Positions 1-64,000 of a stretch of 64,000 bases of DNA are shown one piece after another. Position 1 is the stretch's first letter. Every line of letters begins with the position of its first letter. The DNA is from Chryseobacterium lacus (GTDB lineage: Bacteria; Bacteroidota; Bacteroidia; Flavobacteriales; Weeksellaceae). The stretch spans positions 62,001 through 126,000 of the forward strand of contig NZ_QPIE01000001.1 of NCBI RefSeq assembly GCF_003336205.1. The letters are read 5' to 3'. Under the pieces are notes generated by a model. The model was not told the origin of the DNA and made no database searches. It worked only from the letters and a program-made list of their open reading frames with translations. The translations under genes were made by a program, and so were the position numbers.

Positions 1-512
1 ATGGCATGAGCGAAACGCTTTCTCACATTGCGCTGAAAGAAATTTACCCAAATGAAGAGGAATATTTTACCACGTTTGAAGGCATTGAAATATCGAAAGA
101 TGAACGCGATTGCCTGAAAATTCATGCTCCGATGCTGAATCCTGATGTTTTAACAACCAATGATCTGGTGGAACTAAAAAATGAAAAACAGTTTAAGTTT
201 TTGGGCAGGGCAGACAATATCATCAATTCCGGAGGTGCAAAAATTTTCCCTGAAGAACTGGAAACTGTGGTGAAAAAACATGTTGATAATGAAGTTGTTT
301 TTCTTGGTATCCCCGATGAATCTTTTGGCCAGAAACTCGTGCTGGCCATTGAAGGTGAAAGAAATGAGGACCTGAAAAATGAAATTCTCAATATTCAGTA
401 TCGAAAAGCGTTTTATAAACCGAAAGAAGTTTTTTTCCTGGACGAAATTCCAAGAACGCCCAACGGAAAAGTGGACCGGAGAACGCTTCTTCAACTTCTC
501 ACCAAATCCTGA
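1..512 (+). CDS. menE: AMP-forming acyl-CoA ligase, C-terminal part (MenE-like)
   Basis: This is the C-terminal part of an ANL-superfamily adenylate-forming enzyme; the frame is open across the left edge, so the start is missing. The first codons read G-M-S-E-T, the usual substrate-pocket motif. Next come the hinge motif GRADNIINSGGAKIFPEELE and the C-terminal PRTPNGKVDRR segment with the catalytic lysine. The short, simple C-terminus fits o-succinylbenzoate-CoA ligase of menaquinone synthesis, which Flavobacteriia need, but another acyl-CoA ligase is possible. It ends 40 bases before arfB on the same strand. Family assignment is firm; the menE call is an inference. Confidence 0.65.
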   Translation, partial: GMSETLSHIALKEIYPNEEEYFTTFEGIEISKDERDCLKIHAPMLNPDVLTTNDLVELKNEKQFKFLGRADNIINSGGAKIFPEELETVVKKHVDNEVVFLGIPDESFGQKLVLAIEGERNEDLKNEILNIQYRKAFYKPKEVFFLDEIPRTPNGKVDRRTLLQLLTKS

Positions 513-552
513 TTCTGATAAAATTGCTATCTTTCAACTTGCGATGTACACG

Positions 553-945
553 ATGAAAAATTTCACCACAGAACTCACTTATAAAACTTCCCGTTCCTCA
601 GGCGCGGGCGGGCAAAATGTGAACAAAGTGGAAACTTCCGTCACCGTGCTGTGGAAAGTGGAGGAAAGTCAGTTTTTTAATGAAGAAGAAAAAAAGCTGA
701 TCCAAAGCAAACTGAAAAACAGAATCAACCAGGAAGGCACGCTGCAACTGACCGTTTCTGAAAGCAGAACTCAACTGAAAAATAAAAAAGCCGCGACCGA
801 GAAAATATTGGAAATCGTCAATAAATCATTGATAAAACCCAAACCGAGAAAAGCGACAAAACCTTCAAAATCTCAGATTGAAAAAAGAATAAAGCAGAAG
901 AAGCAACATTCCGAAAAGAAAGAAAACAGAAAATTCCGGTACTGA
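553..945 (+). CDS. arfB: ArfB-type peptidyl-tRNA hydrolase (ribosome rescue)
   Basis: A 130-residue class I release-factor-like protein. Residues 13-21 read SRSSGAGGQ, containing the GGQ motif that hydrolyses peptidyl-tRNA, followed by NVNKVETSV, typical of ArfB/YaeJ. The C-terminus is a Lys/Arg-rich tail (KPRKATKPSKSQIEKRIKQK and onward), which in ArfB enters the empty mRNA channel of stalled ribosomes. There is no codon-recognition domain, which separates it from RF1/RF2. The frame is open further upstream, but homology begins at MKNFTTELTYKTS. An ATG at 544 is an alternative start. It releases nascent chains on ribosomes that have run off truncated mRNA. Confidence 0.9.
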   Translation: MKNFTTELTYKTSRSSGAGGQNVNKVETSVTVLWKVEESQFFNEEEKKLIQSKLKNRINQEGTLQLTVSESRTQLKNKKAATEKILEIVNKSLIKPKPRKATKPSKSQIEKRIKQKKQHSEKKENRKFRY

Positions 946-1109
946 AATAGAATGTGTTTCGTTCAAAGAATTTATAGTTATTGCGACTCCAATTAAACAC
1001 AAGGATAGAGAAAGATGATTTCTACCAATAAAACACAAATACCTACTCAATTGACAGTTTTGCGAGACCTTTCATATAGAAATTAAGTTTAAATTTGCGA
1101 AAAAATTAC

Positions 1110-1754
1110 ATGAAAAAATTAATCTTAAGTTTGATGATCGGTGTGCCGATGATTCTGAGTGCGCAAAAAAAATTTTCTATAATTCCTTCCGGCGGTTATG
1201 CGTGGAGAGTAGCTGAAAAACCTTCCGGATTATCGCAAGCCGAGAAAGACTATCTCAATAAACTCAGTCAGGGTTTTAATTTTGATGTCGCAGCGTATTA
1301 CAACCTTAATACTTCTATAGGGTTGGGATTGAAATTTAACTTATTTTCCTCTTCAGCCCAAATGAATTATACCGTTAATATGCCGGATGGTACTTATGCC
1401 GTAGTTATGATGGATACGAAGGATCAGATTACTTTTATTGGTCCATCATTTATTTATTCCAATTTTAATAGTGAAACAAAGCACAAATTATATTACGATT
1501 TGGCTTTAGGAATGATTAGTTATAAAAGCACCACGGGTAATGTTGTGATAGAAGGCAGCAATTTAGGGTTGGCTGCTTCTATTGCATATCAATATGCGAT
1601 ACATCCGAATATTTTTGTAGGGCCACAGTTCGGATATACAGCCGGAACCTTGAAGGAAATGAAACTGAATGGTAACACGATGGAACTTCCGGAAGGACAA
1701 TATGAAGGGCTGGGTCGGGTTTCTCTGTCGCTGGCAGGAACTTTCCGATTTTAG
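1110..1754 (+). CDS. Outer-membrane beta-barrel protein
   Basis: A 214-residue protein starting MKKLILSLMIGVPMILSAQ, a signal peptide ending in the S-A-Q cleavage pattern common in this genome. The mature part alternates hydrophobic and polar residues with many Gly/Asn/Tyr turns and ends LAGTFRF, a terminal aromatic residue typical of barrels inserted by BamA. It resembles the small outer-membrane beta-barrel domain families of Bacteroidota. A TTG 15 bases upstream would add MRKNY, but the ATG gives the better signal peptide. No substrate can be inferred. The next gene's promoter element begins one base after the stop. Confidence 0.75.
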   Translation: MKKLILSLMIGVPMILSAQKKFSIIPSGGYAWRVAEKPSGLSQAEKDYLNKLSQGFNFDVAAYYNLNTSIGLGLKFNLFSSSAQMNYTVNMPDGTYAVVMMDTKDQITFIGPSFIYSNFNSETKHKLYYDLALGMISYKSTTGNVVIEGSNLGLAASIAYQYAIHPNIFVGPQFGYTAGTLKEMKLNGNTMELPEGQYEGLGRVSLSLAGTFRF

Positions 1755-1762
1755 TATCTTTG
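1755..1762 (+). promoter_or_regulatory. -7 promoter element (TATCTTTG)
   Basis: TATCTTTG matches the Bacteroidota sigma-ABfrA -7 consensus TAnnTTTG and sits 16 bases before the start of the deoxyhypusine-synthase-like gene. I see no clear TTTG -33 box at the expected spacing, so the assignment is moderate. Confidence 0.5.
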
Positions 1763-1778
1763 CTCAAAATATTAAAAA

Positions 1779-2753
1779 ATGAACAAACCGATAACAGAAT
1801 TTCTGGAAAAATACTATCTGCATTTTAATGCCGCGGCTTTAGTAGATGCTTCTAAAGGCTATGTGGCGCACCTGAAAGATGGCGGAAAAATGATGATTAC
1901 GCTGGCCGGGGCCATGTCTACCGCCGAGTTGGGAAAAATTCTGGCAGAGATGATTCGCCAAGACAAAGTTCAGATTATTTCCTGCACAGGAGCCAATCTT
2001 GAGGAAGATGTGATGAATCTCGTAGCGCATTCTCATTATAAAAGGGTTCCCAATTACCGGGATCTGACTCCGGAGCAGGAAAGAGAATTGCTGGATCAGC
2101 ATTTCAACAGAGTTACGGATACGTGTATTCCTGAAGAAGAAGCGTTTCGCCGTTTACAGAAACACCTGGAAGATGTTTGGCATGCAGCGGAAGAAAAAGG
2201 CGAAAGATATTTCCCGCACGAGTTTTTATATCAGGTGGTTAATTCCGGTGTTCTGGAACAGTATTATGAAATAGACCCTAAGGATTCCTGGATTGTTGCG
2301 GCGGCGGAAAAGAACCTGCCGATCGTTTGTCCGGGTTGGGAAGATTCTACTACCGGAAATATTTTCACTTCGAATGTCATTAAAGGAAAACTGAATGTTC
2401 ATACCGTAAAATCGGGCATAGAATATATGATTTATCTGACCGAATGGTACCGCGCGAATTCCGGTGGAAAAGGCGTTGGTTTCTTCCAGATTGGTGGTGG
2501 AATTGCCGGCGATTTCCCGATCTGTGTAGTTCCGATGATGTATCAGGATCTGGAGTGGGAAGATGTTCCTTTCTGGTCTTATTTCTGTCAGATTTCCGAT
2601 TCCACCACGTCTTACGGTTCCTATTCAGGAGCAGTTCCGAACGAGAAAATCACCTGGGGAAAACTGGATATTGACACTCCGAAATACATTGTAGAAAGCG
2701 ATGCCACCATCTGTGCACCGTTGATGTTCACGTATATTCTGGAAAATTCCTAA
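1779..2753 (+). CDS. Deoxyhypusine synthase-like protein lacking the usual lysine
   Basis: A 324-residue member of the deoxyhypusine synthase (DHS) family. Clear family blocks are LAGAMSTAELGKILAEMI, the SCTGANLEEDVMNLVAH block, VCPGWEDSTTGN, GGKGVGFFQIGGGIAGD and ITWGKLDIDTPKYIVESDAT. Eukaryotic and archaeal DHS place the lysine that accepts the aminobutyl group after the GGG (GGGxxKHHI). Here the aligned text is GGGIAGDFP, so that lysine is replaced by glycine. Bacteria lack eIF5A, and bacterial homologues have been linked to polyamine chemistry such as homospermidine-type reactions, so a NAD-dependent polyamine enzyme is possible. The exact reaction is not known from sequence. Confidence 0.8.
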   Translation: MNKPITEFLEKYYLHFNAAALVDASKGYVAHLKDGGKMMITLAGAMSTAELGKILAEMIRQDKVQIISCTGANLEEDVMNLVAHSHYKRVPNYRDLTPEQERELLDQHFNRVTDTCIPEEEAFRRLQKHLEDVWHAAEEKGERYFPHEFLYQVVNSGVLEQYYEIDPKDSWIVAAAEKNLPIVCPGWEDSTTGNIFTSNVIKGKLNVHTVKSGIEYMIYLTEWYRANSGGKGVGFFQIGGGIAGDFPICVVPMMYQDLEWEDVPFWSYFCQISDSTTSYGSYSGAVPNEKITWGKLDIDTPKYIVESDATICAPLMFTYILENS

Positions 2754-2780
2754 GAAATTAAAACAAAAGCTCTGTTTAAG

Positions 2781-2808
2781 CCCTGCACCAACTGCAGGGT
2801 TTTGTTTT
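2781..2808 (+). terminator. Rho-independent terminator
   Basis: Perfect 7-bp stem CCCTGCA/TGCAGGG with loop CCAAC, followed by TTTTGTTTT. It lies 27 bases after the DHS-like gene. Confidence 0.85.
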
Positions 2809-2874
2809 GATATAATGGCCCTAAGCACCTTCGTATTTTTCCTGCCTTTCACGCCTCCTTTTATTACACGGATT

Positions 2875-3396
2875 TCACTGCAATTGCGGTCTTCCGAGCC
2901 AATTCCGCATGCTTTCATATTCTTCATTTTCCGGATTGCTCAACACTTCGCACATCCACTCGTAGCCTCCTGCACCGCCACAGTCCTCCGGCGGACAGGC
3001 ACCTTTGCCATCCAGCAGCTCAGCTTTCTTCGCTGTACCTTCCTTTATATCCTCTAAGGTAATGTTATGCTGCCAGTAATCTCCAAAATCATAAATGTAA
3101 GTGAATTTCTAGCCTTTCTCAGTAAAGATCGCGGAGAGTTTAATTTTTTTGCTGTTGATGATTTCCTCATCGTCCCACCCAGAGTCATCGGGAATACCGA
3201 TTTGAGGTGAGGAATTAAATCCTTTCGGAGAAAACTGATACAGATGAGCATCGTACCAGCCGAAAGCCTCCTGAATCACGCTGTGAAATTTATCGAATGA
3301 AAAATTAGCGGGCACCGAAACTTTTCGCCACACCGGCGGTTTAGAAATATTGTGAAGCTGGACCTTAAATTGTAAAAGCAAGACTTCCTCGGGCAC
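2875..3396 (-). pseudogene. Plasmid pRiA4b ORF-3-like protein, interrupted by amber stop
   Basis: Read from 3396 downwards, the frame gives residues typical of the pRiA4b ORF-3 family: VQLHNISKPPVWRKVSVPAN, then FHSVIQEAFGWYDAHLYQF, and SGWDDEEI. A TAG codon at 3111-3109 stops it after EKG. The same frame then continues as KFTYIYDFGDYWQHNITLED, KGACPPEDCGGAGGYEWM and NEEYESMRNWLG, all family-typical, to a TGA at 2877-2875. The gene is therefore nearly full length (about 173 codons) with one in-frame nonsense codon, either a recent pseudogene or a base-call error. The family is of unknown function and common on plasmids and in bacterial chromosomes. Confidence 0.85.
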
Positions 3397-3943
3397 CAGC
3401 CAGAGAGGTCAATCCGTTATATGTGCTTATATTTGTTAATTTTGCTGCGTAGGTTTGTAATGCTGAACAATCAATTTTTTATGCGATGGCAGAGATTAAA
3501 AAGAAATCCTAACTAGATTCAGCAGCAACACAGACAACGCATAGCAACCCAATGGCGATGCAAGGACAATATCAGAAACAGTGGATTGCCGATTCCGTTC
3601 AAAAATGAAGGTGAGAAGATCAGTTACAGGCTGTAAATTTCTGCCCTACGGTCAACCATAAGGTAACTACGGGGTATATACGGGGTAACTACGGGGTATG
3701 TACGGGTGAAGTATGGAGGTAAAGAATTTTATTCCTGTTGAAGGAGTTTCACAGCAGAAAAAAAAAACAAAAAGAGCAAATTTGCAAATTCTCATCAGCT
3801 AAACCATTAACCGATGAAACGATTAACCTATTAAACGGGATGCGGCCGGTGGTGGGAATTCAAGAGGCAGGATGCCTCCCATGTTTTTGGCTCATCTCTC
3901 CTGATGAGAAAGAAGAGCCAAAGAGAAATATTGGAAATCGGTG
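3397..3943. other. Intergenic region without a convincing gene
   Basis: Two promoter-like elements on the plus strand (TATATTTG at 3428-3435 and TAATTTTG at 3437-3444) precede ATGs at 3481 and 3486, but those frames stop within about 12 codons. The following ~130 bases read like decayed coding sequence with no recognisable product. A tandem 11-bp repeat lies at 3662-3716. A longer plus-strand frame beginning at 3738 lies mostly opposite the cold-shock gene and is judged a shadow. Confidence 0.5.
3662..3716. repeat. Tandem 11-bp repeat, five units
   Basis: Five consecutive 11-base units: GGTAACTACGG, GGTATATACGG, GGTAACTACGG, GGTATGTACGG and a diverged GTGAAGTATGG. The last four bases TACGG and first three GGT are nearly constant. 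It lies in the gene-poor stretch upstream of nothing recognisable. Confidence 0.8.
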
Positions 3944-4378
3944 TTATTTTACCACCTGTATATTGACTGCAGAAAAACCTTTCGGTGATTTTTCTTTTTC
4001 GAAAGAAACTTTGTTTCCTTTTTTTACGGGATGCGCACAATTGTTTTCATGGAAGAAAATATTGTCTTTGCTGCTGTTCTCAGTAATGAAACCGTAGCCT
4101 TTGTCACTCAGGAAAGTAACAATTCCTGTTTTTACCAACTCTTCCGCTTCAATGGGAGCTGCTCCGAGCTGAATATCCTCAGGGTTAATCTCCGGCTTTT
4201 CCTGATCATCAGGCCGAACTTCGGTGATCTGCCCGTTAGCGTCCACATACACCAGCATGTCTTCCAGGCTTTTTCCTTTGTTGTTGTTTTGTTTGCGCTC
4301 TTCTCTTTTCAGCGCTTTTTCTTTTTGTTTCTGAAGTTTTTTCTTGAAATTTTCTTTTTTTGAGAAAGAATCTGCCAT
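3944..4378 (-). CDS. Cold-shock-domain protein with basic N-terminal extension
   Basis: A 144-residue protein. Residues 1-40 are highly charged (KKENFKKKLQKQKEKALKRE and onward), probably a basic nucleic-acid-binding or coiled segment. Residues about 83-143 form a cold-shock domain: TGIVTFLSDKGYGFI holds RNP1 (KGYGFI) and NIFFHEN is the RNP2 equivalent. This two-part layout differs from the ~65-residue CspA type and is familiar in Flavobacteriia. A likely role is RNA chaperoning. The leader contains a short dyad, GGAGAG/CTCTCC at 4416-4431. Confidence 0.85.
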   Translation of the reverse strand: MADSFSKKENFKKKLQKQKEKALKREERKQNNNKGKSLEDMLVYVDANGQITEVRPDDQEKPEINPEDIQLGAAPIEAEELVKTGIVTFLSDKGYGFITENSSKDNIFFHENNCAHPVKKGNKVSFEKEKSPKGFSAVNIQVVK

Positions 4379-4574
4379 ATTTTAAAGTAGATTAAATTTT
4401 TGGATGAATAAAAGTGGAGAGGGTGCTCTCCTCGTGAAATGACTGCCAAAACTACTAAGGTGAAAGAAAAAAAAGGAAATTCTAAACTTGCAGATTGTTC
4501 GGTTTCAGCCCGCCATTCTGGTGCAAAGGTACAACAATTAAAATGAACACATTGAAAAACAAGTTTTATGTGCG

Positions 4575-5294
4575 CTAAATCCCCTCTGCTTCACGCTGTT
4601 CCAATTCTTCAATAATACTTCTTTTCACCGCAGTTTGCACCTCATCTTTCGCTTCTGCGTATGAGATTTCATATTTCCTAATCATATTTCTGAAACGTTG
4701 CGGAAAAGCAGAAAGCAGTTGATCATAATACACATCAAGACTTTTCTGATCGGGCATGGTATATTCCAACCTCAGCTGGAAACGGCGAAGCAAAGCGGAA
4801 TCTATAAAATCCAGATGATTGGTGGCTGCAACCATGATCACCTCTTCCGGAAGATAATCAATGAGCTGAATGAGCGTATTCACCAGCCTTCGCATTTCTC
4901 CAACATCTTTTTCATCAAAATCCCGGGCCACTCCAATATGGTCAAATTCATCCAGAAACAGCACCGCTTTGTCCCATTTTGCCTTATCAAAAATGGCATT
5001 CAGGTTTTTAGCGGTTTCTCCGATTCTTGAATTCACCAAAGTGCTGAGGCTAACAATGATCAGCTTTTTCTTCAACGCTGTGGCGATGGCTTTTGCCGTA
5101 TAGGTTTTTCCACAACCGGAACTTCCGTGCAGCAAAATTTTATTGCTGACCTGGAGATTGTATTTTCTGAGCTCAGACAGATGACGGTTCTCGCGAATCA
5201 ACTGCAGCAATTGTTTTCTGTTAGAATCTGAAATCAAAACATCATCCAGAGATACCGGTTCGCGGGAAGTGATGGTGAGGCCTGCTGTGCTCAT
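4575..5294 (-). CDS. AAA-family ATPase
   Basis: A 239-residue single AAA module. Walker A GSSGCGKT is at residues 57-64, Walker B VLFLDEFD near 110-118, a sensor-1 AATNH follows, and an LLRRF element fits the arginine-finger region. An upstream helical segment (LISDSNRKQLLQLIRENRHL) resembles the N-terminal linker of FtsH/spastin-type AAA proteins. No protease or other effector domain is fused, so it probably acts on a partner protein that cannot be identified here. CAAAATTA at 5312-5319 reads as a TAnnTTTG element (TAATTTTG) on the minus strand 18 bases before the start. Confidence 0.8.
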   Translation of the reverse strand: MSTAGLTITSREPVSLDDVLISDSNRKQLLQLIRENRHLSELRKYNLQVSNKILLHGSSGCGKTYTAKAIATALKKKLIIVSLSTLVNSRIGETAKNLNAIFDKAKWDKAVLFLDEFDHIGVARDFDEKDVGEMRRLVNTLIQLIDYLPEEVIMVAATNHLDFIDSALLRRFQLRLEYTMPDQKSLDVYYDQLLSAFPQRFRNMIRKYEISYAEAKDEVQTAVKRSIIEELEQREAEGI

Positions 5295-5396
5295 ACTTGC
5301 ATTATTTTGTACAAAATTACGGTTTATAAAACAAGGGAATGAAAATTATATAACATTATGGTTTATAAATTACAAATTTAAAGTTGTGTTTTCAGC

Positions 5397-5404
5397 TAAC
5401 TTTG
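5397..5404 (+). promoter_or_regulatory. -7 promoter element (TAACTTTG)
   Basis: TAACTTTG matches TAnnTTTG and lies 23 bases before the ATG of the small gene at 5428. No good -33 box was seen. Confidence 0.45.
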
Positions 5405-5427
5405 AATACATAAAAAAAAGAAAGAAA

Positions 5428-5706
5428 ATGTCTGAAAATATCCTGTCCCTCGAAGATTTAAAATTTCTGGAAAACCTGCACCAAAAGTATGGTATTGATT
5501 TTCTGAGATTTGACGAAAACGGCATCAAAATTAATAATGAACATATTGTTTTTGATGATATTTCCAATGTCGATTATTATAATATGCTGACGGAAATTTC
5601 AAAAAAACTGAAATACAGGTTAAATTCTAATTTCCAGATGAATTTCTCCAGCGGTTTTAAGTTTGATGTGGAACGGTTGAGTTCTTTTCCTACTTTTAAT
5701 GATTAA
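5428..5706 (+). CDS. Small hypothetical protein
   Basis: A 92-residue protein beginning MSENILSLEDLKFLENLHQK, with no signal peptide, membrane segment or cysteine. It is acidic and probably a small soluble alpha/beta protein. I do not recognise the family. A longer frame opens upstream at 5269, but the promoter-like TAACTTTG at 5397 and an A/G-rich stretch just before 5428 favour this ATG. Its last 11 bases overlap the end of the convergent uvrC gene. Confidence 0.65.
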   Translation: MSENILSLEDLKFLENLHQKYGIDFLRFDENGIKINNEHIVFDDISNVDYYNMLTEISKKLKYRLNSNFQMNFSSGFKFDVERLSSFPTFND

Positions 5707-7486
5707 AGTACTCCCAAACTATTTTGCCTTTTCGTGTTCCCAGAATTTCTGCCAGCGTTTCGAAAGGTGCTTCTTTTATTCTCTTTACAGATTTCAATCT
5801 TTTGAAAAGCAATTCTATTGATTTTTCCCCTACTCCCGGAATTTCTTCCAGTTCCGTCTGGATGGTCGCATTTTTTCTGCGTGTCCGGTGATGCCGTACT
5901 CCGAAACGGTGTGCCTCGTCGCGCACCCGCTGAAGGATTTTAAGCGTTTCCGATTTTTTATCCAGATACAGCGGGATGGGATCTTCAGGAAAATAAATTT
6001 CTTCCAGTCTTTTTGCAATTCCGATCACCGTTACTTTTCCATAAATTCCAAGTAATTTCAAACTTTTCACTGCCGACGAAAGCTGGCCTTTTCCGCCATC
6101 AATCAAAATGAGTTGTGGCAAAGCTTCCCCTTCATCCAGCATTCTGCGGTATCTTCTGTAAATCACTTCTTCCATCGTGGCAAAATCATTGGCTCCTTCT
6201 ACGGTTTTGGGATGAAAAATGCGGTAATCGCTTTTGCTGGGTTTTCCGTCTCTGAACACTACACAGGCAGACACCGGATTGGTTCCCTGAATATTGGAAT
6301 TGTCAAAACCTTCAATGTGGCGTGGTTCTTCAGGCATGCGCAACAGCTTTTGCATTTCCGCCATAATGCGGTTGGTGTGGCGTTCCGGATCCACAATCTG
6401 CACCTGTTTCAGCTTTTCAATGCGGTATTCTTTGGCATTTCTTTCGGAAAGTTCTACGATGCGTTTTTTATCGCCCACTTTGGGCACCAGGAGCTTCACT
6501 GCGGGAATTTCGACTGAAATAGGAAAAGGAATCAGAATTTCTTTGGAATGAGAACTGAATTTCTGACGAATTTCGATGATGGCTTCTTCCAGGATGTCTT
6601 CATCGGTTTCTTCCAACACTTTCTTTATTTCCGTCGTATAACTCTGGATGATATTTCCGTTTCTGATTTTAAAGAAGTTAACATACGCAGCAGTTTCATC
6701 GCTGGTCATTCCAAAAACATCTACATCGTCAATATTCGGATTTACCACGGTATGTTTGGCCTGATATTCTTCTAAAAGATCAATCCGTTCTTTCACCATC
6801 TGAGCATTTTCAAACTCCAAAAGCGAAGCATATCTGGTCATTTCTTCGGTGAGGTAATTTCTTGCCAGCCGGAAATCTCCTTTGATGATTCCGCGGATGG
6901 CTTCAATTTTCTTATCATATTCCTCTTTGCTTTCCAGCTGTTCGCAAGGCCCTGCACAGTTTTTAATATGATACTCGAGACACACTCTGTATTTTCCTTC
7001 GGCAATCTTCTGTGGCGCAAGATTCAGGTTACAGGTTCGCAATTTATAAAGATGCTTTATGGTGTCCAGCAGCACTTTTGCAGGCCTTACTTTCGCATAC
7101 GGCCCGTAATATTCAGATCCGTCTTTAATGAGCGTCCGAGTAAGAAAAATTCTGGGAAAATCTTCATTTTTAATACAAATCCAAGGATAGGTTTTGTCAT
7201 CCTTCATCATCACATTGTAAAACGGCTGATGTTCTTTGATGAGATTATTTTCCAGAAGCAGCGCATCGTATTCACTGGGGACGATGGTGGTTTCCAGCCG
7301 GTGAATTTTCCCCACCATTATTCGGGTGCGGTATCCTGAAAGATTTTTATTGAAATAAGAAAGTACTCTTTTCTTTATATTTTTCGCCTTGCCCACATAC
7401 AGCAACTGTCCGTTTTTATCGTAATAACGGTACACTCCGGGATCTGAAGGAAGGGTTTTCAACTGTAATTCTAAATCGCTGTTCAC
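5696..7486 (-). CDS. uvrC: Excinuclease ABC subunit C
   Basis: A 596-residue UvrC, which makes both incisions in UvrABC nucleotide excision repair. The N-terminal GIY-YIG nuclease is clear (DPGVYRYYDKNGQLLYVGKA, then NIKKRVLSYF). A UVR motif for UvrB binding lies near residue 205-240 (LLEFENAQMVKERIDLLEEY), followed by the RNase H-like C-terminal nuclease (IEGFDNSNIQGT, LILIDGGKGQL) and a terminal helix-hairpin-helix (LEEIPGVGEKSIELLFKRLK). The start codon is GTG. A TAnnTTTG element on the minus strand (TATTTTTG, 7498-7491) ends only 4 bases before it, suggesting a leaderless or near-leaderless message. Confidence 0.95.
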   Translation of the reverse strand: MNSDLELQLKTLPSDPGVYRYYDKNGQLLYVGKAKNIKKRVLSYFNKNLSGYRTRIMVGKIHRLETTIVPSEYDALLLENNLIKEHQPFYNVMMKDDKTYPWICIKNEDFPRIFLTRTLIKDGSEYYGPYAKVRPAKVLLDTIKHLYKLRTCNLNLAPQKIAEGKYRVCLEYHIKNCAGPCEQLESKEEYDKKIEAIRGIIKGDFRLARNYLTEEMTRYASLLEFENAQMVKERIDLLEEYQAKHTVVNPNIDDVDVFGMTSDETAAYVNFFKIRNGNIIQSYTTEIKKVLEETDEDILEEAIIEIRQKFSSHSKEILIPFPISVEIPAVKLLVPKVGDKKRIVELSERNAKEYRIEKLKQVQIVDPERHTNRIMAEMQKLLRMPEEPRHIEGFDNSNIQGTNPVSACVVFRDGKPSKSDYRIFHPKTVEGANDFATMEEVIYRRYRRMLDEGEALPQLILIDGGKGQLSSAVKSLKLLGIYGKVTVIGIAKRLEEIYFPEDPIPLYLDKKSETLKILQRVRDEAHRFGVRHHRTRRKNATIQTELEEIPGVGEKSIELLFKRLKSVKRIKEAPFETLAEILGTRKGKIVWEYFNH

Positions 7487-7547
7487 AAAGCAAAAATACG
7501 GAAAATAGAATTCTGAGAAATTGTGTAATTTTAGAGCAAATTTTTAT

Positions 7548-9038
7548 ATGATGATATACGGTGTCAACACCTTTACTTTCCACGATGTTCTGAAGATTGC
7601 CAAAAACCCTGAGATCGCAAAAATTGATTCACAGGCACGCGAACAAATCCTGAGATCGCAGGAAAATGTCCGGAAGATTGTTGCCTCGGACCGAACGGTG
7701 TATGGTATTAATACGGGATTCGGGCCGCTTTGTGATGTGAAAATATCTGAAGAAGAAACGGCGCAACTTCAGCACAATCTCATTATTTCTCATGCAGTAG
7801 GCGTAGGAAAACCGATAAACAAAGAACTGTCGAAGATCATGATGATCGCAAAAATCCATGCGCTGTCCAAAGGGTATTCCGGCGTTTCTCTGGAAGTTAT
7901 TGAAAGAATGCAACTGATGCTACAGAAAGACGTTATTCCCGTGATTCCTGAACAGGGTTCGGTAGGCGCTTCCGGCGATCTTGCTCCTCTTGCACATATG
8001 GTACTTCCGTTGGTCGGCCTTGGGAAAGTCTGGAAAAACGATCAGCCTCATGATACCGCTTCGGTTCTGCAGGAACATGGTTTGCTTCCTTTACAATTGG
8101 GCCCGAAAGAAGGGCTCGGACTCATCAACGGAACTCAGTTCATTTTAGCACATGCAATACAGGGACTTGAAAAAATGGAATACCTGCTGGATCTTGCCGA
8201 TCTGGCTGCGGCGATGTCACTGGAAGCCTATCGTGGTTCGTCAAGCCCGTTCAGGAAAGAACTTCATGAGATACGGCCTTTCGAAGGCAGCCGCAAATCT
8301 GCTTCACGAATGCTGAAGTTTCTGAAAAACTCCGAGAATTTAAAATCTCACGAATTCTGCGACCGCGTTCAGGATCCTTATTCCTTCCGCTGCGTTCCGC
8401 AGGTGCACGGAGCCAGCAGAAATGCTTTCACCCATTTAAGAGCCCTGGCGGAAACCGAACTCAATTCCGTCACTGATAATCCGATTATTTTGAGTGAAGA
8501 GGAAAGTATTTCCGGAGGAAACTTCCACGGACAACTGATGGCGCTGCCATTAGATTATGCCACGCTGGCCGCCGCAGAATTAGGAAACATTTCAGACAGA
8601 AGAAGCTACCTGTTGTTGGAAGGAAAATTTGGATTGCCCAGACTTTTAACAGAAAGCTCCGGGCTGAATTCCGGATTTATGATTCCCCAATATACTTCCG
8701 CAGCCTTGGTAACAGAAAATAAAACCCTCTGTTTCCCTGCATCTGCAGACAGTATTCCGACCAGTTTGGGACAGGAAGACCACGTGTCTATGGGCAGTAT
8801 TTCCGGAAGAAAATTCAATCAGGTTCTGGATAATCTGGTGAATATCTTCAGCGTGGAACTGATGTTTGCTGCGCAGGGCTTGGAATTCAGAAGGCCAGCC
8901 AAATGCTCAAAAATTGTAGAAGAGAACTATGCCATCATTCGCAGTAAAGTGGATAAACTGGAAGATGACCGACTGATTGGGGACGACATGCTCGCTATTG
9001 CACAGTTGATCCTGGATCGGAAAATAGTTGTACATTAA
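7548..9038 (+). CDS. hutH: Histidine ammonia-lyase
   Basis: A 496-residue aromatic amino acid lyase that deaminates histidine to urocanate. Ala141-Ser142-Gly143 (GASGDLAPLAHMVLPLVG) form the MIO electrophile, at the position usual for HAL. Other family blocks are YGINTGFGPL, NLIISHAVGVGKP, QDPYSFRCVPQVHGA, and VTDNPII. The SH pair after NLII is the HAL-type selectivity residue, although some tyrosine lyases of Flavobacteria also have it, so substrate is not certain. No hutU, hutI or hutG neighbours are present. Two tandem ATGs at 7548 and 7551 are possible starts. Confidence 0.9.
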   Translation: MMIYGVNTFTFHDVLKIAKNPEIAKIDSQAREQILRSQENVRKIVASDRTVYGINTGFGPLCDVKISEEETAQLQHNLIISHAVGVGKPINKELSKIMMIAKIHALSKGYSGVSLEVIERMQLMLQKDVIPVIPEQGSVGASGDLAPLAHMVLPLVGLGKVWKNDQPHDTASVLQEHGLLPLQLGPKEGLGLINGTQFILAHAIQGLEKMEYLLDLADLAAAMSLEAYRGSSSPFRKELHEIRPFEGSRKSASRMLKFLKNSENLKSHEFCDRVQDPYSFRCVPQVHGASRNAFTHLRALAETELNSVTDNPIILSEEESISGGNFHGQLMALPLDYATLAAAELGNISDRRSYLLLEGKFGLPRLLTESSGLNSGFMIPQYTSAALVTENKTLCFPASADSIPTSLGQEDHVSMGSISGRKFNQVLDNLVNIFSVELMFAAQGLEFRRPAKCSKIVEENYAIIRSKVDKLEDDRLIGDDMLAIAQLILDRKIVVH

Positions 9039-9124
9039 CCTCATAAAAAATGATAAAAAAAATCAATACAATTCTGTAACTTTTTAATCAATTTAACTAC
9101 CAATATTTAAATAATTTAATTTTC

Positions 9125-10438
9125 ATGAAAAAAAGACTCCTATCTGCTGCTGCAGTTGCTTTTGTAAGCATCTTTCTGAATGCACAGCAAATCAAATTTG
9201 AAGAGTACAAATTACCGAACGGGCTTCATGTCATTCTTCATCAGGACAATACCGCTCCTGTAGTGACTACCGGGGTAATGTATCACGTAGGCTCGAAAGA
9301 CGAAGAACCGGGAAGATCCGGATTTGCCCATTTTTTTGAACACCTTCTTTTTGAAGGCACCAAAAACATCAAGCGCGGCGAATGGTTCAAAATTGTATCT
9401 TCCAACGGTGGCACCAATAATGCCAATACCAGCAACGACAGAACGTATTATTACGAAACTTTCCCTTCCAATAACGAGCAATTAGGATTGTGGATGGAAG
9501 CTGAAAGACTGCGCAGTGGTGTGGTAAATCAGATTGGGGTAGATACCCAGAGAGAAGTAGTGAAAGAAGAAAAAAGAATGAGAATGGATAACCAGCCTTA
9601 TGGGAATCTTTTCAATTCTATTTTGTCGAATATGTTTGTGAAGCATCCTTATCACTGGTCGGTTATCGGCTCTATTGATGACCTGAATGCTGCCAAGCTG
9701 GAGGAGTTTCAGGCATTTTACAAGAAATATTATGTTCCGAACAACGCTGTTCTGGTAGTTGCCGGCGACATTCAGCCTGAGCAAACCAAGAAATGGATTT
9801 CAGAATATTACGGTTCTATTCCGAAAGGAACGGTAACTCCGAAGAATTTCCCGATGGATCCGCCTATTACGCAGGAAAAAGAAGTGACGGTAACCGATCC
9901 TAACATTCAGATTCCGGCTTATATTTATTCGTACAGAACACCGTCTAACAAACACAGAGATTCCAAAGTTCTGGATATGGTTTCAGCCTATCTGAGCGGT
10001 GGTAAATCTTCCGTATTGTATAAAAAACTGGTGGATGAGCAGAAAAAAGCCCTTCAGGTTTCTGCCAACAGTATCGGTTTTGAAGATGCCGGAATCTTCG
10101 CATTTTTTGCTTTACCGATGGGAACCACCCCGAAAGCAGAACTTCAAAAAGTAATTGATGAAGAAATCAAAAAGCTTCAGACTACACTTATTTCCGAGGA
10201 AGATTACCAAAAACTTCAAAATCAGTTTGAAAATCAGTTTGTAAATTCCAACTCCAGCATTCAGGGTATCGCAAGTTCATTGGCTACCAATTATATGTTG
10301 ATGGGAGACACGAACCTGATTAACAAAGAAATTGATATCTACCGTTCTGTAACAAGACAGGATATTATGGATGCGGCTAAAAAGTATCTGAACAGCAACC
10401 AAAGAGTCATTATTAACTATGTACCTGAAAAAAAGTAA
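9125..10438 (+). CDS. M16 family zinc protease, catalytic partner
   Basis: A 437-residue insulinase-like peptidase with signal peptide MKKRLLSAAAVAFVSIFLNAQ. The inverted zinc motif HxxEH is intact (His69-Phe-Phe-Glu-His73 in SGFAHFFEHLLFEG), and a downstream glutamate-bearing helix (VKEEKRMRMDNQPYGN) fits the third ligand region. It probably acts in the periplasm. The next gene, 7 bases downstream, encodes a second M16 protein without the motif, so the two likely form a heterodimer as known for paired bacterial M16B proteins. Confidence 0.9.
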   Translation: MKKRLLSAAAVAFVSIFLNAQQIKFEEYKLPNGLHVILHQDNTAPVVTTGVMYHVGSKDEEPGRSGFAHFFEHLLFEGTKNIKRGEWFKIVSSNGGTNNANTSNDRTYYYETFPSNNEQLGLWMEAERLRSGVVNQIGVDTQREVVKEEKRMRMDNQPYGNLFNSILSNMFVKHPYHWSVIGSIDDLNAAKLEEFQAFYKKYYVPNNAVLVVAGDIQPEQTKKWISEYYGSIPKGTVTPKNFPMDPPITQEKEVTVTDPNIQIPAYIYSYRTPSNKHRDSKVLDMVSAYLSGGKSSVLYKKLVDEQKKALQVSANSIGFEDAGIFAFFALPMGTTPKAELQKVIDEEIKKLQTTLISEEDYQKLQNQFENQFVNSNSSIQGIASSLATNYMLMGDTNLINKEIDIYRSVTRQDIMDAAKKYLNSNQRVIINYVPEKK

Positions 10439-10445
10439 TTATCAC

Positions 10446-12479
10446 ATGAAAAATAATTTTAAATATATAGCAGCCGTATTTCTGATCTCAGGTGCATTGA
10501 ACGCCCAGAAGATCGACATCAATAAAATGCCGGTTGCGGGACCCACTCCTACCATTAATATCACAACACCGAAAACCTTCACGCTGAAGAACGGCCTTAC
10601 CGTAATGGTGGTGGAGAACAATAAATTACCGCGTGTCAATGTTACCCTGAGTATGGACCGCCCGCCTTACTATGAAGGAAAAATAGTTGGAGTAAGCCAG
10701 GTGATGGCAGACCAACTGGGTAACGGAACCACCAAGATGAGCAAAGATGATTTCAATAAAAGAGTAGATTATCTGGGAGCTAACCTCAGCTTCTCTTCCG
10801 GTGGTGCATTCTCCAACTCCCTGTCCAAATATTTCCCGGAAATTCTGGGAATGATGGCTGAGGCAATTACCTATCCAAAATTTTCCGCAGAAGAGGTTGA
10901 AAAAACCAAAGACCGGATGATCGAAGGACTGAAAGCCGATGAAAAAAGTGCAGACGCTATCGCATCGCGGGTTTCCAATGCACTTATTTATGGGAAAAAT
11001 ACCTCCAGAGGTGAATTTGAAACGGAAGAAAGCATCAAAGCCATTACGCTTGCTGATGTTCAGAATACCTATCAAAAACATTACATTCCCAACAATGCAC
11101 ATCTTGTTATTGTAGGCGATGTAAAGTTTGATGAAGTAAAAAAGCTGGTTGAAAAGAACTTCAACAACTGGAAAAAATCCAACACCACTTATCCTGCACT
11201 GGAGCCTGCAGCTAACGTTGCTACCACCGAAATTAATATTGTAGACGTTCCGAATGCTGTACAGTCTGTTATCAGTGTAGGAAATATTCATGATTTGAAG
11301 ATGAATGACCCGAAATACTTTGCTGCTACCATGGCCAACTACATCCTTGGAGGTGGTGGAGAAGCAAGGCTTTTCATGAATCTGAGAGAAAAAAACGCCT
11401 TCACTTACGGAGCATATTCATCCCTTTCCACTTATAAATACGGCCCTACTTTTTCTGCACAATCAAGTGTAAGAAATGAGGTAACCGATAAAGCAGTGAA
11501 AGAATTCATGACGGAACTGAACGGAATCACCACTGTGAAACCAGAAGAACTGTCGAATGCCAAAGCAAAACTCAAAGGAGATTTTATCCGTTCATTGGAA
11601 AGGCCGGAAACTATTGCCCGTTTCGCTGTAAATCAAAAAACGCAGAATCTGCCTTCAGATTTTTACACCAATTATCTGAAATCTATTGACAAGGTAACTG
11701 CTGCTGATATTTCTAACGCTGTAAAAGCGACGATTTATCCGAATCAGAGCCGCATTTTCATTGCAGGAAAAGCATCCGAAATCGCAGAACCTCTTGAAAA
11801 ATTAGGGTATCCTGTGAAGTATTTTGATGATAAAGCCAATCCAACCACCAAACCTGTAGCACAGAAAGTAGACGCCGGTATTACCACCACTTCTATTGCT
11901 GACAAATACATCACTGCTATCGGAGGACTTGCCAATGTTCAGAAAATCAATTCACTCAGCACAACTGCTTCGGCGAAAGTTCAGGGAATGGATCTGGATC
12001 TGCACCTGATTCAGGGCAAAGGCGGAAAAATGATGATGGATATTAAAATGATGGGAAATACAATGCAGAAAATTGTTTTTGACGGCAAAGACGGTTATAT
12101 GGAAGCACAGGGACAAAAAATGCCTCTTCCTGCTGAACAGAAAACAGAAATGGCAAAAGACAGCGAACTGTTCCCCGAACTTGGTTTTTCAAAATCTGCC
12201 GACTATAAAGTTGCCGGAATTGAGCAATATAACGGTGAAGATTCCTATGTAGTAAAAGGAAAAGATGTTACTTATTATTACAGCGTAAAAACCGGACTGA
12301 AAACAGGAGAAGTAAAATCTGCTGGCGGACAAACCATCCCTACTACTTATGCAGATTACAGAGATGTAGCCGGTGTAAAAGTTCCATACAAATTCACCCA
12401 GAATATGGGCGGAATGGATGTTGAATTTATTGTAAAAGACATCAAAGCCAATCAGGCGAAAGATACAGATTTTAAATAA
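10446..12479 (+). CDS. M16 family protein, non-catalytic partner with C-terminal extension
   Basis: A 677-residue M16 homologue with signal peptide MKNNFKYIAAVFLISGALNAQ. At the place of HxxEH it reads PPYYEGKIVGVSQVMADQLGN, so zinc ligands are absent. An R/Y pair near the C-terminal M16 half (GEARLFMNLREKNAFTYGAY) is kept; in M16 partners it helps bind substrate. After about residue 470 comes a ~200-residue extension rich in beta pattern (LATTASAKVQGM-like and KMMMDIKMMGNTMQKIVFDG), resembling outer-membrane lipoprotein-sorting folds. The frame is open 27 bases further upstream across the previous stop, but the ATG at 10446 gives the signal peptide. Confidence 0.88.
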   Translation: MKNNFKYIAAVFLISGALNAQKIDINKMPVAGPTPTINITTPKTFTLKNGLTVMVVENNKLPRVNVTLSMDRPPYYEGKIVGVSQVMADQLGNGTTKMSKDDFNKRVDYLGANLSFSSGGAFSNSLSKYFPEILGMMAEAITYPKFSAEEVEKTKDRMIEGLKADEKSADAIASRVSNALIYGKNTSRGEFETEESIKAITLADVQNTYQKHYIPNNAHLVIVGDVKFDEVKKLVEKNFNNWKKSNTTYPALEPAANVATTEINIVDVPNAVQSVISVGNIHDLKMNDPKYFAATMANYILGGGGEARLFMNLREKNAFTYGAYSSLSTYKYGPTFSAQSSVRNEVTDKAVKEFMTELNGITTVKPEELSNAKAKLKGDFIRSLERPETIARFAVNQKTQNLPSDFYTNYLKSIDKVTAADISNAVKATIYPNQSRIFIAGKASEIAEPLEKLGYPVKYFDDKANPTTKPVAQKVDAGITTTSIADKYITAIGGLANVQKINSLSTTASAKVQGMDLDLHLIQGKGGKMMMDIKMMGNTMQKIVFDGKDGYMEAQGQKMPLPAEQKTEMAKDSELFPELGFSKSADYKVAGIEQYNGEDSYVVKGKDVTYYYSVKTGLKTGEVKSAGGQTIPTTYADYRDVAGVKVPYKFTQNMGGMDVEFIVKDIKANQAKDTDFK

Positions 12480-12502
12480 TTTCATCAACAATATCCCTTA
12501 TG

Positions 12503-12530
12503 AACAGCAGCATTACGCTGCTGTTTTTAT
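12503..12530 (+). terminator. Rho-independent terminator
   Basis: Perfect 9-bp stem AACAGCAGC/GCTGCTGTT with a 5-base loop, then TTTATTT. It closes the M16 operon. Confidence 0.85.
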
Positions 12531-12556
12531 TTAGAGAGATGTTTTTAAGATAACCG

Positions 12557-12588
12557 TTTGGCAATTTGACAAAAAAAAGTTAAATTTG
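12557..12588 (+). promoter_or_regulatory. Bacteroidota-type promoter of secG (TTTG-N20-TAAATTTG)
   Basis: TTTG at 12557-12560 and TAAATTTG at 12581-12588 are separated by 20 bases, an excellent match to the -33/-7 consensus. The -7 box ends 23 bases before the secG ATG. Confidence 0.75.
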
Positions 12589-12611
12589 CCCACTATTATT
12601 CTACAATAACA

Positions 12612-12956
12612 ATGGGTACAATATTTACTTTATTCATGGTTCTGATCATGATTGCTAGTGTTCTTCTGATCATCATTATCATGGCACAGAATCCTAAAGG
12701 CGGCGGTCTTTCCTCTACTTTCGGAGGTGCATCATCAGCACAGTTCGGCGTTCAGAGAACCAATGACTTTATGGAAAAAGCAACCTGGACGATCGGAATC
12801 ACGATTGTTGTGCTTTCCATTTTAAGCGTGGTGCTTACTGCAAAACCAAAAATGAAGATGGCTCCTCAGGCTCCGGCTGCTACCGAAGCTCCTGTACAGA
12901 GTGCTCCGGCCACACAACCTGCTCCTGCTCCACAACAGGTTCCTGCAGGACAATAA
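12612..12956 (+). CDS. secG: Preprotein translocase subunit SecG
   Basis: A 114-residue SecG, the small accessory subunit of the SecYEG channel in the inner membrane. Two membrane helices are visible (residues about 3-24 and 54-74), joined by the conserved loop QNPKGGGLSSTFGGASSAQFG. The C-terminus is a Pro/Ala/Gln-rich tail (APAATEAPVQSAPATQPAPA) of the sort common in Bacteroidota. It is monocistronic, with a promoter and terminator of its own. Confidence 0.95.
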   Translation: MGTIFTLFMVLIMIASVLLIIIIMAQNPKGGGLSSTFGGASSAQFGVQRTNDFMEKATWTIGITIVVLSILSVVLTAKPKMKMAPQAPAATEAPVQSAPATQPAPAPQQVPAGQ

Positions 12957-12982
12957 GAAATCAAGAATTTAAAAAAATAAAG

Positions 12983-13013
12983 TACGGTTCAGGAATTCTG
13001 ATCCGTATTTTTT
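12983..13013. terminator. Terminator after secG
   Basis: TACGGTTCAG/CTGATCCGTA stem with one mismatch, then seven T on the plus strand. The stop codon of the convergent minus-strand gene (12989-12991) lies inside the stem. Confidence 0.75.
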
Positions 13014-14026
13014 TGTGAAAACCAATAGTTCCTCTGATCCTCAAAAAAAACACCGTTCAACCAGGAATCAAGCGACATCATTTGCAGGGTTTCCTCCGAA
13101 ATACTGACCGTTTTTGAGGCTAAAAAGCTTTGCGGAATCTCGGGTTGCTCCCGGTTTGTAATAAGAATATTTTGCGGATGATAGAACGGATAATTTTTAA
13201 TATCCTCATTGAAAGTAATCAGTTTCTTGCCTGATGCCAACACTTCAAAAGTCCTCATGGTAAGCCCGTTCTGAAAAGATTTATTAATGTCGAGAACCGC
13301 TTTTGTCTGCTGGTAATATCGGGAAATTTCGGAATGGGAAAGCTTATTAAAACTGGCTTTCCGAAGATCAAAATCCTTAAAGTTTCTATCGAAGATTCTT
13401 TTCAGAATTAGCGCTGTTTTCCCAGGAGCATAATAGTAAAAAAAAGAAGTAAGCCCGGCTTTATCACACGCTTTTCTTACTTTTTCGCCAATAAAGTACC
13501 GGTCTGTGTGCGCACTTCCAATAAAAGTAACATCAACTTCCGGCTGAGAATGAGAATGCGATTTCCTGTATTGATCAAGGAAAAAAAGCGGCCTGAAACC
13601 CATGTTATTACTCAAAGCATCTGTTCTGTCGAACGTTATACTTTTATCAAAATACGGAATAAAATCTGCAAACCTGGGATGTTCATGAAGAGAATCATAG
13701 GTATAAGCGATCATTTTCATGCCGGGATTTTCCCTTTTTATTTTTTTAATGAAGGACAACGGAATCGCTTCGCCTTTAATCAATAAAAAATAATCATACT
13801 TTTTATGTTTCATTTTTTTGAGAACAGAACGATAGTATTTTTGAATCTGAAAAACCAAAAAGCTACGAAACACCCGGATGATTCCCTTTTGCAAAACAGA
13901 GTTGGAAGGACGGTCATCGAAAAAATCGACGGTAGCACCGCGTTCCTGCAACCGTTCGACAATGGCTTTTTCATACCCGAAAAAACGGACGGAGATCAGC
14001 AGTATTTTTTTTCCTTTAAAATCCAT
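12989..14026 (-). CDS. CgeB-like glycosyltransferase family protein
   Basis: A 345-residue protein without signal peptide or membrane segment. It has the GT-B-like layout of CgeB/spore-maturation-type proteins: an N-terminal Rossmann half (GKKILLISVRFFGYEKAIVE), a central DVTFIGSAHTDRY block, and a C-terminal block (KAVLDINKSFQNGLTMRTFEVLASGKKLITFNEDI) with the Glu of the nucleotide-sugar site. It ends the five-gene minus-strand operon that starts with recR and lies 5 bases after the epimerase gene. It is probably a cytoplasmic sugar transferase for a surface polysaccharide; substrate unknown. Confidence 0.75.
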   Translation of the reverse strand: MDFKGKKILLISVRFFGYEKAIVERLQERGATVDFFDDRPSNSVLQKGIIRVFRSFLVFQIQKYYRSVLKKMKHKKYDYFLLIKGEAIPLSFIKKIKRENPGMKMIAYTYDSLHEHPRFADFIPYFDKSITFDRTDALSNNMGFRPLFFLDQYRKSHSHSQPEVDVTFIGSAHTDRYFIGEKVRKACDKAGLTSFFYYYAPGKTALILKRIFDRNFKDFDLRKASFNKLSHSEISRYYQQTKAVLDINKSFQNGLTMRTFEVLASGKKLITFNEDIKNYPFYHPQNILITNREQPEIPQSFLASKTVSISEETLQMMSLDSWLNGVFFEDQRNYWFSQKNTDQNS

Positions 14027-14031
14027 TCTGA

Positions 14032-15171
14032 TCAGAAAAGCATTTTTCTGGTTGTCATTTCTGCCAGAGAACGTTCGAACTGATTATCCTTAATCTCCTG
14101 ATTCTGCACCCAGGTACAAAATCTTTTCAGCCCTTCTTCAAAAGATATTTTAGCTTTAAATCCCAGTTGCAGTTCTGCTTTGGTGGTGTCAGCAAAATTG
14201 TGGCGGATGTCTCCGATTCTGAACTGGCCTGTCACCTGAACCGGAACCGCAGAACGGTAATTTTTAATTAATTGTTGCGCCACTTCAAGCACCGTTACCG
14301 GAATTCCCGTACCGATATTCACCGCTTCATTTTTCAAAATATTATTTTCCATGGCCAAAATAAAAGACCGAACCGCATCATCAATATGAATAAAATCGCG
14401 GGATTCTTTTCCGTCTTCAAATACGCGCACCGGTTTTCCGGAGAGAATCTGATTAGAAAAAACCGACAAAATACCTGTATAGGGATTAATGAGTGACTGC
14501 CCCTCGCCGTACACATTCTGAAAGCGCAAAGCAACGGCCGGAATTCCCAGAACTTTGGTCACAGAAAGCAGCATTTCTTCCTGATATTGCTTGGTCATTC
14601 CGTACACGGAAACCGGATGAATGCGGGAAGATTCATCTGTCGGCAATACTTTCAGCGGCTCAAAATCTTCCAGAACGACCTCAAAATTTCCTTTCTTCAT
14701 TTCTTCAGGATTCCGCTGCGATGGATAAACATTGCCCAAAACCGGATGAAGATATTTTCCTTCACCATAAATCGCACGGGATGAAGCTACAATTACTTTT
14801 TTAACGCTGTGATCATCATTCACGAGCGCATCGAGAAGATGTGCTGTACCGGAAACATTCACTTCAGCATACCTGTGAATCCTGTACATCGATTGTCCTG
14901 TTCCCGTTTCCGCAGCAAGATGAACGACTACTTCCTGATCACGCAGCGCTTTATTCCAGCTGTTTCGTTGGGTAACATCTCCTTTTATAAATGTAACATG
15001 AGGAATAATGCTTTGGTACAGAAAGGAATCCTGTTCGGGATTTTCGCCGTGAATTTGCGGCGAGAGATGATCCAGCACAGTAACCGTGCAACCCTGCTTC
15101 ACCAAAGCCAGCGCGAGATGACTTCCGATGAAACCGGCACCGCCTGTAATGAGAATATTTTTAAAATTCAT
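14032..15171 (-). CDS. NAD-dependent sugar epimerase/dehydratase
   Basis: A 379-residue extended short-chain dehydrogenase. The Rossmann motif GGAGFIGSHLA is near residue 9-19. VVHLAAETGTGQSMY, the SSRAIYGEG catalytic-Ser region and YGMTKQYQEE (catalytic Tyr and Lys) are present, as is FIHIDDAVRSFILA. It resembles dTDP-L-rhamnose/UDP-galactose 4-epimerase-type enzymes. Starting at 15171, the ATG overlaps the TGA of the acyltransferase gene by ATGA, supporting this start and translational coupling. It probably makes a nucleotide sugar for the operon's glycosyltransferases. Confidence 0.88.
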   Translation of the reverse strand: MNFKNILITGGAGFIGSHLALALVKQGCTVTVLDHLSPQIHGENPEQDSFLYQSIIPHVTFIKGDVTQRNSWNKALRDQEVVVHLAAETGTGQSMYRIHRYAEVNVSGTAHLLDALVNDDHSVKKVIVASSRAIYGEGKYLHPVLGNVYPSQRNPEEMKKGNFEVVLEDFEPLKVLPTDESSRIHPVSVYGMTKQYQEEMLLSVTKVLGIPAVALRFQNVYGEGQSLINPYTGILSVFSNQILSGKPVRVFEDGKESRDFIHIDDAVRSFILAMENNILKNEAVNIGTGIPVTVLEVAQQLIKNYRSAVPVQVTGQFRIGDIRHNFADTTKAELQLGFKAKISFEEGLKRFCTWVQNQEIKDNQFERSLAEMTTRKMLF

Positions 15172-15722
15172 TCTTTCCATTTTTCCCATTTTTGGGTGTC
15201 CGGATTATACTTTTTAACAATTCTTGCCGGCGCACCTACGATGACGCAGAAATCCGGAAATGTTCCACGCACTACTGCGTTGGCCCCTACAACACATTGT
15301 TTGCCCAGAACAGTACCAGCCATGATGGCTGCTCCCATTCCGATGTAACAGTTTTCACCGATGGCCGTATCTTTTACATGGTATTTTTGTTTCACCACAT
15401 GCTGGCCAATGGTTTGATAATCGTGGTCTATATTGGTAATAAATACGTTGGCAAGAATCAGTGAGCTTTTTCCGATGCTCAGATTTCCGGCGGAAGTGAT
15501 GTGCACATTCTGAGAAATGATGACATCATCTTCAATATGAATGGATCCTTCCTGATGTGTTTCCATTCTGAGGTGTGGGAAAATCCTGACTTTTTTTCCG
15601 ATGAAAACCCGCTTTATACCCATTAAAAAAAGAGGTTTTCCCAGATAGGAAGGCATTCCCATTTTTCCGAAAAAAGGGCTGTACAATAATGCTCTGATGG
15701 TCCAAAAGAATTTCGTAAACAT
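15168..15722 (-). CDS. Left-handed beta-helix acyltransferase
   Basis: A 184-residue hexapeptide-repeat transferase of the WcaF/maltose acetyltransferase kind. Repeats run from about residue 60 (IHIEDDVIISQNVHITSAGN) to 165, ending IGENCYIGMGAAIMAGTVLG, CVVGANAVVRGTF and VIVGAPARIVKKYNP, the standard acetyl-CoA-binding end. The likely role is O-acetylation of a sugar in the polysaccharide made by this operon. Its start directly abuts the stop of the upstream GT2 gene, and its stop overlaps the epimerase start. Confidence 0.88.
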   Translation of the reverse strand: MFTKFFWTIRALLYSPFFGKMGMPSYLGKPLFLMGIKRVFIGKKVRIFPHLRMETHQEGSIHIEDDVIISQNVHITSAGNLSIGKSSLILANVFITNIDHDYQTIGQHVVKQKYHVKDTAIGENCYIGMGAAIMAGTVLGKQCVVGANAVVRGTFPDFCVIVGAPARIVKKYNPDTQKWEKWKE

Positions 15723-16535
15723 TTATCTGAAAGGTCTTATTGCATATTTTAACTTCGAAACCGTATAATAAAAAAGGTATTCTACGAATGAAATCCGGCC
15801 TGAGTGGTACATTTCCCTGATATTTTTCTGAATTCCTTTTTCCATTTCTTTCAGGTTCGCGGACAAACCGGAAACACCAAAGGATTTTTTCCCTCCTCCT
15901 GCCAATACCAAACGTTCGGGCACCAGCATCATGTTATAATGTTCCGTAACCCGCATCCAGAAATTCGCATCTTCGGAATATTTCTGTTTTTCATCAAAAA
16001 AACCGGTTTTTTGGAGAACTTCTTTTCTAAAAATGGCCGTTGAGGTCTGTCCGGTAATTTTCAGCAACAGTTGTTTTAAACTTATCTTCACGAGGCCTGT
16101 TTTTCTTTCTATAAAATAAGGAAAAGTCAGCCGTTCATTATTCCATAAAGACACCAGAAAATCAATTTTTAATTCGGGATCAGATAAATATTTCATTTGC
16201 CGTTCCGTTTTTTCTGGAAGCCATTCATCGTCTGCATCCAAAAGCGCAATAAAATTCCCGTGCGCTTCCTTCATTGCGACATTTCTCGCTGTGGAAACCC
16301 CTGAATTCCTTTGCTGTATCAGCCTGATATCTAAATTTCCGTTCTCCAGAATGTACGTTTTTACAAGTTCCGCACTTTGATCCGTGGATCCGTCATCCAC
16401 AATAATGATTTCAAAATTCCCGGTGTACTTCTGGTTCTTCACCGAATCCAGGGTTCTGATGATGGTTTTCCCGGCATTGTACATCGGAATGATTACTGAA
16501 ACAAGTTCCATATTCTCACGGATTGCAGTTTTCAT
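15723..16535 (-). CDS. Family 2 glycosyltransferase
   Basis: A 270-residue GT-A enzyme. VSVIIPMYNAGKTIIRTLDS opens the fold, IIVDDGSTDQSAELV binds the nucleotide, and ALLDADDEWLPEKTE supplies the DxD metal site. No C-terminal membrane helices are evident, so it is probably membrane-peripheral. The ATG at 16535 overlaps the recR stop by ATGA; an internal ATG at 16511 (MELVSVII) would also fit the fold. It is co-transcribed with recR and the acyltransferase. Confidence 0.88.
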   Translation of the reverse strand: MKTAIRENMELVSVIIPMYNAGKTIIRTLDSVKNQKYTGNFEIIIVDDGSTDQSAELVKTYILENGNLDIRLIQQRNSGVSTARNVAMKEAHGNFIALLDADDEWLPEKTERQMKYLSDPELKIDFLVSLWNNERLTFPYFIERKTGLVKISLKQLLLKITGQTSTAIFRKEVLQKTGFFDEKQKYSEDANFWMRVTEHYNMMLVPERLVLAGGGKKSFGVSGLSANLKEMEKGIQKNIREMYHSGRISFVEYLFYYTVSKLKYAIRPFR

Positions 16536-17140
16536 CCCTCACTGTAAGGTGTTCTGTGCATGATTGACCTTCCCAACGAGATTTCATCAGCGTATTCCAG
16601 TTCATCTCCGATGGCGATTCCGCGAGCAATGGACGAAAAATTCACGTTGAACCCTTTGAACTTTTTATAAATATAATAAGCTGTTGTGTCTCCTTCCATA
16701 GTGGCACTTAAAGCAAAAATAAGTTCCTTCACCGTTCCCGACTGCAATTTTTTCTCAATAGAAGCAATATTCAAATGGGCAGGCCCTACTCCTTCCATGG
16801 GAGAAATTTTACCACCCAGCACCAGATATTTTCCAATAAATTTACCGGTATTTTCGATGGCCATCACGTCCCGAACATCTTCCACAATACACAACAATGC
16901 CGAATCTCTTCTGTGGCTTGAACAAATTTCGCACACTTCTACATCCGAAAAATTATGGCATTCTATACAATATTTGATTTTAGTAACCAGCTGATGCAGA
17001 GCGTCGGCCAAGGCGATTCCCTGACTTTCCGGTTGTTTCAGCAGGTGCAAAGCCAGCCGCAGTGCTGATTTCCTTCCGATTCCAGGAAGCCCGGAAATTT
17101 CTTCCACCGCCTTTCCCAAAACTTTACTTGGATACTCCAT
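16532..17140 (-). CDS. recR: Recombination mediator RecR
   Basis: A 202-residue RecR that works with RecO/RecF to load RecA at gaps. A helix-hairpin-helix (ISGLPGIGRKSALRLALHLL) is followed by a C4 zinc finger (Cys58, Cys61, Cys70, Cys73) and a Toprim domain (LLCIVEDVRDVMAIENTGKF, LGGKISPMEGVGP). The C-terminal FSSIARGIAIGDELEYADE block is standard. It heads a minus-strand operon that continues into polysaccharide genes through a 4-base overlap. Confidence 0.95.
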   Translation of the reverse strand: MEYPSKVLGKAVEEISGLPGIGRKSALRLALHLLKQPESQGIALADALHQLVTKIKYCIECHNFSDVEVCEICSSHRRDSALLCIVEDVRDVMAIENTGKFIGKYLVLGGKISPMEGVGPAHLNIASIEKKLQSGTVKELIFALSATMEGDTTAYYIYKKFKGFNVNFSSIARGIAIGDELEYADEISLGRSIMHRTPYSEG

Positions 17141-17214
17141 AGCACAAATATATTGCTTTTATCAAAAGTAACATTATTTTAAACAGAAAGCCTGCATTCA
17201 TCGGGTGATTTTTA

Positions 17215-17222
17215 TATCTTTG
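17215..17222 (+). promoter_or_regulatory. -7 promoter element (TATCTTTG)
   Basis: TATCTTTG matches TAnnTTTG and lies 25 bases before the ATG at 17248. No convincing -33 box was seen. Confidence 0.5.
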
Positions 17223-17247
17223 AGGTGTTTTAATCCTATCTTATCTC

Positions 17248-17745
17248 ATGAAATTATTTAAAACCCTTGGTTTCGTTATCGTCTTCTTTGCCATCACCGG
17301 CTGCACAAAAAAAGAGAACGTCACTGAAACTGATTTTACGGACAGCCTTTCCATTGAAAACCCTGTTGTTGAAGACAGTATTATCGTTCCGGAATTATCA
17401 TTGCAAACCTTCGGATTTCCTCAGGAAGTAGAAGGTTGCTCCTGCTATTTTGCAGAAAATAAAACAGATTTTGAAAAAGAAAACTTCCTTTATGTAGATG
17501 ATTATGGCAACAGTGCCTATATAAAAGTGGATGGAAAACTCATTAAAATACCAATGGAAGAAGGCGATTTTGACCCTTCCAATTTTAATAAAAATATTGA
17601 AAATGAAGACTACAGCATCAGCATGTCCGGAAGAAAAACAGACGAAGGAGATGAAACGATGCAGTTCGAAGGCGTGATGACGGTGAAAGAAAAGAAGACC
17701 GGCCGGGAATTTACCTCATCAGTTTTCGGCGAATGTGGCTGTTAA
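17248..17745 (+). CDS. Hypothetical lipoprotein
   Basis: A 165-residue lipoprotein. The signal MKLFKTLGFVIVFFAITGC ends in a lipobox with the acylated Cys19. The mature part starts acidic (TETDFTDSLSIENPVVEDS) and later holds VEGCSCYFAENKTDFEKENF and a terminal CGC, giving four cysteines in two close pairs. The middle has a beta-rich pattern. I do not recognise a named family. It is followed by its own terminator and stands alone. Confidence 0.75.
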   Translation: MKLFKTLGFVIVFFAITGCTKKENVTETDFTDSLSIENPVVEDSIIVPELSLQTFGFPQEVEGCSCYFAENKTDFEKENFLYVDDYGNSAYIKVDGKLIKIPMEEGDFDPSNFNKNIENEDYSISMSGRKTDEGDETMQFEGVMTVKEKKTGREFTSSVFGECGC

Positions 17746-17768
17746 GCCAAACACGCTTTAAAAATTAT

Positions 17769-17797
17769 CGCTTCCGGAATTTCGGAAGCGTTTTTTT
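17769..17797 (+). terminator. Rho-independent terminator
   Basis: Perfect 8-bp stem CGCTTCCG/CGGAAGCG with loop GAATTT, followed by seven T. It separates the lipoprotein gene from pepD. Confidence 0.9.
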
Positions 17798-17802
17798 ATT
17801 CT

Positions 17803-17810
17803 TAAATTTG
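17803..17810 (+). promoter_or_regulatory. -7 promoter element of pepD (TAAATTTG)
   Basis: TAAATTTG matches TAnnTTTG, directly after the preceding terminator and 12 bases before the pepD ATG. Confidence 0.5.
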
Positions 17811-17822
17811 AAAAAAAATAGA

Positions 17823-19265
17823 ATGAATATTACCCAGCTCGAACCCCAAGTTATCTGGAAAAACTTCGCAGCGCTGAATGCTGTTCCCAGGCCTTCCAAA
17901 AAAGAAGAAAAAGTGATTGCTTTCATGAAAGATTTCGGAAACCAACTGTCTTTGGAAACGATCGTAGATGAAGTAGGAAACGTGATCATCAGAAAGCCGG
18001 CTACTCCCGGAATGGAAAACAGAAAACCCGTTGTTCTGCAATCGCATCTGGATATGGTGCATCAAAAGAATAATGATGTTGATTTCGATTTTGAAACACA
18101 GGGAATTGAAATGGAAATTCAGGATGACTGGGTGAAAGCAAAAGGAACCACTTTAGGAGCCGACAACGGACTTGGAGTAGCGGCAATCATGGCTTTACTG
18201 GAAAGCTCAGACATTCCTCATCCTGCGCTGGAAGCTCTTTTTACCATTGATGAAGAAACAGGAATGACCGGTGCTATCGGACTGAAACCGGGCCAGCTTC
18301 AGGGCGAAATCCTGCTGAATCTCGATACCGAAGAAGATGATGAAATCGACATCGGTTGTGCTGGAGGTGTTGACGTTACGGCTTCACAGAAATATTCCAC
18401 CCAACAACCAGAAGGACAACCCGTTCGCATTACGATCAAAGGATTACAGGGCGGACATTCCGGAATGGACATTCATAAAAATTTCGGGAATGCCAATATC
18501 ATTTTAGGCAGGCTGCTGTATCAGGGAACAGATCAAAATATACAATTGATATCCATAGACGGCGGAGGATTGAGAAACGCAATTCCACGGGAAGCCACCG
18601 CTTTGTTTACCGTAAATAATGCTGAGGAATTCCTGAAAAAAGCAACTGTTTTAGCACAGGAAATAAAGGATGAATTTGCAGCAACGGAAAAAGATCTTGA
18701 AATTACCGCTGAAAAATCAGACGTTAAAGAAGCAGCTGTTTCTGAACAAGATTCCAAAAAAATCATCCTTGCACTGAAAGCTGTTCATAATGGGGTGTAC
18801 CGTATGAGCCCGGATGTGGAAGATCTGGTAGAAACGTCCAACAACGTAGCCAGAGTAGAACTTAAAGACGGCCAGTTGAAGATCATGAATCTTTCCCGTT
18901 CATCAGTAGAATCCGGAAAAACGGCGGTAGCAGAGCAACTGCGTTCGGTTTTTGAACTGGCAGGAATGGAAGTGGAGTGTAATGGCTCTTATCCGGGCTG
19001 GAAACCAAAACCCGGATCTGAGATTGTGAAAGTGATGGAGAAAATCTATGAAACCCGATTCGGAGCAAAACCACACGTTGTGGCCTGTCACGCCGGATTG
19101 GAATGCGGAATTATCGGTGCTCATTATCCAAAAATGGAAATGGTGAGTTTTGGACCTACCATCCGTGGTGCGCATTCTCCGGACGAAAAAGCCAACATTC
19201 CATCGGTACAGAAATTCTGGGGATTTTTAAAAGAAATTCTCGCCCATATTCCTGAGAGAAATTAA
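17823..19265 (+). CDS. pepD: Aminoacyl-histidine dipeptidase (M20)
   Basis: A 480-residue cytosolic beta-Ala-His-type dipeptidase of the M20 di-zinc family. Metal and catalytic blocks are QSHLDMVHQKN, KGTTLGADNGLGVAAIMALL, FTIDEETGMTGA (general-base Glu and ligand), LLNLDTEE and HAGLECGIIG, with the lid-domain GGHSGMDIHKNFGNAN. The frame is open upstream across the terminator, but homology starts at MNITQLEPQVIWKNF. After the stop a hairpin CCGGAGCTG/CAGTTCCGG (19278-19300) has no T-run and may be an mRNA end structure. Confidence 0.93.
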   Translation: MNITQLEPQVIWKNFAALNAVPRPSKKEEKVIAFMKDFGNQLSLETIVDEVGNVIIRKPATPGMENRKPVVLQSHLDMVHQKNNDVDFDFETQGIEMEIQDDWVKAKGTTLGADNGLGVAAIMALLESSDIPHPALEALFTIDEETGMTGAIGLKPGQLQGEILLNLDTEEDDEIDIGCAGGVDVTASQKYSTQQPEGQPVRITIKGLQGGHSGMDIHKNFGNANIILGRLLYQGTDQNIQLISIDGGGLRNAIPREATALFTVNNAEEFLKKATVLAQEIKDEFAATEKDLEITAEKSDVKEAAVSEQDSKKIILALKAVHNGVYRMSPDVEDLVETSNNVARVELKDGQLKIMNLSRSSVESGKTAVAEQLRSVFELAGMEVECNGSYPGWKPKPGSEIVKVMEKIYETRFGAKPHVVACHAGLECGIIGAHYPKMEMVSFGPTIRGAHSPDEKANIPSVQKFWGFLKEILAHIPERN

Positions 19266-19350
19266 AATGCTTTCCATCCGGAGCTGCCTTTCAGTTCCGG
19301 GTGAAACGTATTTCTTATCCTACATCAACAGCAAAAGCTTTTATTTCAGT

Positions 19351-19358
19351 TATATTTG
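19351..19358 (+). promoter_or_regulatory. -7 promoter element (TATATTTG)
   Basis: TATATTTG matches TAnnTTTG and ends 24 bases before the DsbA-family gene start. Confidence 0.5.
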
Positions 19359-19382
19359 TCTTCAATCTTAAAAATATAGAAT

Positions 19383-20084
19383 ATGAAAATAGATATTTGG
19401 AGCGACATCCGATGCCCTTTCTGTTATGTTGGCAAGAAAAAACTGGAAAAAGCAATGGAGCAGTTTCCACACGCTGATAAAGTAGAACTGGTTTGGCACA
19501 GTTTTCAGCTGGATCCACAACTGAAAACCCAACCTGAGCGCGATCCTTTCGAGTTTTTCTCCGAAATAAAAGGCATTTCTGAAAACCAGGCAAAGCTGAT
19601 GCACCAACACGCCTACAACGCCGGAAAAGAGGCCGGAATAGAATTCAATTTTGAGCAGCAAAAAATCGCTAATTCTTTCAAAGGACATTTGCTGATTCAA
19701 TTGGCAAAAGAAAAGAATTTGGCCAATGAAATGGAGGAAGCCCTCTTCAGTGCTCAGTTCATCGAAGCTAAAAATATTGATGATGAAGCAACGCTGATTG
19801 AAATAGGAAAAAAAGTAGGTTTAACAGAAGAAGAAGTACAAAATGCCCTGAAATCTGATGATCTGGCTTATAAAGTAAAACAGGATATGAACACCGCCGG
19901 AAATCTGGGAATCAATTCTGTCCCCTTCTTTGTATTTAATGATAAATATGCCATTTCCGGAGCACAACAACCTCCTGTTTTTCTTGAAGTTCTGGAGAAA
20001 TCCTGGAAAGAATTTTCGGCCGGCGACAATGGTTTACAAATCATTGAAGGCGACAGCTGTGATGCAGACGGCAACTGCAATTGA
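19383..20084 (+). CDS. DsbA family oxidoreductase (FrnE-like)
   Basis: A 233-residue thioredoxin-fold protein with a helical insertion. It begins MKIDIWSDIRCPFCYVGKKK; the CPFC motif is the redox or isomerase site of the FrnE-like DsbA branch. The cis-proline block NSVPFFVFNDKYAISGAQQP is near residue 180. There is no signal peptide, so it acts in the cytoplasm, perhaps as a dithiol oxidoreductase or thiol isomerase. The C-terminus holds two further cysteines (GDSCDADGNCN). Confidence 0.88.
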   Translation: MKIDIWSDIRCPFCYVGKKKLEKAMEQFPHADKVELVWHSFQLDPQLKTQPERDPFEFFSEIKGISENQAKLMHQHAYNAGKEAGIEFNFEQQKIANSFKGHLLIQLAKEKNLANEMEEALFSAQFIEAKNIDDEATLIEIGKKVGLTEEEVQNALKSDDLAYKVKQDMNTAGNLGINSVPFFVFNDKYAISGAQQPPVFLEVLEKSWKEFSAGDNGLQIIEGDSCDADGNCN

Positions 20085-20125
20085 ATTTATTATCTTACAT
20101 CAATGCCAAAAGAAAAGGCAATGCC

Positions 20126-20133
20126 TATTTTTG
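20126..20133 (+). promoter_or_regulatory. -7 promoter element (TATTTTTG)
   Basis: TATTTTTG matches TAnnTTTG, 30 bases before the yceI ATG. Confidence 0.45.
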
Positions 20134-20163
20134 CACTATAAAATTTAATCTAAAAAAATCATT

Positions 20164-20739
20164 ATGAAAAAAGTATTATCGTTAGCATTTATCATGCTGT
20201 TCTCAGTGAGCATTTTTGCTCAGAAAGTTTTAGTGAGCGATCCTGCGCACTCCCGTATTCAGTTTTCGGTAATTCACCTTACCATTAACGACATTGTCGG
20301 AAATTTTGACAAAGCAAATCTGAACATTCAGGCTGATGAAAAGAATTTTCTGAACTCCAAACTAAATTTTGAAGTGGATGTAAATTCTATCAACACCCAT
20401 ATCGAAGCGCGTGACAACCACTTGAGAAGTGCTGATTTCTTCGACGTGGCAAAATATCCTACGATGACCTTTACTTCTACTTCCATCACCAAAGGAAAGC
20501 AGAAAAACTATTACAATGTGAACGGAAACCTTACCATGCACGGAATTACAAAACCGGTTTCTGTAGTTTTGGTGTATAGAGGATCTGTGGTCAATCAGAT
20601 GAATAAAAAAGACACGCACGGATATCAGGTTTTGGCTACCATCAAAAGATCCGATTTCGGAGTGGGCCCCAATTTCCCTGAAGCCATTATCAGCGATCAG
20701 GTAAGAATCAAAGGCGATTTTGAACTTACTGAAAGATAA
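20164..20739 (+). CDS. YceI-family periplasmic lipocalin-like protein
   Basis: A 191-residue protein with signal peptide MKKVLSLAFIMLFSVSIFAQ. The YceI pattern is clear: DPAHSRIQFSVIHLTINDIV, NSINTHIEARDNHLRSADFF, KYPTMTFTSTSI and GNLTMHGITKPVSV. YceI proteins form an eight-stranded barrel that binds polyisoprenoid-like lipids. It is one of two family members in this window; the other, at 37888-38541, is a lipoprotein. Confidence 0.9.
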   Translation: MKKVLSLAFIMLFSVSIFAQKVLVSDPAHSRIQFSVIHLTINDIVGNFDKANLNIQADEKNFLNSKLNFEVDVNSINTHIEARDNHLRSADFFDVAKYPTMTFTSTSITKGKQKNYYNVNGNLTMHGITKPVSVVLVYRGSVVNQMNKKDTHGYQVLATIKRSDFGVGPNFPEAIISDQVRIKGDFELTER

Positions 20740-20872
20740 TTTGTCTCCATACAATAATCTAAACCGTTGCTGTTTGTCTTTTTTTGGTTCATTTACACGC
20801 ACTGGAAGTTGTTTTACTTAAGTTTCCATGGGTTTTTCACCGAAAGTGCTTTGAAAAATTTCCATCCATAAC

Positions 20873-20910
20873 AAAAAGTCGTCACGAACGTATATCGAGA
20901 CGACTTTTTT
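20873..20910. terminator. Bidirectional terminator between yceI and META gene
   Basis: Inverted repeat AAAAAGTCGTC / GACGACTTTTT with a 15-base loop. It gives a T-run on both strands and lies between two convergent genes. Confidence 0.85.
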
Positions 20911-20930
20911 ATGATTTGCGTCCAGTAAAT

Positions 20931-21692
20931 CTACATGGCATCGAAAATGGCAAGCAACTGGCCGTTGGAATTTTTCAACATCAAAGTATTTCCTTTTAGG
21001 TCGTACTTTTCGGCATTTTTCAACACATTGAAAAACTCTTTTTCATTCAGTTTCATATCTGGACAAGCTTTCATAGTAGTTCCTAAGTTCTCATTAATAG
21101 AAATTTTATTCCCATCAGATAATTTGTACGAACCGAAAAAGGTATTACACCCATCGGAGCCGGTAATTTTCCCGTTACTTCTTAACATAAATCCCTGTTC
21201 CTTATCCTGATTGAGCACCATTACAACTTTATTTCCATTCATTTCTTTTAGTTTCCAGGATTTGTTAATAACGGGATTTTTGCTCATTTCCACGAATACG
21301 GCCAAAGGTGCTCTTCTGCCCACATTGAGCATGAGTTTACCATCATTTATCGTGAAATTGTCAGCCGTTTTTAAAACTTCCAACATCTCGTTTTCAATTT
21401 TCATATCGTACCGATCACACATCATTCGTGTACTCGCCAATTGACTAAATTTAATTTGCGTAGTGTTCATGATCGTAAAATTCCCATTTACGGTATTACA
21501 GCCTGTATTTCCACTAAGTTTATTATCCGCAAAATTCAGATAAATCGGTGTACTTGTGGTTACCTCTTGCCCTTCCAAAGAGACAAGCTCCCATGTTTTT
21601 TGAATGGTATTAGCAGGTTGATGAACCGTTGTGGATGTCGGCGCGCAACTGGTGATCATAGCTGCGATTGCCAAAGTGAGTAATGTTTTCAT
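20931..21692 (-). CDS. Two-domain META (HslJ-like) lipoprotein
   Basis: A 253-residue lipoprotein: MKTLLTLAIAAMITSC gives a lipobox with Cys16. Two META domains follow. The first (about 32-140) has KTWELVSLEGQEV, LSGNTGCNTVNGNF and ASTRMMC. The second (about 142-250) has KSWKLKEMNGNKVV, ITGSDGCNTFFGSY and LGTTMKACPD. META domains occur in HslJ, a heat-inducible outer-membrane lipoprotein linked to novobiocin resistance; the biochemical role is unclear. It is convergent with yceI across a shared terminator. Confidence 0.88.
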   Translation of the reverse strand: MKTLLTLAIAAMITSCAPTSTTVHQPANTIQKTWELVSLEGQEVTTSTPIYLNFADNKLSGNTGCNTVNGNFTIMNTTQIKFSQLASTRMMCDRYDMKIENEMLEVLKTADNFTINDGKLMLNVGRRAPLAVFVEMSKNPVINKSWKLKEMNGNKVVMVLNQDKEQGFMLRSNGKITGSDGCNTFFGSYKLSDGNKISINENLGTTMKACPDMKLNEKEFFNVLKNAEKYDLKGNTLMLKNSNGQLLAIFDAM

Positions 21693-22096
21693 ATTTTTTA
21701 AATTTAACTTTATTGGTTAACGATTGCAGGGAGAAATGTATTGATAATCCATAGTTATCGCAGTTGGTCTTTGCAAAAAAGAGACCGAAAAAATAAAAAG
21801 CATTCTAGCTTAAAACCAAATTATAAAACAAAAGGAGATTTGTTTTGAAAAATAACTAATATACCAAAGCTTTTCATGTAAAAATTGTGATGTTTTGATT
21901 ATTGCACCCATCAAAAAAATAACTGTATCATTCGACATAATTCAAATAAATTATAATAGTCACATTCGTTCTATTCGATGGCTTGATTTTGATGAGAAAG
22001 GGTAATTGCACATGATGTGCCTGTTTGAAGAAATAGCTACTTCTTATCCACATTTTCCAACTTTTTAAGGTTATTATTTAGCGTAATAATTTATAT
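21693..22096. other. Intergenic region, about 400 bases
   Basis: AT-rich sequence between divergently transcribed genes. The only signals I see are TATATTTG (TAnnTTTG) at 22092-22099 at its right end and AT-rich sequence near 21700 upstream of the META gene. I see no open frame, repeat or RNA-like fold. Confidence 0.4.
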
Positions 22097-22114
22097 TTGA
22101 TTTTTTTAAAGATC

Positions 22115-24934
22115 TTGAGGGAAATATTCGTTGCATTATGGATTTTAGGGAATTTTGCGTTGGTTTCGGCGCAGCGTGACAGCATTTATATTAAGGCCAC
22201 CGTTTCCGAAGATCTCAAAACCATCCAGGTTCGCCAGGAAATTAATTTTGTCAACAAAAGCGAAACGCCCATGCAAGACATCCGGTTGCTGAATTGGGTG
22301 GCAGCATATCAAAATCGGGGAACGGCGCTTTATGAAAGAGAAATTGAAGACCGAAACCGCGAGTTTCATTTCGCAAAACCAGAAGAATTGGGAACCCTCA
22401 ATTCCCTGATGATCAGCATCGACGGAAAAACAAGCGAGGAACCAAAAAAGCTAAATTCCGAAAACCTCTATTTTTCTCTTTCTGAACCGCTATTGCCGGG
22501 AGAACGCAAGAAAATTGAACTTCAGTACGAGTTGAAGCTTCCTTCCGCTTCGTTTACAGGATACGGCGTTGCAGAAGATCAAGTGCTTCTGAAATATTTC
22601 TTTTTAACTCCCGACAGTTTCCAAAACCTGCATCGTGAGGAAAAGCATTTTCGCGATATGGAAGAAACTTCCAGTCACAGCATTTTCTGGACGGTAAATC
22701 TCGATGTTCCTGCGAACCATTATGCGAAAAGCAATCTGCAAGAAATTGCTCCATATTACTTCCGAGGATTTCTGAAAAACGACCCTGAAATATTAATTTC
22801 CTCGCGGAATTATCCAAAGATAAATATCGGAATTGATGGAAAAAAAACAGAAGTTCATTTTGGGTATCCTTTAACTCAGGAAGAAAAAGAAAAACTGGAA
22901 TTCTATCTACCCAGACAGCTGGCTTTTATTCAGAAAAACACCGGTATTCTGCCCGAAAACATTTTCATTTCAGAGAAATTTCGAAAGAAAGAAGACTTTT
23001 TCGGGAATGATGACATCGTGCTCTGGAAATTCCGTTTTCCCCTTTTTACGCCTTCAGAAAATATTGATCTGGATTATTTCAGTGTGATTTCGCAAAGCAT
23101 CATCAATGAAAACCTGATCACTTACAAAGAAGAAGATCACTGGTTGAAAAATGGCATTAAAACCTATCTGGAACTCGATTATCTGAAAACGCATTATCCT
23201 GAACACAAACTTCTCGGGATGTTGCCCGAAGCTTCTATATTTGGCATTCAACCTTTGAAAATATTTCATGCGTCGCGGCTGAAACTCATCGAACGGTATG
23301 GCATTGCCTATCGGTATATGATGACTGAAAATCTGGATCAGAAGATTGGCGAGGAGTTTTCGGACCTTAGTAATTTTAATGAAACGGTGATCAGTAAATT
23401 TGAAACCGGAAGCCTGTTCAATTTTGTGGCGGAGAAAATGGGAACCGAAAAATTCCATGATTTTCTGCGGCAATACTTTTCAGAAAACAGCAATCGACCG
23501 ATTGATACAGACGACTTTTTAAAACAATTGGCTTATTCTTCCAATAATTCCTCTGCTTTTCTGGCTAACTTAATTGAGAAAAAACACAGGGTTAATTTTA
23601 AAATAAAAAACTTCATGAGACACGACGGAAAACTGCTGGTGAAAGTAAAGAAAGACACTGCAGATCCTGTACCTTTCAAGCTGGAAACGATTTCTAAAGA
23701 CGGGCAAACCAATACGCACTGGTTTGAAACGCCGCCTGCTCCATCCGAAGAATATTATGAAGTTCCCGAATCGGATGCGCATAAACTCGTGATCAACAGC
23801 GGACATTTTTTCCCGGAAAGTAAATTCAGGGACAATTATCTTTATACCAAAGGATTTTTTTCCAATACTAAAAAGATCAGGCTAAAAATTCTGAAAGATA
23901 TTCCGAATCCGGAATACAATGAGATTTATCTGGAACCACGATTGAAATTCAATGCTTATGACAATGTTCTTTTTGGTCTGAACTTCCGCAATGAATCGCT
24001 TTTCAGAAGCAAACTGGCGTATTCTGTTACGCCGTATTACAGTTCCGGAACCGGGAAACTGACAGGATCAGCCGGAACTTCTTATACTTTTTTGCCGCCT
24101 GAGAGTTTTTTCAGAAACATTATTCTGGGTGTGAATGGTTCCTATTTTCATTATGATTATCATCTGGCGTATCAGCAATATTCTGCATTTACGATGTTTA
24201 ATTTTGCGAAAGAACCGCGAAGTGCTATTGACAGAGGCATCAGCTTTTCCTACAATTATTATTTCCGAGATCTTACTCCCCAAATGATTCTGGAAAATGA
24301 GTACCAAAAATACAATCTCTGGAATTTGAATTACCGCTATGTGGACAATAGCCTTATTCATGAAAAATCTTTCGGAACCGCTTTTCAAATGATGGAAGAT
24401 TTTCAGAAAGTTTCTGCCGAAGCCTTCTATCGCTATGAATTTGCACCACACAAGAAAATTTCATTCCGCCTTTTTGGAGGGTATTTTCTAAGTAACAACA
24501 CCCGAAATGATATTTTTGATTTCGGAATTTCTAAAGTTTCCAATTATTCCTTTTCCTACGGATTGCTGGGACAAAGTGCAACCTCGGGAATTCTTTCGCA
24601 GCAGTTTGTTTTGGCGGACGGCGGTTTCAAATCTTTGATCGATACCACAGCCAATCAATGGATCGGCTCTCTGAATGTGGACTCTCATGTTTGGAAAATG
24701 TTTCATGTGTATGCCGATGCCGGAATGTATAAAAACAAAGGAAGCGATCCAAAATTCATTTGGGACAGCGGCGTGAAGGTTCGCATCATCCCTGATTTTC
24801 TTGAGATTTATTTACCTGTATATTCCACGCTCGGTTTTGAACCTTCCTTTAAAGATTATGCCAGCCGCATTCGTTTTACCCTCGTAATGAATTTGGGTGC
24901 AGTGGTAAATACCTTCAGAAGAGGATGGTATTAA
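22115..24934 (+). CDS. Degenerate M1 peptidase-like domain fused to an outer-membrane barrel
   Basis: About 939 residues. REIFVALWILGNFALVSAQ is a signal peptide. No in-frame ATG exists; a TTG at 22115 lies just after a TATATTTG promoter box (22092-22099), while a TTG at 22097 overlaps that box and is less likely. Residues up to ~270 have the beta-sandwich pattern of M1 peptidases, and a later WLKNGIKTYLELDYL matches the M1 block after the zinc site. HExxH is missing: the aligned text is ISQSIINENLI. The last ~350 residues (from LEPRLKFNAYDNVLFGLNFR) form a barrel-like domain ending FRRGWY. It is probably anchored in the outer membrane, exposing a non-proteolytic M1 fold. Confidence 0.75.
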   Translation: MREIFVALWILGNFALVSAQRDSIYIKATVSEDLKTIQVRQEINFVNKSETPMQDIRLLNWVAAYQNRGTALYEREIEDRNREFHFAKPEELGTLNSLMISIDGKTSEEPKKLNSENLYFSLSEPLLPGERKKIELQYELKLPSASFTGYGVAEDQVLLKYFFLTPDSFQNLHREEKHFRDMEETSSHSIFWTVNLDVPANHYAKSNLQEIAPYYFRGFLKNDPEILISSRNYPKINIGIDGKKTEVHFGYPLTQEEKEKLEFYLPRQLAFIQKNTGILPENIFISEKFRKKEDFFGNDDIVLWKFRFPLFTPSENIDLDYFSVISQSIINENLITYKEEDHWLKNGIKTYLELDYLKTHYPEHKLLGMLPEASIFGIQPLKIFHASRLKLIERYGIAYRYMMTENLDQKIGEEFSDLSNFNETVISKFETGSLFNFVAEKMGTEKFHDFLRQYFSENSNRPIDTDDFLKQLAYSSNNSSAFLANLIEKKHRVNFKIKNFMRHDGKLLVKVKKDTADPVPFKLETISKDGQTNTHWFETPPAPSEEYYEVPESDAHKLVINSGHFFPESKFRDNYLYTKGFFSNTKKIRLKILKDIPNPEYNEIYLEPRLKFNAYDNVLFGLNFRNESLFRSKLAYSVTPYYSSGTGKLTGSAGTSYTFLPPESFFRNIILGVNGSYFHYDYHLAYQQYSAFTMFNFAKEPRSAIDRGISFSYNYYFRDLTPQMILENEYQKYNLWNLNYRYVDNSLIHEKSFGTAFQMMEDFQKVSAEAFYRYEFAPHKKISFRLFGGYFLSNNTRNDIFDFGISKVSNYSFSYGLLGQSATSGILSQQFVLADGGFKSLIDTTANQWIGSLNVDSHVWKMFHVYADAGMYKNKGSDPKFIWDSGVKVRIIPDFLEIYLPVYSTLGFEPSFKDYASRIRFTLVMNLGAVVNTFRRGWY

Positions 24935-24951
24935 ATAACAAAAAAGTTTAT

Positions 24952-24985
24952 TCCATAAAAAAAGCTGCCCGTTTCGGGGCAGCTT
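24952..24985 (-). terminator. Terminator of the T9SS cargo gene
   Basis: Stem AAGCTGCCC/GGGCAGCTT (24962-24985). On the minus strand it is followed by a T-run, and it lies 21 bases past the stop of the minus-strand gene. Confidence 0.85.
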
Positions 24986-25005
24986 CGTAGAAACCGATGA
25001 GGGTT

Positions 25006-25794
25006 TTATTTTTTAAGGATTTTTCTGCTGATTTTCGCAGTACCGTTATCTACGATTACGATATAATATCCGCTTTTCAAATGAGAAGCTTCCAAAGTCT
25101 GTCCGTCAGAAACTCTGTCAGAACTTACCAGTCTTCCTTCCATTGTATAAATGTTTACAGTAGAACGCATTGGCAATCTAAAAGTAATTCCATCGTTTAC
25201 CAAAGTATTCATTACTACTTCTTTGTCGAAAGTTTTTACATCCATTACAGATAATACAGAACCCTGTACTAAAGCCACATCATCAAAGTATACTGTTCCA
25301 GCACCTGCGCCAAATCCATAAGTTCTAAAATCAAATCTTAAAAGTTCGGTATTTGCAGGCGTGGTTGCTGTAGCTGTAACAAATACCCAAGCTGGATTGT
25401 CACTTGTATAAGTAGAAGGTTGGAAATCGCTTGCCCATGTAATATTTGATGTTGATGTCCTAGCTTGTACCCAATGTCTTGCTCTTGCATTAGGATCATT
25501 GTCTAAAACCCAATAGCCTAACGTGTATTGAGTATTTGCAGAGACTGGAATATCAACATTAAGACTTGAGTTCCCAGTTGCAGGGGCTACCATTTTCGCT
25601 GCAGCGACTCCAGAGTGCACCAAAACTGTTTCTTTTGTTACGCCAGTCGGAGAAATAAATGACCAACCAGTTGGTTTTTCAGGTGAAACCGAAGAGTCCC
25701 AACTTTCAAATCCAGGATTGGGTACTAAGTTTGTTTGTGCAAAAACTAAACAAGTTGCAGAAACAATTCCTAAAATTGTAAAAATCTTTTTCAT
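25006..25794 (-). CDS. Secreted carbohydrate-binding-like protein with T9SS type A sorting domain
   Basis: A 262-residue protein with signal peptide MKKIFTILGIVSATCLVFAQ. The middle (about 21-175) is a jelly-roll, CBM-like domain opening NLVPNPGFESWDSSVSPEKP and closing GTVYFDDVALVQG. The C-terminal ~80 residues are a type A T9SS sorting domain: ITFRLPMRSTVNIYTMEGRL, LEASHLKSGYYIVIVDN and the basic end KISRKILKK. It should be exported by Sec, then secreted across the outer membrane and anchored or released. A frame extension of 21 codons upstream lacks a signal peptide, so 25794 is taken. Confidence 0.92.
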   Translation of the reverse strand: MKKIFTILGIVSATCLVFAQTNLVPNPGFESWDSSVSPEKPTGWSFISPTGVTKETVLVHSGVAAAKMVAPATGNSSLNVDIPVSANTQYTLGYWVLDNDPNARARHWVQARTSTSNITWASDFQPSTYTSDNPAWVFVTATATTPANTELLRFDFRTYGFGAGAGTVYFDDVALVQGSVLSVMDVKTFDKEVVMNTLVNDGITFRLPMRSTVNIYTMEGRLVSSDRVSDGQTLEASHLKSGYYIVIVDNGTAKISRKILKK

Positions 25795-25825
25795 TTTATT
25801 AAGTTTTAATATTAATTTCTTGATG

Positions 25826-25858
25826 CAAAAGTACAAAAATAAAGCCACAGATGCCAAA
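25826..25858 (-). promoter_or_regulatory. Promoter of the T9SS cargo gene (TTTG-N21-TACTTTTG)
   Basis: On the minus strand, TTTG (25858-25855) and TACTTTTG (25833-25826) are spaced by 21 bases, matching the Bacteroidota -33/-7 pattern, 31 bases before the ATG. Confidence 0.65.
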
Positions 25859-26140
25859 AGCCGTTATTAAATAATTGTTAAAAATATGACTGTCTTCAAA
25901 ATTCAGACGGTATGCACGGCGCCAACTTAATCTATTTATAATCAGAACATAATATTAATTGAAACTTAAATACATCCCATTTATCATGTACTGCATATTA
26001 CACATTTAATAAAAAAAAAGCCTGATTTATTTCATATAAAAAAGCAAGGTCTGACCGGTAATAACGTTTTTCGAAGCTTTTTGCTTCTGTACTTTTTCAC
26101 TGATATTTTCGTTACTTTTACGGTCACTTTTTGGATAGAT

Positions 26141-29100
26141 TTGAGAGTAAAATTGTTTTTTTTCCTGCTATTTGTCTTGGGCATTACGTTAGCGAATGCT
26201 CAAATCTTCACTTGGAAAAACCCCAACCTTCCGAAAGATTCTGCCAAAAAAGATTCCGTATTCGCCGCCTGGTTGGAAAAAGATGTTTTTGCAAAAGACA
26301 CGCTGGACTTTGTAAAAACCAGAAACCGCATCGTTATTGATGAAGAAGTGCTGATGAAAAATGACCGCCAGCGATTTTTAGGCGACCTGAACGCGAAAGG
26401 TTCCATAATTCGTGGAATGACTTTCGGAAACAATCAGGGATCGTCTGTTCAGAGTTCGATGGATCTGCAGATTTCGGGGAAACTTTCAAAAGATGTTTCT
26501 GTTCTGGCTTCGATTTCCGATCACAATTTGCCCATTCAGGCAGACGGTTACACCCAAACGTTGGAAGAATTTGACCGGATTTATCTTCAGCTGAACATCA
26601 AAGAAAAATCAATTCTCCGAGCCGGCCATCTGGAACTTTATGATGACAAAACCTATTTTGGCCGCTATCAGCGGAGAAGTATGGGACTTGAGTTTCAGAC
26701 GCATTTCGGCGAAAAAAATAAAACTTCCGTCGAGGTTTCTGCCGGTATTGCGCGAAGTGAATTTCACAGAATCCGCTTTCAGGGAATGGAAGGAAATCAG
26801 GGGCCGTATCGTTTGACAGGGAAAAACGGCGAACTTTTCATCACCGTTATTTCGGGTTCAGAACAGGTTTTCATTGACGGTATTCTGATGAAACGTGGGG
26901 AAAATCTGGATTATATCATCAACTACAATACGGGCGAAGTGACGTTTACCAGCTTTCGCCCCATTCTGCAGCAGAATTTCATTACCATTTCTTACAATTA
27001 CACCAACCGGAATTTCTCCCGATATCTTTTCACCGGAGGAATCCAGCATGAACGGGAACGGTTCAGAACAGGGCTGAAATGGTTTGTGGAACAGGACAAT
27101 AAAAATGCGCCTCTCGCTTTGAATTTAAGTGAAGCCGACCAGCAGATTCTGGCAAAGGCAGGAAATGATCCGGAACTCATGTATGCTCCTTCCGGAGTGG
27201 TTTCTGAATATGATGTCAACAAAATTCTGTACCGTTTGGTGGATCATCCTGCCGGAAATTATTATGAATTCTCTACGGATGCATCGCAAACTTTATATCA
27301 GGTTGCGTTCACATATTTCGGAACCAGCCGCGGCGATTATACACTGAAACAAACCACCAATAATGGCCGGGTTTTCCAATATGCAGGACCGAATTTGGGC
27401 GAATACCGCGCAGTGCGCAAATTGCCTTCGCCACAGAAATCGCATGTTTTTTCTTATAATGCAGAATATTTGCTGAAAGACGGCGTGTTAGGAACGGATT
27501 TCTCCTTCAGCAATTATGATGTCAATCTTTTTTCGTCACGGGACACGCATCAGAACTTTGGATATGCAGGGCGCATTTTCGGACATAAAACTTTCACCAA
27601 GAACAGCTGGAAAGGAACGCCCGCTTTCGAATACCAACACATCAGTTCGCAGTTTCATATTCTGGACAGAATTAACGATGTAGAGTTTTCCAGAGATTTT
27701 AATTTGCCCAATGAGTTTAATCACCGCACTCAGAACAGAATTATTTTCAGTTTTTTAAACCAATGGCAAAACCGTTCTTTTCTGAATTACCGGTTGAATT
27801 ATCTGGATGAAAGAGATGCGTACAAAGGCATAAAAAACGATCTGGATTTCGGATGGCAGAAAAACAAATTCAACACTCAGGGAAAGTTTTCTTATCTCGA
27901 TACCAAAGCAGATTTTCAGAATACCCAGTTTGTGCGGGCGAATCTGATTTCAGAATACACCGGAAAAAAAGGAAGCTGGGCCATCGGCGGAAGCATGGAA
28001 CATAACGAGAAAAAGTTCAATGAAACCCAGCTTTTTGATACCACGAGTTTCAGCTGGAAAGAACTTTTTGTTCAGAAAAAAATCGGTGATTCTGCCAGAA
28101 CCCATCTCTTGACGAGAGTTTATTTCCGTGATAATGATTCTATCCGAAACAACCGCATGGAAAACATGAACCACATTCTGGGAATCGTAGCAGAAAGCCA
28201 GCTCATTAAAACGGAACAAACCACGCTGAATGCGCTGATTCATTACCGGAAGTTTTATTATCAGGATGATTTGTTGGCATCCAATCTGAATAATGATTTT
28301 GTGGTCGGAAATATTCTTTACAATCAGCAGCTTTTCCGCAACGGAATGCGTTTGCAGGCCTTTTATGAATTAGGAAACGGCCAGGAAGCGCAGCGCGAAT
28401 TTCAATATGTAAAAGTGGCGGACGGCCAGGGAATTTACAAGTGGACCGATTATAACGGCGACGGCATTCAGCAGCTGGACGAATTTGAAATTGCAGAATA
28501 TGCCGATCTCGCACAGTACATCCGCGTGTACACCAACTCGGTGCGCTACATTCCTTCCAATAAAAATAAACTTCAGATTGCGCTTTTTGTGAATCCATCC
28601 ATTATTTTAAATTCCGAAAACAGCTTCCTGAAACGCTGGAATTTCAATTTCTCACTCAATTCTCAAAATTCTTATTTCAAAGAAGACAAAGTCGTCGTGT
28701 GGAATCCTTTTGAAAAAAACAGCAATCAGATTCTAAAAAACCAGAACCTTCTGGCTTCCGCACAGTTTAATCCGACCGAGAAATCCGGCTGGAACGGAAA
28801 TTACCGTTTTATTGCCAACAATAATATTATTAATGCCAATGCGAGCAACGAAGAACGCGACCAGGAATCGCATTTTCTGAATATCGGGTATTGGTTCAAC
28901 ACTGATTTTCGGGTAGATTGGGAAAACTCCGTTCATCACATTCAGAATTCATCACAAATATTCAAAACCCGAGATTTCATTCTCAATAATATTGAAACCA
29001 AACCCAAAGCCACGTATAAATTCTCGGAAACCATACAGGCAGAACTCTCTTCTGCTTTCCGCCAAAAGAAAAGAACCGACGGCGAAGAAATGCTGAAAAC

Positions 29101-29374
29101 CTTCGATATCACCGGGGCGCTGCAGTGGGATTATAAGAAAACTTCTGTCCGTGGTAATTTTTCCTTCATCAATAATGATTTTACCGGAAATAATTTTTCA
29201 CTGGTCGGAAACCAGATGCTGGACGGACTGAAACCGGGTAAAAATCAGGTCTGGAGTTTATTTATTCAACAAGCTTTGAACAGTTTCATTATGCTGAACG
29301 TGAATTATGAAGGCCGTAATTCCGGCGAAAGAACGATTCATATCGGAAGCATGCAGGTGAAAGCAAGTTTCTGA
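26141..29374 (+). CDS. Very large outer-membrane protein of unknown function
   Basis: About 1077 residues. TTG at 26141 opens a signal peptide, RVKLFFFLLFVLGITLANAQ; there is no nearby in-frame ATG, and a TTG 60 bases upstream would precede the signal. Early conserved text includes KGSIIRGMTFGNNQGSSVQS, SMDLQISGKLSKDVSVLASI and ERFRTGLKW. The rest is long runs of alternating Tyr/Phe/Asn-rich strands, ending SMQVKASF with a terminal aromatic residue. This is the layout of a big Bacteroidota surface barrel, with a small soluble region near 230-400. I do not recognise a named family. A plausible role is outer-membrane assembly or surface architecture, but that is a guess. Confidence 0.7.
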   Translation: MRVKLFFFLLFVLGITLANAQIFTWKNPNLPKDSAKKDSVFAAWLEKDVFAKDTLDFVKTRNRIVIDEEVLMKNDRQRFLGDLNAKGSIIRGMTFGNNQGSSVQSSMDLQISGKLSKDVSVLASISDHNLPIQADGYTQTLEEFDRIYLQLNIKEKSILRAGHLELYDDKTYFGRYQRRSMGLEFQTHFGEKNKTSVEVSAGIARSEFHRIRFQGMEGNQGPYRLTGKNGELFITVISGSEQVFIDGILMKRGENLDYIINYNTGEVTFTSFRPILQQNFITISYNYTNRNFSRYLFTGGIQHERERFRTGLKWFVEQDNKNAPLALNLSEADQQILAKAGNDPELMYAPSGVVSEYDVNKILYRLVDHPAGNYYEFSTDASQTLYQVAFTYFGTSRGDYTLKQTTNNGRVFQYAGPNLGEYRAVRKLPSPQKSHVFSYNAEYLLKDGVLGTDFSFSNYDVNLFSSRDTHQNFGYAGRIFGHKTFTKNSWKGTPAFEYQHISSQFHILDRINDVEFSRDFNLPNEFNHRTQNRIIFSFLNQWQNRSFLNYRLNYLDERDAYKGIKNDLDFGWQKNKFNTQGKFSYLDTKADFQNTQFVRANLISEYTGKKGSWAIGGSMEHNEKKFNETQLFDTTSFSWKELFVQKKIGDSARTHLLTRVYFRDNDSIRNNRMENMNHILGIVAESQLIKTEQTTLNALIHYRKFYYQDDLLASNLNNDFVVGNILYNQQLFRNGMRLQAFYELGNGQEAQREFQYVKVADGQGIYKWTDYNGDGIQQLDEFEIAEYADLAQYIRVYTNSVRYIPSNKNKLQIALFVNPSIILNSENSFLKRWNFNFSLNSQNSYFKEDKVVVWNPFEKNSNQILKNQNLLASAQFNPTEKSGWNGNYRFIANNNIINANASNEERDQESHFLNIGYWFNTDFRVDWENSVHHIQNSSQIFKTRDFILNNIETKPKATYKFSETIQAELSSAFRQKKRTDGEEMLKTFDITGALQWDYKKTSVRGNFSFINNDFTGNNFSLVGNQMLDGLKPGKNQVWSLFIQQALNSFIMLNVNYEGRNSGERTIHIGSMQVKASF

Positions 29375-29427
29375 AAAAAACCAACTTGATCTGTCTAAAA
29401 AAGCTTTATCTTAGATTTAAGTTTTAA

Positions 29428-30726
29428 ATGCACCAGATGAACAAAAAATTACTCTTTATCTTAACGTTATTCACTTCTTTTTTTGCGTTCAGCCAAAAGT
29501 TTGACACAGCAGATCACGCTCAGCGCAAAGCATTTCTTGCAGATTATCAATTGATCAATAAAAATTACGAGCAGTACATTAAATCTAAATATCCCAGCGA
29601 TATCGCCAAGGATCTGGTGAAAAGTTATTCTGTATTTCAAACAGCTTTCAAAAAAGAAGTTCAGGATCGGAATTACTATACAAAATCGATTTTCAACGCC
29701 TATATCGAAGGCCTCGTAGCAAAACTCCGGGTTTACAATTCCAATATTCCATCCAATTTAAAAATTTTAATTGCAAAAGATAACGTTCCGAATGCTTTTA
29801 TGACAGGCGACGGGATTTTAGTAGTGAACATGGGCCTGTTTATGTGGATGGAAAATGAAGACCAGTTGATGGCTATTTTGGGACATGAAATTGCCCATAA
29901 TTTACTTCATCATTCGATTGAATGGCAGGCGAAAGGATTAATCGCGACTAAAAATTCTAAAGAAAAAATTTCAGCCATCAAAAAATCCAAAACCGGAAAA
30001 AGCGAAAAAGCATTCCAGTTATTTCGTGACCTGGCTTATACCACCAGCACCGAAAGAAGAAAAAATGAAATTCAGGCAGATTCTTTAGGTTATATCATTT
30101 ACAGAAACCACAACAAAAAAGTAAGAGAATATACCAAAGCACTGCGAAATCTGGAAGAGTTCGATACCATTTCACCCACCGTAGTTCAGAAGGAAACGTA
30201 CAGAGAACTGTTTGATTTGCCACAGGCTCCGTTTCAGGACAAATGGATGAAAATGGAAGATTTTTCTGCGTATAATTATCATCAGTTTAAAACCAAACTG
30301 GACAAAGACTCCTTATCGAGCCATCCTGAAATTGTGGATCGTTTGAATTTCTTACAAACAAAATTTCATGAGTTAAAAGGTGAAAATACAAAAGCAGAAG
30401 AACCTTCTGAAGGATTTTTACATCTCAGATCCATTGCAATAAATGAAATTCACCCTAACCTGTTTCACAACGAAAATTATGGCGAAGGCGTGTATGTAGC
30501 CATGCAGTTTCTGCAGGACAAGAGAGATACAACCTACCATTCACAATGGCTGGGGAAATATTTTGATAAGATGGTTGAAGCACGGAAAACCTACAGACTT
30601 AACCGTTATTTAGACACCATAGATCCTAAAAATCAAAGCGAGAGTTACCAACAATTTCTCAGTTTTATGTGGAATTTAAGCCTTACTGATTTGCAGAAAA
30701 TCGCCGATTATTATAGGAAGGGTTAA
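29428..30726 (+). CDS. M48 family metalloprotease
   Basis: A 432-residue zinc protease with a signal peptide (MNKKLLFILTLFTSFFAFSQ, from the ATG at 29437). His153-Glu-Ile-Ala-His157 in LGHEIAHNLLHHS is the zinc motif, and ERRKNEIQADSLGYII supplies the third ligand, in the BepA/LoiP pattern. The upstream block NAFMTGDGILVVNMGLFMWM is also typical. The ~200 C-terminal residues are helical and not recognised. It is predicted to be periplasmic, perhaps for envelope quality control. Confidence 0.88.
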   Translation: MHQMNKKLLFILTLFTSFFAFSQKFDTADHAQRKAFLADYQLINKNYEQYIKSKYPSDIAKDLVKSYSVFQTAFKKEVQDRNYYTKSIFNAYIEGLVAKLRVYNSNIPSNLKILIAKDNVPNAFMTGDGILVVNMGLFMWMENEDQLMAILGHEIAHNLLHHSIEWQAKGLIATKNSKEKISAIKKSKTGKSEKAFQLFRDLAYTTSTERRKNEIQADSLGYIIYRNHNKKVREYTKALRNLEEFDTISPTVVQKETYRELFDLPQAPFQDKWMKMEDFSAYNYHQFKTKLDKDSLSSHPEIVDRLNFLQTKFHELKGENTKAEEPSEGFLHLRSIAINEIHPNLFHNENYGEGVYVAMQFLQDKRDTTYHSQWLGKYFDKMVEARKTYRLNRYLDTIDPKNQSESYQQFLSFMWNLSLTDLQKIADYYRKG

Positions 30727-30765
30727 TGGTTTCAGTTAAATTCAACGATAATTTGTTTCATACTA

Positions 30766-30840
30766 ATGGAACTTTTGTTTCGTCAGCATGAAATTTTTGT
30801 TTCGTCCTTATGAAACTTTTGTTTCGTCTTATGAAAAATG
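30766..30840. repeat. Short tandem repeats with internal dyads
   Basis: Three units of 21-22 bases with consensus ATGAAACTTTTGTTTCGTC plus 2-3 variable bases, starting at 30766, 30788 and 30810, then a partial fourth ATGAAAAATG. Each unit contains GAAAC...GTTTC, a small inverted repeat. It lies in the 200-base gap between convergent genes. Confidence 0.8.
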
Positions 30841-30893
30841 TGGTTTTGCACTAACGAAATTTTGAGCTATCCAGTACCTCCCCGGAGAAAAAA

Positions 30894-30925
30894 GCAACCG
30901 CCTATTCAAAGACGGTTGCGTTTTA
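30894..30925. terminator. Bidirectional terminator
   Basis: Stem GCAACCG/CGGTTGC (30894-30900 and 30913-30919). A-rich sequence precedes it and T-rich sequence follows it. It ends the hypothetical gene on the minus strand and possibly the M48 gene. Confidence 0.8.
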
Positions 30926-30926
30926 T

Positions 30927-32462
30927 TTAGAAATTCAGTCGTTCGAGCCGGACCTGGTTGTATTTATCTTTTTCGTTGCTTTCCTGAAAAAGAATATACC
31001 CATCTTTGGCTACATACGGCAGCATAAAATAATCTCCTTTGGAAGAAATCTGAATAGTTTCCTGCTTAAACTGATTATTTACCACAGAATTGATAAACAA
31101 ATTCCATTGTTTCTTTCTCGTTTCGTTATCCTTTACATAGTCTCTGAAAAAGAAAACCACATCATTTCCATCATTAATGTACTGTGAAAACAAATAATCA
31201 GTGGTAGAAAATCTCGTTTTCTCTTTATCGAAAATTTTCACGCCCGGTTTGAAATTGTGATCGGTGAAAATATAGACCATATCGGTTGTTTTCTGGCTGG
31301 AATACTGTCCGGCTGGTTTATATTTCTCCAGCAATACCCCAACGGAACCGTTTTTTAAAATAAAGATATCGCGCGGATCCAGGAAATATCCCTTTTCCAC
31401 TCCGCCATCATCGCTTAATTTAGGAATAAAACTTTTCAAACTTTCATAGGTAATGGTTTTCGCATCAACCTTGTAGGTGTTTTTATCTACCATTAATCTT
31501 GCAAATCCTGCATACCTGCTTTTGTCTGTAAGATTTCTTCCGACCAGAACAATTTTATCGTCAAAGCTTTTAGAATTATCAATGGTGCCATAACTATACG
31601 TCTGGAAGCGTGTGATATTGTCCAGGGTGGTATCATTCAGTCCCGTGATTTTAGATTGGTGAAGTACTTTTCCGGTTTTCATATCCAGAACCAAAAGCTG
31701 AAAAGTATTGACTTTATTATTGACATTTTGTAAAATTCCAAAGATTTTATTTTCATCTTTGTCGAGAAGCGAAAAGTACTCTTTCACCTTTTTATCGCCG
31801 TTGGTATTATAGGAAAACCTCCAGACTTCCTTTTTGTTTTCGTCAAATCTGATCAGGTTATTACCGTTGGAATAGTTTCCATAATCTTTATACTCTACTA
31901 CCAGAAAGCCTCCTTCTTTAATCTCATAAACTCCGGAACGGTAATTATACCCTTTTGATTTTCTCTCGCTTCTGTCTTCTGCTCTTTCTGCTTTTGCGGT
32001 TTTGGAATAATCTGTTAATTTAAAAACGCCTTCATCATACTCGAAATAATCTTTATCGGTAATGGAGTTTTTTTGAATGTCGATTTCTTTTGTTCTTGGA
32101 TAAGTTATTCTGGAAGAATGCATGACCGCGGCTAAACCAAAAGTACCCATCGTGGGGGTCAGAATAATTTTGTTTCTGAAATCCAGATAGGGCGTATAAC
32201 CATCCACCTGGCGTTCTCCTGTAAATTCTTTGTTGGCTACCGGATTCAAATTTTTGTCCAGGAAAACGTACTCAAACCTCACCTTGTCATCAGCCGTTTT
32301 ACCATAATCGTAAATACCCACATAACCATAAACGGATTGTTTCTGATCATAAACAGCAGTGAAATTTTTCAGTTTTCCATTGGCTAATTTGGCCAAATCC
32401 TGAGATTGCGTAAATCCGAGCGTACTTAATCCCGCCAGCAAAAATGTGTAGATTCTCTTCAT
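30927..32462 (-). CDS. Secreted hypothetical protein
   Basis: A 511-residue protein with signal peptide MKRIYTFLLAGLSTLGFTQ. The mature part is beta-rich with repeated strand-turn patterns (for example YGYVGIYDYGKTADDKVRFE, VLLEKYKPAGQ, VYIFTDHNFKPG) and looks like a propeller-type or WD-like fold; no catalytic motif is visible. It starts at a clear ATG with its signal peptide in place. No family name can be given with confidence. It is single and transcribed convergently to the M48 gene. Confidence 0.7.
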   Translation of the reverse strand: MKRIYTFLLAGLSTLGFTQSQDLAKLANGKLKNFTAVYDQKQSVYGYVGIYDYGKTADDKVRFEYVFLDKNLNPVANKEFTGERQVDGYTPYLDFRNKIILTPTMGTFGLAAVMHSSRITYPRTKEIDIQKNSITDKDYFEYDEGVFKLTDYSKTAKAERAEDRSERKSKGYNYRSGVYEIKEGGFLVVEYKDYGNYSNGNNLIRFDENKKEVWRFSYNTNGDKKVKEYFSLLDKDENKIFGILQNVNNKVNTFQLLVLDMKTGKVLHQSKITGLNDTTLDNITRFQTYSYGTIDNSKSFDDKIVLVGRNLTDKSRYAGFARLMVDKNTYKVDAKTITYESLKSFIPKLSDDGGVEKGYFLDPRDIFILKNGSVGVLLEKYKPAGQYSSQKTTDMVYIFTDHNFKPGVKIFDKEKTRFSTTDYLFSQYINDGNDVVFFFRDYVKDNETRKKQWNLFINSVVNNQFKQETIQISSKGDYFMLPYVAKDGYILFQESNEKDKYNQVRLERLNF

Positions 32463-32525
32463 GTTTTAAAATTATTGTTCTTGAAACAAATATAAAAAGA
32501 CTTTACAGTTTTGCAACATTTATTT

Positions 32526-32559
32526 TTTGAGATAAAATATTTCATAAACCTTATCTTTG
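32526..32559 (+). promoter_or_regulatory. Promoter of dus (TTTG-N22-TATCTTTG)
   Basis: TTTG at 32526-32529 and TATCTTTG at 32552-32559 are separated by 22 bases. The -7 box ends 4 bases before the ATG, so the transcript would start at or next to the start codon. Confidence 0.6.
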
Positions 32560-32563
32560 CGGA

Positions 32564-33562
32564 ATGTTAAAAATCGGCAATATTTCCCTTCCCGAATTTC
32601 CATTATTGCTTGCTCCGATGGAGGACGTGAGCGATCCGCCCTTTCGCCGGCTGTGCAAAATGCACGGTGCAGATCTTATGTATTCCGAATTTATTTCTTC
32701 GGAAGGATTGATCCGGGACGCCATTAAATCCCGTAAAAAGCTGGATATTTTCGATTATGAAAGACCTGTTGGTATTCAGATTTTCGGTGGCGATGAGGAA
32801 GCAATGGCGTTGTCTGCAAAAATTGTGGAAACTGTTGAGCCCGATTTGGTGGACATCAATTTTGGCTGTCCCGTAAAAAAAGTAGTCTGCAAAGGTGCTG
32901 GCGCTGGTGTTTTAAAAGATATTGATTTAATGGTTCGCCTTACCAAAGCCGTGGTGCGTTCTACACATCTTCCCGTTACCGTCAAAACCAGGCTGGGCTG
33001 GGACAATGCCAGCATCAATATTGACGAAGTAGCCGAAAGACTTCAGGAAACCGGAATAAAAGCGCTGACTATTCATGCCAGAACAAGAGCCCAAATGTAT
33101 AAAGGCCACGCCGACTGGGAACATATTTCGAGGATAAAACAAAATCCCAATATTGAGATTCCCATTTTCGGCAACGGCGACATTGATTCTCCGGAAAAAG
33201 CACTGGAATATAAAGGTAAATATGCCTGCGACGGCATGATGATTGGCCGTGCTGCGATTGGATATCCCTGGATTTTCAATGAAATAAAACATTTTTTTGA
33301 AACCGGAACCCTGCTCAGAAAACCCACTATTTCAGAAAGGCTGGAAGCGGTTCGCCAACATGCAGAATGGAGTGCAGAATGGAAAGGCGAAAAAACCGGG
33401 CTTCTGGAAATGCGACAGCATTACAGCAATTATTTTAGAGGAATCCCTCATTTCAAAGATTTCAAAAGACGTTTTCTGGAAGTCTTCACGCTCATCGAAA
33501 TGGAAGGTTTGATTGCAGAAACCGCCGCTTTTTATCAGGAAAACGAATTCTCGGAAAGATAA
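32564..33562 (+). CDS. dusB: tRNA-dihydrouridine synthase
   Basis: A 332-residue FMN-dependent TIM-barrel enzyme that reduces uridines in tRNA D-loops. LLLAPMEDVSDPPFRRLCKM opens the barrel. NFGCPVKKVVCKGAGAGVL holds the conserved Cys102 and the catalytic Cys109. LTIHARTRAQMYKGHADWEH and FGNGDIDSPEKALEY bind FMN and substrate, and GMMIGRAAIGYPWIF precedes the C-terminal helical domain. DusB type is most likely in this phylum, but the subtype is an inference. The message may be leaderless. Confidence 0.9.
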   Translation: MLKIGNISLPEFPLLLAPMEDVSDPPFRRLCKMHGADLMYSEFISSEGLIRDAIKSRKKLDIFDYERPVGIQIFGGDEEAMALSAKIVETVEPDLVDINFGCPVKKVVCKGAGAGVLKDIDLMVRLTKAVVRSTHLPVTVKTRLGWDNASINIDEVAERLQETGIKALTIHARTRAQMYKGHADWEHISRIKQNPNIEIPIFGNGDIDSPEKALEYKGKYACDGMMIGRAAIGYPWIFNEIKHFFETGTLLRKPTISERLEAVRQHAEWSAEWKGEKTGLLEMRQHYSNYFRGIPHFKDFKRRFLEVFTLIEMEGLIAETAAFYQENEFSER

Positions 33563-33563
33563 A

Positions 33564-33590
33564 AACCACAGCTTCCGACTGTGGTTTCGT
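33564..33590. terminator. Terminator between dus and deoC
   Basis: Stem AACCACAG/CTGTGGTT with a 7-base loop (33564-33586). The minus strand is followed by five T; the plus-strand T-run is weak. Confidence 0.7.
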
Positions 33591-33618
33591 GTATTTTATA
33601 AGGAATAGACTCGGGGAA

Positions 33619-34359
33619 TTAATAATTACCTTCCGCTTCTTTATTACTGATCAGTGCTTTCGCTGAGGAAGTTCCGATGCGCTGTACGCCCATGGAAATC
33701 ATTTTTTCGGCATCTTCCGGAGTACGGACACCGCCGGCAGCTTTCACGGGAAGTTTCCCTGCATGATCCAGCATAATCCTGATGGCTTCAAAAGTGGCTC
33801 CGTTAGGTTTTCCGCCTTGGGTTTTATAAAAACCTGTGGAGGATTTCACAAAAACCATATTTTCTTTTCCTGGGAAATTTTCTGTGATCCAACTGGAAAT
33901 GTTTTTGGTAATCTCAGCAATCTGCTCATCATTTAAAGCCGCGATTTCAATAATCCATTTGGCGATCTTACCGTGATTCAGGCAAAGTTGGGTCGCTTCG
34001 ATGACTTCATTTTTCACCAGTTCCAGATTTCCTTTCTGAAATTCAGTATAATTCAGCACAAAATCCAGTTCATCTGCACCGTCCTGAATGGCTTTTCGTG
34101 CTTCAGAAAGTTTTTCTTCGGTGGAATACGTTCCTTCATGAAAGCCAATAACGGTTCCCACTTTTACCTCTGTTTTTTTATCAGCAAGATATTCCCGGAC
34201 CTGTTTCACATAATCCGGACGAATCATGACAGCAAAAATTTTGTTTTCGATGGCTTCATCGGTCAGTTTCAAAACGGTGTGTAACGTTTCTTCTTCGGAC
34301 AAACCAGATTGCTCAGGCGTTTTCAGATACGTAGAATCCAGATAACGGTTAATTTCCAT
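33619..34359 (-). CDS. deoC: Deoxyribose-phosphate aldolase
   Basis: A 246-residue class I aldolase splitting 2-deoxyribose 5-phosphate into acetaldehyde and glyceraldehyde 3-phosphate. Schiff-base lysine lies in VFVKSSTGFYK. Other blocks are EVKVGTVIGFHEG, DELDFVLNY, KWIIEIAALNDEQI and AAGGVRTPEDA. The frame extends 27 codons upstream into ferredoxin sequence, but MEINRYLDSTYLKTPEQS is the family start. It is the last gene of a three-gene minus-strand operon, 17 bases after the ferredoxin gene. Confidence 0.93.
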   Translation of the reverse strand: MEINRYLDSTYLKTPEQSGLSEEETLHTVLKLTDEAIENKIFAVMIRPDYVKQVREYLADKKTEVKVGTVIGFHEGTYSTEEKLSEARKAIQDGADELDFVLNYTEFQKGNLELVKNEVIEATQLCLNHGKIAKWIIEIAALNDEQIAEITKNISSWITENFPGKENMVFVKSSTGFYKTQGGKPNGATFEAIRIMLDHAGKLPVKAAGGVRTPEDAEKMISMGVQRIGTSSAKALISNKEAEGNY

Positions 34360-34376
34360 GCTGTGATTTTTTAAAA

Positions 34377-34709
34377 TTAAGGATAAGGAGCTATTTCCAC
34401 TTCGAGGCCTTCGATGTCTTCGGTAATATGAATCTGACAACCCAATCTTGAATTGTCACGGGTATGAAAAGCTTCACCCAGCATCGCATCTTCTTCATCG
34501 CCCATTTCGGTCAGGTTTTCAGCACCGCTCACGACATACACCTGGCAAGACGCGCACATGGCCATTCCGCCACAAACCCCGATGGTTCCTTCTTCCGCCA
34601 GTTCATAAGCGCGGATGACTTCCATCAGATTCATCGACATGTCCGTAGGTGCGGCTATTTCATGCAATACGCCTTCCCTGTCTTTTATTTTAACTGTAAT
34701 GTCTGACAT
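34377..34709 (-). CDS. [2Fe-2S] ferredoxin, adrenodoxin type
   Basis: A 110-residue ferredoxin. Cys46, Cys52, Cys55 and Cys91 follow C-x5-C-x2-C-x35-C, the vertebrate/ISC-type [2Fe-2S] spacing; residues GVCGGMAMCASCQVYV hold three of them. It lies 5 bases downstream of a ferredoxin-NADP reductase gene and 17 bases upstream of deoC. It is likely the electron carrier of that reductase. Confidence 0.9.
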   Translation of the reverse strand: MSDITVKIKDREGVLHEIAAPTDMSMNLMEVIRAYELAEEGTIGVCGGMAMCASCQVYVVSGAENLTEMGDEEDAMLGEAFHTRDNSRLGCQIHITEDIEGLEVEIAPYP

Positions 34710-34714
34710 AAAAA

Positions 34715-35770
34715 TTAATCAATTTTCTTCACCACCGCTTTTTCAGCTTCTTTACGGCTTCCGTCGAAACCATCAACACCGCTCACTGTGGTATATTTCA
34801 GGACGTACTTTTTTCCCGGATTCATTCGGCTGTAGACGCTTTGACACATCAATGTGGCTTCATGAAATCCGCACAGAATCAGTTTCAGTTTGCCGGGATA
34901 GGTATTGATATCGCCAATGGCATAAACACCTTCAATATTCGTCTGATAATCCAGAGCATTATTGACTTTAATGGCATTTTTCTCAATTTCCAGTCCCCAG
35001 TTAGCTAATTCCCCAAGTTTCGGTGTCAGTCCAAAAAGCGGAATAAAGAAATCGGTTGCCAGAGATTGGGATTCACCGTTCACTTCTATTGTGATTTCTT
35101 CCAGATGATTCGTTCCTTTTAATTCACGTACTTCTGCCGGAGTCATCAGGTTGATTTTCCCCTGATCTTTGAGTGCCTGTACTTTTTCTACAGAATCCAA
35201 AGCACCGCGGAATTCATTTCTTCTGTGAATCAGGGTTACTTCGCTGGCCACGTTGGAAAGGAAAATGCTCCAGTCGAGTGCAGAATCGCCCCCTCCGGCA
35301 ATCACCACTTTTTTATCCCTGAAATGCTCGGGATCTTTCACGAAATACTCTACTCCCTTTTCCTCAAACTGAGAGAGATTTTCCAGATGATCCGGTTTTC
35401 TCGGTTCAAAAGTTCCTAAACCACCCGCAATAGCTACAGCACGCGCGCGGTGTACGGTTCCTTTATTGGTGATCACTTCGAACCAGTCGTCATCAATTTT
35501 CCGGAGAGAAACGGCGGTTTCAGAAAGGGTAAATCCCGGTTGAAACTGTTTGATCTGATCCATGAGATTATCTACAAGTTCTCCTGCATTAATAGCGGGA
35601 TAACCAGGAATATCAAAGATGGGTTTTTTGGGATAGAGTTCTGCAAGCTGCCCTCCCGGTTGTGGCAGTGCATCAATAATATGACATTTTATTTTCAGTA
35701 ATCCTGCTTCAAAAACGGTAAAAAGACCGGTAGGCCCCGCTCCTATAATCAGTAAATCGGTAATAATCAT
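34715..35770 (-). CDS. Ferredoxin-NADP reductase (thioredoxin-reductase-like type)
   Basis: A 351-residue FAD protein of the YumC-like FNR type. The FAD motif GAGPTGLFTVFEAG is at residues 9-22, the NADPH motif VVIAGGGDSALDWSIFLSNV near 153, and AIGDINTYPGKLKLILCGFH near 297. The active-site cysteine pair of thioredoxin reductase is absent, which fits FNR. It is upstream of a ferredoxin gene with 5 bases between them, so it probably reduces that ferredoxin. CAAAATTA at 35808-35815 reads as a minus-strand -7 box (TAATTTTG). Confidence 0.88.
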   Translation of the reverse strand: MIITDLLIIGAGPTGLFTVFEAGLLKIKCHIIDALPQPGGQLAELYPKKPIFDIPGYPAINAGELVDNLMDQIKQFQPGFTLSETAVSLRKIDDDWFEVITNKGTVHRARAVAIAGGLGTFEPRKPDHLENLSQFEEKGVEYFVKDPEHFRDKKVVIAGGGDSALDWSIFLSNVASEVTLIHRRNEFRGALDSVEKVQALKDQGKINLMTPAEVRELKGTNHLEEITIEVNGESQSLATDFFIPLFGLTPKLGELANWGLEIEKNAIKVNNALDYQTNIEGVYAIGDINTYPGKLKLILCGFHEATLMCQSVYSRMNPGKKYVLKYTTVSGVDGFDGSRKEAEKAVVKKID

Positions 35771-35931
35771 CGAGTTGATTTAAAAAATTTTGTTGTAAAA
35801 AACAATGCAAAATTACTAAATAAATATCAAAAAGCCGGAATAGCGCGATTGCAATGCGCTGCTGGCAGAAATGATAAAAATCAGTAAAATCCGATGTATA
35901 TTTATGGCAAACTATTTGTAAAACATATTCC

Positions 35932-36705
35932 ATGAAAAAGAATTTGTATCTCATTATGCTGCTTTTGAGCAGTTTAATTTATGCCCAAAAACTCGGGAAC
36001 ATCAATTCCGGAGAAGTTTTAACCTATAGAATACACTACGGAATATTAAACGCCGGAACAGCAACGTTGACGGCTGTGAAAACCAATTATCAGAACCAAC
36101 CCCATCTTCATGTGAAAGGAGCCGGACGAACCACAGGAATTGTGCGTACTTTTTTCAAAGTAGAGGATGTTTACGAAAGTTACATCAGTCAGGAGACGGG
36201 TTTACCCAGCTATTACATCCGGAATGTTCAGGAAGGAAGCTATAGCCAGCATTTGCATACCGCGTTCAATCATAACAACCAAACCTTGGTTTTGACAGAC
36301 AAGAAAAACCCAGCGAACGGTTCAAAAACAATTAAGTCTGTAAAAGACGTTCAGGATATGCTTTCTGCTTTTTACTATCTGCGTAGCCTGGATTCGAGTG
36401 AACTGAAAGTAGGGACCGTCAAAAACCTGAATATCTGGATTGATGATGAAATGTTTCCTTTTCAGCTGAGAGTTGCCGGTGTGGAAAACGTAAGAACAAA
36501 GTTCGGAACTATCAATTGCCTGAAAATCATTCCTTTAGTAAAGAGCGGAAGAGTCTTTCGGGAAAAAGAAGGGGTGACCCTTTGGGTGAGCAACGACAGA
36601 AACCATATTCCCATCTCCATAAAAGCAGAATTGGCAGTAGGTTCACTGAAAGCAGATTTGAACCAATACCAGAATGTTAAATATCCTTTGGCATTCCGTA
36701 AATAG
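35932..36705 (+). CDS. DUF3108 domain-containing secreted protein
   Basis: A 257-residue protein with signal peptide MKKNLYLIMLLLSSLIYAQ. It begins LGNINSGEVLTYRIHYGILN and continues GTATLTAVKTNYQNQPHLHV, and has KDVQDMLSAFYYLRSLDSSE and VWVSNDRNHIPISIKAEL-like blocks, typical of DUF3108. This family has a beta-rich lipocalin- or LolA-like fold and unknown function. It stands alone between divergent and convergent genes. Confidence 0.85.
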   Translation: MKKNLYLIMLLLSSLIYAQKLGNINSGEVLTYRIHYGILNAGTATLTAVKTNYQNQPHLHVKGAGRTTGIVRTFFKVEDVYESYISQETGLPSYYIRNVQEGSYSQHLHTAFNHNNQTLVLTDKKNPANGSKTIKSVKDVQDMLSAFYYLRSLDSSELKVGTVKNLNIWIDDEMFPFQLRVAGVENVRTKFGTINCLKIIPLVKSGRVFREKEGVTLWVSNDRNHIPISIKAELAVGSLKADLNQYQNVKYPLAFRK

Positions 36706-36725
36706 AAATGATTTTCATCAAAAAA

Positions 36726-36758
36726 AACAACACTTTTTCGGGTGTTGTTTTTATTTTA
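36726..36758. terminator. Bidirectional terminator
   Basis: Stem AACAACAC/GTGTTGTT (36726-36749) with A-run before and TTTATTTTA after, between the convergent DUF3108 gene and pheS. Confidence 0.85.
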
Positions 36759-37766
36759 TGAAGTTTTAAACTGCTCCAGCATTCTCACATCGTTGTCGAA
36801 AAACATTCTGATGTCATTCATTTGATACAAGAGCATCACGATTCGTTCAATTCCCATTCCGAAGGCATATCCCGAATATTTATCTGCATCAATATTGACA
36901 TTTTGTAAAACAGCAGGATCTACCATTCCGCAGCCCATAATCTCGAGCCAGCCTGTTCCTTTGGTAATTCTGTAATCCGTTTCTGAGTTCAGGCCCCAAT
37001 AAACGTCCACTTCCGCACTTGGCTCGGTGAAAGGAAAATAAGAAGGTCTCATCCTGATTTTCGATTTCCCGAAGAGTTCTGTGGTAAAGTACTGAATAGT
37101 CTGTTTCAAGTCGGCAAAACTTACGTTTTCATCAATATACAGGCCTTCAATCTGATGAAAAATACAGTGTGAACGGGCAGAAATTGCTTCATTCCGGAAC
37201 ACTCTTCCCGGCGACAGAATTCTAATCGGCGGTTCATTATTTTCCAGATAGCGGATTTGTACCGAAGAGGTGTGAGTTCTGAGAAGAACATCGGGATTTT
37301 TTTCAATAAAAAAAGTATCCTGCATATCCCGGGCAGGATGATATTCCGGCAAATTGAGCGCACTGAAGTTATGCCAATCGTCTTCTATTTCCGGACCGTC
37401 GGCGACCGCAAAACCAATAGATTTAAAAATTTCCGTAATTCTGTTTTTTACCAGACTGATCGGATGCCGCGAACCCAGCGTTAATGGAAATCCCGGTTTG
37501 GTGAGATCTCCTTTTTCTGTAACTTCAGCTACGGCCGAGGCATTTTTCAGCGTTTCGAGCTTCGCTGCCACAGCCTGTTTCAGCGTATTGATCTTCTGCC
37601 CGAAATCTTTTTTCTGGTCATTCGGCACCTGTTTGAACTGATCGAACAGCTCATTAAGAATTCCTTTTTTTCCGCTGAACCGAATCCGGAATTTTTCGAT
37701 TTCCTCTTTCTCTGCTGCATTGAAACTGCTGACCTCAGCGAGCAGTGCATCCAACTTTTCAATCAT
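36756..37766 (-). CDS. pheS: Phenylalanine-tRNA ligase alpha subunit
   Basis: A 336-residue class II synthetase subunit. An N-terminal coiled-coil region (about 1-90) contacts tRNA. The catalytic domain has [51 protein letters not shown] (motif 2), [20 protein letters not shown] and [18 protein letters not shown] (motif 3). Length matches bacterial PheS. pheT is not adjacent. CAAAAATA at 37790-37797 reads as a minus-strand -7 box (TATTTTTG). Confidence 0.96.
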
Positions 37767-37835
37767 GCTCTTTGGTTATATTTAGTCTGCAAAAATACAA
37801 AAATTTAGCGGTAATGATGAGGCGTAACTATTCAA

Positions 37836-37862
37836 AAAAGACGCATCCTAAGATGCGCCTCT
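37836..37862 (-). terminator. Terminator of the YceI lipoprotein gene
   Basis: Stem CGCATC/GATGCG with CTAA-type loop, followed on the minus strand by six T. Confidence 0.75.
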
Positions 37863-37887
37863 TAATCATTTATAAACTCAAAAAAAA

Positions 37888-38541
37888 TTATTGGGAAGCG
37901 GTTGCTTTGATCACCATCTGAACATTCACTTCATTTTTAATCAGTCCGTTCTGTACTGGAACCTGAAATTTCACACCATAATCTTCCCTCATGATATCTT
38001 TCGGTTCTGTAGCAATGGTTAGAATCCCATCATTAACGGTAACATTGGCGTTGAACGAAACAGGTTTAGTAACTCCTTTTAGTGTTAAGTTACCATCGAT
38101 CATCGTGTTATAATCCCCACTCACACCCGTTGTCACTTTTGTAATTTCGTAGGTTGCAGTTGGATATTTTTCCACTTCAAAGAAATCTCCGGATTTTAAA
38201 TGGCCTTCCAGTTTTGCTTTCTGCTCCGCATCATCTCTTAAATCCTCGTTTTCCAAAGAATTCATATCGGCAACGAATTTTCCGCTTTCCAGTTTCCCGT
38301 CTTTTACGGTCAGTTCTCCACTTTCAAATTTTATTTTTCCAAAATGGCTCGTGTTTTCGCTTTTAAACACTTTAAATCCCTTCCATTCGATGTGGCTTTC
38401 TCCAGTATTTACATTATAAACCGTTCCATCCTGTGTTGTTTCCACTTCAGAAACTTCATTGGTAATGGTTTTGTCTTTTCCGCAGGAAACGGCAGATAAA
38501 AGGGCGAGAGAAAGGCCCGCAATGATAAATTTATTTTTCAT
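37888..38541 (-). CDS. YceI-family lipoprotein
   Basis: A 217-residue lipoprotein. MKNKFIIAGLSLALLSAVSC gives a lipobox with Cys20. The YceI pattern follows: GESHIEWKGFKVFKSENTSH, ADMNSLENEDLRDD, LKSGDFFEVEKYPTATYEIT, and GNLTLKGVTKPVSFNANV. It is probably a lipid-binding barrel tethered in the envelope. A second YceI protein in the window (20164) is secreted without a lipid anchor. Confidence 0.88.
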   Translation of the reverse strand: MKNKFIIAGLSLALLSAVSCGKDKTITNEVSEVETTQDGTVYNVNTGESHIEWKGFKVFKSENTSHFGKIKFESGELTVKDGKLESGKFVADMNSLENEDLRDDAEQKAKLEGHLKSGDFFEVEKYPTATYEITKVTTGVSGDYNTMIDGNLTLKGVTKPVSFNANVTVNDGILTIATEPKDIMREDYGVKFQVPVQNGLIKNEVNVQMVIKATASQ

Positions 38542-38612
38542 AATCTTTATTGTTAACAAGTGATTATTGTGGTCTGGCTAAACTAAGAAAATAATTTTAT
38601 TTATAAAAGTGT

Positions 38613-38620
38613 TAGTTTTG
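38613..38620 (+). promoter_or_regulatory. -7 promoter element (TAGTTTTG) at ABC gene
   Basis: TAGTTTTG matches TAnnTTTG and ends 4 bases before the ATG at 38625, another candidate leaderless start. Confidence 0.45.
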
Positions 38621-38624
38621 TGTT

Positions 38625-39569
38625 ATGCTTTTAGAAATCACGAATCTGCATTTTTCTTATCAGCCGGAGAAAAAGCTTTTCCAGCATCTAAATCTTCAGG
38701 TCGGAGAAGGCAAAACTGTTGCCCTCGCCGGCGAAAGCGGTTGCGGAAAATCCACCTTGCTGAACCTTATTTACGGCACTCTGGACTGGCAGGAAGGCGA
38801 AATTTTATTTTCAGGAAGAAAACTTCAGGGCCCGAAAGGAAATATTGTTCCCGCAGAACCCGACATGAAACTGGTGTCGCAACAATACGATCTGATGCCT
38901 TATGCCAACGTGTACGACAACGTGGGCAAGTTTATTTCCAATACCAACATGGTTCAGAAAAAAAATGAAATTACAGAACTGTTGCACGTGATAGGAATGG
39001 AAGAATATGCATTGGAAAAACCCCATTTTCTGAGCGGCGGCCAACAGCAACGTGTCGCTATTGCCAGAGCTCTGGCGCGGCTTCCTAAATTATTATTACT
39101 GGATGAGCCTTTCAGCAGCATTGATTTTTTCAGAACCTCAGAACTTCGGGAACGGCTTTTTGGATACGCGAAAAAAAACAATATTACCATTCTTATTTCC
39201 ACCCATGAAATTCAGGAAGTCATGCCCTGGCTCGATGAAATCATTATCCTGAAAAACGGAGAAATCCTCCAGCACGATCCTGCAGAAGAAACGTACAGAA
39301 ATCCAAAAAACGCTTATGTTGCGAGACTTTTCGGAGAAGTAAATGTTCTTTCAGAAGAGCAGAAAAACAGATTACAACTTTCTAAAAATCTATGGTATCC
39401 GCACGAAATCACGTTGTCGGAAACAGGAATTGCAGCCGAAGTTCTGGAAAGCCGTTTCGCAGGAAACCATTACCGGAATAAAATTCTGATTCAGGATCTT
39501 CCATTATTACAGTATTCTCAGCAGCCTGTTCAGGGTCAGATAAAATTAACATTCTCAAAGAAAAGCTAA
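38625..39569 (+). CDS. ABC transporter ATP-binding protein
   Basis: A 314-residue ABC ATPase. Walker A GESGCGKS is at residues 37-44, the signature LSGGQQQRVAIARALA near 136-151, Walker B LLLLDEPFSSID follows, and the H-loop lies in ILISTHEIQEVM. The last ~90 residues are beta-rich (ITLSETGIAAEVLESRFAGN) and may form a regulatory TOBE-like domain, as in import-type ATPases for anions or polyamines. No permease gene is adjacent, so the substrate cannot be inferred. Confidence 0.9.
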   Translation: MLLEITNLHFSYQPEKKLFQHLNLQVGEGKTVALAGESGCGKSTLLNLIYGTLDWQEGEILFSGRKLQGPKGNIVPAEPDMKLVSQQYDLMPYANVYDNVGKFISNTNMVQKKNEITELLHVIGMEEYALEKPHFLSGGQQQRVAIARALARLPKLLLLDEPFSSIDFFRTSELRERLFGYAKKNNITILISTHEIQEVMPWLDEIIILKNGEILQHDPAEETYRNPKNAYVARLFGEVNVLSEEQKNRLQLSKNLWYPHEITLSETGIAAEVLESRFAGNHYRNKILIQDLPLLQYSQQPVQGQIKLTFSKKS

Positions 39570-39601
39570 TCTTTTTGCATCGTTGAAAGTCGGAATTATA
39601 T

Positions 39602-40963
39602 TTAATTCAAACTTGCTTCATACGCTTCCCAGCCAGCGATTTTATAGGAAAGGGCAGCCTGTTCAGGGTTTTCTGCTTTGTAAATTCCGCGGCCTACGAT
39701 GATAAAATCGGTGTGAAGATTTCTGAAAACATGATCAGGTGTATTGTATTGCTGCCCTTTTCCGTCGCCTGATGTTTCCATATTTACACCGGGCGTGAAA
39801 AGCAGCAACTCTTCCGGCAACTCATTCTGAGCGACTCCGCCGATGATATTGGGATGCGATTGCGCAATTTTCGTGGCTTCATCACGGTAGTTTTTATCTG
39901 TCAGCGTTCCTTCCGAAGACATTCCTAAAATCGCAATGACACCGCAATTATGAAAATAATCCAGAGAAGAATAACCGCCGATGACATGAGACGTGATCAA
40001 ATCTGCCCAATTGGATATTTTGTACATTCCGTAAGAATACTGCAGATCCTGAGTGTTCCCGATATCCGCAAATTTACGGTCTTCCATCAACATGAAATTG
40101 TGTTTTGCAGCGATATCAATCAGCGGAAGGATGGTTTGGTCGTAATCAAAATCCGTGATCACATCCATATGGGTTTTGAGTGCCACAATATGAGGGCCGG
40201 TTTTTTCTGCAAATTCATGCAATTCTTTTGTGGTGAGAACATCTGCCGAAGCAATAAGGTTGGACTTTTTCTCAAGAGCTATTTCCAGCAGTTTTTTCGC
40301 TTTGGAATGCTCCAGGTTTTCCAGTTTATATTCGTAAGTAAGATGTTTTGGGTCTTCAAATTTCACCATATTTCCGGAGAGAAAATCATTGATGCGGCCA
40401 ATTTCCTCATCATCCAGTTTACCTTCTTCTTTTAAAATAGCGCAAACTTCCGTGATGTTGAACAGCGTATGAACCCGGAAACCTTTGCTTTCCAGCAGTT
40501 CTTTTCCGCCCTGTTGCCTGTCGAGAACCACGATGATATCGGAAACGGCAATGCCTTCATTTTCAATTTCAGGAATAGTTTCCAAAAGCGACGTTCCGGA
40601 AGTGATGACGTCTTCCACCAAAAGACAATTCTGGCCTTTTCTGTACAGGCCTTCGATCATTTTTTTGGTTCCGTGTTGTTTGGCTTCTTTCCTCTTAATA
40701 ATTAAGGGCAAATAGCTTTCCAGCGACATTGCGGTAGCCATGGGAAGTGCAGCGTAAGGAACTCCACAGATCAAATCAAAATTATCCAGAGGCAGCATTT
40801 CCAGCATATAGTTGGCCAGTTTTTTCAGAATTCTGGGATCAGAAGCCAAAGGTCTTAAATCCACATAAAACGGGCTTTCAATCCCTGATTTTAAAGTAAA
40901 CTTTCCGAATTTGATAATACCCAACTCGTAACACTCCAGAAAAAATTCTTTTTTTGTCTCCAT
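39602..40963 (-). CDS. Bifunctional orotate phosphoribosyltransferase / OMP decarboxylase (UMP synthase)
   Basis: A 453-residue fusion. Residues about 1-200 are orotate phosphoribosyltransferase, with KFTLKSGIESPFYVDLRPLA and the PRPP motif LLVEDVITSGTSLLETI. Residues about 215-453 are OMP decarboxylase, with MLMEDRKFADIGNT carrying the catalytic Asp-Lys-Asp cluster and DFIIVGRGIYKAENPEQAA near the end. The order OPRT-OMPDC and the decarboxylase type (EDRKFADIGNT) match animal and plant UMP synthase rather than separate bacterial PyrE and PyrF. Together they make UMP from orotate. Transcribed alone; the neighbour at 40954 is divergent. Confidence 0.92.
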   Translation of the reverse strand: METKKEFFLECYELGIIKFGKFTLKSGIESPFYVDLRPLASDPRILKKLANYMLEMLPLDNFDLICGVPYAALPMATAMSLESYLPLIIKRKEAKQHGTKKMIEGLYRKGQNCLLVEDVITSGTSLLETIPEIENEGIAVSDIIVVLDRQQGGKELLESKGFRVHTLFNITEVCAILKEEGKLDDEEIGRINDFLSGNMVKFEDPKHLTYEYKLENLEHSKAKKLLEIALEKKSNLIASADVLTTKELHEFAEKTGPHIVALKTHMDVITDFDYDQTILPLIDIAAKHNFMLMEDRKFADIGNTQDLQYSYGMYKISNWADLITSHVIGGYSSLDYFHNCGVIAILGMSSEGTLTDKNYRDEATKIAQSHPNIIGGVAQNELPEELLLFTPGVNMETSGDGKGQQYNTPDHVFRNLHTDFIIVGRGIYKAENPEQAALSYKIAGWEAYEASLN

Positions 40964-41000
40964 TCCTTACTATAGATTTTTACAAAGTTACGGAAAACCT

Positions 41001-41008
41001 TATCTTTG
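41001..41008 (+). promoter_or_regulatory. -7 promoter element (TATCTTTG)
   Basis: TATCTTTG matches TAnnTTTG, 20 bases before the serine hydrolase ATG at 41029. It confirms that start over the longer frame. Confidence 0.55.
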
Positions 41009-41028
41009 GAGAAACCAATTCTCTTAAA

Positions 41029-42573
41029 ATGAAATTAAATTTTTCTTTATTTCTGATTCTCTTTTCTTTTTTCACGTTTGCACAAATCAACGAAAAACAA
41101 CTTGATGAATTAGTGCAAAACACCCTGAAAACTTTTGATGTTCCCGGAATATCGGTCGGGATTATAAAAGACGGAAAAGTGGTGTATTCGAAAGGCCACG
41201 GACTGGCTTCGCTCACTACAAAACAAGGGATGAATGACAATACGCTTGTTGGTATAGCTTCTAATTCAAAGGCTTTTACAGCAGTAGCACTCGCCATTTT
41301 AGCAGATGAAGGAAAATTAAACTGGGACGATAAAGTGACGAAGCATATCCCTGAATTTAAAATGTATGATGCTTATGCAAGCCAGGAAGTGACGGTAAAA
41401 GATCTGATTACCCATAGAGCAGGCCTCGGTTTGGGACAGGGAGATCTAATGTTTTTTCCCGAAGGCGGAACGCAAACCATCGCGGATATTGTCCACAACG
41501 TCCGTTATCTGAAACCCAAAAATAGTTTCCGGAATAAAATGGATTACAACAACATCATGTTCATTGTAGCCGGAGAAGTGATTACCCGGATTTCCGGGTT
41601 GAGCTGGGCAGAATTTATCGAACAGCGCATTATGAAACCGGTGGGAATGCAGCAGAGTTTCGGAAGCTATAACCGCGCCAAACACATCAGCAATAAAATT
41701 GACGCCCACGCACCGGTGAACGGAAAAGCCATTCAGGTTCCGCACGATTGGAACGAGACTGCCAACGCAGCTGGCGGAATTATGAGTAACGTAACCGATA
41801 TGCTGACATGGGCAGACTTTTTAATGAACGGATTCACTACCAAAGACGGAAAAAAGCTGGTTTCGGACAAGCAGATTCAACAACTCTGGCAAATCCAGAT
41901 GCCTTCTACTGTAGCATTGAAAAACCCTTACGATACACAACATTACGGTTACGGACTCGGGTGGTTTATCAGTGATGTAAAAGGACACAAACAGGTGCAG
42001 CACAGTGGCGGATTAATTGGAACGGTAACGCTGTTCACCCTGATTCCCGACCTGAAACTGGGCATTGTTGTGCTGACCAATCAGCAAAGCGGCGCAGCAT
42101 TCAACACGATTACCAATGCCGTGAAAGACGCCTATCTTGGCCTCGAAGACCGCAACTGGCTGAAAACGTATGACGAAAGAATGACCAAGTATTTCTCCGA
42201 GAAAGAGAAAGAAAAAAAGGAAATTTACGCCAAGGCAGGAGCTTTCGGAAAAAACAAAAATCTTCATCCCAAATCGGAACAGTTCACCGGCACGTACACA
42301 GACGCCTGGTTTGGAGATGTTGAAATTTTTGAAGAAGAAAAAAAATACCGGATTTTCTGCAAGACTTCACCGCGACTGAAGGGAGAACTCATCCCTTATT
42401 CCCACAATACTTTTATAGCGAAGTGGGACGACAGAAGCTATGATGCAGACGCATTCCTTATTTTTAATTATGATGAAAACGGAAAAGCACTCAGCGTTCA
42501 AATGAAACCGATTTCTGATATTACCGATTTCAGTTTCGACTTCGAAGACCTCGATTTGAAAAGGAAAAAATAA
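41029..42573 (+). CDS. Serine hydrolase, beta-lactamase/class C fold
   Basis: A 514-residue periplasmic hydrolase with signal peptide MKLNFSLFLILFSFFTFAQ. The active-site SxxK is Ser78-Asn-Ser-Lys81 (GIASNSKAFTAVALAIL). YxN follows as MDYNNIMFIVAGE, and the third motif is QHSGGLIGTV. The ~110-residue C-terminal part (FTGTYTDAWFGDVEIFEEEK) is a DUF3471-like beta-barrel domain. It resembles esterase/DD-peptidase-like enzymes more than true AmpC; the substrate is not clear. Confidence 0.9.
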   Translation: MKLNFSLFLILFSFFTFAQINEKQLDELVQNTLKTFDVPGISVGIIKDGKVVYSKGHGLASLTTKQGMNDNTLVGIASNSKAFTAVALAILADEGKLNWDDKVTKHIPEFKMYDAYASQEVTVKDLITHRAGLGLGQGDLMFFPEGGTQTIADIVHNVRYLKPKNSFRNKMDYNNIMFIVAGEVITRISGLSWAEFIEQRIMKPVGMQQSFGSYNRAKHISNKIDAHAPVNGKAIQVPHDWNETANAAGGIMSNVTDMLTWADFLMNGFTTKDGKKLVSDKQIQQLWQIQMPSTVALKNPYDTQHYGYGLGWFISDVKGHKQVQHSGGLIGTVTLFTLIPDLKLGIVVLTNQQSGAAFNTITNAVKDAYLGLEDRNWLKTYDERMTKYFSEKEKEKKEIYAKAGAFGKNKNLHPKSEQFTGTYTDAWFGDVEIFEEEKKYRIFCKTSPRLKGELIPYSHNTFIAKWDDRSYDADAFLIFNYDENGKALSVQMKPISDITDFSFDFEDLDLKRKK

Positions 42574-42579
42574 ATTTAT

Positions 42580-43410
42580 CTACAGTACTTTCAGTTCCAG
42601 CCGGATTCCGTTGCCGAAGATTTTCTTTGATATCTTCTCAAAGTTTTTGGTAAGGTCTGAAACATAAAAATGATATTCCGGGGCGGGGTTTTTGCTGTGA
42701 AGCAGATGATGCTGTTCCAATACATTTTTCAGGTGACTGGCCACAATACGCGGGGAATCAATCACCCGGACGCGGTTTCCGTAGAACTGTTTGATTTCGT
42801 CCATCAAGAGCGGATAATGGGTACAACCTAACACCAGTGTTTCTATGTTCTTGAGCTTGGAATGGCTTAAATAATTATAAATGATCGAATGCGTCACCGG
42901 ATGGTTTTTGAACCCTTCTTCAATCACCGGAACAAGAAGTGGCGTCGCCAACTCATCCACTTGAATAAACTTGTTATGTTTTCGGATGCTTTTCCGGTAA
43001 ATCCCTGTATTCACAGTTGCCTTTGTTGCAATGACACCCACATTGGTATGAATTTCATACGCTACTTTTTCAGCAACGGGACTGATGACATCGATAATGG
43101 GAACTTTATTTTCTGTGATTTCCTGAACTTCCTTCAAAGCATTGGCGGTGGCGGTATTACAGGCAATAACGATCGCTTTGCAATTTTTCTCTATCAGAAA
43201 GCGTGTGATTCTGGACACATATCCTACGATGGCTTCCTTAGATTTATCACCGTACGGAAGATGTTTGGTATCTCCGAAATAGATCAGATTTTCATCGGGA
43301 AGCATCCTGTTAATCTCTTTGGCTACCGTTAAACCTCCGACTCCGGAATCAAAAATCCCAATAGGCTGATCCGGATGAAGATGTGAAAAATCCTGTTTAT
43401 TCTTTCTCAA
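42580..43410 (-). CDS. murI: Glutamate racemase
   Basis: A 276-residue racemase that provides D-glutamate for peptidoglycan. PIGIFDSGVGGLTVAKEINR, YFGDTKHLPYGDKS, VIACNTATANALKE (first catalytic Cys) and LVLGCTHYPLLMDEI (second catalytic Cys) are all present. It is convergent with the serine hydrolase gene, 6 bases away. Confidence 0.95.
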   Translation of the reverse strand: MRKNKQDFSHLHPDQPIGIFDSGVGGLTVAKEINRMLPDENLIYFGDTKHLPYGDKSKEAIVGYVSRITRFLIEKNCKAIVIACNTATANALKEVQEITENKVPIIDVISPVAEKVAYEIHTNVGVIATKATVNTGIYRKSIRKHNKFIQVDELATPLLVPVIEEGFKNHPVTHSIIYNYLSHSKLKNIETLVLGCTHYPLLMDEIKQFYGNRVRVIDSPRIVASHLKNVLEQHHLLHSKNPAPEYHFYVSDLTKNFEKISKKIFGNGIRLELKVL

Positions 43411-43465
43411 AGCTGACGAATTTGAGACAAAAATAATGTTTTTTTAAGTGAAAATAAGACTGAAT

Positions 43466-44593
43466 TTACAGGATGAATAAATCTGAGGCAATTCCATCTG
43501 CCAGAAACCAATTTTCTTCCGGGATCATAAGATGATTTTCTGTCGTTTTCAATACTCCAGATTGCAAACCTTTTGTTAATTCTTTTTCAAAATGATCGAG
43601 GATTTCCGAAGAAAAAGATTCCTCAAGTCGCGCTATGTTTACCCCCGAAGCGGTTCGAAGGCCGGTCATTATGATTTCATTGTAGCGGTCTTTTTCAGAA
43701 AGAATTTCCGTTTCGGAAGGAAATTTATTTTCAGCCAGACTTTTAATATAAAGCGTATTATTGGCTACATTCCAGCTTCTTTTATCTCTGCCGTTATAGG
43801 AATGCGCAGAAGGCCCGATGCCGAGGTACGGTTCATTGTTCCAATAAGCCGTATTATGTCTCGAATAAAATCCGGGTTTTGCAAAATTTGAAATCTCATA
43901 ATGAATGAATCCGTTATCCTTCAGAAAGTCAGACATATAATGAAATTCTTTTTGCTGTTCCTCATCCTTCGGCGACGGAACTTTTTTTGTTTTTATCCAC
44001 GAATTCAATGCGGTTTTGGGTTCAACGGTAAGAGCGTAAGAGGAAATGTGGGGAACTTCCAGCGCGACTGCTTTTCGGAGATTGTTTTTCCAAACTTCAA
44101 AATCTGACACAGGAGAGCCATAAATCAGATCCAGACTGATGTTATGAAATCCGTGATCCTGAGCACGTTTTATGGAATCTTCAGCTTCCGCTCCGGAATG
44201 AATCCTGTTCATCAGTTTCAAATCTTCATCGTGGAAACTTTGAGTGCCGATAGAAAGACGGTTAACAACGGTTTTTGAAAGTCCACTTAAAAAATCTTTA
44301 TTCAAATCATCAGGATTGGCTTCTAAGGTAATTTCTATATCGGGATCGAAGTGAAAATACTTTAATACCTCATCTGTCAGCATCATGATTTCTTCCGGAG
44401 TGAGAATAGAAGGAGTTCCGCCTCCGAAATAAAGAGACTTCAGGTTGGCCAAATTTAGTTCATTTTTCCGAAGCCCAATTTCTTTTTTTAAGGCTTTTAG
44501 TATTTCATCTTTGAGAGAAAGTGAGGTGGAGAAATGAAAATTACAGTAACTGCATTTCTGCCTGCAAAATGGGATATGAACGTATATCATCAA
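43466..44593 (-). CDS. hemW: HemW-type radical SAM protein
   Basis: A 375-residue radical SAM enzyme. Cys10, Cys14 and Cys17 (HIPFCRQKCSYCNFHF) bind the [4Fe-4S] cluster. LYFGGGTPSILTPEEI, NRLSIGTQSFHDEDL and ISLDLIYGSP are HemW blocks. HNTAYWNNEPYLGIGPSAHS is the HemN-like region kept in HemW. HemW is thought to chaperone or insert heme rather than oxidise coproporphyrinogen. The ATG overlaps the hairpin that ends the upstream porP/sprF transcript. Confidence 0.92.
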   Translation of the reverse strand: MMIYVHIPFCRQKCSYCNFHFSTSLSLKDEILKALKKEIGLRKNELNLANLKSLYFGGGTPSILTPEEIMMLTDEVLKYFHFDPDIEITLEANPDDLNKDFLSGLSKTVVNRLSIGTQSFHDEDLKLMNRIHSGAEAEDSIKRAQDHGFHNISLDLIYGSPVSDFEVWKNNLRKAVALEVPHISSYALTVEPKTALNSWIKTKKVPSPKDEEQQKEFHYMSDFLKDNGFIHYEISNFAKPGFYSRHNTAYWNNEPYLGIGPSAHSYNGRDKRSWNVANNTLYIKSLAENKFPSETEILSEKDRYNEIIMTGLRTASGVNIARLEESFSSEILDHFEKELTKGLQSGVLKTTENHLMIPEENWFLADGIASDLFIL

Positions 44594-44596
44594 TAA

Positions 44597-44625
44597 AGCC
44601 CCGATATTTCGGGGCTCAAGTTTTT
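44597..44625 (-). terminator. Hairpin after porP/sprF
   Basis: Perfect 8-bp stem AGCCCCGA/TCGGGGCT (44597-44616) with loop TATT. On the minus strand it is followed by the T-rich TTTATTG. It lies between the porP/sprF stop and the hemW start, and its low side begins 3 bases above the hemW ATG. Confidence 0.7.
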
Positions 44626-44639
44626 ATTAAACGGTTATT

Positions 44640-45587
44640 TTAATATCTGTACCCTCGTACATTAATAAAGTTATCAAAGTTGTATCCAAGGCCGATCATG
44701 AAGCTGCTTCCTCCAAATTCTGCAATATCAGACAAACCGATATTGTAAGTCGCACCGATCATGAATTTGTTCAGATTTACTTTCACTACCGGAGAAATCG
44801 CAAGACTTTGGGTATCAAATCTGTTTTGAACATATCTGAAACTGGCTCCTGCAGAAAATGAATTGAAATCCGTTTTCACCGTTCCCATTAAATTCCCGTC
44901 CAGCATGATGGAAGAGTTGGTATTCAGGTTCATTAAAACCGATGGCGTTACATATAATCCTTCGGTCAGGTACCAGTCGTATCCCAGATTCAGAAAAATC
45001 TTAATGGGTGATGGCTCACGGAAGTTCACCAGGTCTCTGTCATTGCTCAGGGCAATATCCGTAATGGAAGCACCTGCGAAGATATTTCTATAAGTCGCTG
45101 CAAGACCAAAGTTCGCATACATCATGAAGATACTGTTATCTCCCTGAAGCAGCGGATCGTTCTGTTGATCCACATTGAGTTTTGTATAATCGAAATTAAA
45201 ATTGGCTGCTGTAACGCTGGTACCAAAAGAGAACTGGTCTTTTCTTTCACCTTCATCACTGATGGGAATGAAATAAGAAGCACCCAGGGTAATTCCTCCG
45301 GCCGAGATAGGGCCATTCTGATCTCTATACACCGAAAAACCTGCACCTACCCTATCGAAAATATTCGCATGCATCCCTACACTTTGTACGTTGGGAGATT
45401 CGCTCAGGGAAGCAAATTGTTTCTGGTAATTAGCGTTGACATGTACATAATCTGTTTTACCATACTGCGCGGGATTAAAAAGAAAATCACCGTCGAAAAG
45501 GTATTGATGGTAATAAGGTAATGTTTCCTGTGCATGGTATGCAGTAGAAAATAAAGCCAAGCATACAACAGCATATAGTTTTCTCAT
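44640..45587 (-). CDS. PorP/SprF family T9SS outer-membrane protein
   Basis: A 315-residue beta-barrel with signal peptide MRKLYAVVCLALFSTAYHAQ. The PorP/SprF pattern is clear: TLPYYHQYLFDGDFLFNPAQ, GMHANIFDRVGAGFSVYRDQ, PISAGGITLGASYFIPI and SSFMIGLGYNFDNFINVRGY. These proteins anchor or help secrete T9SS products with type B sorting domains and gliding adhesins. No partner adhesin gene is adjacent. CAAATATA at 45611-45618 reads as a minus-strand -7 box (TATATTTG). Confidence 0.9.
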   Translation of the reverse strand: MRKLYAVVCLALFSTAYHAQETLPYYHQYLFDGDFLFNPAQYGKTDYVHVNANYQKQFASLSESPNVQSVGMHANIFDRVGAGFSVYRDQNGPISAGGITLGASYFIPISDEGERKDQFSFGTSVTAANFNFDYTKLNVDQQNDPLLQGDNSIFMMYANFGLAATYRNIFAGASITDIALSNDRDLVNFREPSPIKIFLNLGYDWYLTEGLYVTPSVLMNLNTNSSIMLDGNLMGTVKTDFNSFSAGASFRYVQNRFDTQSLAISPVVKVNLNKFMIGATYNIGLSDIAEFGGSSFMIGLGYNFDNFINVRGYRY

Positions 45588-45638
45588 AACAAATCTTAAT
45601 TTCAGATGAACAAATATAAAAAATTTATTGATATATTT

Positions 45639-46697
45639 TTAATTTTCTAAATAATTTCTCCATTTTTTAACAGTGTTAGCCATGTCTGCTGGCATCGGGC
45701 TTTCAAAGTACATTTCCTTTTTGGTAGCGGGATGCATGAAGCCCAGCGTATGGGCGTGAAGTGCCTGTCGGGGCATAGCCTCAAATATATTTTGAATAAA
45801 CTGTTTATATTTTGGAAGATTCTGCCCACGCGTCGGGATATGCCCATCGTATCTCTCATCATTGAGCAAAGTATGCCCGATATGCTTGAAGTGTGCTCTA
45901 ATCTGATGAGTACGGCCTGTTTCCAGCTTGCATTCTACCCAAGTCATGTAGCGAAAACGCTCTTTTACCTTAAAATGGGTGACTGCATGTTTCCCCGAGC
46001 TACCGTCTTCAAATACGGCCATCTGCATTCGGTTTTTGGGATGTCTTCCGATATTTCCGGTGATGGTTCCTTCTTCCTCCTCAATATTTCCCCAGACAAA
46101 AGCCCAGTAAAGCCGCTGAGTCTTACGGTCAAAAAATTGTTTTGCCAAATGGCTCAGTGCATATTCGTTCTTAGCCACCACCAATAATCCGGAGGTATCT
46201 TTGTCGATACGGTGTACCAAACCCACCCGATCGAGGTCGGAATTCAGCCCATTTTTTTCAAAATGAAAAGCCAGGGCGTTCACCAATGTTTTGTCCCAGT
46301 TTCCATGTCCCGGATGCACCACCATTCCTGCTTCTTTATCCACCACTATAAGGTCATCATCCTCATAAACAATCTGAAGCGGAATATCCTGTGGCACAAC
46401 TACATTCTGGCGCGGCGGATGGCTCAGCAGTACGGATATTATATCGCCGGGTTTTACTCGGTAGTTCTGCTTCACCGGTGTTCCGTTCACGACTACATTG
46501 CCTGCCCGGCAGGTTTGCGAAATTTTATTTCTTGATGAATTTTGGCGGAAAATATGGAGGTATTTATCAATCCGGAGCGGCTCCTGATTTCGGTCTACGG
46601 TCACCGTTAGGTGTTCAAACAACCCTGCATTTTCTCCGTCTCCGGACTCAATATCCGGTGCATCTTCTTCCAGGAAATCCTCGTTCTCTGACCTCAT
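45639..46697 (-). CDS. rluD: RluA-family 23S rRNA pseudouridine synthase
   Basis: A 352-residue enzyme. An S4 RNA-binding domain lies in residues about 32-100 (PLRIDKYLHIFRQNSSRNKI, NGTPVKQNYRVKPGD). The catalytic domain has the RluA motif GLVHRIDKDTSGLLVVAKN, with the nucleophilic Asp. GRTHQIRAHFKHIGHTLLND and GFMHPATKKEM complete the fold. RluD is the most likely subtype. It is 26 bases downstream of the PASTA gene on the same strand. Confidence 0.88.
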   Translation of the reverse strand: MRSENEDFLEEDAPDIESGDGENAGLFEHLTVTVDRNQEPLRIDKYLHIFRQNSSRNKISQTCRAGNVVVNGTPVKQNYRVKPGDIISVLLSHPPRQNVVVPQDIPLQIVYEDDDLIVVDKEAGMVVHPGHGNWDKTLVNALAFHFEKNGLNSDLDRVGLVHRIDKDTSGLLVVAKNEYALSHLAKQFFDRKTQRLYWAFVWGNIEEEEGTITGNIGRHPKNRMQMAVFEDGSSGKHAVTHFKVKERFRYMTWVECKLETGRTHQIRAHFKHIGHTLLNDERYDGHIPTRGQNLPKYKQFIQNIFEAMPRQALHAHTLGFMHPATKKEMYFESPMPADMANTVKKWRNYLEN

Positions 46698-46723
46698 CTT
46701 ACAGTACTATCCCATTTTTCCAA

Positions 46724-47782
46724 TTACTCTACCACTACTTTCCTGACTTTCGGTTTCTCCGGTATGGTTGCGGCAGGTTTTGTTGTGGAAACTTCTTGTT
46801 TCTTATTGGCTGTAGTTCCTGCCGGTGCGCTGCCTGTAGTTCCACTGCCTCCGGTTTTAGGCTGTGAAGGCGCGGTTGCAGGTGCTATCGGTTTCGGAGT
46901 TTCAGGGTTGGGTTTCGGCTCAAAAACAGGTTCGTCAAACGCAGGAATTTCTTCATAACGAACCGGCGGAAGCGTAGTATCAATTTTTATTCTATAAATT
47001 GAATTCAGGTAAGCAATGCGGCTGCCCATTTCGGAAGGTGCTTTTTTGCTGGCCCAAAGGTCAATCTGCATTCCCTGATCCCGCAGGGATCCTGCAACAG
47101 GGTCCTGATAATAGACAATATCAGAAGGATCACCCTTCCCGTCTTCATGCTCTACCAAACCGGTTTCAAAAAGATTATTGCTGATAATGGCTTTCGCTTC
47201 TGCTACAGAGAGGCCCACAAGATTCGGTACTCCGATGTTTCTTTTAGGTCCGGCTCCAATCACCAGATCGATGGTGGAGAATCTTTCCAGCTGCGTTCCC
47301 GGTTTCAGTACCGTACCGTTGAACAGCATTCGGATGACGGCATCGCGCTGAATACTGGGTTCAAAAATCGTATCTCCTACTTTAAGGCCTACCTGATCGA
47401 GTCTCAAAAATGCAAGACCTTTGTATTTGTCCAGAATATCCGGCACCGTCACTTTAGCCCAGGTTCTTGGGTTTACTTTCAGCATAATGGTGCGACCTCC
47501 TTTCACACGGGCACCCGGTTTAGGAAAAATATCCAATACCTGAAAAGGCTTGTATTTCGGATCAAATTTGAAGCTGTCCACTTCATATTCCAGCCCAACA
47601 TCATCCAGCACTTTGATGGCTTCATGTACCGATTTGTTCATCACATTCGGAACCGGAATTTCTTTGCCATGATTGGTATGAAGTTCTAACCAACGGAAAG
47701 TAAGCCAGACCACGCCGATAAATATGACTGCTGCCAAGATAATATTCAATAGTACTTTCCAGTGGAAGAGTGATTTCAGCAT
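46724..47782 (-). CDS. Membrane-anchored PASTA domain protein
   Basis: A 352-residue protein starting MLKSLFHWKVLLNIILAAVI; residues about 9-31 are a membrane helix. Three PASTA domains follow: PVPNVMNKSVHEAIKVLDDV, VTVPDILDKYKGLAFLRLDQ and IGVPNLVGLSVAEAKAIISN. There is no kinase domain. The C-terminal ~80 residues are Pro/Thr/Lys-rich (PKPNPETPKPIAPATAPSQP) and likely span the cell wall. It is divergent from ddl and coaD, and PASTA domains bind peptidoglycan or its precursors. The frame extends nine codons upstream, but the ATG at 47782 fits better. Confidence 0.88.
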   Translation of the reverse strand: MLKSLFHWKVLLNIILAAVIFIGVVWLTFRWLELHTNHGKEIPVPNVMNKSVHEAIKVLDDVGLEYEVDSFKFDPKYKPFQVLDIFPKPGARVKGGRTIMLKVNPRTWAKVTVPDILDKYKGLAFLRLDQVGLKVGDTIFEPSIQRDAVIRMLFNGTVLKPGTQLERFSTIDLVIGAGPKRNIGVPNLVGLSVAEAKAIISNNLFETGLVEHEDGKGDPSDIVYYQDPVAGSLRDQGMQIDLWASKKAPSEMGSRIAYLNSIYRIKIDTTLPPVRYEEIPAFDEPVFEPKPNPETPKPIAPATAPSQPKTGGSGTTGSAPAGTTANKKQEVSTTKPAATIPEKPKVRKVVVE

Positions 47783-47913
47783 GGTTTTAATAACTTTAAA
47801 CGTAGGCAAATATAAATAATAATTTTAAAAATAGGAGGCCGTCATTTCGACTATCCTGACAGATGAACATCCTCATTTCAATACACTGATGCACAAACAT
47901 TCAGCAAAATCAT

Positions 47914-47921
47914 TAAATTTG
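47914..47921 (+). promoter_or_regulatory. -7 promoter element of ddl (TAAATTTG)
   Basis: TAAATTTG matches TAnnTTTG and ends 22 bases before the ddl ATG. Confidence 0.5.
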
Positions 47922-47943
47922 TCGCTACTGATTTGTAATACTT

Positions 47944-48933
47944 ATGAAAAAAACCAATGTAGCCGTCGTAATGGGAGGCTATTCCGGAGAATATGAAGTC
48001 TCTTTAAAAAGTGGCCAGCTTATTTTTGATTCACTCGACCGGTCAAAATATAATGTGTATAAAATCGTGATTTTACAGGAAGGTTGGTTTTTTCTGGACG
48101 ATCACGGACAAAAAGTTCCCATCAATAAAGAAGACTTTTCGGTTCCCCTCAGCAGTGGTTACACGGTTCGTTTCGATGTTTGTTTTAATATTATCCACGG
48201 AAAGCCGGGTGAAAATGGAGAACTGCAAGCATATTGGGATTTAGTCGGCCAGAAATATACAGGCTGCGGATTTTACCAAAGCGCCCTCACTTTTAATAAA
48301 AAAGACACTTTAGCAGTATTGTCCAAATATGGAATTCTTTCTGCGAAAAGCATCTATCTGCGAAAAGATATGCCCGTAGATATTAAAGAAATTGTGCGAG
48401 AAATTGGTTTGCCCTGCTTTGTAAAGCCAAATCAAAGTGGATCATCTCTGGGAATTTCCAAAGTGAAAACTGCCGGCGAGTTCGAAAAAGCTTTTGCCTT
48501 AGCTTTTGCAGAGGATGAAGAAATTCTGATCGAAAGTTTTCTGGATGGAATGGAAGTTTCGGTGGGAGTATTAGATCTTAATGGAAAAACTACCGTTCTG
48601 GGTATTACAGAAATTGTTCCGACAAAAGAATTTTTCGATTATGAAGCCAAATACGAGGGTGCTTCAGAAGAAATTACCCCGGCGAGAATTGATGAAGAAA
48701 CAAAAAAACGGGTGGAAGACACAGCAAAGCACGCTTACGAATCCCTGGGAATGAGCGGGTTTTCCCGAAGTGAATTTATCATCATGAACGGAATTCCCTA
48801 TATGCTGGAAATGAATACCAATCCCGGATTTTCGCCGGCTTCTATCCTGCCGCAACAGGCCCGGCATTTCGGAATTTCCATAGAAGACCTTTGCGGGCAG
48901 GAAGTAGAAAAAGCTTTACAACAACATAAATAA
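47944..48933 (+). CDS. ddl: D-alanine-D-alanine ligase
   Basis: A 329-residue ATP-grasp enzyme. VAVVMGGYSGEYEVSLKSGQ opens it, HGKPGENGELQAYWDLVGQK binds D-Ala, LPCFVKPNQSGSSLGISKV is the ATP-grasp lid, and YMLEMNTNPGFSPASILPQQ binds metal. It joins two D-alanines for peptidoglycan. coaD follows after 8 bases, forming an operon. Confidence 0.95.
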   Translation: MKKTNVAVVMGGYSGEYEVSLKSGQLIFDSLDRSKYNVYKIVILQEGWFFLDDHGQKVPINKEDFSVPLSSGYTVRFDVCFNIIHGKPGENGELQAYWDLVGQKYTGCGFYQSALTFNKKDTLAVLSKYGILSAKSIYLRKDMPVDIKEIVREIGLPCFVKPNQSGSSLGISKVKTAGEFEKAFALAFAEDEEILIESFLDGMEVSVGVLDLNGKTTVLGITEIVPTKEFFDYEAKYEGASEEITPARIDEETKKRVEDTAKHAYESLGMSGFSRSEFIIMNGIPYMLEMNTNPGFSPASILPQQARHFGISIEDLCGQEVEKALQQHK

Positions 48934-48941
48934 GCAGATAG

Positions 48942-49403
48942 ATGAGAATTGCTGTATTTCCGGGATCTTTTGACCCCATTACTTTAGGACATTATGACAT
49001 TGTGGAACGGGCAGCGCCTCTGTTTGATAAAATTATTATCGCCATAGGCCAGAATTCGCAGAAAAAATATATGTTCTCGCTGGAGCAACGAAAAGAATTT
49101 ATCCAGAAAACGTTCAAAGATTTCCCGAACGTGGAAGTGGACAGTTTTGAAGGCCTCACCATTGATTACTGCCAAAGCAAGAAGGTGAATTTTATCCTTC
49201 GCGGACTTCGGAATCCTGCCGATTTCGAGTTTGAAAAAGCCATTGCACAAACCAACCGAACGCTGACTCACGACAATAAAATTGAAACAATATTCCTGCT
49301 AACTTCCGCCGGGAAATCCTTTATCAGCAGCAGTATCGTAAGAGAAATCATCAGTTTCAAAGGCCATTATGAACTTCTGGTTCCGGATTCTGTTCGGGTA
49401 TAA
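48942..49403 (+). CDS. coaD: Phosphopantetheine adenylyltransferase
   Basis: A 153-residue enzyme that joins 4'-phosphopantetheine to ATP in coenzyme A synthesis. FPGSFDPITLGHYDIVERAA contains the TxGH-type nucleotidyl motif (TLGH). Later blocks are FILRGLRNPADFEFEKAIAQ and FISSSIVREIISFKGHYELL (ISSSxVR). Length matches CoaD exactly. It is 8 bases after ddl, a common flavobacterial pair. Confidence 0.95.
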   Translation: MRIAVFPGSFDPITLGHYDIVERAAPLFDKIIIAIGQNSQKKYMFSLEQRKEFIQKTFKDFPNVEVDSFEGLTIDYCQSKKVNFILRGLRNPADFEFEKAIAQTNRTLTHDNKIETIFLLTSAGKSFISSSIVREIISFKGHYELLVPDSVRV

Positions 49404-49427
49404 CAGATTATTTTAAAAATAAAACCC

Positions 49428-50066
49428 TTGGAATTAGAACAAAATTTCAGCATTCTCATCGAGACGCTCGGCACCATTGCTTTTGCCATGTCGGGAACTT
49501 TTGCTGCCATGCAAAAACGGTTTGATCCTTTCGGGGTTCTTATTATATCATTTGTTACGGCAGTTGGCGGAGGTACCATCCGGGATTTACTGCTGAATGT
49601 TCCGGTGTTCTGGATGCATGATATTTTCATCTGTGCGGTGATATTCATTGCCACCGTTCTTGGGATTATTATCAAATATTTCGAGAAAAACTTCCAGGTC
49701 ACCCTGTTTCTCTTTGACAGTATTGGTTTGGGACTCTTCACCATTATTGGTATTCAAAAAGGTCTGAATGCAGACCTGCATCCCGTCATCTGTATTACAC
49801 TCGGCACTATTACCGGCTGTTTTGGTGGAATATTGCGGGATATATTACTGAACAGAATACCGCTGATTTTCAGAAAAGAAATTTATGCTACTGCCTGCAT
49901 TCTGGGTGGAACCGTTTATCTTTTGATGATTCAATACAGTGGCATTTCCAGCATTGTAAAACAGATGATTACCATCCTGCTCATCGTTACCATCAGAACG
50001 CTTGCCGTGAAATTTCACTGGCAAATGCCTAAGTTTTATAACGATATTCACGACGGCAGAACCTAA
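49428..50066 (+). CDS. TRIC/UPF0126 family membrane protein
   Basis: A 212-residue protein with two tandem three-helix repeats. Repeat 1 has GTIAFAMSGTFAAMQKRFDP and FVTAVGGGTIRDLLL; repeat 2 has LGTITGCFGGILRDILLNRI. The GGG-x-x-R-D elements mark trimeric intracellular cation channel relatives. It is predicted to be in the inner membrane and to pass monovalent cations, though prokaryotic function is little known. The start is TTG at 49428, as no good ATG lies nearby; the fold begins about there. It follows coaD by 24 bases and may belong to that operon. Confidence 0.82.
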   Translation: MELEQNFSILIETLGTIAFAMSGTFAAMQKRFDPFGVLIISFVTAVGGGTIRDLLLNVPVFWMHDIFICAVIFIATVLGIIIKYFEKNFQVTLFLFDSIGLGLFTIIGIQKGLNADLHPVICITLGTITGCFGGILRDILLNRIPLIFRKEIYATACILGGTVYLLMIQYSGISSIVKQMITILLIVTIRTLAVKFHWQMPKFYNDIHDGRT

Positions 50067-50079
50067 TACACATTGAAAA

Positions 50080-50107
50080 CCCCGGAAACCTGTTACAATT
50101 TCCGGGG
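50080..50107. terminator. Hairpin after TRIC gene
   Basis: Perfect 9-bp stem CCCCGGAAA/TTTCCGGGG with a 10-base loop, but no T-run. It probably stabilises or ends the mRNA. Confidence 0.55.
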
Positions 50108-50335
50108 CCCTCAATTAATAAACTATTAAAAAATAAACTAGGAACTCGTCTGCTGCGTTCATCTCATGCAGACACTTCTATAACGCAAATATTGTGCAAA
50201 AATTACTTCCGATATGGTTAAATTATGTTAAATCGGAATATTTCAATTTACTGACAGTCAACAAATTGTTTACAGTGATTACTGAACCGCTGTTTTCCTG
50301 AAAAATCTGTATCTTTCGGCTTCAATAATTTTCAC

Positions 50336-51964
50336 ATGGATTTAGCATTTAATACCCGCGAGGACAAGAATAAACTCAGGCTTTCAGACATCAACAGCCT
50401 TTATAATGAAATAAAAAAAGGCGGTGGCGAAAAAGGATTACAGAAACTTCGTGATCAGGGGAAAATGACGGCCCGCGAGCGTATTGAATATCTGCTGGAC
50501 AAAAACCGCGATTCGATAGAAATCGGAGCTTTTGCCGGATATGGAATGTATGAAGAACACGGCGGGTGCCCAAGCGGTGGCGTAGTAGTGGTGATGGGGT
50601 ATGTTTCAGGAAAACAGTGTATCGTAGTCGCCAATGATGCTTCTGTAAAAGCAGGTGCATGGTTTCCGATCACGGGAAAGAAAAATCTGCGTGCCCAGGA
50701 AATAGCCATGGAAAACAGGCTTCCTATTATTTATTTGGTAGATTCAGCAGGCGTATATCTTCCCATGCAGGATGAAATATTTCCGGACAAGGAGCATTTT
50801 GGCAGAATTTTCAGAAATAACGCCCGCATGAGTTCGATGGGAATTATTCAGATTTCTGCGGTGATGGGAAGTTGTGTAGCAGGCGGTGCCTATCTCCCGA
50901 TTATGAGTGATGAAGCCATGATTGTGGACGGAACAGGATCTATATTCCTGGCAGGAAGTTATCTCGTAAAAGCAGCCATCGGTGAAAATATTGACAATGA
51001 AACTTTGGGCGGTGCCACCACCCATTGCGAGATTTCAGGAGTTACGGATTACAAAGCGAAGGATGATAAGGACGCACTCGACCGTATCAAGAATATCATG
51101 AAAATGACGGGCAGTTTTGAGGAAGCAGGCTTCAACCGGACTGAAAGTTTCCCTCCTCGGGAAAACCCAGCCGATATTTTCGGACACATGCCTGTTTCCA
51201 GAGCGGAACAGTATGACACTTTTGATATCATCAAATGCCTTACAGACCATTCGGAATATGAAGAATATAAGCCGGATTACGGCAAAACCATCATCTGCGC
51301 TACAGCGAGAATTGACGGTTGGGCGGTAGGAATTATTGCCAACCAGAGAAAAATGGTAAAAAACGGCAAAGGCGAAATGCAGTTCGGAGGAGTGATCTAT
51401 TCGGATTCTGCGGATAAAGCCACCCGTTTTATCGCCAATTGCAATCAGCGGAAAATTCCCTTGGTGTTCCTTCAGGACGTTACCGGATTCATGGTAGGTT
51501 CCAAATCGGAGCACGGCGGAATCATCAAAGACGGTGCAAAAATGGTAAATGCCGTAGCCAACTCTGTCGTTCCAAAATTCACGGTTATCACTGGAAATTC
51601 TTATGGAGCAGGAAATTACGCAATGTGCGGAAAAGCCTATGACCCACGATTAATCGTCGCCTGGCCCTGGGCTGACCTTGCTGTGATGGGCGGTGCTCAG
51701 GCGGCCAAAGTATTGGCACAAATCCAGGAATCCACTCTGAAAAAACAGGGCAAAGAAATTACCGAAGAGGAACATCAGGAAATTCTGGATACCATTTCAA
51801 AAAGATACCAAAACCAAACCGATGCTACCTACGCTGCAGCCCGGCTGTGGACAGATGCTATCATCAATCCCGAAGACACCAGAAAGTGGATTTCCATGGG
51901 AATTGAAGCCGCCAACCACGCTCCTATCCGCGAACCTTTCAATATGGGGGTAATTCAGGTGTAA
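50336..51964 (+). CDS. Acyl-CoA carboxylase carboxyltransferase (beta) subunit
   Basis: A 542-residue carboxyltransferase of the propionyl-/methylcrotonyl-CoA carboxylase type. The N-half has GKMTARERIEYLLDKNRDSI and SGGVVVVMGYVSGKQCIVVA with an AYLPIMSDEAMIVDGTGSIF block. The C-half has FLQDVTGFMVGSKSEHGGII, ITGNSYGAGNYAMCGKAYDP and AAKVLAQIQE. It transfers CO2 from carboxybiotin to acyl-CoA. No biotin-carboxylase subunit is adjacent, so the substrate (propionyl-, methylcrotonyl- or geranyl-CoA) is open. TATCTTTC about 30 bases upstream is one base off the -7 consensus. Its stop overlaps the convergent gene remnant by 10 bases. Confidence 0.88.
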   Translation: MDLAFNTREDKNKLRLSDINSLYNEIKKGGGEKGLQKLRDQGKMTARERIEYLLDKNRDSIEIGAFAGYGMYEEHGGCPSGGVVVVMGYVSGKQCIVVANDASVKAGAWFPITGKKNLRAQEIAMENRLPIIYLVDSAGVYLPMQDEIFPDKEHFGRIFRNNARMSSMGIIQISAVMGSCVAGGAYLPIMSDEAMIVDGTGSIFLAGSYLVKAAIGENIDNETLGGATTHCEISGVTDYKAKDDKDALDRIKNIMKMTGSFEEAGFNRTESFPPRENPADIFGHMPVSRAEQYDTFDIIKCLTDHSEYEEYKPDYGKTIICATARIDGWAVGIIANQRKMVKNGKGEMQFGGVIYSDSADKATRFIANCNQRKIPLVFLQDVTGFMVGSKSEHGGIIKDGAKMVNAVANSVVPKFTVITGNSYGAGNYAMCGKAYDPRLIVAWPWADLAVMGGAQAAKVLAQIQESTLKKQGKEITEEEHQEILDTISKRYQNQTDATYAAARLWTDAIINPEDTRKWISMGIEAANHAPIREPFNMGVIQV

Positions 51965-52150
51965 CGGAGCTGCTGCCAAATTTCAAATTCTCTGGACAAA
52001 ACAGGTGGGTGATTGATATTGGTCCAATGACCATAGAGCTCTGCTGCACAGTTTGCCCTGGTGATCTGTTGACCAAAGGATATTTTTCTGGTCAATTCCA
52101 ATATAGTTTGATGATAATGGGCTGCGATTACAAGGCTTGTTTTATTAAGC
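51955..52150 (-). pseudogene. C-terminal remnant of an unknown gene at the left island edge
   Basis: On the minus strand an open frame reads LNKTSLVIAAHYHQTILELT, then RKISFGQQITRANCAAELYG, and ends EIWQQLRYT with a stop. It reads like real protein in codon use and composition, but I know no family. Its 5' side is cut at about 52150, where recombinase homology begins. It may be the C-terminal part of the gene whose possible N-terminal part lies at 61930-62183. Confidence 0.5.
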
Positions 52151-52448
52151 TGAGCAAATCCACGATTACCTTTTTTACCTTCAGAAAAAATCAAAATCAC
52201 CCTCGCAATCGTACTTTAAACACACGGTTTACGGACTTCGGTTTCTGTTGAAATCGGAAGGATTGAGCTACGGTTTTCTAAGTCTTCCGGAAATTAAAAA
52301 AGAGAAAAAACTGCCCGTAGTGCTCAGTAAACAGGAGGTTTGGCAAATGTTGTCCGGCTGTAAACTTTTAAAACATAAAATCTTAATCGGGTTACTTTAC
52401 GGCTGTGGATTGCGCTGTTTGGAAGTCAGAAATCTTCGTCTCTGTGAT
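52151..52448 (+). pseudogene. Tyrosine recombinase fragment, copy 1
   Basis: Bases 52151-52448 match the middle of the intact recombinase at 61067-62014 (about residue 48 onward), including the SYFKHTVYGFRFLLKSEGLS-like block and SLPEIKKEKKLPVVLSKQEV up to NLRLCDL. The 5' part is lost at the island edge and the 3' part is replaced at the codons after CDL by the tail that begins FSYKDYR. The catalytic His, Arg and Tyr are gone, so the copy is dead. A frame stays open for the last ~80 codons. Confidence 0.8.
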
Positions 52449-52509
52449 TTGTTCAGTTACAAAGATTACCGCCACGATAAAACCAAGAAAAACCACCAAT
52501 ATTAGTCAC

Positions 52510-52536
52510 AAAAAAAGAGACCTTTCTGAAAGTCTC
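52510..52536 (-). terminator. Minus-strand terminator in the cassette tail (copy 1)
   Basis: Stem GAGAC-TTT/AAA-GTCTC with one bulged C, followed on the minus strand by seven T. The same element in copy 2 (54971-54997) has a slightly changed stem. It probably stops transcription coming from the minus-strand cargo gene. Confidence 0.7.
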
Positions 52537-52620
52537 CTGTAAATCTTTAAAATCCTTCGTCGATAAACCCATAATGCTGAAAAAGCTCCCGAAGCGAGTC
52601 TGCCCTGAGCTAGCCGAAGG

Positions 52621-52679
52621 GTTCAACAGGGTTTTCATTGTTCGTGCTTCGTACGCAACGAAAACTTAGCTATTAGGCG
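52621..52679 (-). other. attC-like hairpin 1 (downstream of cargo 1)
   Basis: In gene orientation: GCCTAA next to the cargo end, TAGCTAAG, then a hairpin and CCCTG followed by GTTGAAC (R'-like GTTRRRY). On the plus strand the hairpin is 52631-52665: GTTTTC/GAAAAC outer stem, an A.C mismatch, TTG/CAA, a 2-base TT bulge, CGTGC/GTACG inner stem with one G.T pair, loop TTC. Total length about 59 bases, within the range of attC sites. Confidence 0.6.
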
Positions 52680-52685
52680 ATGTTT

Positions 52686-54122
52686 TTATTTTTCAATTTC
52701 TTTCTGTACAATATTTGTCCAATCTTTTTCAAAATTAGGATTTAATTCTATATCAGGCTGGATTCCTATAGTTTCAAAGTCTGAACCATCGTAAAAAATC
52801 ATTTTCTTTTGTGTCATACTTATCCAAGCAGGAAAGTTAGGAATTCCTAATTTCCGCCATTCACCATAAGATACATATCCTCCAGTATTTTCTCCAAATG
52901 TTTTTACCTTGGCACTTTGTTTTGCCGTCAATATAAAACCTTCTGTTGAACTTGCATCTTTTCTATTCTGAAGGATATAAACTTTTTTCGGATAAGAATA
53001 AATCAAATCTATTTTTGAAGTAGTTTTTACAAAAGGTTCAAATCCTCCGATATGTTTTCTTAATTCCTCAATTTCTCTATCTGCATTTAAACTATCTTGT
53101 TTCGTATTTATACCATACATATATCTTTCATTATAATAGTCCTGAAAATTATCATTACTAACCCATATCGAAGATGCTGCAATTGGGTTCTGATAAGACT
53201 TTTTATCCATTATAAAAGGAAGTAAAGGATAATAACTTAAATCACTTCCACCTCCGTTGTTTCTAACGTCAATAATCAAATTTTCTTTAGAAACTAGTTT
53301 TTGTCTATTCATTTTGATGATAGAATCTATCAAAGATTTGTTTTCGTAATCAAAAGTGTTTATTCTGATATAGTTTGTTGCTCTGCTTAATTCTTTAAAA
53401 TAAGTAGAGTCAGAAGGTGTAAAGTCATCTACTTTTTTAATGTCCTTATCATTTCGATAAAAGGTTAGACTTCTACCTAATTTTAATGTATCACCATTAA
53501 GTTCAACTTTATAGGAAGACGGTTTTTGCCCGAAACTCCAAAAAATCGCAAACAACTCTCCTTTATAATTTTTATAAAATTCAATTTTTAAATCTCCTTT
53601 ATATCCTAAAAATTGATTATTGTTATTAAAATTTTCGGTTAAAACTCCAATATACTCTCTTCCTTTATGTTTGTTTTTTTGTATCTGAACAGAGAATAAA
53701 CCATTTTTATAATGCCAATTTCCTAGTATTTTTTTTGAATTATTTTTTTTCAGTTTATGATTTTCAACATTTTCTTGTAGGAATTTTTTTACAGATGTTG
53801 TATCATTAAAAGATTTAAAAGGGTAATATTCGTTTGTAACATATAGTTCTTGATGAGAATCTCTTAAAAATGATAGATAATATTGTACAATTCCTAAACA
53901 TTCTTTTTCTGTCGTTATTTCTGTAGCTATTTTTAGTGTCTGAGTTTTATGTTTATTATACTCGTTTTGTCTCTTATATTCAATTACTTGATGAGCATAA
54001 GAAGCTGAATTTTTTTCAATTTGATTTGTTATATAATCAAGTACTTTTAGACAATCACATTTTTTTTGTGCAATTAAATAAGTAGAAAAAAAAGTAATTG
54101 CTATAGTTAAAATTATTCTCAT
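52686..54122 (-). CDS. Cargo 1: S41-type peptidase
   Basis: A 478-residue protein with signal-like start MRIILTIAITFFSTYLIAQ; Cys residues just after it (KKCDCLK) could be processed or disulfide-bonded. The C-terminal half is an S41 (tail-specific protease) domain: ENLIIDVRNNGGGSDLSYYP, VYILQNRKDASSTEGFILTA with the likely nucleophile Ser in the SSTEG block, and KVKTFGENTGGYVSYGEW. The sequence is visibly more AT-rich than the core genes. A longer frame upstream only runs through the dyad repeat, so 54122 is taken. It is alone in its unit, with no visible promoter. Confidence 0.82.
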   Translation of the reverse strand: MRIILTIAITFFSTYLIAQKKCDCLKVLDYITNQIEKNSASYAHQVIEYKRQNEYNKHKTQTLKIATEITTEKECLGIVQYYLSFLRDSHQELYVTNEYYPFKSFNDTTSVKKFLQENVENHKLKKNNSKKILGNWHYKNGLFSVQIQKNKHKGREYIGVLTENFNNNNQFLGYKGDLKIEFYKNYKGELFAIFWSFGQKPSSYKVELNGDTLKLGRSLTFYRNDKDIKKVDDFTPSDSTYFKELSRATNYIRINTFDYENKSLIDSIIKMNRQKLVSKENLIIDVRNNGGGSDLSYYPLLPFIMDKKSYQNPIAASSIWVSNDNFQDYYNERYMYGINTKQDSLNADREIEELRKHIGGFEPFVKTTSKIDLIYSYPKKVYILQNRKDASSTEGFILTAKQSAKVKTFGENTGGYVSYGEWRKLGIPNFPAWISMTQKKMIFYDGSDFETIGIQPDIELNPNFEKDWTNIVQKEIEK

Positions 54123-54140
54123 AGTTTTTTGTAAAATATC

Positions 54141-54337
54141 GCCTAACGTTTTGGGTATTGCCGAAGGCGGGGAAATCGAAGCTGAAAGTTTCGATTTTGC
54201 ACCGAGGCGAGCCAAAACGAATTTTTGTGAGTTAAATTTAAAAAATAAAAAACGAATAAAATTCGTTTTTGGCGGAATTGAAAAACGAAAGTTGAGTTTT
54301 GCACTTTCGCCCCGCTTTTGGCAATACCGTGTTGAAC
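54141..54337 (-). other. Long attC-like dyad repeat upstream of cargo 1
   Basis: On the plus strand GCCTAAC (54141-54147) and GTTGAAC (54331-54337) flank a dyad: arm GGTATTGCC-GAAGGCGGGG at 54154-54172 against CCCCGC-TTTTGGCAATACC at 54310-54328, with two mismatches. In gene orientation the site reads GTTCAAC ... GTTAGGC, fitting integron R'' (RYYYAAC) and R' (GTTRRRY). The interior holds a perfect 10-bp hairpin AAAAACGAAT/ATTCGTTTTT (54248-54270). It is longer (197 bases) than usual attC sites. Confidence 0.6.
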
Positions 54338-54406
54338 TAAACCTTCGGTAGCTTTCCCAATTGCATAAATCAGTTACTTTGTAAAGTTAATTAAAAAATC
54401 AATAGA

Positions 54407-54912
54407 ATGGCAACAAAAAAAAGAGTTCAGACGAGCTCAGAGAAAACAAAATCATCAATCAGGCAAAGCGCGAAGTGCCTGGTTTTACAGAACTTTTAGG
54501 CCGGTTTGAACGTACGGTTTCGGTGCCTGGAAGAAGCCAAAGTACGTTCAGTAATTACTCCAGACACCTGGCTGCGGTGTCGCTGCATTTCGGGAAAATC
54601 CCGACAGAATTGGATCCTGAGCAAATCCATGATTATCTTTTTTATCTTCAGAAAAAAATCAAAATCACCCTCGCAATTAAACACACGGTTTACGGGCTTC
54701 GGTTTCTGTTGAAATCGGAAGGATTGAGCTACGATTTTCTAAGTCTTCCGGAAATTAAAAAAGAGAAAAAACTTCCTGTAGTGCTCAGTAAACAAGAGGT
54801 TTGGCAGATGTTGTCCGGCTGTAAACTTTTAAAACATAAAATCTTAATCGGGTTGCTTTACGGCTGTGGATTGCGCTATTTGGAAGTCAGAAATCTTCGT
54901 CTCTGTGATTTG
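54407..54912 (+). pseudogene. Tyrosine recombinase fragment, copy 2
   Basis: Starts with the same ATGGCAACA-A8 head as the intact copy (ATG at 54407) and continues through the core-binding domain to NLRLCDL at 54912. One extra A in the run after CTTCAG and a small deletion near 54690 shift the frame (QKKIKITLAI instead of QKKSKSPSQSYF); the catalytic C-half is replaced by the FSYKDYR tail. It cannot be active. It lies between the long dyad repeat and the copy 2 tail. Confidence 0.85.
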
Positions 54913-54970
54913 TTCAGTTACAAAGATTACCGTTACGATAAAACCAAGAAAAACCACCAATATTAGTCAC

Positions 54971-54997
54971 AAAAAAAGAGACTCTTCTAGAAGTCTC
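54971..54997 (-). terminator. Minus-strand terminator in the cassette tail (copy 2)
   Basis: Stem GAGAC.../...GTCTC around CTAG, with seven A on the plus-strand side giving a T-run on the minus strand. Same position in the tail as at 52510-52536. Confidence 0.65.
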
Positions 54998-55081
54998 CTG
55001 TAAATCTTTAAAATCCTTCGTCGATAAACCCATAATGCTGAAAAAGCTCCCGAAGCGAGTCTGCCCTGAGCTAGCCGAAGG

Positions 55082-55140
55082 GTTCAACAGGGTTTTCATT
55101 GTTCGTGCTTCGCACGCAACGAAAACTTAGCTATTGGCTG
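55082..55140 (-). other. attC-like hairpin 2 (downstream of cargo 2)
   Basis: Same layout as hairpin 1: GTTCAAC at 55082-55088, hairpin 55092-55126 with outer GTTTTC/GAAAAC, A.C mismatch, TT bulge, inner CGTGC/GCACG (fully paired here) and TTC loop, then CTTAGCTA and the cargo-specific TTGGCTGCTGGTG. Confidence 0.6.
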
Positions 55141-55190
55141 CTGGTGTTATTTCCATGCTTCAATTGTCTTTATTTCTCAACAATTTCGTT

Positions 55191-55730
55191 TTAAAAACAT
55201 GCAATTATTTTATTTTTAATTTTATTTGCAACTCTTTTTGATGTCCCAAAGTCAATGAAACCACCATCATTTCCAAAGTCTATTTGTTGGGCATTCAAAT
55301 AGAAATTGTTCGTGTCGTAAAACATATATATGTCAAAAGTATTCCAAAAACGTCCTACATATCTGAAGTGTCGGTATTGCTCGTCTCTTTCAAGTTCGTT
55401 AAGTTTAAAATCGCTAATTATTTGATTTATTATTTGATTTTTTTTATCAATTGAAAACTCAGATTTAATGAAGGTTATCTCGTAAGTTTTGGGAATTCTC
55501 CAAAATCCATAAAGTCCTAACAATATTAAAAGTCCGCAAAAAACGTAGATACCCCAAATCGGCATTATATTTTTTGTTGTCACTTTCTTAAGGTCATACC
55601 ATTCGGTGAAATTAAGCAAATACAGAAAATATAATCCAACTCCGATTACTGCAATAGAGATGAAATAATTCCAATACTTGTCAAACGAGTTTGTCTTCTT
55701 AAATTTATTTGTAAAATCTTCGTATGTCAT
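55191..55730 (-). CDS. Cargo 2: small membrane protein
   Basis: A 179-residue protein with two membrane helices near residues 22-40 (WNYFISIAVIGVGLYFLYLL) and 58-77 (WGIYVFCGLLILLGLYGFW). A polar C-terminal domain follows (about 85-179), with RFWNTFDIYMFYDTNNFYLN. No family is recognised. It is AT-rich and alone in its unit. Confidence 0.65.
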   Translation of the reverse strand: MTYEDFTNKFKKTNSFDKYWNYFISIAVIGVGLYFLYLLNFTEWYDLKKVTTKNIMPIWGIYVFCGLLILLGLYGFWRIPKTYEITFIKSEFSIDKKNQIINQIISDFKLNELERDEQYRHFRYVGRFWNTFDIYMFYDTNNFYLNAQQIDFGNDGGFIDFGTSKRVANKIKNKIIACF

Positions 55731-55826
55731 ATTTGTCTACTCATACTTTTCCATTTTATGTAAATCGCTTTTAACTTGGGATCGTGTCCTACACTTCTGA
55801 CTAACGTTAAATTATCTCATTGCAAA

Positions 55827-56345
55827 TCAATCAGTTATTATTTTTAGATCTTCATTAGTCAATTCAAATTTAGTGATTTGTTTTTTGATTCTTTTGATAA
55901 TACCCAATTTTCTTTTTTCGTCTAAAAAAAGGTATTGAGTGGGAGGATGGTAATTTTGCCCTTTTACCAGCATATTCCAGATGATGACCGCGATTTTTCT
56001 TGCCAGCGCTGTGATTGCTGCTGCTCTTCCTTTTTTGTAATTGATTCTTTTGAAGAAATCTACTAACCAGCCTTCTTTTAGATTGCCAATCGCATTTGCG
56101 GTGTTTCTAAGTGCGATTTTCAGCCTTGAACTTCCTTTCGGGATGTGATGGGATAGTATTTTTCCCCCGCTGATTTTATTATTGGGAGCCAGTCTGAGCC
56201 ATGCTGTAAATTGCTTGGCAGTTGGGAATTTCCTAATTCCTTCCAATCCGATTTCAGAAATAAGTGTCATAATCAAGCCTTCATTTACGCCTTCAATCGC
56301 CATTAAATCAATTCCTTCAAAATACTGATAGGCGATTAAATTCAA
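55827..56345 (-). CDS. IS110 transposase, C-terminal part (copy A)
   Basis: A 172-residue frame holding the C-terminal transposase_20-type domain: EGVNEGLIMTLISEIGLEGI, FTAWLRLAPNNKISGGKILS (catalytic Ser region) and KGSSRLKIALRNTANAIGN. It overlaps the N-terminal frame at an A9 run (56386-56394 on the plus strand as T9). Reading with a -1 slip there gives HIIEKKKHKRKNKNGLAETD joined directly to LNLIAYQYFEGI, a normal ~430-residue IS110 transposase. This could be programmed frameshifting or a shared inactivating change. Confidence 0.8.
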   Translation of the reverse strand: MNLIAYQYFEGIDLMAIEGVNEGLIMTLISEIGLEGIRKFPTAKQFTAWLRLAPNNKISGGKILSHHIPKGSSRLKIALRNTANAIGNLKEGWLVDFFKRINYKKGRAAAITALARKIAVIIWNMLVKGQNYHPPTQYLFLDEKRKLGIIKRIKKQITKFELTNEDLKIITD

Positions 56346-57184
56346 ATCTGTTTCTGCAAGTCCATTCTTGTTTTTTCGCTTGTGCTTTTTTTTTCAATGA
56401 TGTGTTGCTTTTTATGGTCATTTTTCTCAATAACTTCTTTGAGTAATTGGTCAATTTGAATATCTGTGTGTTTTATTTGTTCTTGAAGATGCTTATAAGA
56501 ACTCCACTCTTGTTGCAAAGCGAAAAGGTAATCTTTGCGACCATTAAACTGCAATGCTTTTGCAATCTCTTCTTGAGATTTTTTACAGTTGTAGTGACGC
56601 AGTTTTGCCAATTCTTCTCCTTTGTATTCTCCATTCAAGAAAGCTTCAATAATGGAAGAACCAGTAAGTCCAACAATGTCCCTTACCACCACTTCCAGTC
56701 GCATATTCATCAATCGCAAATACTTCTGCATTCTTTTGATGCAGGAAGCGCTTTGGTTGAGTAGATTTTGTCTGTGGCGAGAATAGGTTCGTACCGTATC
56801 GGTGTCTGAATCGGGCAGGAAACTGGCACTTAAAAGTCCCAGCGAATGAAGCTTCTGTATCCACTGGCAATCTTTGATGTCGGTTTTTTTTCCTTTGATA
56901 TTTTTGGTTTGTCTGCCATTGACCAAAATGACATCAAAACCTTGTCCTACAAGTGTGGAGAATAAATTTTGCCAGTATGTTCCTGTGCTTTCCATGGCAA
57001 TGGATTGTACATTTTTGGAACGTAGCCAATCACACATCTCGATTTGGTCCTGACTGTAAACACCAAACTGTTTGACATCTTCTGCATTTTGTCCTACCGC
57101 CACCCAATGGCTGCGACTTCCAATATCAATTCCCGCAGCATTGGGATTGACCACTTCTAATGAAATTTGCTTTTTTGTTTCCAT
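56342..57184 (-). CDS. IS110 transposase, N-terminal DEDD part (copy A)
   Basis: A 280-residue frame, starting METKKQISLEVVNPNAAGID. It carries the RuvC-like DEDD catalytic residues: D in AAGIDIGSRSHWVAVG, E in SIAMESTGTYWQNLF, and DxxxD in KGKKTDIKDCQWIQKL. A coiled region follows (YKHLQEQIKHTDIQIDQLLK). It stops just after the A9 run at KTRMDLQKQI. An upstream frame extension of 44 codons covers the noncoding 5' end and lacks family sequence. Confidence 0.85.
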   Translation of the reverse strand: METKKQISLEVVNPNAAGIDIGSRSHWVAVGQNAEDVKQFGVYSQDQIEMCDWLRSKNVQSIAMESTGTYWQNLFSTLVGQGFDVILVNGRQTKNIKGKKTDIKDCQWIQKLHSLGLLSASFLPDSDTDTVRTYSRHRQNLLNQSASCIKRMQKYLRLMNMRLEVVVRDIVGLTGSSIIEAFLNGEYKGEELAKLRHYNCKKSQEEIAKALQFNGRKDYLFALQQEWSSYKHLQEQIKHTDIQIDQLLKEVIEKNDHKKQHIIEKKSTSEKTRMDLQKQI

Positions 57185-57560
57185 TACTGAATTTTTAAAA
57201 ATAAATATTAAACAAAAACTCCAGGGGTCATGTCTTCGAGACTTGAAATTATTCTGATCGGGATATTTGCCAAAAGCAAATTCACCATTAAACTCTAACA
57301 CAGCCAAAGATATCACTATCCTAGGCTTTTACACGACCTAACCTTGATTGCACGAGGGGTTCTAGGACACCATTGTTTATACCGGCCTTAACAAGGAGCA
57401 GTGTGAAATTAGTGAAATTTGTTGAAGGAAAGAGGACTTATTGGGTCGTTAGCTGGAAAACTCAACCTTTTTTCTATGGTAGGGGGATTGCAGCTAACGG
57501 CAGACTGTGAAAAAACTCACAATCCTTTGTTAACAAATATAGTAAAATAGTTGTCAGAAA
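57185..57560 (-). ncRNA. Candidate bridge RNA region of IS110 copy A
   Basis: IS110 elements encode a structured bridge RNA in the noncoding end upstream of the transposase, which directs target and donor choice. This ~375-base stretch upstream of the N-terminal frame has no coding frame of its own and contains paired segments: CGTTAGCTG (57448-57456) with CAGCTAACG (57492-57500), and TGTGA/TCACA (57507-57522). Extent and strand of the RNA are not determined. Confidence 0.45.
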
Positions 57561-57584
57561 GATACGAAATTCGTATTTTTAAAT

Positions 57585-57675
57585 ATGCAGTATATACAAG
57601 GAACTCCCCGGAATCAACTATTGGTAAGCAGCTTGGAAGAAAAGATTACAACTGATAATCCTGTTCGGTTTATTG
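57585..57675 (+). pseudogene. IS1182-type transposase N-terminal fragment (copy A)
   Basis: ATG at 57585 reads MQYIQGTPRNQLLVSSLEEK and ITTDNPVRFIE, the start of an IS1182-family transposase (pattern QGxNRxQ...LFPVSLEE...DNPVR). At about 57675 it fuses to the cassette-tail terminator sequence GAGACTCTTCTAGAAGTCTC. Only ~30 residues remain. Confidence 0.7.
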
Positions 57676-57757
57676 AGACTCTTCTAGAAGTCTCCTGTAA
57701 ATCTTTAAAATCCTTCGTCGATAAACCCATAATGCCAAAAAAGCCCCCGAAGGTTCC

Positions 57758-57814
57758 GTTCAACAGGCTTTCATTGTTGGCTTTTCAAGCCCAACGAAGC
57801 TTAGTTATTAGCTG
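57758..57814 (-). other. attC-like hairpin 3 (downstream of cargo 3)
   Basis: GTTCAAC at 57758-57764, then hairpin 57767-57800: GCTTTC/GAAGC (one A missing in the second arm), A.C mismatch, TTG/CAA, TT bulge, GGCTT/AAGCC, TTC loop; then TTAGTTA and cargo-specific TTAGCTGTAG. Same architecture as hairpins 1 and 2 with different stem sequence. Confidence 0.6.
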
Positions 57815-57823
57815 TAGTTGCAA

Positions 57824-58201
57824 TTAATCAACCTTAATCAAATATTCTGGAATTTCATTCCAGCCGTTTATTGGAATTTTCACTGTGTCAGGAATTTTAT
57901 AACCCAACAATATTTTAGAATTTTTGTAGTTTGTACTATCATATTCAAGTATAATATTTTTTCCAATTACTGAATCACGCTCATTTCTCCACAATAGTTT
58001 TGAGTAACTATTCATTAAATTTCCATTTAATTCAAAAGTGTATTTCGTATTATTTTTCCCATGTACTTGGGCGTCAAGAATTTTTACGATTGTGTATTTT
58101 CTATTTTTGGTTAGTGCTTTGGATTTTTGGTTGTTATACATTACAATTAAAAAAATTATAAATGCAAAAATTATTGTAAATACAATCTTATTTTCTTTCA
58201 T
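57824..58201 (-). CDS. Cargo 3: small membrane-anchored protein
   Basis: A 125-residue protein with one N-terminal membrane helix (KIVFTIIFAFIIFLIVMYNN, residues about 5-24), then a polar beta-rich domain (about 35-125). No family is recognised. It is AT-rich and sits between two near-identical 2-kb repeats carrying the IS110 copies. Confidence 0.6.
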   Translation of the reverse strand: MKENKIVFTIIFAFIIFLIVMYNNQKSKALTKNRKYTIVKILDAQVHGKNNTKYTFELNGNLMNSYSKLLWRNERDSVIGKNIILEYDSTNYKNSKILLGYKIPDTVKIPINGWNEIPEYLIKVD

Positions 58202-58258
58202 TTAATACGGAATCTTGTTTTTGCAATTCTGACTAACGTTAAATTATCTCATTGCAAA

Positions 58259-58777
58259 TCAATCAGTTATTATTTTTAGATCTTCATTAGTCAATTCAAA
58301 TTTAGTGATTTGTTTTTTGATTCTTTTGATAATACCCAATTTTCTTTTTTCGTCTAAAAAAAGGTATTGAGTGGGAGGATGGTAATTTTGCCCTTTTACC
58401 AGCATATTCCAGATGATGACCGCGATTTTTCTTGCCAGCGCTGTGATTGCTGCTGCTCTTCCTTTTTTGTAATTGATTCTTTTGAAGAAATCTACTAACC
58501 AGCCTTCTTTTAGATTGCCAATCGCATTTGCGGTGTTTCTAAGTGCGATTTTCAGCCTTGAACTTCCTTTCGGGATGTGATGGGATAGTATTTTTCCCCC
58601 GCTGATTTTATTATTGGGAGCCAGTCTGAGCCATGCTGTAAATTGCTTGGCAGTTGGGAATTTCCTAATTCCTTCCAATCCGATTTCAGAAATAAGTGTC
58701 ATAATCAAGCCTTCATTTACGCCTTCAATCGCCATTAAATCAATTCCTTCAAAATACTGATAGGCGATTAAATTCAA
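58259..58777 (-). CDS. IS110 transposase, C-terminal part (copy B)
   Basis: Identical in translation to the C-terminal frame of copy A, with the serine-domain block LRLAPNNKISGGKILS. It overlaps the N-terminal frame and needs a -1 slip at the A9 run (58818-58826 as T9 on the plus strand) to join it. Confidence 0.8.
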   Translation of the reverse strand: MNLIAYQYFEGIDLMAIEGVNEGLIMTLISEIGLEGIRKFPTAKQFTAWLRLAPNNKISGGKILSHHIPKGSSRLKIALRNTANAIGNLKEGWLVDFFKRINYKKGRAAAITALARKIAVIIWNMLVKGQNYHPPTQYLFLDEKRKLGIIKRIKKQITKFELTNEDLKIITD

Positions 58778-59616
58778 ATCTGTTTCTGCAAGTCCATTCT
58801 TGTTTTTTCGCTTGTGCTTTTTTTTTCAATGATGTGTTGCTTTTTATGGTCATTTTTCTCAATAACTTCTTTGAGTAATTGGTCAATTTGAATATCTGTG
58901 TGTTTTATTTGTTCTTGAAGATGCTTATAAGAACTCCACTCTTGTTGCAAAGCGAAAAGGTAATCTTTGCGACCATTAAACTGCAATGCTTTTGCAATCT
59001 CTTCTTGAGATTTTTTACAGTTGTAGTGACGCAGTTTTGCCAATTCTTCTCCTTTGTATTCTCCATTCAAGAAAGCTTCAATAATGGAAGAACCAGTAAG
59101 TCCAACAATGTCCCTTACCACCACTTCCAGTCGCATATTCATCAATCGCAAATACTTCTGCATTCTTTTGATGCAGGAAGCGCTTTGGTTGAGTAGATTT
59201 TGTCTGTGGCGAGAATAGGTTCGTACCGTATCGGTGTCTGAATCGGGCAGGAAACTGGCACTTAAAAGTCCCAGCGAATGAAGCTTCTGTATCCACTGGC
59301 AATCTTTGATGTCGGTTTTTTTTCCTTTGATATTTTTGGTTTGTCTGCCATTGACCAAAATGACATCAAAACCTTGTCCTACAAGTGTGGAGAATAAATT
59401 TTGCCAGTATGTTCCTGTGCTTTCCATGGCAATGGATTGTACATTTTTGGAACGTAGCCAATCACACATCTCGATTTGGTCCTGACTGTAAACACCAAAC
59501 TGTTTGACATCTTCTGCATTTTGTCCTACCGCCACCCAATGGCTGCGACTTCCAATATCAATTCCCGCAGCATTGGGATTGACCACTTCTAATGAAATTT
59601 GCTTTTTTGTTTCCAT
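58774..59616 (-). CDS. IS110 transposase, N-terminal DEDD part (copy B)
   Basis: Identical in translation to the N-terminal frame of copy A, starting METKKQISLEVVNPNAAGID and bearing AAGIDIGSRSHW, SIAMESTGTYW and KTDIKDCQW. Ends at KTRMDLQKQI after the A9 run. Confidence 0.85.
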   Translation of the reverse strand: METKKQISLEVVNPNAAGIDIGSRSHWVAVGQNAEDVKQFGVYSQDQIEMCDWLRSKNVQSIAMESTGTYWQNLFSTLVGQGFDVILVNGRQTKNIKGKKTDIKDCQWIQKLHSLGLLSASFLPDSDTDTVRTYSRHRQNLLNQSASCIKRMQKYLRLMNMRLEVVVRDIVGLTGSSIIEAFLNGEYKGEELAKLRHYNCKKSQEEIAKALQFNGRKDYLFALQQEWSSYKHLQEQIKHTDIQIDQLLKEVIEKNDHKKQHIIEKKSTSEKTRMDLQKQI

Positions 59617-59992
59617 TACTGAATTTTTAAAAATAAATATTAAACAAAAACTCCAGGGGTCATGTCTTCGAGACTTGAAATTATTCTGATCGGGATATTT
59701 GCCAAAAGCAAATTCACCATTAAACTCTAACACAGCCAAAGATATCACTATCCTAGGCTTTTACACGACCTAACCTTGATTGCACGAGGGGTTCTAGGAC
59801 ACCATTGTTTATACCGGCCTTAACAAGGAGCAGTGTGAAATTAGTGAAATTTGTTGAAGGAAAGAGGACTTATTGGGTCGTTAGCTGGAAAACTCAACCT
59901 TTTTTCTATGGTAGGGGGATTGCAGCTAACGGCAGACTGTGAAAAAACTCACAATCCTTTGTTAACAAATATAGTAAAATAGTTGTCAGAAA
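59617..59992 (-). ncRNA. Candidate bridge RNA region of IS110 copy B
   Basis: Same sequence as 57185-57560, including the CGTTAGCTG/CAGCTAACG and TGTGA/TCACA pairings. Confidence 0.45.
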
Positions 59993-60016
59993 GATACGAA
60001 ATTCGTATTTTTAAAT

Positions 60017-60107
60017 ATGCAGTATATACAAGGAACTCCCCGGAATCAACTATTGGTAAGCAGCTTGGAAGAAAAGATTACAACTGATAATCCTGTTCGG
60101 TTTATTG
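60017..60107 (+). pseudogene. IS1182-type transposase N-terminal fragment (copy B)
   Basis: Same as at 57585-57675 (MQYIQGTPRNQLLVSSLEEK and onward), again fused to the tail with the GAGACTCTTCTAGAAGTCTC element. The shared breakpoint shows the unit was copied after truncation. Confidence 0.7.
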
Positions 60108-60188
60108 AGACTCTTCTAGAAGTCTCCTGTAAATCTTTAAATCCTTCGTCGATAAACCCATAATGCTGAAAAAGCCCCCAAAAGTTCC

Positions 60189-60248
60189 GTTCAACGGGCT
60201 TTCATTGTTGGCTTTTCAAGCCCAACGAAAGCTTAGTTATTATACGAC
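60189..60248 (-). other. attC-like hairpin 4 (downstream of cargo 4)
   Basis: GTTCAAC at 60189-60195 and hairpin 60198-60232: GCTTTC/GAAAGC, A.C mismatch, TTG/CAA, TT bulge, GGCTT/AAGCC, TTC loop, then TTAGTTA and cargo-specific TTATACGACGTTGC from 60240. All paired positions are Watson-Crick. Confidence 0.65.
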
Positions 60249-60252
60249 GTTG

Positions 60253-60762
60253 CTATTTTATTCTCCAATTACTCAAAACTAAAGTTATTATTACATCATT
60301 CCACATTTCAAAATTCATTAGTTTTGGCTTGATAGGAATAATGCTTGTTTTTATCCAATCTTTATGTCCAACAATATACATCATTGCGTCATAATTCAGT
60401 TCTTTGTCAAAAGGATTTTTAACTTCTAACATCATTTGTTCGTGCTTTCTTCCGTCTGTTGTTTGGTAGAATTTTATCTCAATAGTTTTTTCAGGATTTA
60501 GATTTTCTTTTACAATCTTCATTGCCGTAATTTTATTTCCATCAGTTTCCGTTTCGATAAATAAATTTTCTCCTGGAAAAATTTGTAAAACACCTTCTTT
60601 TACAAAATATTTTGATTTTTGAACCTCTTGCTGATAGAATTGAACCGAATCAACAGGAATTTTTAGCGTAAATTCTTCTCGATATTCTTTTTCATTTTGT
60701 GCAAAAGAGAAAGTTGAAAAAAGACTGATTATGAATAAAAATAATATTTTAGATTTTGTCAT
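60253..60762 (-). CDS. Cargo 4: secreted hypothetical protein
   Basis: A 169-residue protein with signal peptide MTKSKILFLFIISLFSTFSFAQ. The mature part is beta-rich (EYREEFTLKIPVDSVQFYQQ, LQIFPGENLFIETETDGNKI) with no cysteine pattern or catalytic motif, and no family is recognised. A frame extension of 33 codons upstream runs into the dyad repeat and lacks a signal sequence. It is AT-rich and alone in its unit. Confidence 0.65.
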   Translation of the reverse strand: MTKSKILFLFIISLFSTFSFAQNEKEYREEFTLKIPVDSVQFYQQEVQKSKYFVKEGVLQIFPGENLFIETETDGNKITAMKIVKENLNPEKTIEIKFYQTTDGRKHEQMMLEVKNPFDKELNYDAMMYIVGHKDWIKTSIIPIKPKLMNFEMWNDVIITLVLSNWRIK

Positions 60763-60796
60763 TTTTGTTTTATGTATAGTGTTGGTTTGCAATGTC

Positions 60797-60929
60797 GTAT
60801 AACGTTTTGGGTATTGCCGAAGGCGAGGATTTTTAGCACTATCGCCCAATAGAAATATCACAGTTTAAATTTAGTAAAAAAGTACAATCGAAGCCGTTTA
60901 ACCCCGCTTTTGGCAATATCTTGTTGAAC
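60797..60929 (-). other. attC-like dyad repeat upstream of cargo 4
   Basis: GTATAAC (60797-60803) and GTTGAAC (60923-60929) bound a 133-base dyad: arm GGTATTGCCGAAGGCGAGG at 60810-60828 against CCCCGCTTTTGGCAATATC at 60902-60920. In gene orientation the bounds read GTTCAAC ... GTTATAC, only the first being canonical. The arms match those at 54141-54337 but the interior is different and shorter. Confidence 0.6.
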
Positions 60930-61066
60930 TAAACCTTAGGTAGCTTTCCCAATTGCATAAATCGGTTACTTTGTAAAGGTAATTAAAAAATCAATAGAAT
61001 GGCAACAAAAAAAAGAGTTCAGACGAGCTCAGAGAAAACAAAATCATCAATCAGGCAAAGCGCGAA

Positions 61067-62014
61067 GTGCCTGGTTTTACAGAACTTTTAGGCCGGTTTG
61101 AACGTACGGTTTCGGTGCTTGGAAGAAGCCAAAGTACGTTCAGTAATTACTCCAGACACGTGGCTGGGGTGTCGCTGCATTTCAGGAAAATCCCGACAGA
61201 ATTGGATCCTGAGCAAATCCACGATTACCTTTTTTACCTTCAGAAAAAATCAAAATCACCCTCGCAATCGTATTTTAAACACACGGTTTACGGATTTCGG
61301 TTTCTGTTGAAATCGGAAGGATTGAGCTACGATTTTCTAAGTCTTCCGGAAATTAAAAAAGAGAAAAAACTTCCTGTAGTGCTCAGTAAACAGGAGGTTT
61401 GGCAGCTGTTGTCCGGCTGTAAACTTTTAAAACATAAAATCTTAATCGGGTTGCTTTACGGCTGTGGATTGCGCTGTTTGGAAGTCAGAAATCTTCGTCT
61501 CTGTGATTTGGATTTTGACAGAAAACAGCTGAAAGTGGTTCAGGGAAAAGGCAAAAAAGACCGCTACTTACCACTTTCCGAACATTTGATTCGGGGTTTA
61601 AAAAAATACATTGAAGCGGAAAAACCGGAAGATTTTCTCTTTGGAGCACCCCGTGCAAATCGTGCGGGTGGAGAATTCGATTCAAGATATTCGCAACGCG
61701 ACGTACAATGGGCGGTGAAACAGGCTTCAAAAACGGCAAAAATAGGGAAAGAAGTGAGTGTTCATACGCTTCGCCACAGCTTTGCGACGCATCTTTTGGA
61801 GGATGGGATGAACATTGTGAGCGTCAAAAATCTCCTCGGCCACGAAAACATCGAAACTACCCTCGTTTACCTTCAAATCGCCCAACTTTCTACCCAAAAA
61901 ATATTCTCCCCACTGGATACTTTGTTTGAGGAATGTCGTCGAAAAAAGCTTCTTCGGGGAAAAGTTCAACCTGCATTTTATACAAAATTCCCTCTACCTC
62001 TTTTGGAAAACTGA
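61067..62014 (+). CDS. Tyrosine recombinase, intact copy
   Basis: A 315-residue tyrosine recombinase with all catalytic residues: Arg136 (YGCGLRCLEVRNL), Lys in QGKGKKDRYLPL, His233/Arg236 (SVHTLRHSFATHL), His259 (NLLGHENIETT), Tyr268 (TLVYLQIAQ). It belongs to the Bacteroidota recombinases often linked to IS91-type elements (GKGKKDRYLPLSEHLIRGLK, KIFSPLDTLF), not to IntI: the IntI extra helix before HTLRHSF is missing. The frame opens at GTG 61067, but an upstream ATG (60999) plus one extra A in its A8 run would give MATKKKSSDELRENKIINQA joined in frame, so slippage may make the true N-terminus. After LDTLF the last ~30 residues probably read into flanking DNA. Confidence 0.85.
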   Translation: MPGFTELLGRFERTVSVLGRSQSTFSNYSRHVAGVSLHFRKIPTELDPEQIHDYLFYLQKKSKSPSQSYFKHTVYGFRFLLKSEGLSYDFLSLPEIKKEKKLPVVLSKQEVWQLLSGCKLLKHKILIGLLYGCGLRCLEVRNLRLCDLDFDRKQLKVVQGKGKKDRYLPLSEHLIRGLKKYIEAEKPEDFLFGAPRANRAGGEFDSRYSQRDVQWAVKQASKTAKIGKEVSVHTLRHSFATHLLEDGMNIVSVKNLLGHENIETTLVYLQIAQLSTQKIFSPLDTLFEECRRKKLLRGKVQPAFYTKFPLPLLEN

Positions 62015-62183
62015 AAACCCCTTTTAAACTATCATTGAATATAAGATTAGTCATGAAACGGGCGCTCACAATTTCTGATGCTGCCAAAACATTTGGAAAT
62101 GTAAGGACAATTTGAGCATAAGAGGTTTTAACGAGAATCATGTTTATTTTCAGAAAGAGAATAACAGCGAGTACATTGAACAA
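61930..62183 (-). pseudogene. N-terminal remnant of an unknown gene at the right island edge
   Basis: A minus-strand frame from 62183 reads MFNVLAVILFLKINMILVKT, then SYAQIVLTFPNVLAASEIVS and ARFMTNLIFNDSLKGVFSFP, and continues to about FFDD where the recombinase 3' end begins. It has natural protein composition and I know no family. With the minus-strand remnant at 51955-52150 it could be the two ends of one gene split by the island. Confidence 0.45.
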
Positions 62184-62228
62184 ATTTTGCTGACCTGACC
62201 CTTAATTGTAACCACCCACAACCAAAAA

Positions 62229-62250
62229 AACCGTCCATGCGGACGGCCTT
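62229..62250 (-). terminator. Terminator of the hypothetical gene at 62272
   Basis: Perfect 6-bp stem CCGTCC/GGACGG (62231-62246) with loop ATGC, followed by seven T on the minus strand. Confidence 0.8.
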
Positions 62251-62271
62251 TTCTTTCTGCACGCAATATTC

Positions 62272-63027
62272 CTATTGCTGCAGATATCCAATGACACCTA
62301 AACCGTTGTACTGCTTATTCTTTAGCGGATATCGACCTCCGTTCATCTGCTGATAAAACTCCACCAGCAACAGATAAAAAACAGGATGTGGCCCGCTGGG
62401 AATAGACGGCACCGCCAGTTCCAGCTGCACAGATTCAATCTGCTTTTCAATGGTCTGCACGGCACTCTCCGTCAGTACATACCTCTCTTCCGCAAAGTCC
62501 ACCTGCACTGCGATCAGCTGCAGGTTCGCATCGGTAGAACTATCAGGAAAGTTTAAATGGCGCTTCGGAATAAAATCCGCATACTCCAAACTTCCTGTCG
62601 CAGGATCCAGCGCCTGCAGCTGCAAAAAAAGCGAGGCAACAGGTGCGCTGGCATTGAAATCAAAACCATTCAGTTGCTTGGGTCCGTCAGGTTTTGCAAT
62701 ACCGATAGCCACATTCCGGTTTCCCCTTGGCGATTCTGTATCCAGCGCTTTTATCAGATGCATCACCCGGTTCAGCCGGCTGCTGGTGTGGTGATCTTTT
62801 GCAAGATCTACCTTATCTGATACACTGCTCCGGAAAAGTTTCGCCATTTTCGCACAGTGCGAAAATTCTAAACCGTTCTCACGCGTTCGTTCAAATGCCG
62901 GATCCTTTGCAATCCGCTCTTTGCTCAAACTTCCCTTGGTGCGGATCATGGATCCGTCTTTTGTTTTGTAAAAGGTCATCCCTTTTAATGTACCCTCAAT
63001 ATTGAAGATACCATCGAATTTGGCCAT
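62272..63027 (-). CDS. Conserved hypothetical protein
   Basis: A 251-residue soluble protein without signal peptide. It opens MAKFDGIFNIEGTLKGMTFY, then KTKDGSMIRTKGSLSKERIA and AFERTRENGLEFSHCAKMA, a pattern I associate with a Flavobacteriia protein family of unknown function. The C-terminus (HPVFYLLLVEFYQQMNGGRY) ends NGLGVIGYLQQ. It has a promoter and terminator of its own, and it lies just outside the island. Confidence 0.7.
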   Translation of the reverse strand: MAKFDGIFNIEGTLKGMTFYKTKDGSMIRTKGSLSKERIAKDPAFERTRENGLEFSHCAKMAKLFRSSVSDKVDLAKDHHTSSRLNRVMHLIKALDTESPRGNRNVAIGIAKPDGPKQLNGFDFNASAPVASLFLQLQALDPATGSLEYADFIPKRHLNFPDSSTDANLQLIAVQVDFAEERYVLTESAVQTIEKQIESVQLELAVPSIPSGPHPVFYLLLVEFYQQMNGGRYPLKNKQYNGLGVIGYLQQ

Positions 63028-63122
63028 AATATTTTGTTTTGTAAAGCGTCCTTCCGAACAGGCCTATTCGTCTGGAAACACTTTGGATTAATAAAAAAAT
63101 TGATCTGTTCCGGAAACATTTA

Positions 63123-63153
63123 CAAAGATAAAAGCCCGTAAGTGACTGTACAA
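63123..63153 (-). promoter_or_regulatory. Promoter of the hypothetical gene (TTG-N20-TATCTTTG)
   Basis: On the minus strand TTG (63153-63151) and TATCTTTG (63130-63123) are 20 bases apart, matching the Bacteroidota pattern. About 95 bases of leader precede the ATG at 63027. Confidence 0.65.
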
Positions 63154-63357
63154 CAGGAGGGTTCCGGAATGACTGGATATGACCAAATTTGTCCTGTTAT
63201 TACGTATTTCTGTCCTGTTTTGACACCCTGCAAAACAAATTTTTGGAAATGATGAAAACGAAGTTCATTTCGTTTTAAAAAAATTCCATAAAAAACAGAG
63301 GTATTTGCATATCTATAATTTATTCCCGACTTTTATATCGAATTCAAAAATAATTTT
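63154..63357. other. Gene-free spacer before the beta-clamp-like gene
   Basis: Together with the promoter and leader just below it, this completes a ~330-base gene-free gap. It contains two copies of TGTCCTGTT about 20 bases apart near 63190-63225 and a stem AAAACGAA/TTCGTTTT near 63256-63276. I see no open frame, no clear promoter for the right-hand gene and no RNA family. Confidence 0.4.
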
Positions 63358-64000
63358 ATGAAATTCATTATTTCAAATGAAGAACTTCGGAAAGCACTGG
63401 AAACAGTCGGTAGTGTTTTCACAGCCTCACAACAGAAACCTATCTTATCTGCAGTTAATGGCTTTATTAAAGACAACAAAAACCAGTTTCGGGCGACTTC
63501 CGATGTAGAAAACTATGCTTCAGACCTTAAGGAACGCTGGGAAACTTATGAGGAAGTAATGGAAATCTTTATGGAGAAATATCCGTTGGGCGTCTTTGGA
63601 AATACGGTTTTCCCGGAGTGGGAATTGTATGAGAATAAAATACAGGAAGTGGTTAAAAAATTGCTGACAGAAGTTTTTGTACGAAACGAGAAACTGAATT
63701 TTAAAAAAATAATCGCAAAAATTCTAAAAGAGCAAAGATGGAAGCACTTTGCAGGCCTTCACTTCCTCTCCGTAATGAATCCGGATGCACATGAAAAAGC
63801 CGTTGAATTTTTGAATAAAATGATTCGTGCTTTTGAAGCACATTACATTGCCTTAGAAATTGAATCACACCTGAAACCTTATCTCACGGGAGTCTTACAG
63901 TTACTTTCATCCATGAAAACACAGGCGGGAGAAATATTGGAAACAATAAAAAACAAAAATATTCTGCGGCAGGAAAATCCAGAGCAGGAAGAAATTACAC
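63358..64000 (+). CDS. Chimeric protein with beta-clamp-like N-terminus (truncated by window)
   Basis: Open from ATG 63358 to the right edge (214+ codons). Residues 1-33, MKFIISNEELRKALETVGSV and FTASQQKPILSAV, closely resemble the start of the DNA polymerase III beta subunit, and the next ~20 (GFIKDNKNQFRATSDVENYA) still fit its first strands. From about residue 57 the sequence turns into a long helical region (KERWETYEEVMEIFMEKYPL, and LTEVFVRNEKLNFKKIIAKI), not found in the clamp as I know it. It may be a fusion of a dnaN 5' end to another gene, or a divergent paralogue. Confidence 0.55.
   Translation, partial: MKFIISNEELRKALETVGSVFTASQQKPILSAVNGFIKDNKNQFRATSDVENYASDLKERWETYEEVMEIFMEKYPLGVFGNTVFPEWELYENKIQEVVKKLLTEVFVRNEKLNFKKIIAKILKEQRWKHFAGLHFLSVMNPDAHEKAVEFLNKMIRAFEAHYIALEIESHLKPYLTGVLQLLSSMKTQAGEILETIKNKNILRQENPEQEEIT

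Follow-up and report, generated by a model that had tools for sequence, protein, structure and literature searches.

What kind of protein is encoded by a gene that begins like the sliding clamp DnaN and then departs from it? This question is raised by the ATG-started frame at position 63358 on the (+) strand of the Chryseobacterium lacus genome (G000), the product of which is termed X hereafter. The frame is still open at the edge of the window, namely the whole stretch of 64,000 nucleotides that was analyzed. In the source genome it extends to the window-equivalent position 64338 (G000:C1:126338), giving a full-length protein of 326 residues (63358-64338), which is not a clamp throughout. Apart from the X locus, the window is ordinary chromosome. 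The features considered here are as follows.

61067..62014, + strand: tyrosine recombinase, possibly an unrelated neighbor (Phage_integrase PF00589, E 5.6e-36)
62272..63027, - strand: partner gene of X, 251 residues, from a multi-copy family that no Pfam model covers; characterized by its pairing with X in other genomes and by the distribution of its family
63358..63447, + strand: codons 1-30 of X, probably dnaN-derived (first strand and first helix of the clamp, and PIL), as judged by amino-acid and nucleotide identity with the dnaN genes of the family
63448..64000, + strand: remainder of X within the window, a helical region without clamp similarity, as judged from its homologues and a low-confidence helix prediction

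A search of the own genome with the window part of X matched only X itself and dnaN, the latter aligning to residues 1-49 of X at 48% identity. This dnaN is a single intact copy (contig C27, L004:5065-6192) and the sole match to PF00712 above the cut-off in the genome. Aligned from the start codon against 28 dnaN genes of the family, codons 1-30 of X share 53-63% of amino acids and 54-73% of nucleotides, whereas the identity of the following 90 nucleotides to the same genes falls to the chance level of 27-39%, which places a sharp boundary between clamp and non-clamp at about residue 30 (...KPIL|SAV...). The local alignments between X and DnaN extend beyond this boundary to residues 43-48. Thus the clamp likeness that the initial annotation assigned to residues 1 to about 50 is real at the start, but reaches past residue ~30 only in local alignments.

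The start-aligned likeness of residues 1-30 to the clamp N-terminus is beyond chance. When 148 genomes of the family were searched with DnaN residues 1-37, X was found with an E-value of 1.8e-6 and 61% identity over 31 residues, a score approximating that of the true dnaN from some genera. Among the matches listed, X is the only non-dnaN protein with an E-value below 0.1, and the next one has 0.135, which excludes a chance likeness; the similarity is thus not below chance, as the initial annotation had allowed it might be. In addition, X shares 19 of 30 start-aligned residues with DnaN, compared to at most 10 of 30 for any other listed non-dnaN frame from a set of 538. A search of the PDB with X yielded a sliding clamp (8dt6, E 0.0047) as the top and only meaningful match.

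Nevertheless, X does not make a clamp. The clamp N-terminal model PF00712 scores 15.6 bits over residues 1-48 only, against a gathering cut-off of 24.4, and the three-domain clamp model TIGR00663 scores 14.3 bits over residues 1-47, against a cut-off of 137.65. With both models below their cut-offs and an intact dnaN on contig C27, X was rejected as a full-length clamp or the functional clamp of the genome. As a clamp domain cannot be formed by 30 residues, the fragment in X would not serve as a DNA-encircling part, and a role of X as a replication-ring protein is not supported. The proposal that X might be replication-linked is likewise not supported: X carries only the first strand and helix, the clamp models stay far below their cut-offs, and the homologues in genomes G179 and G396 have no clear clamp-like start.

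The body of X, about 296 codons, belongs to a rare helical family that has no characterized members. Model searches with X against Pfam, NCBIfam, PHROG and PADLOC revealed no family that applies. Among the PADLOC anti-phage defence models, AbiEi alone appeared at an E-value of 0.03, and X was dropped as a known anti-phage defence protein. For structure prediction, the Kaistella protein (see below) and the window part of X were submitted. AlphaFold2 with a two-row alignment predicted X as helical at low confidence (pLDDT 42); the C-terminal 93 residues alone were also predicted to be helical (pLDDT 66.5), and a Foldseek search with them found no confident fold match. A 219-residue open reading frame of genome G268, adjacent to an integrase and an excisionase-like gene, is weakly similar to the C-terminal ~90 residues (E 1.3e-5, one genome; hhalign probability 85%). 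Weak domain matches in G207 and G286 turned out to be unrelated genes, and no relationship to RteC (PF09357) was detected, with no match of X to the RteC model and an hhalign probability below 1% in profile comparison. Altogether, X is a chimera, in agreement with the initial view of a clamp N-terminus joined to an unrelated helical protein: clamp similarity is absent past residue ~30, and the remainder is predicted, at low confidence, to be helical.

Full-length homologues of X were found in two further genomes among the 320 searched in the family, Kaistella montana and G179, at ~36% identity, in addition to a distant homologue in G396, from another family, which aligns mostly through the C-terminal part. 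The Kaistella protein starts with MKFLVSSGELQKALEIISGAVAAS, of which 15-17 of 24 residues are identical to DnaN of the family, compared to 12-15 of 24 for the window X and 12 of 24 between the two X proteins. As the Kaistella protein also has the clamp-like start, a misassembly in the C. lacus genome is unlikely. Both proteins have a glutamate at position 15, where the compared clamps of the family have Gln, Asn or Gly, and the matching residues EL, KAL and SQ in X are those of the DnaN of its own family rather than of the G396 DnaN. The clamp-like stretch ends at about codon 30 in the window X and at about codon 24 in Kaistella X. The G179 protein retains only a weak trace, namely a strand and helix of similar kind at its start, with K-A-L in register, and the G396 protein has none. 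At the DNA level, neither the window X nor Kaistella X is closest to the dnaN of its own genome. Synonymous codons agree between X and dnaN at 6.9 of 17.4 shared amino acids, against 6.4 expected from codon usage, whereas dnaN genes among themselves agree at 0.51 against 0.33 expected. The synonymous sites are therefore saturated, indicating either that the capture is old or that selection acting on the protein preserved or created the likeness; no DNA-level evidence thus adds to the protein likeness, and selection toward a clamp-like start is compatible with it.

We consider it reasonably probable that X is an accessory gene at a variable locus, the chimeric structure of which goes back to an old capture of its 30 dnaN-like codons; it may also form part of a two-gene module. 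Within this reading, we infer with moderate confidence that the start of X arose by capture of a dnaN 5' end. A single old illegitimate recombination would have joined the 5' end of a dnaN copy, in frame, to an ancestral X gene in a common ancestor of the window X and Kaistella X, which share E15. The captured fragment would then have become the new start of X, providing the start codon, the first codons, and one strand and helix that may pack on the helical body. The two X proteins are at least as close to DnaN as they are to one another, which fits a single capture from a donor that changes slowly; however, since G179 X lacks a clear clamp start, capture might have happened twice, or the start might have been lost.

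The same observations can be read as molecular mimicry, in which the N-terminus of X is kept or driven DnaN-like through interaction with the clamp or a clamp partner, or through titration as a decoy. About 60% of the amino acids are kept in the start of X despite saturated synonymous sites, and the nearness of both X proteins to DnaN would fit as well, but a single old capture from a conserved donor yields an identical pattern, and the start is a weak trace in G179 and missing in G396. Moreover, the dimer interface and the partner-binding pocket of the clamp are not known to be built from its first 30 residues, which counts against mimicry, and we regard it as unlikely. We find it very doubtful that an accessory family uses the clamp's first strand and helix, copied and under selection, as a clamp-directed mimic or tether. 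It is also improbable that the strand-helix start is the X family's own and resembles DnaN by coincidence or shared helix propensity, without common ancestry. The G179 start and the sub-threshold scores of the clamp family models are consistent with such a coincidence, whereas the E-value of 1.8e-6, unmatched by any comparable non-dnaN protein among the matches listed from the 148 genomes, and the 19 of 30 identities against at most 10 of 30 argue against it. Recurrent short-patch gene conversion, by which the host dnaN 5' end would repeatedly overwrite the 5' ends of X genes, could account for the different ends of the clamp-like stretch in the two genomes; yet neither X is nearest to its own dnaN and the synonymous matches show no excess, leaving this explanation distinctly unlikely.

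The capture reading places X in a variable locus. The sister species (G024) shares 91% DNA identity downstream of X, and synteny ends at window-equivalent position 64812, 0.47 kb past X. The corresponding slot in G024 holds a DUF6266 gene (L122:574-1278), where C. lacus has the X/partner pair (62272-64338); as the similarity stops here and another gene stands in place of the pair, this slot is variable. X thus belongs to a segment that a close relative lacks, as for a gene of a genomic island or mobile module. Next to the slot are a LuxR-type regulator gene and a group of genes for secreted repeat proteins. Surface-polysaccharide genes, read from translations, lie beside three of four X loci (G179, G396 and Kaistella). 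Further upstream in the window, two IS110-type copies (55827-57316 and 58259-59748) lie 2.4 kb apart, with identical predicted proteins and the transposase split into two frames in both. Downstream of X in G179 (L007:2679-3537) is repetitive DNA with frames containing repeated CHSERISAA/FVILKESPLL-like peptides, probably non-coding repeats.

As to mobility, a tyrosine recombinase lies 1.3 kb from X. Around X, neither convincing flanking repeats nor a tRNA was found. Searches of phage, plasmid and viral-contig collections found no relatives of X, and an origin from phages, plasmids or viruses was dropped. That X is a mobile-element protein, as suggested initially, is possible: the segment absent from the sister species, the nearby recombinase and the weak integrase-linked C-terminal match agree with it, but the searches of those collections found no relatives, and a mobile or variable-locus character is plausible. 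A remnant of an integrative element that had its attachment site in the 5' end of dnaN and took this piece along, fused to an element frame, would explain the absent segment, the recombinase and the likeness of the C-terminal domain to the G268 frame, but is highly improbable given an intact dnaN on another contig, a locus with no tRNA or convincing flanking repeats, and no matches in the phage, plasmid and viral-contig collections.

The divergent partner belongs to a protein family that about half of the genomes in the bacterial family carry, frequently as multiple copies and with as many as seven in one genome. Its members (L054-L072) have ~250 residues with the pattern MAR.KGI.K..GT..G.TFY..KDG...R.KGG, some near RteC and AraC-type genes. 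By inspection, 6 of 20 other partner loci have RteC-like and/or AraC-type genes in their vicinity, and the assignment as RteC and HTH_18 was confirmed at one of the loci inspected. X and the partner occur together in three genomes: that of the window, G179 (divergent and adjacent) and G396 (1.8 kb apart); the Kaistella contig starts at X. More tentatively, X and its divergent partner may form a two-gene accessory module that moves between variable loci. From this context, X might serve the module as a regulator or adaptor of helical structure, and RteC-type regulators could perhaps fill this role beside other partner copies.

X provides a clean natural case in which the 5' end of an essential gene has found a second use, opening an unrelated accessory gene, and this start was kept at the amino-acid level long enough for synonymous sites to randomize. 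Literature searches for fusions of dnaN fragments and for DUF6266 found nothing. X-like proteins also present a warning for automatic annotation, as N-terminal matches could label them clamps. The case would become much more interesting if the start contacts the replication machinery; a true mimic or tether would represent an undescribed way of tying a variable-locus protein to replication.

Compared with known systems, the DUF6266 protein (PF19781) holds the slot of X in the sister species and, in an alignment, resembles the partner protein over a short N-terminal stretch, but the partner protein does not match the DUF6266 model. RteC (PF09357), a regulator of Bacteroides conjugative transposons, is similar in size to X and is encoded near some partner-family copies, whereas profile comparison detects no sequence relation between the two. 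With DnaN (PF00712, TIGR00663, PDB 8dt6), X shares the start MKFI..(S), EL.KAL.TV and SQ..PIL in register from the start codon. However, DnaN is a protein of ~375 residues with three clamp domains, whereas X, with 326 residues, is predicted to be helical and lacks the remaining clamp.
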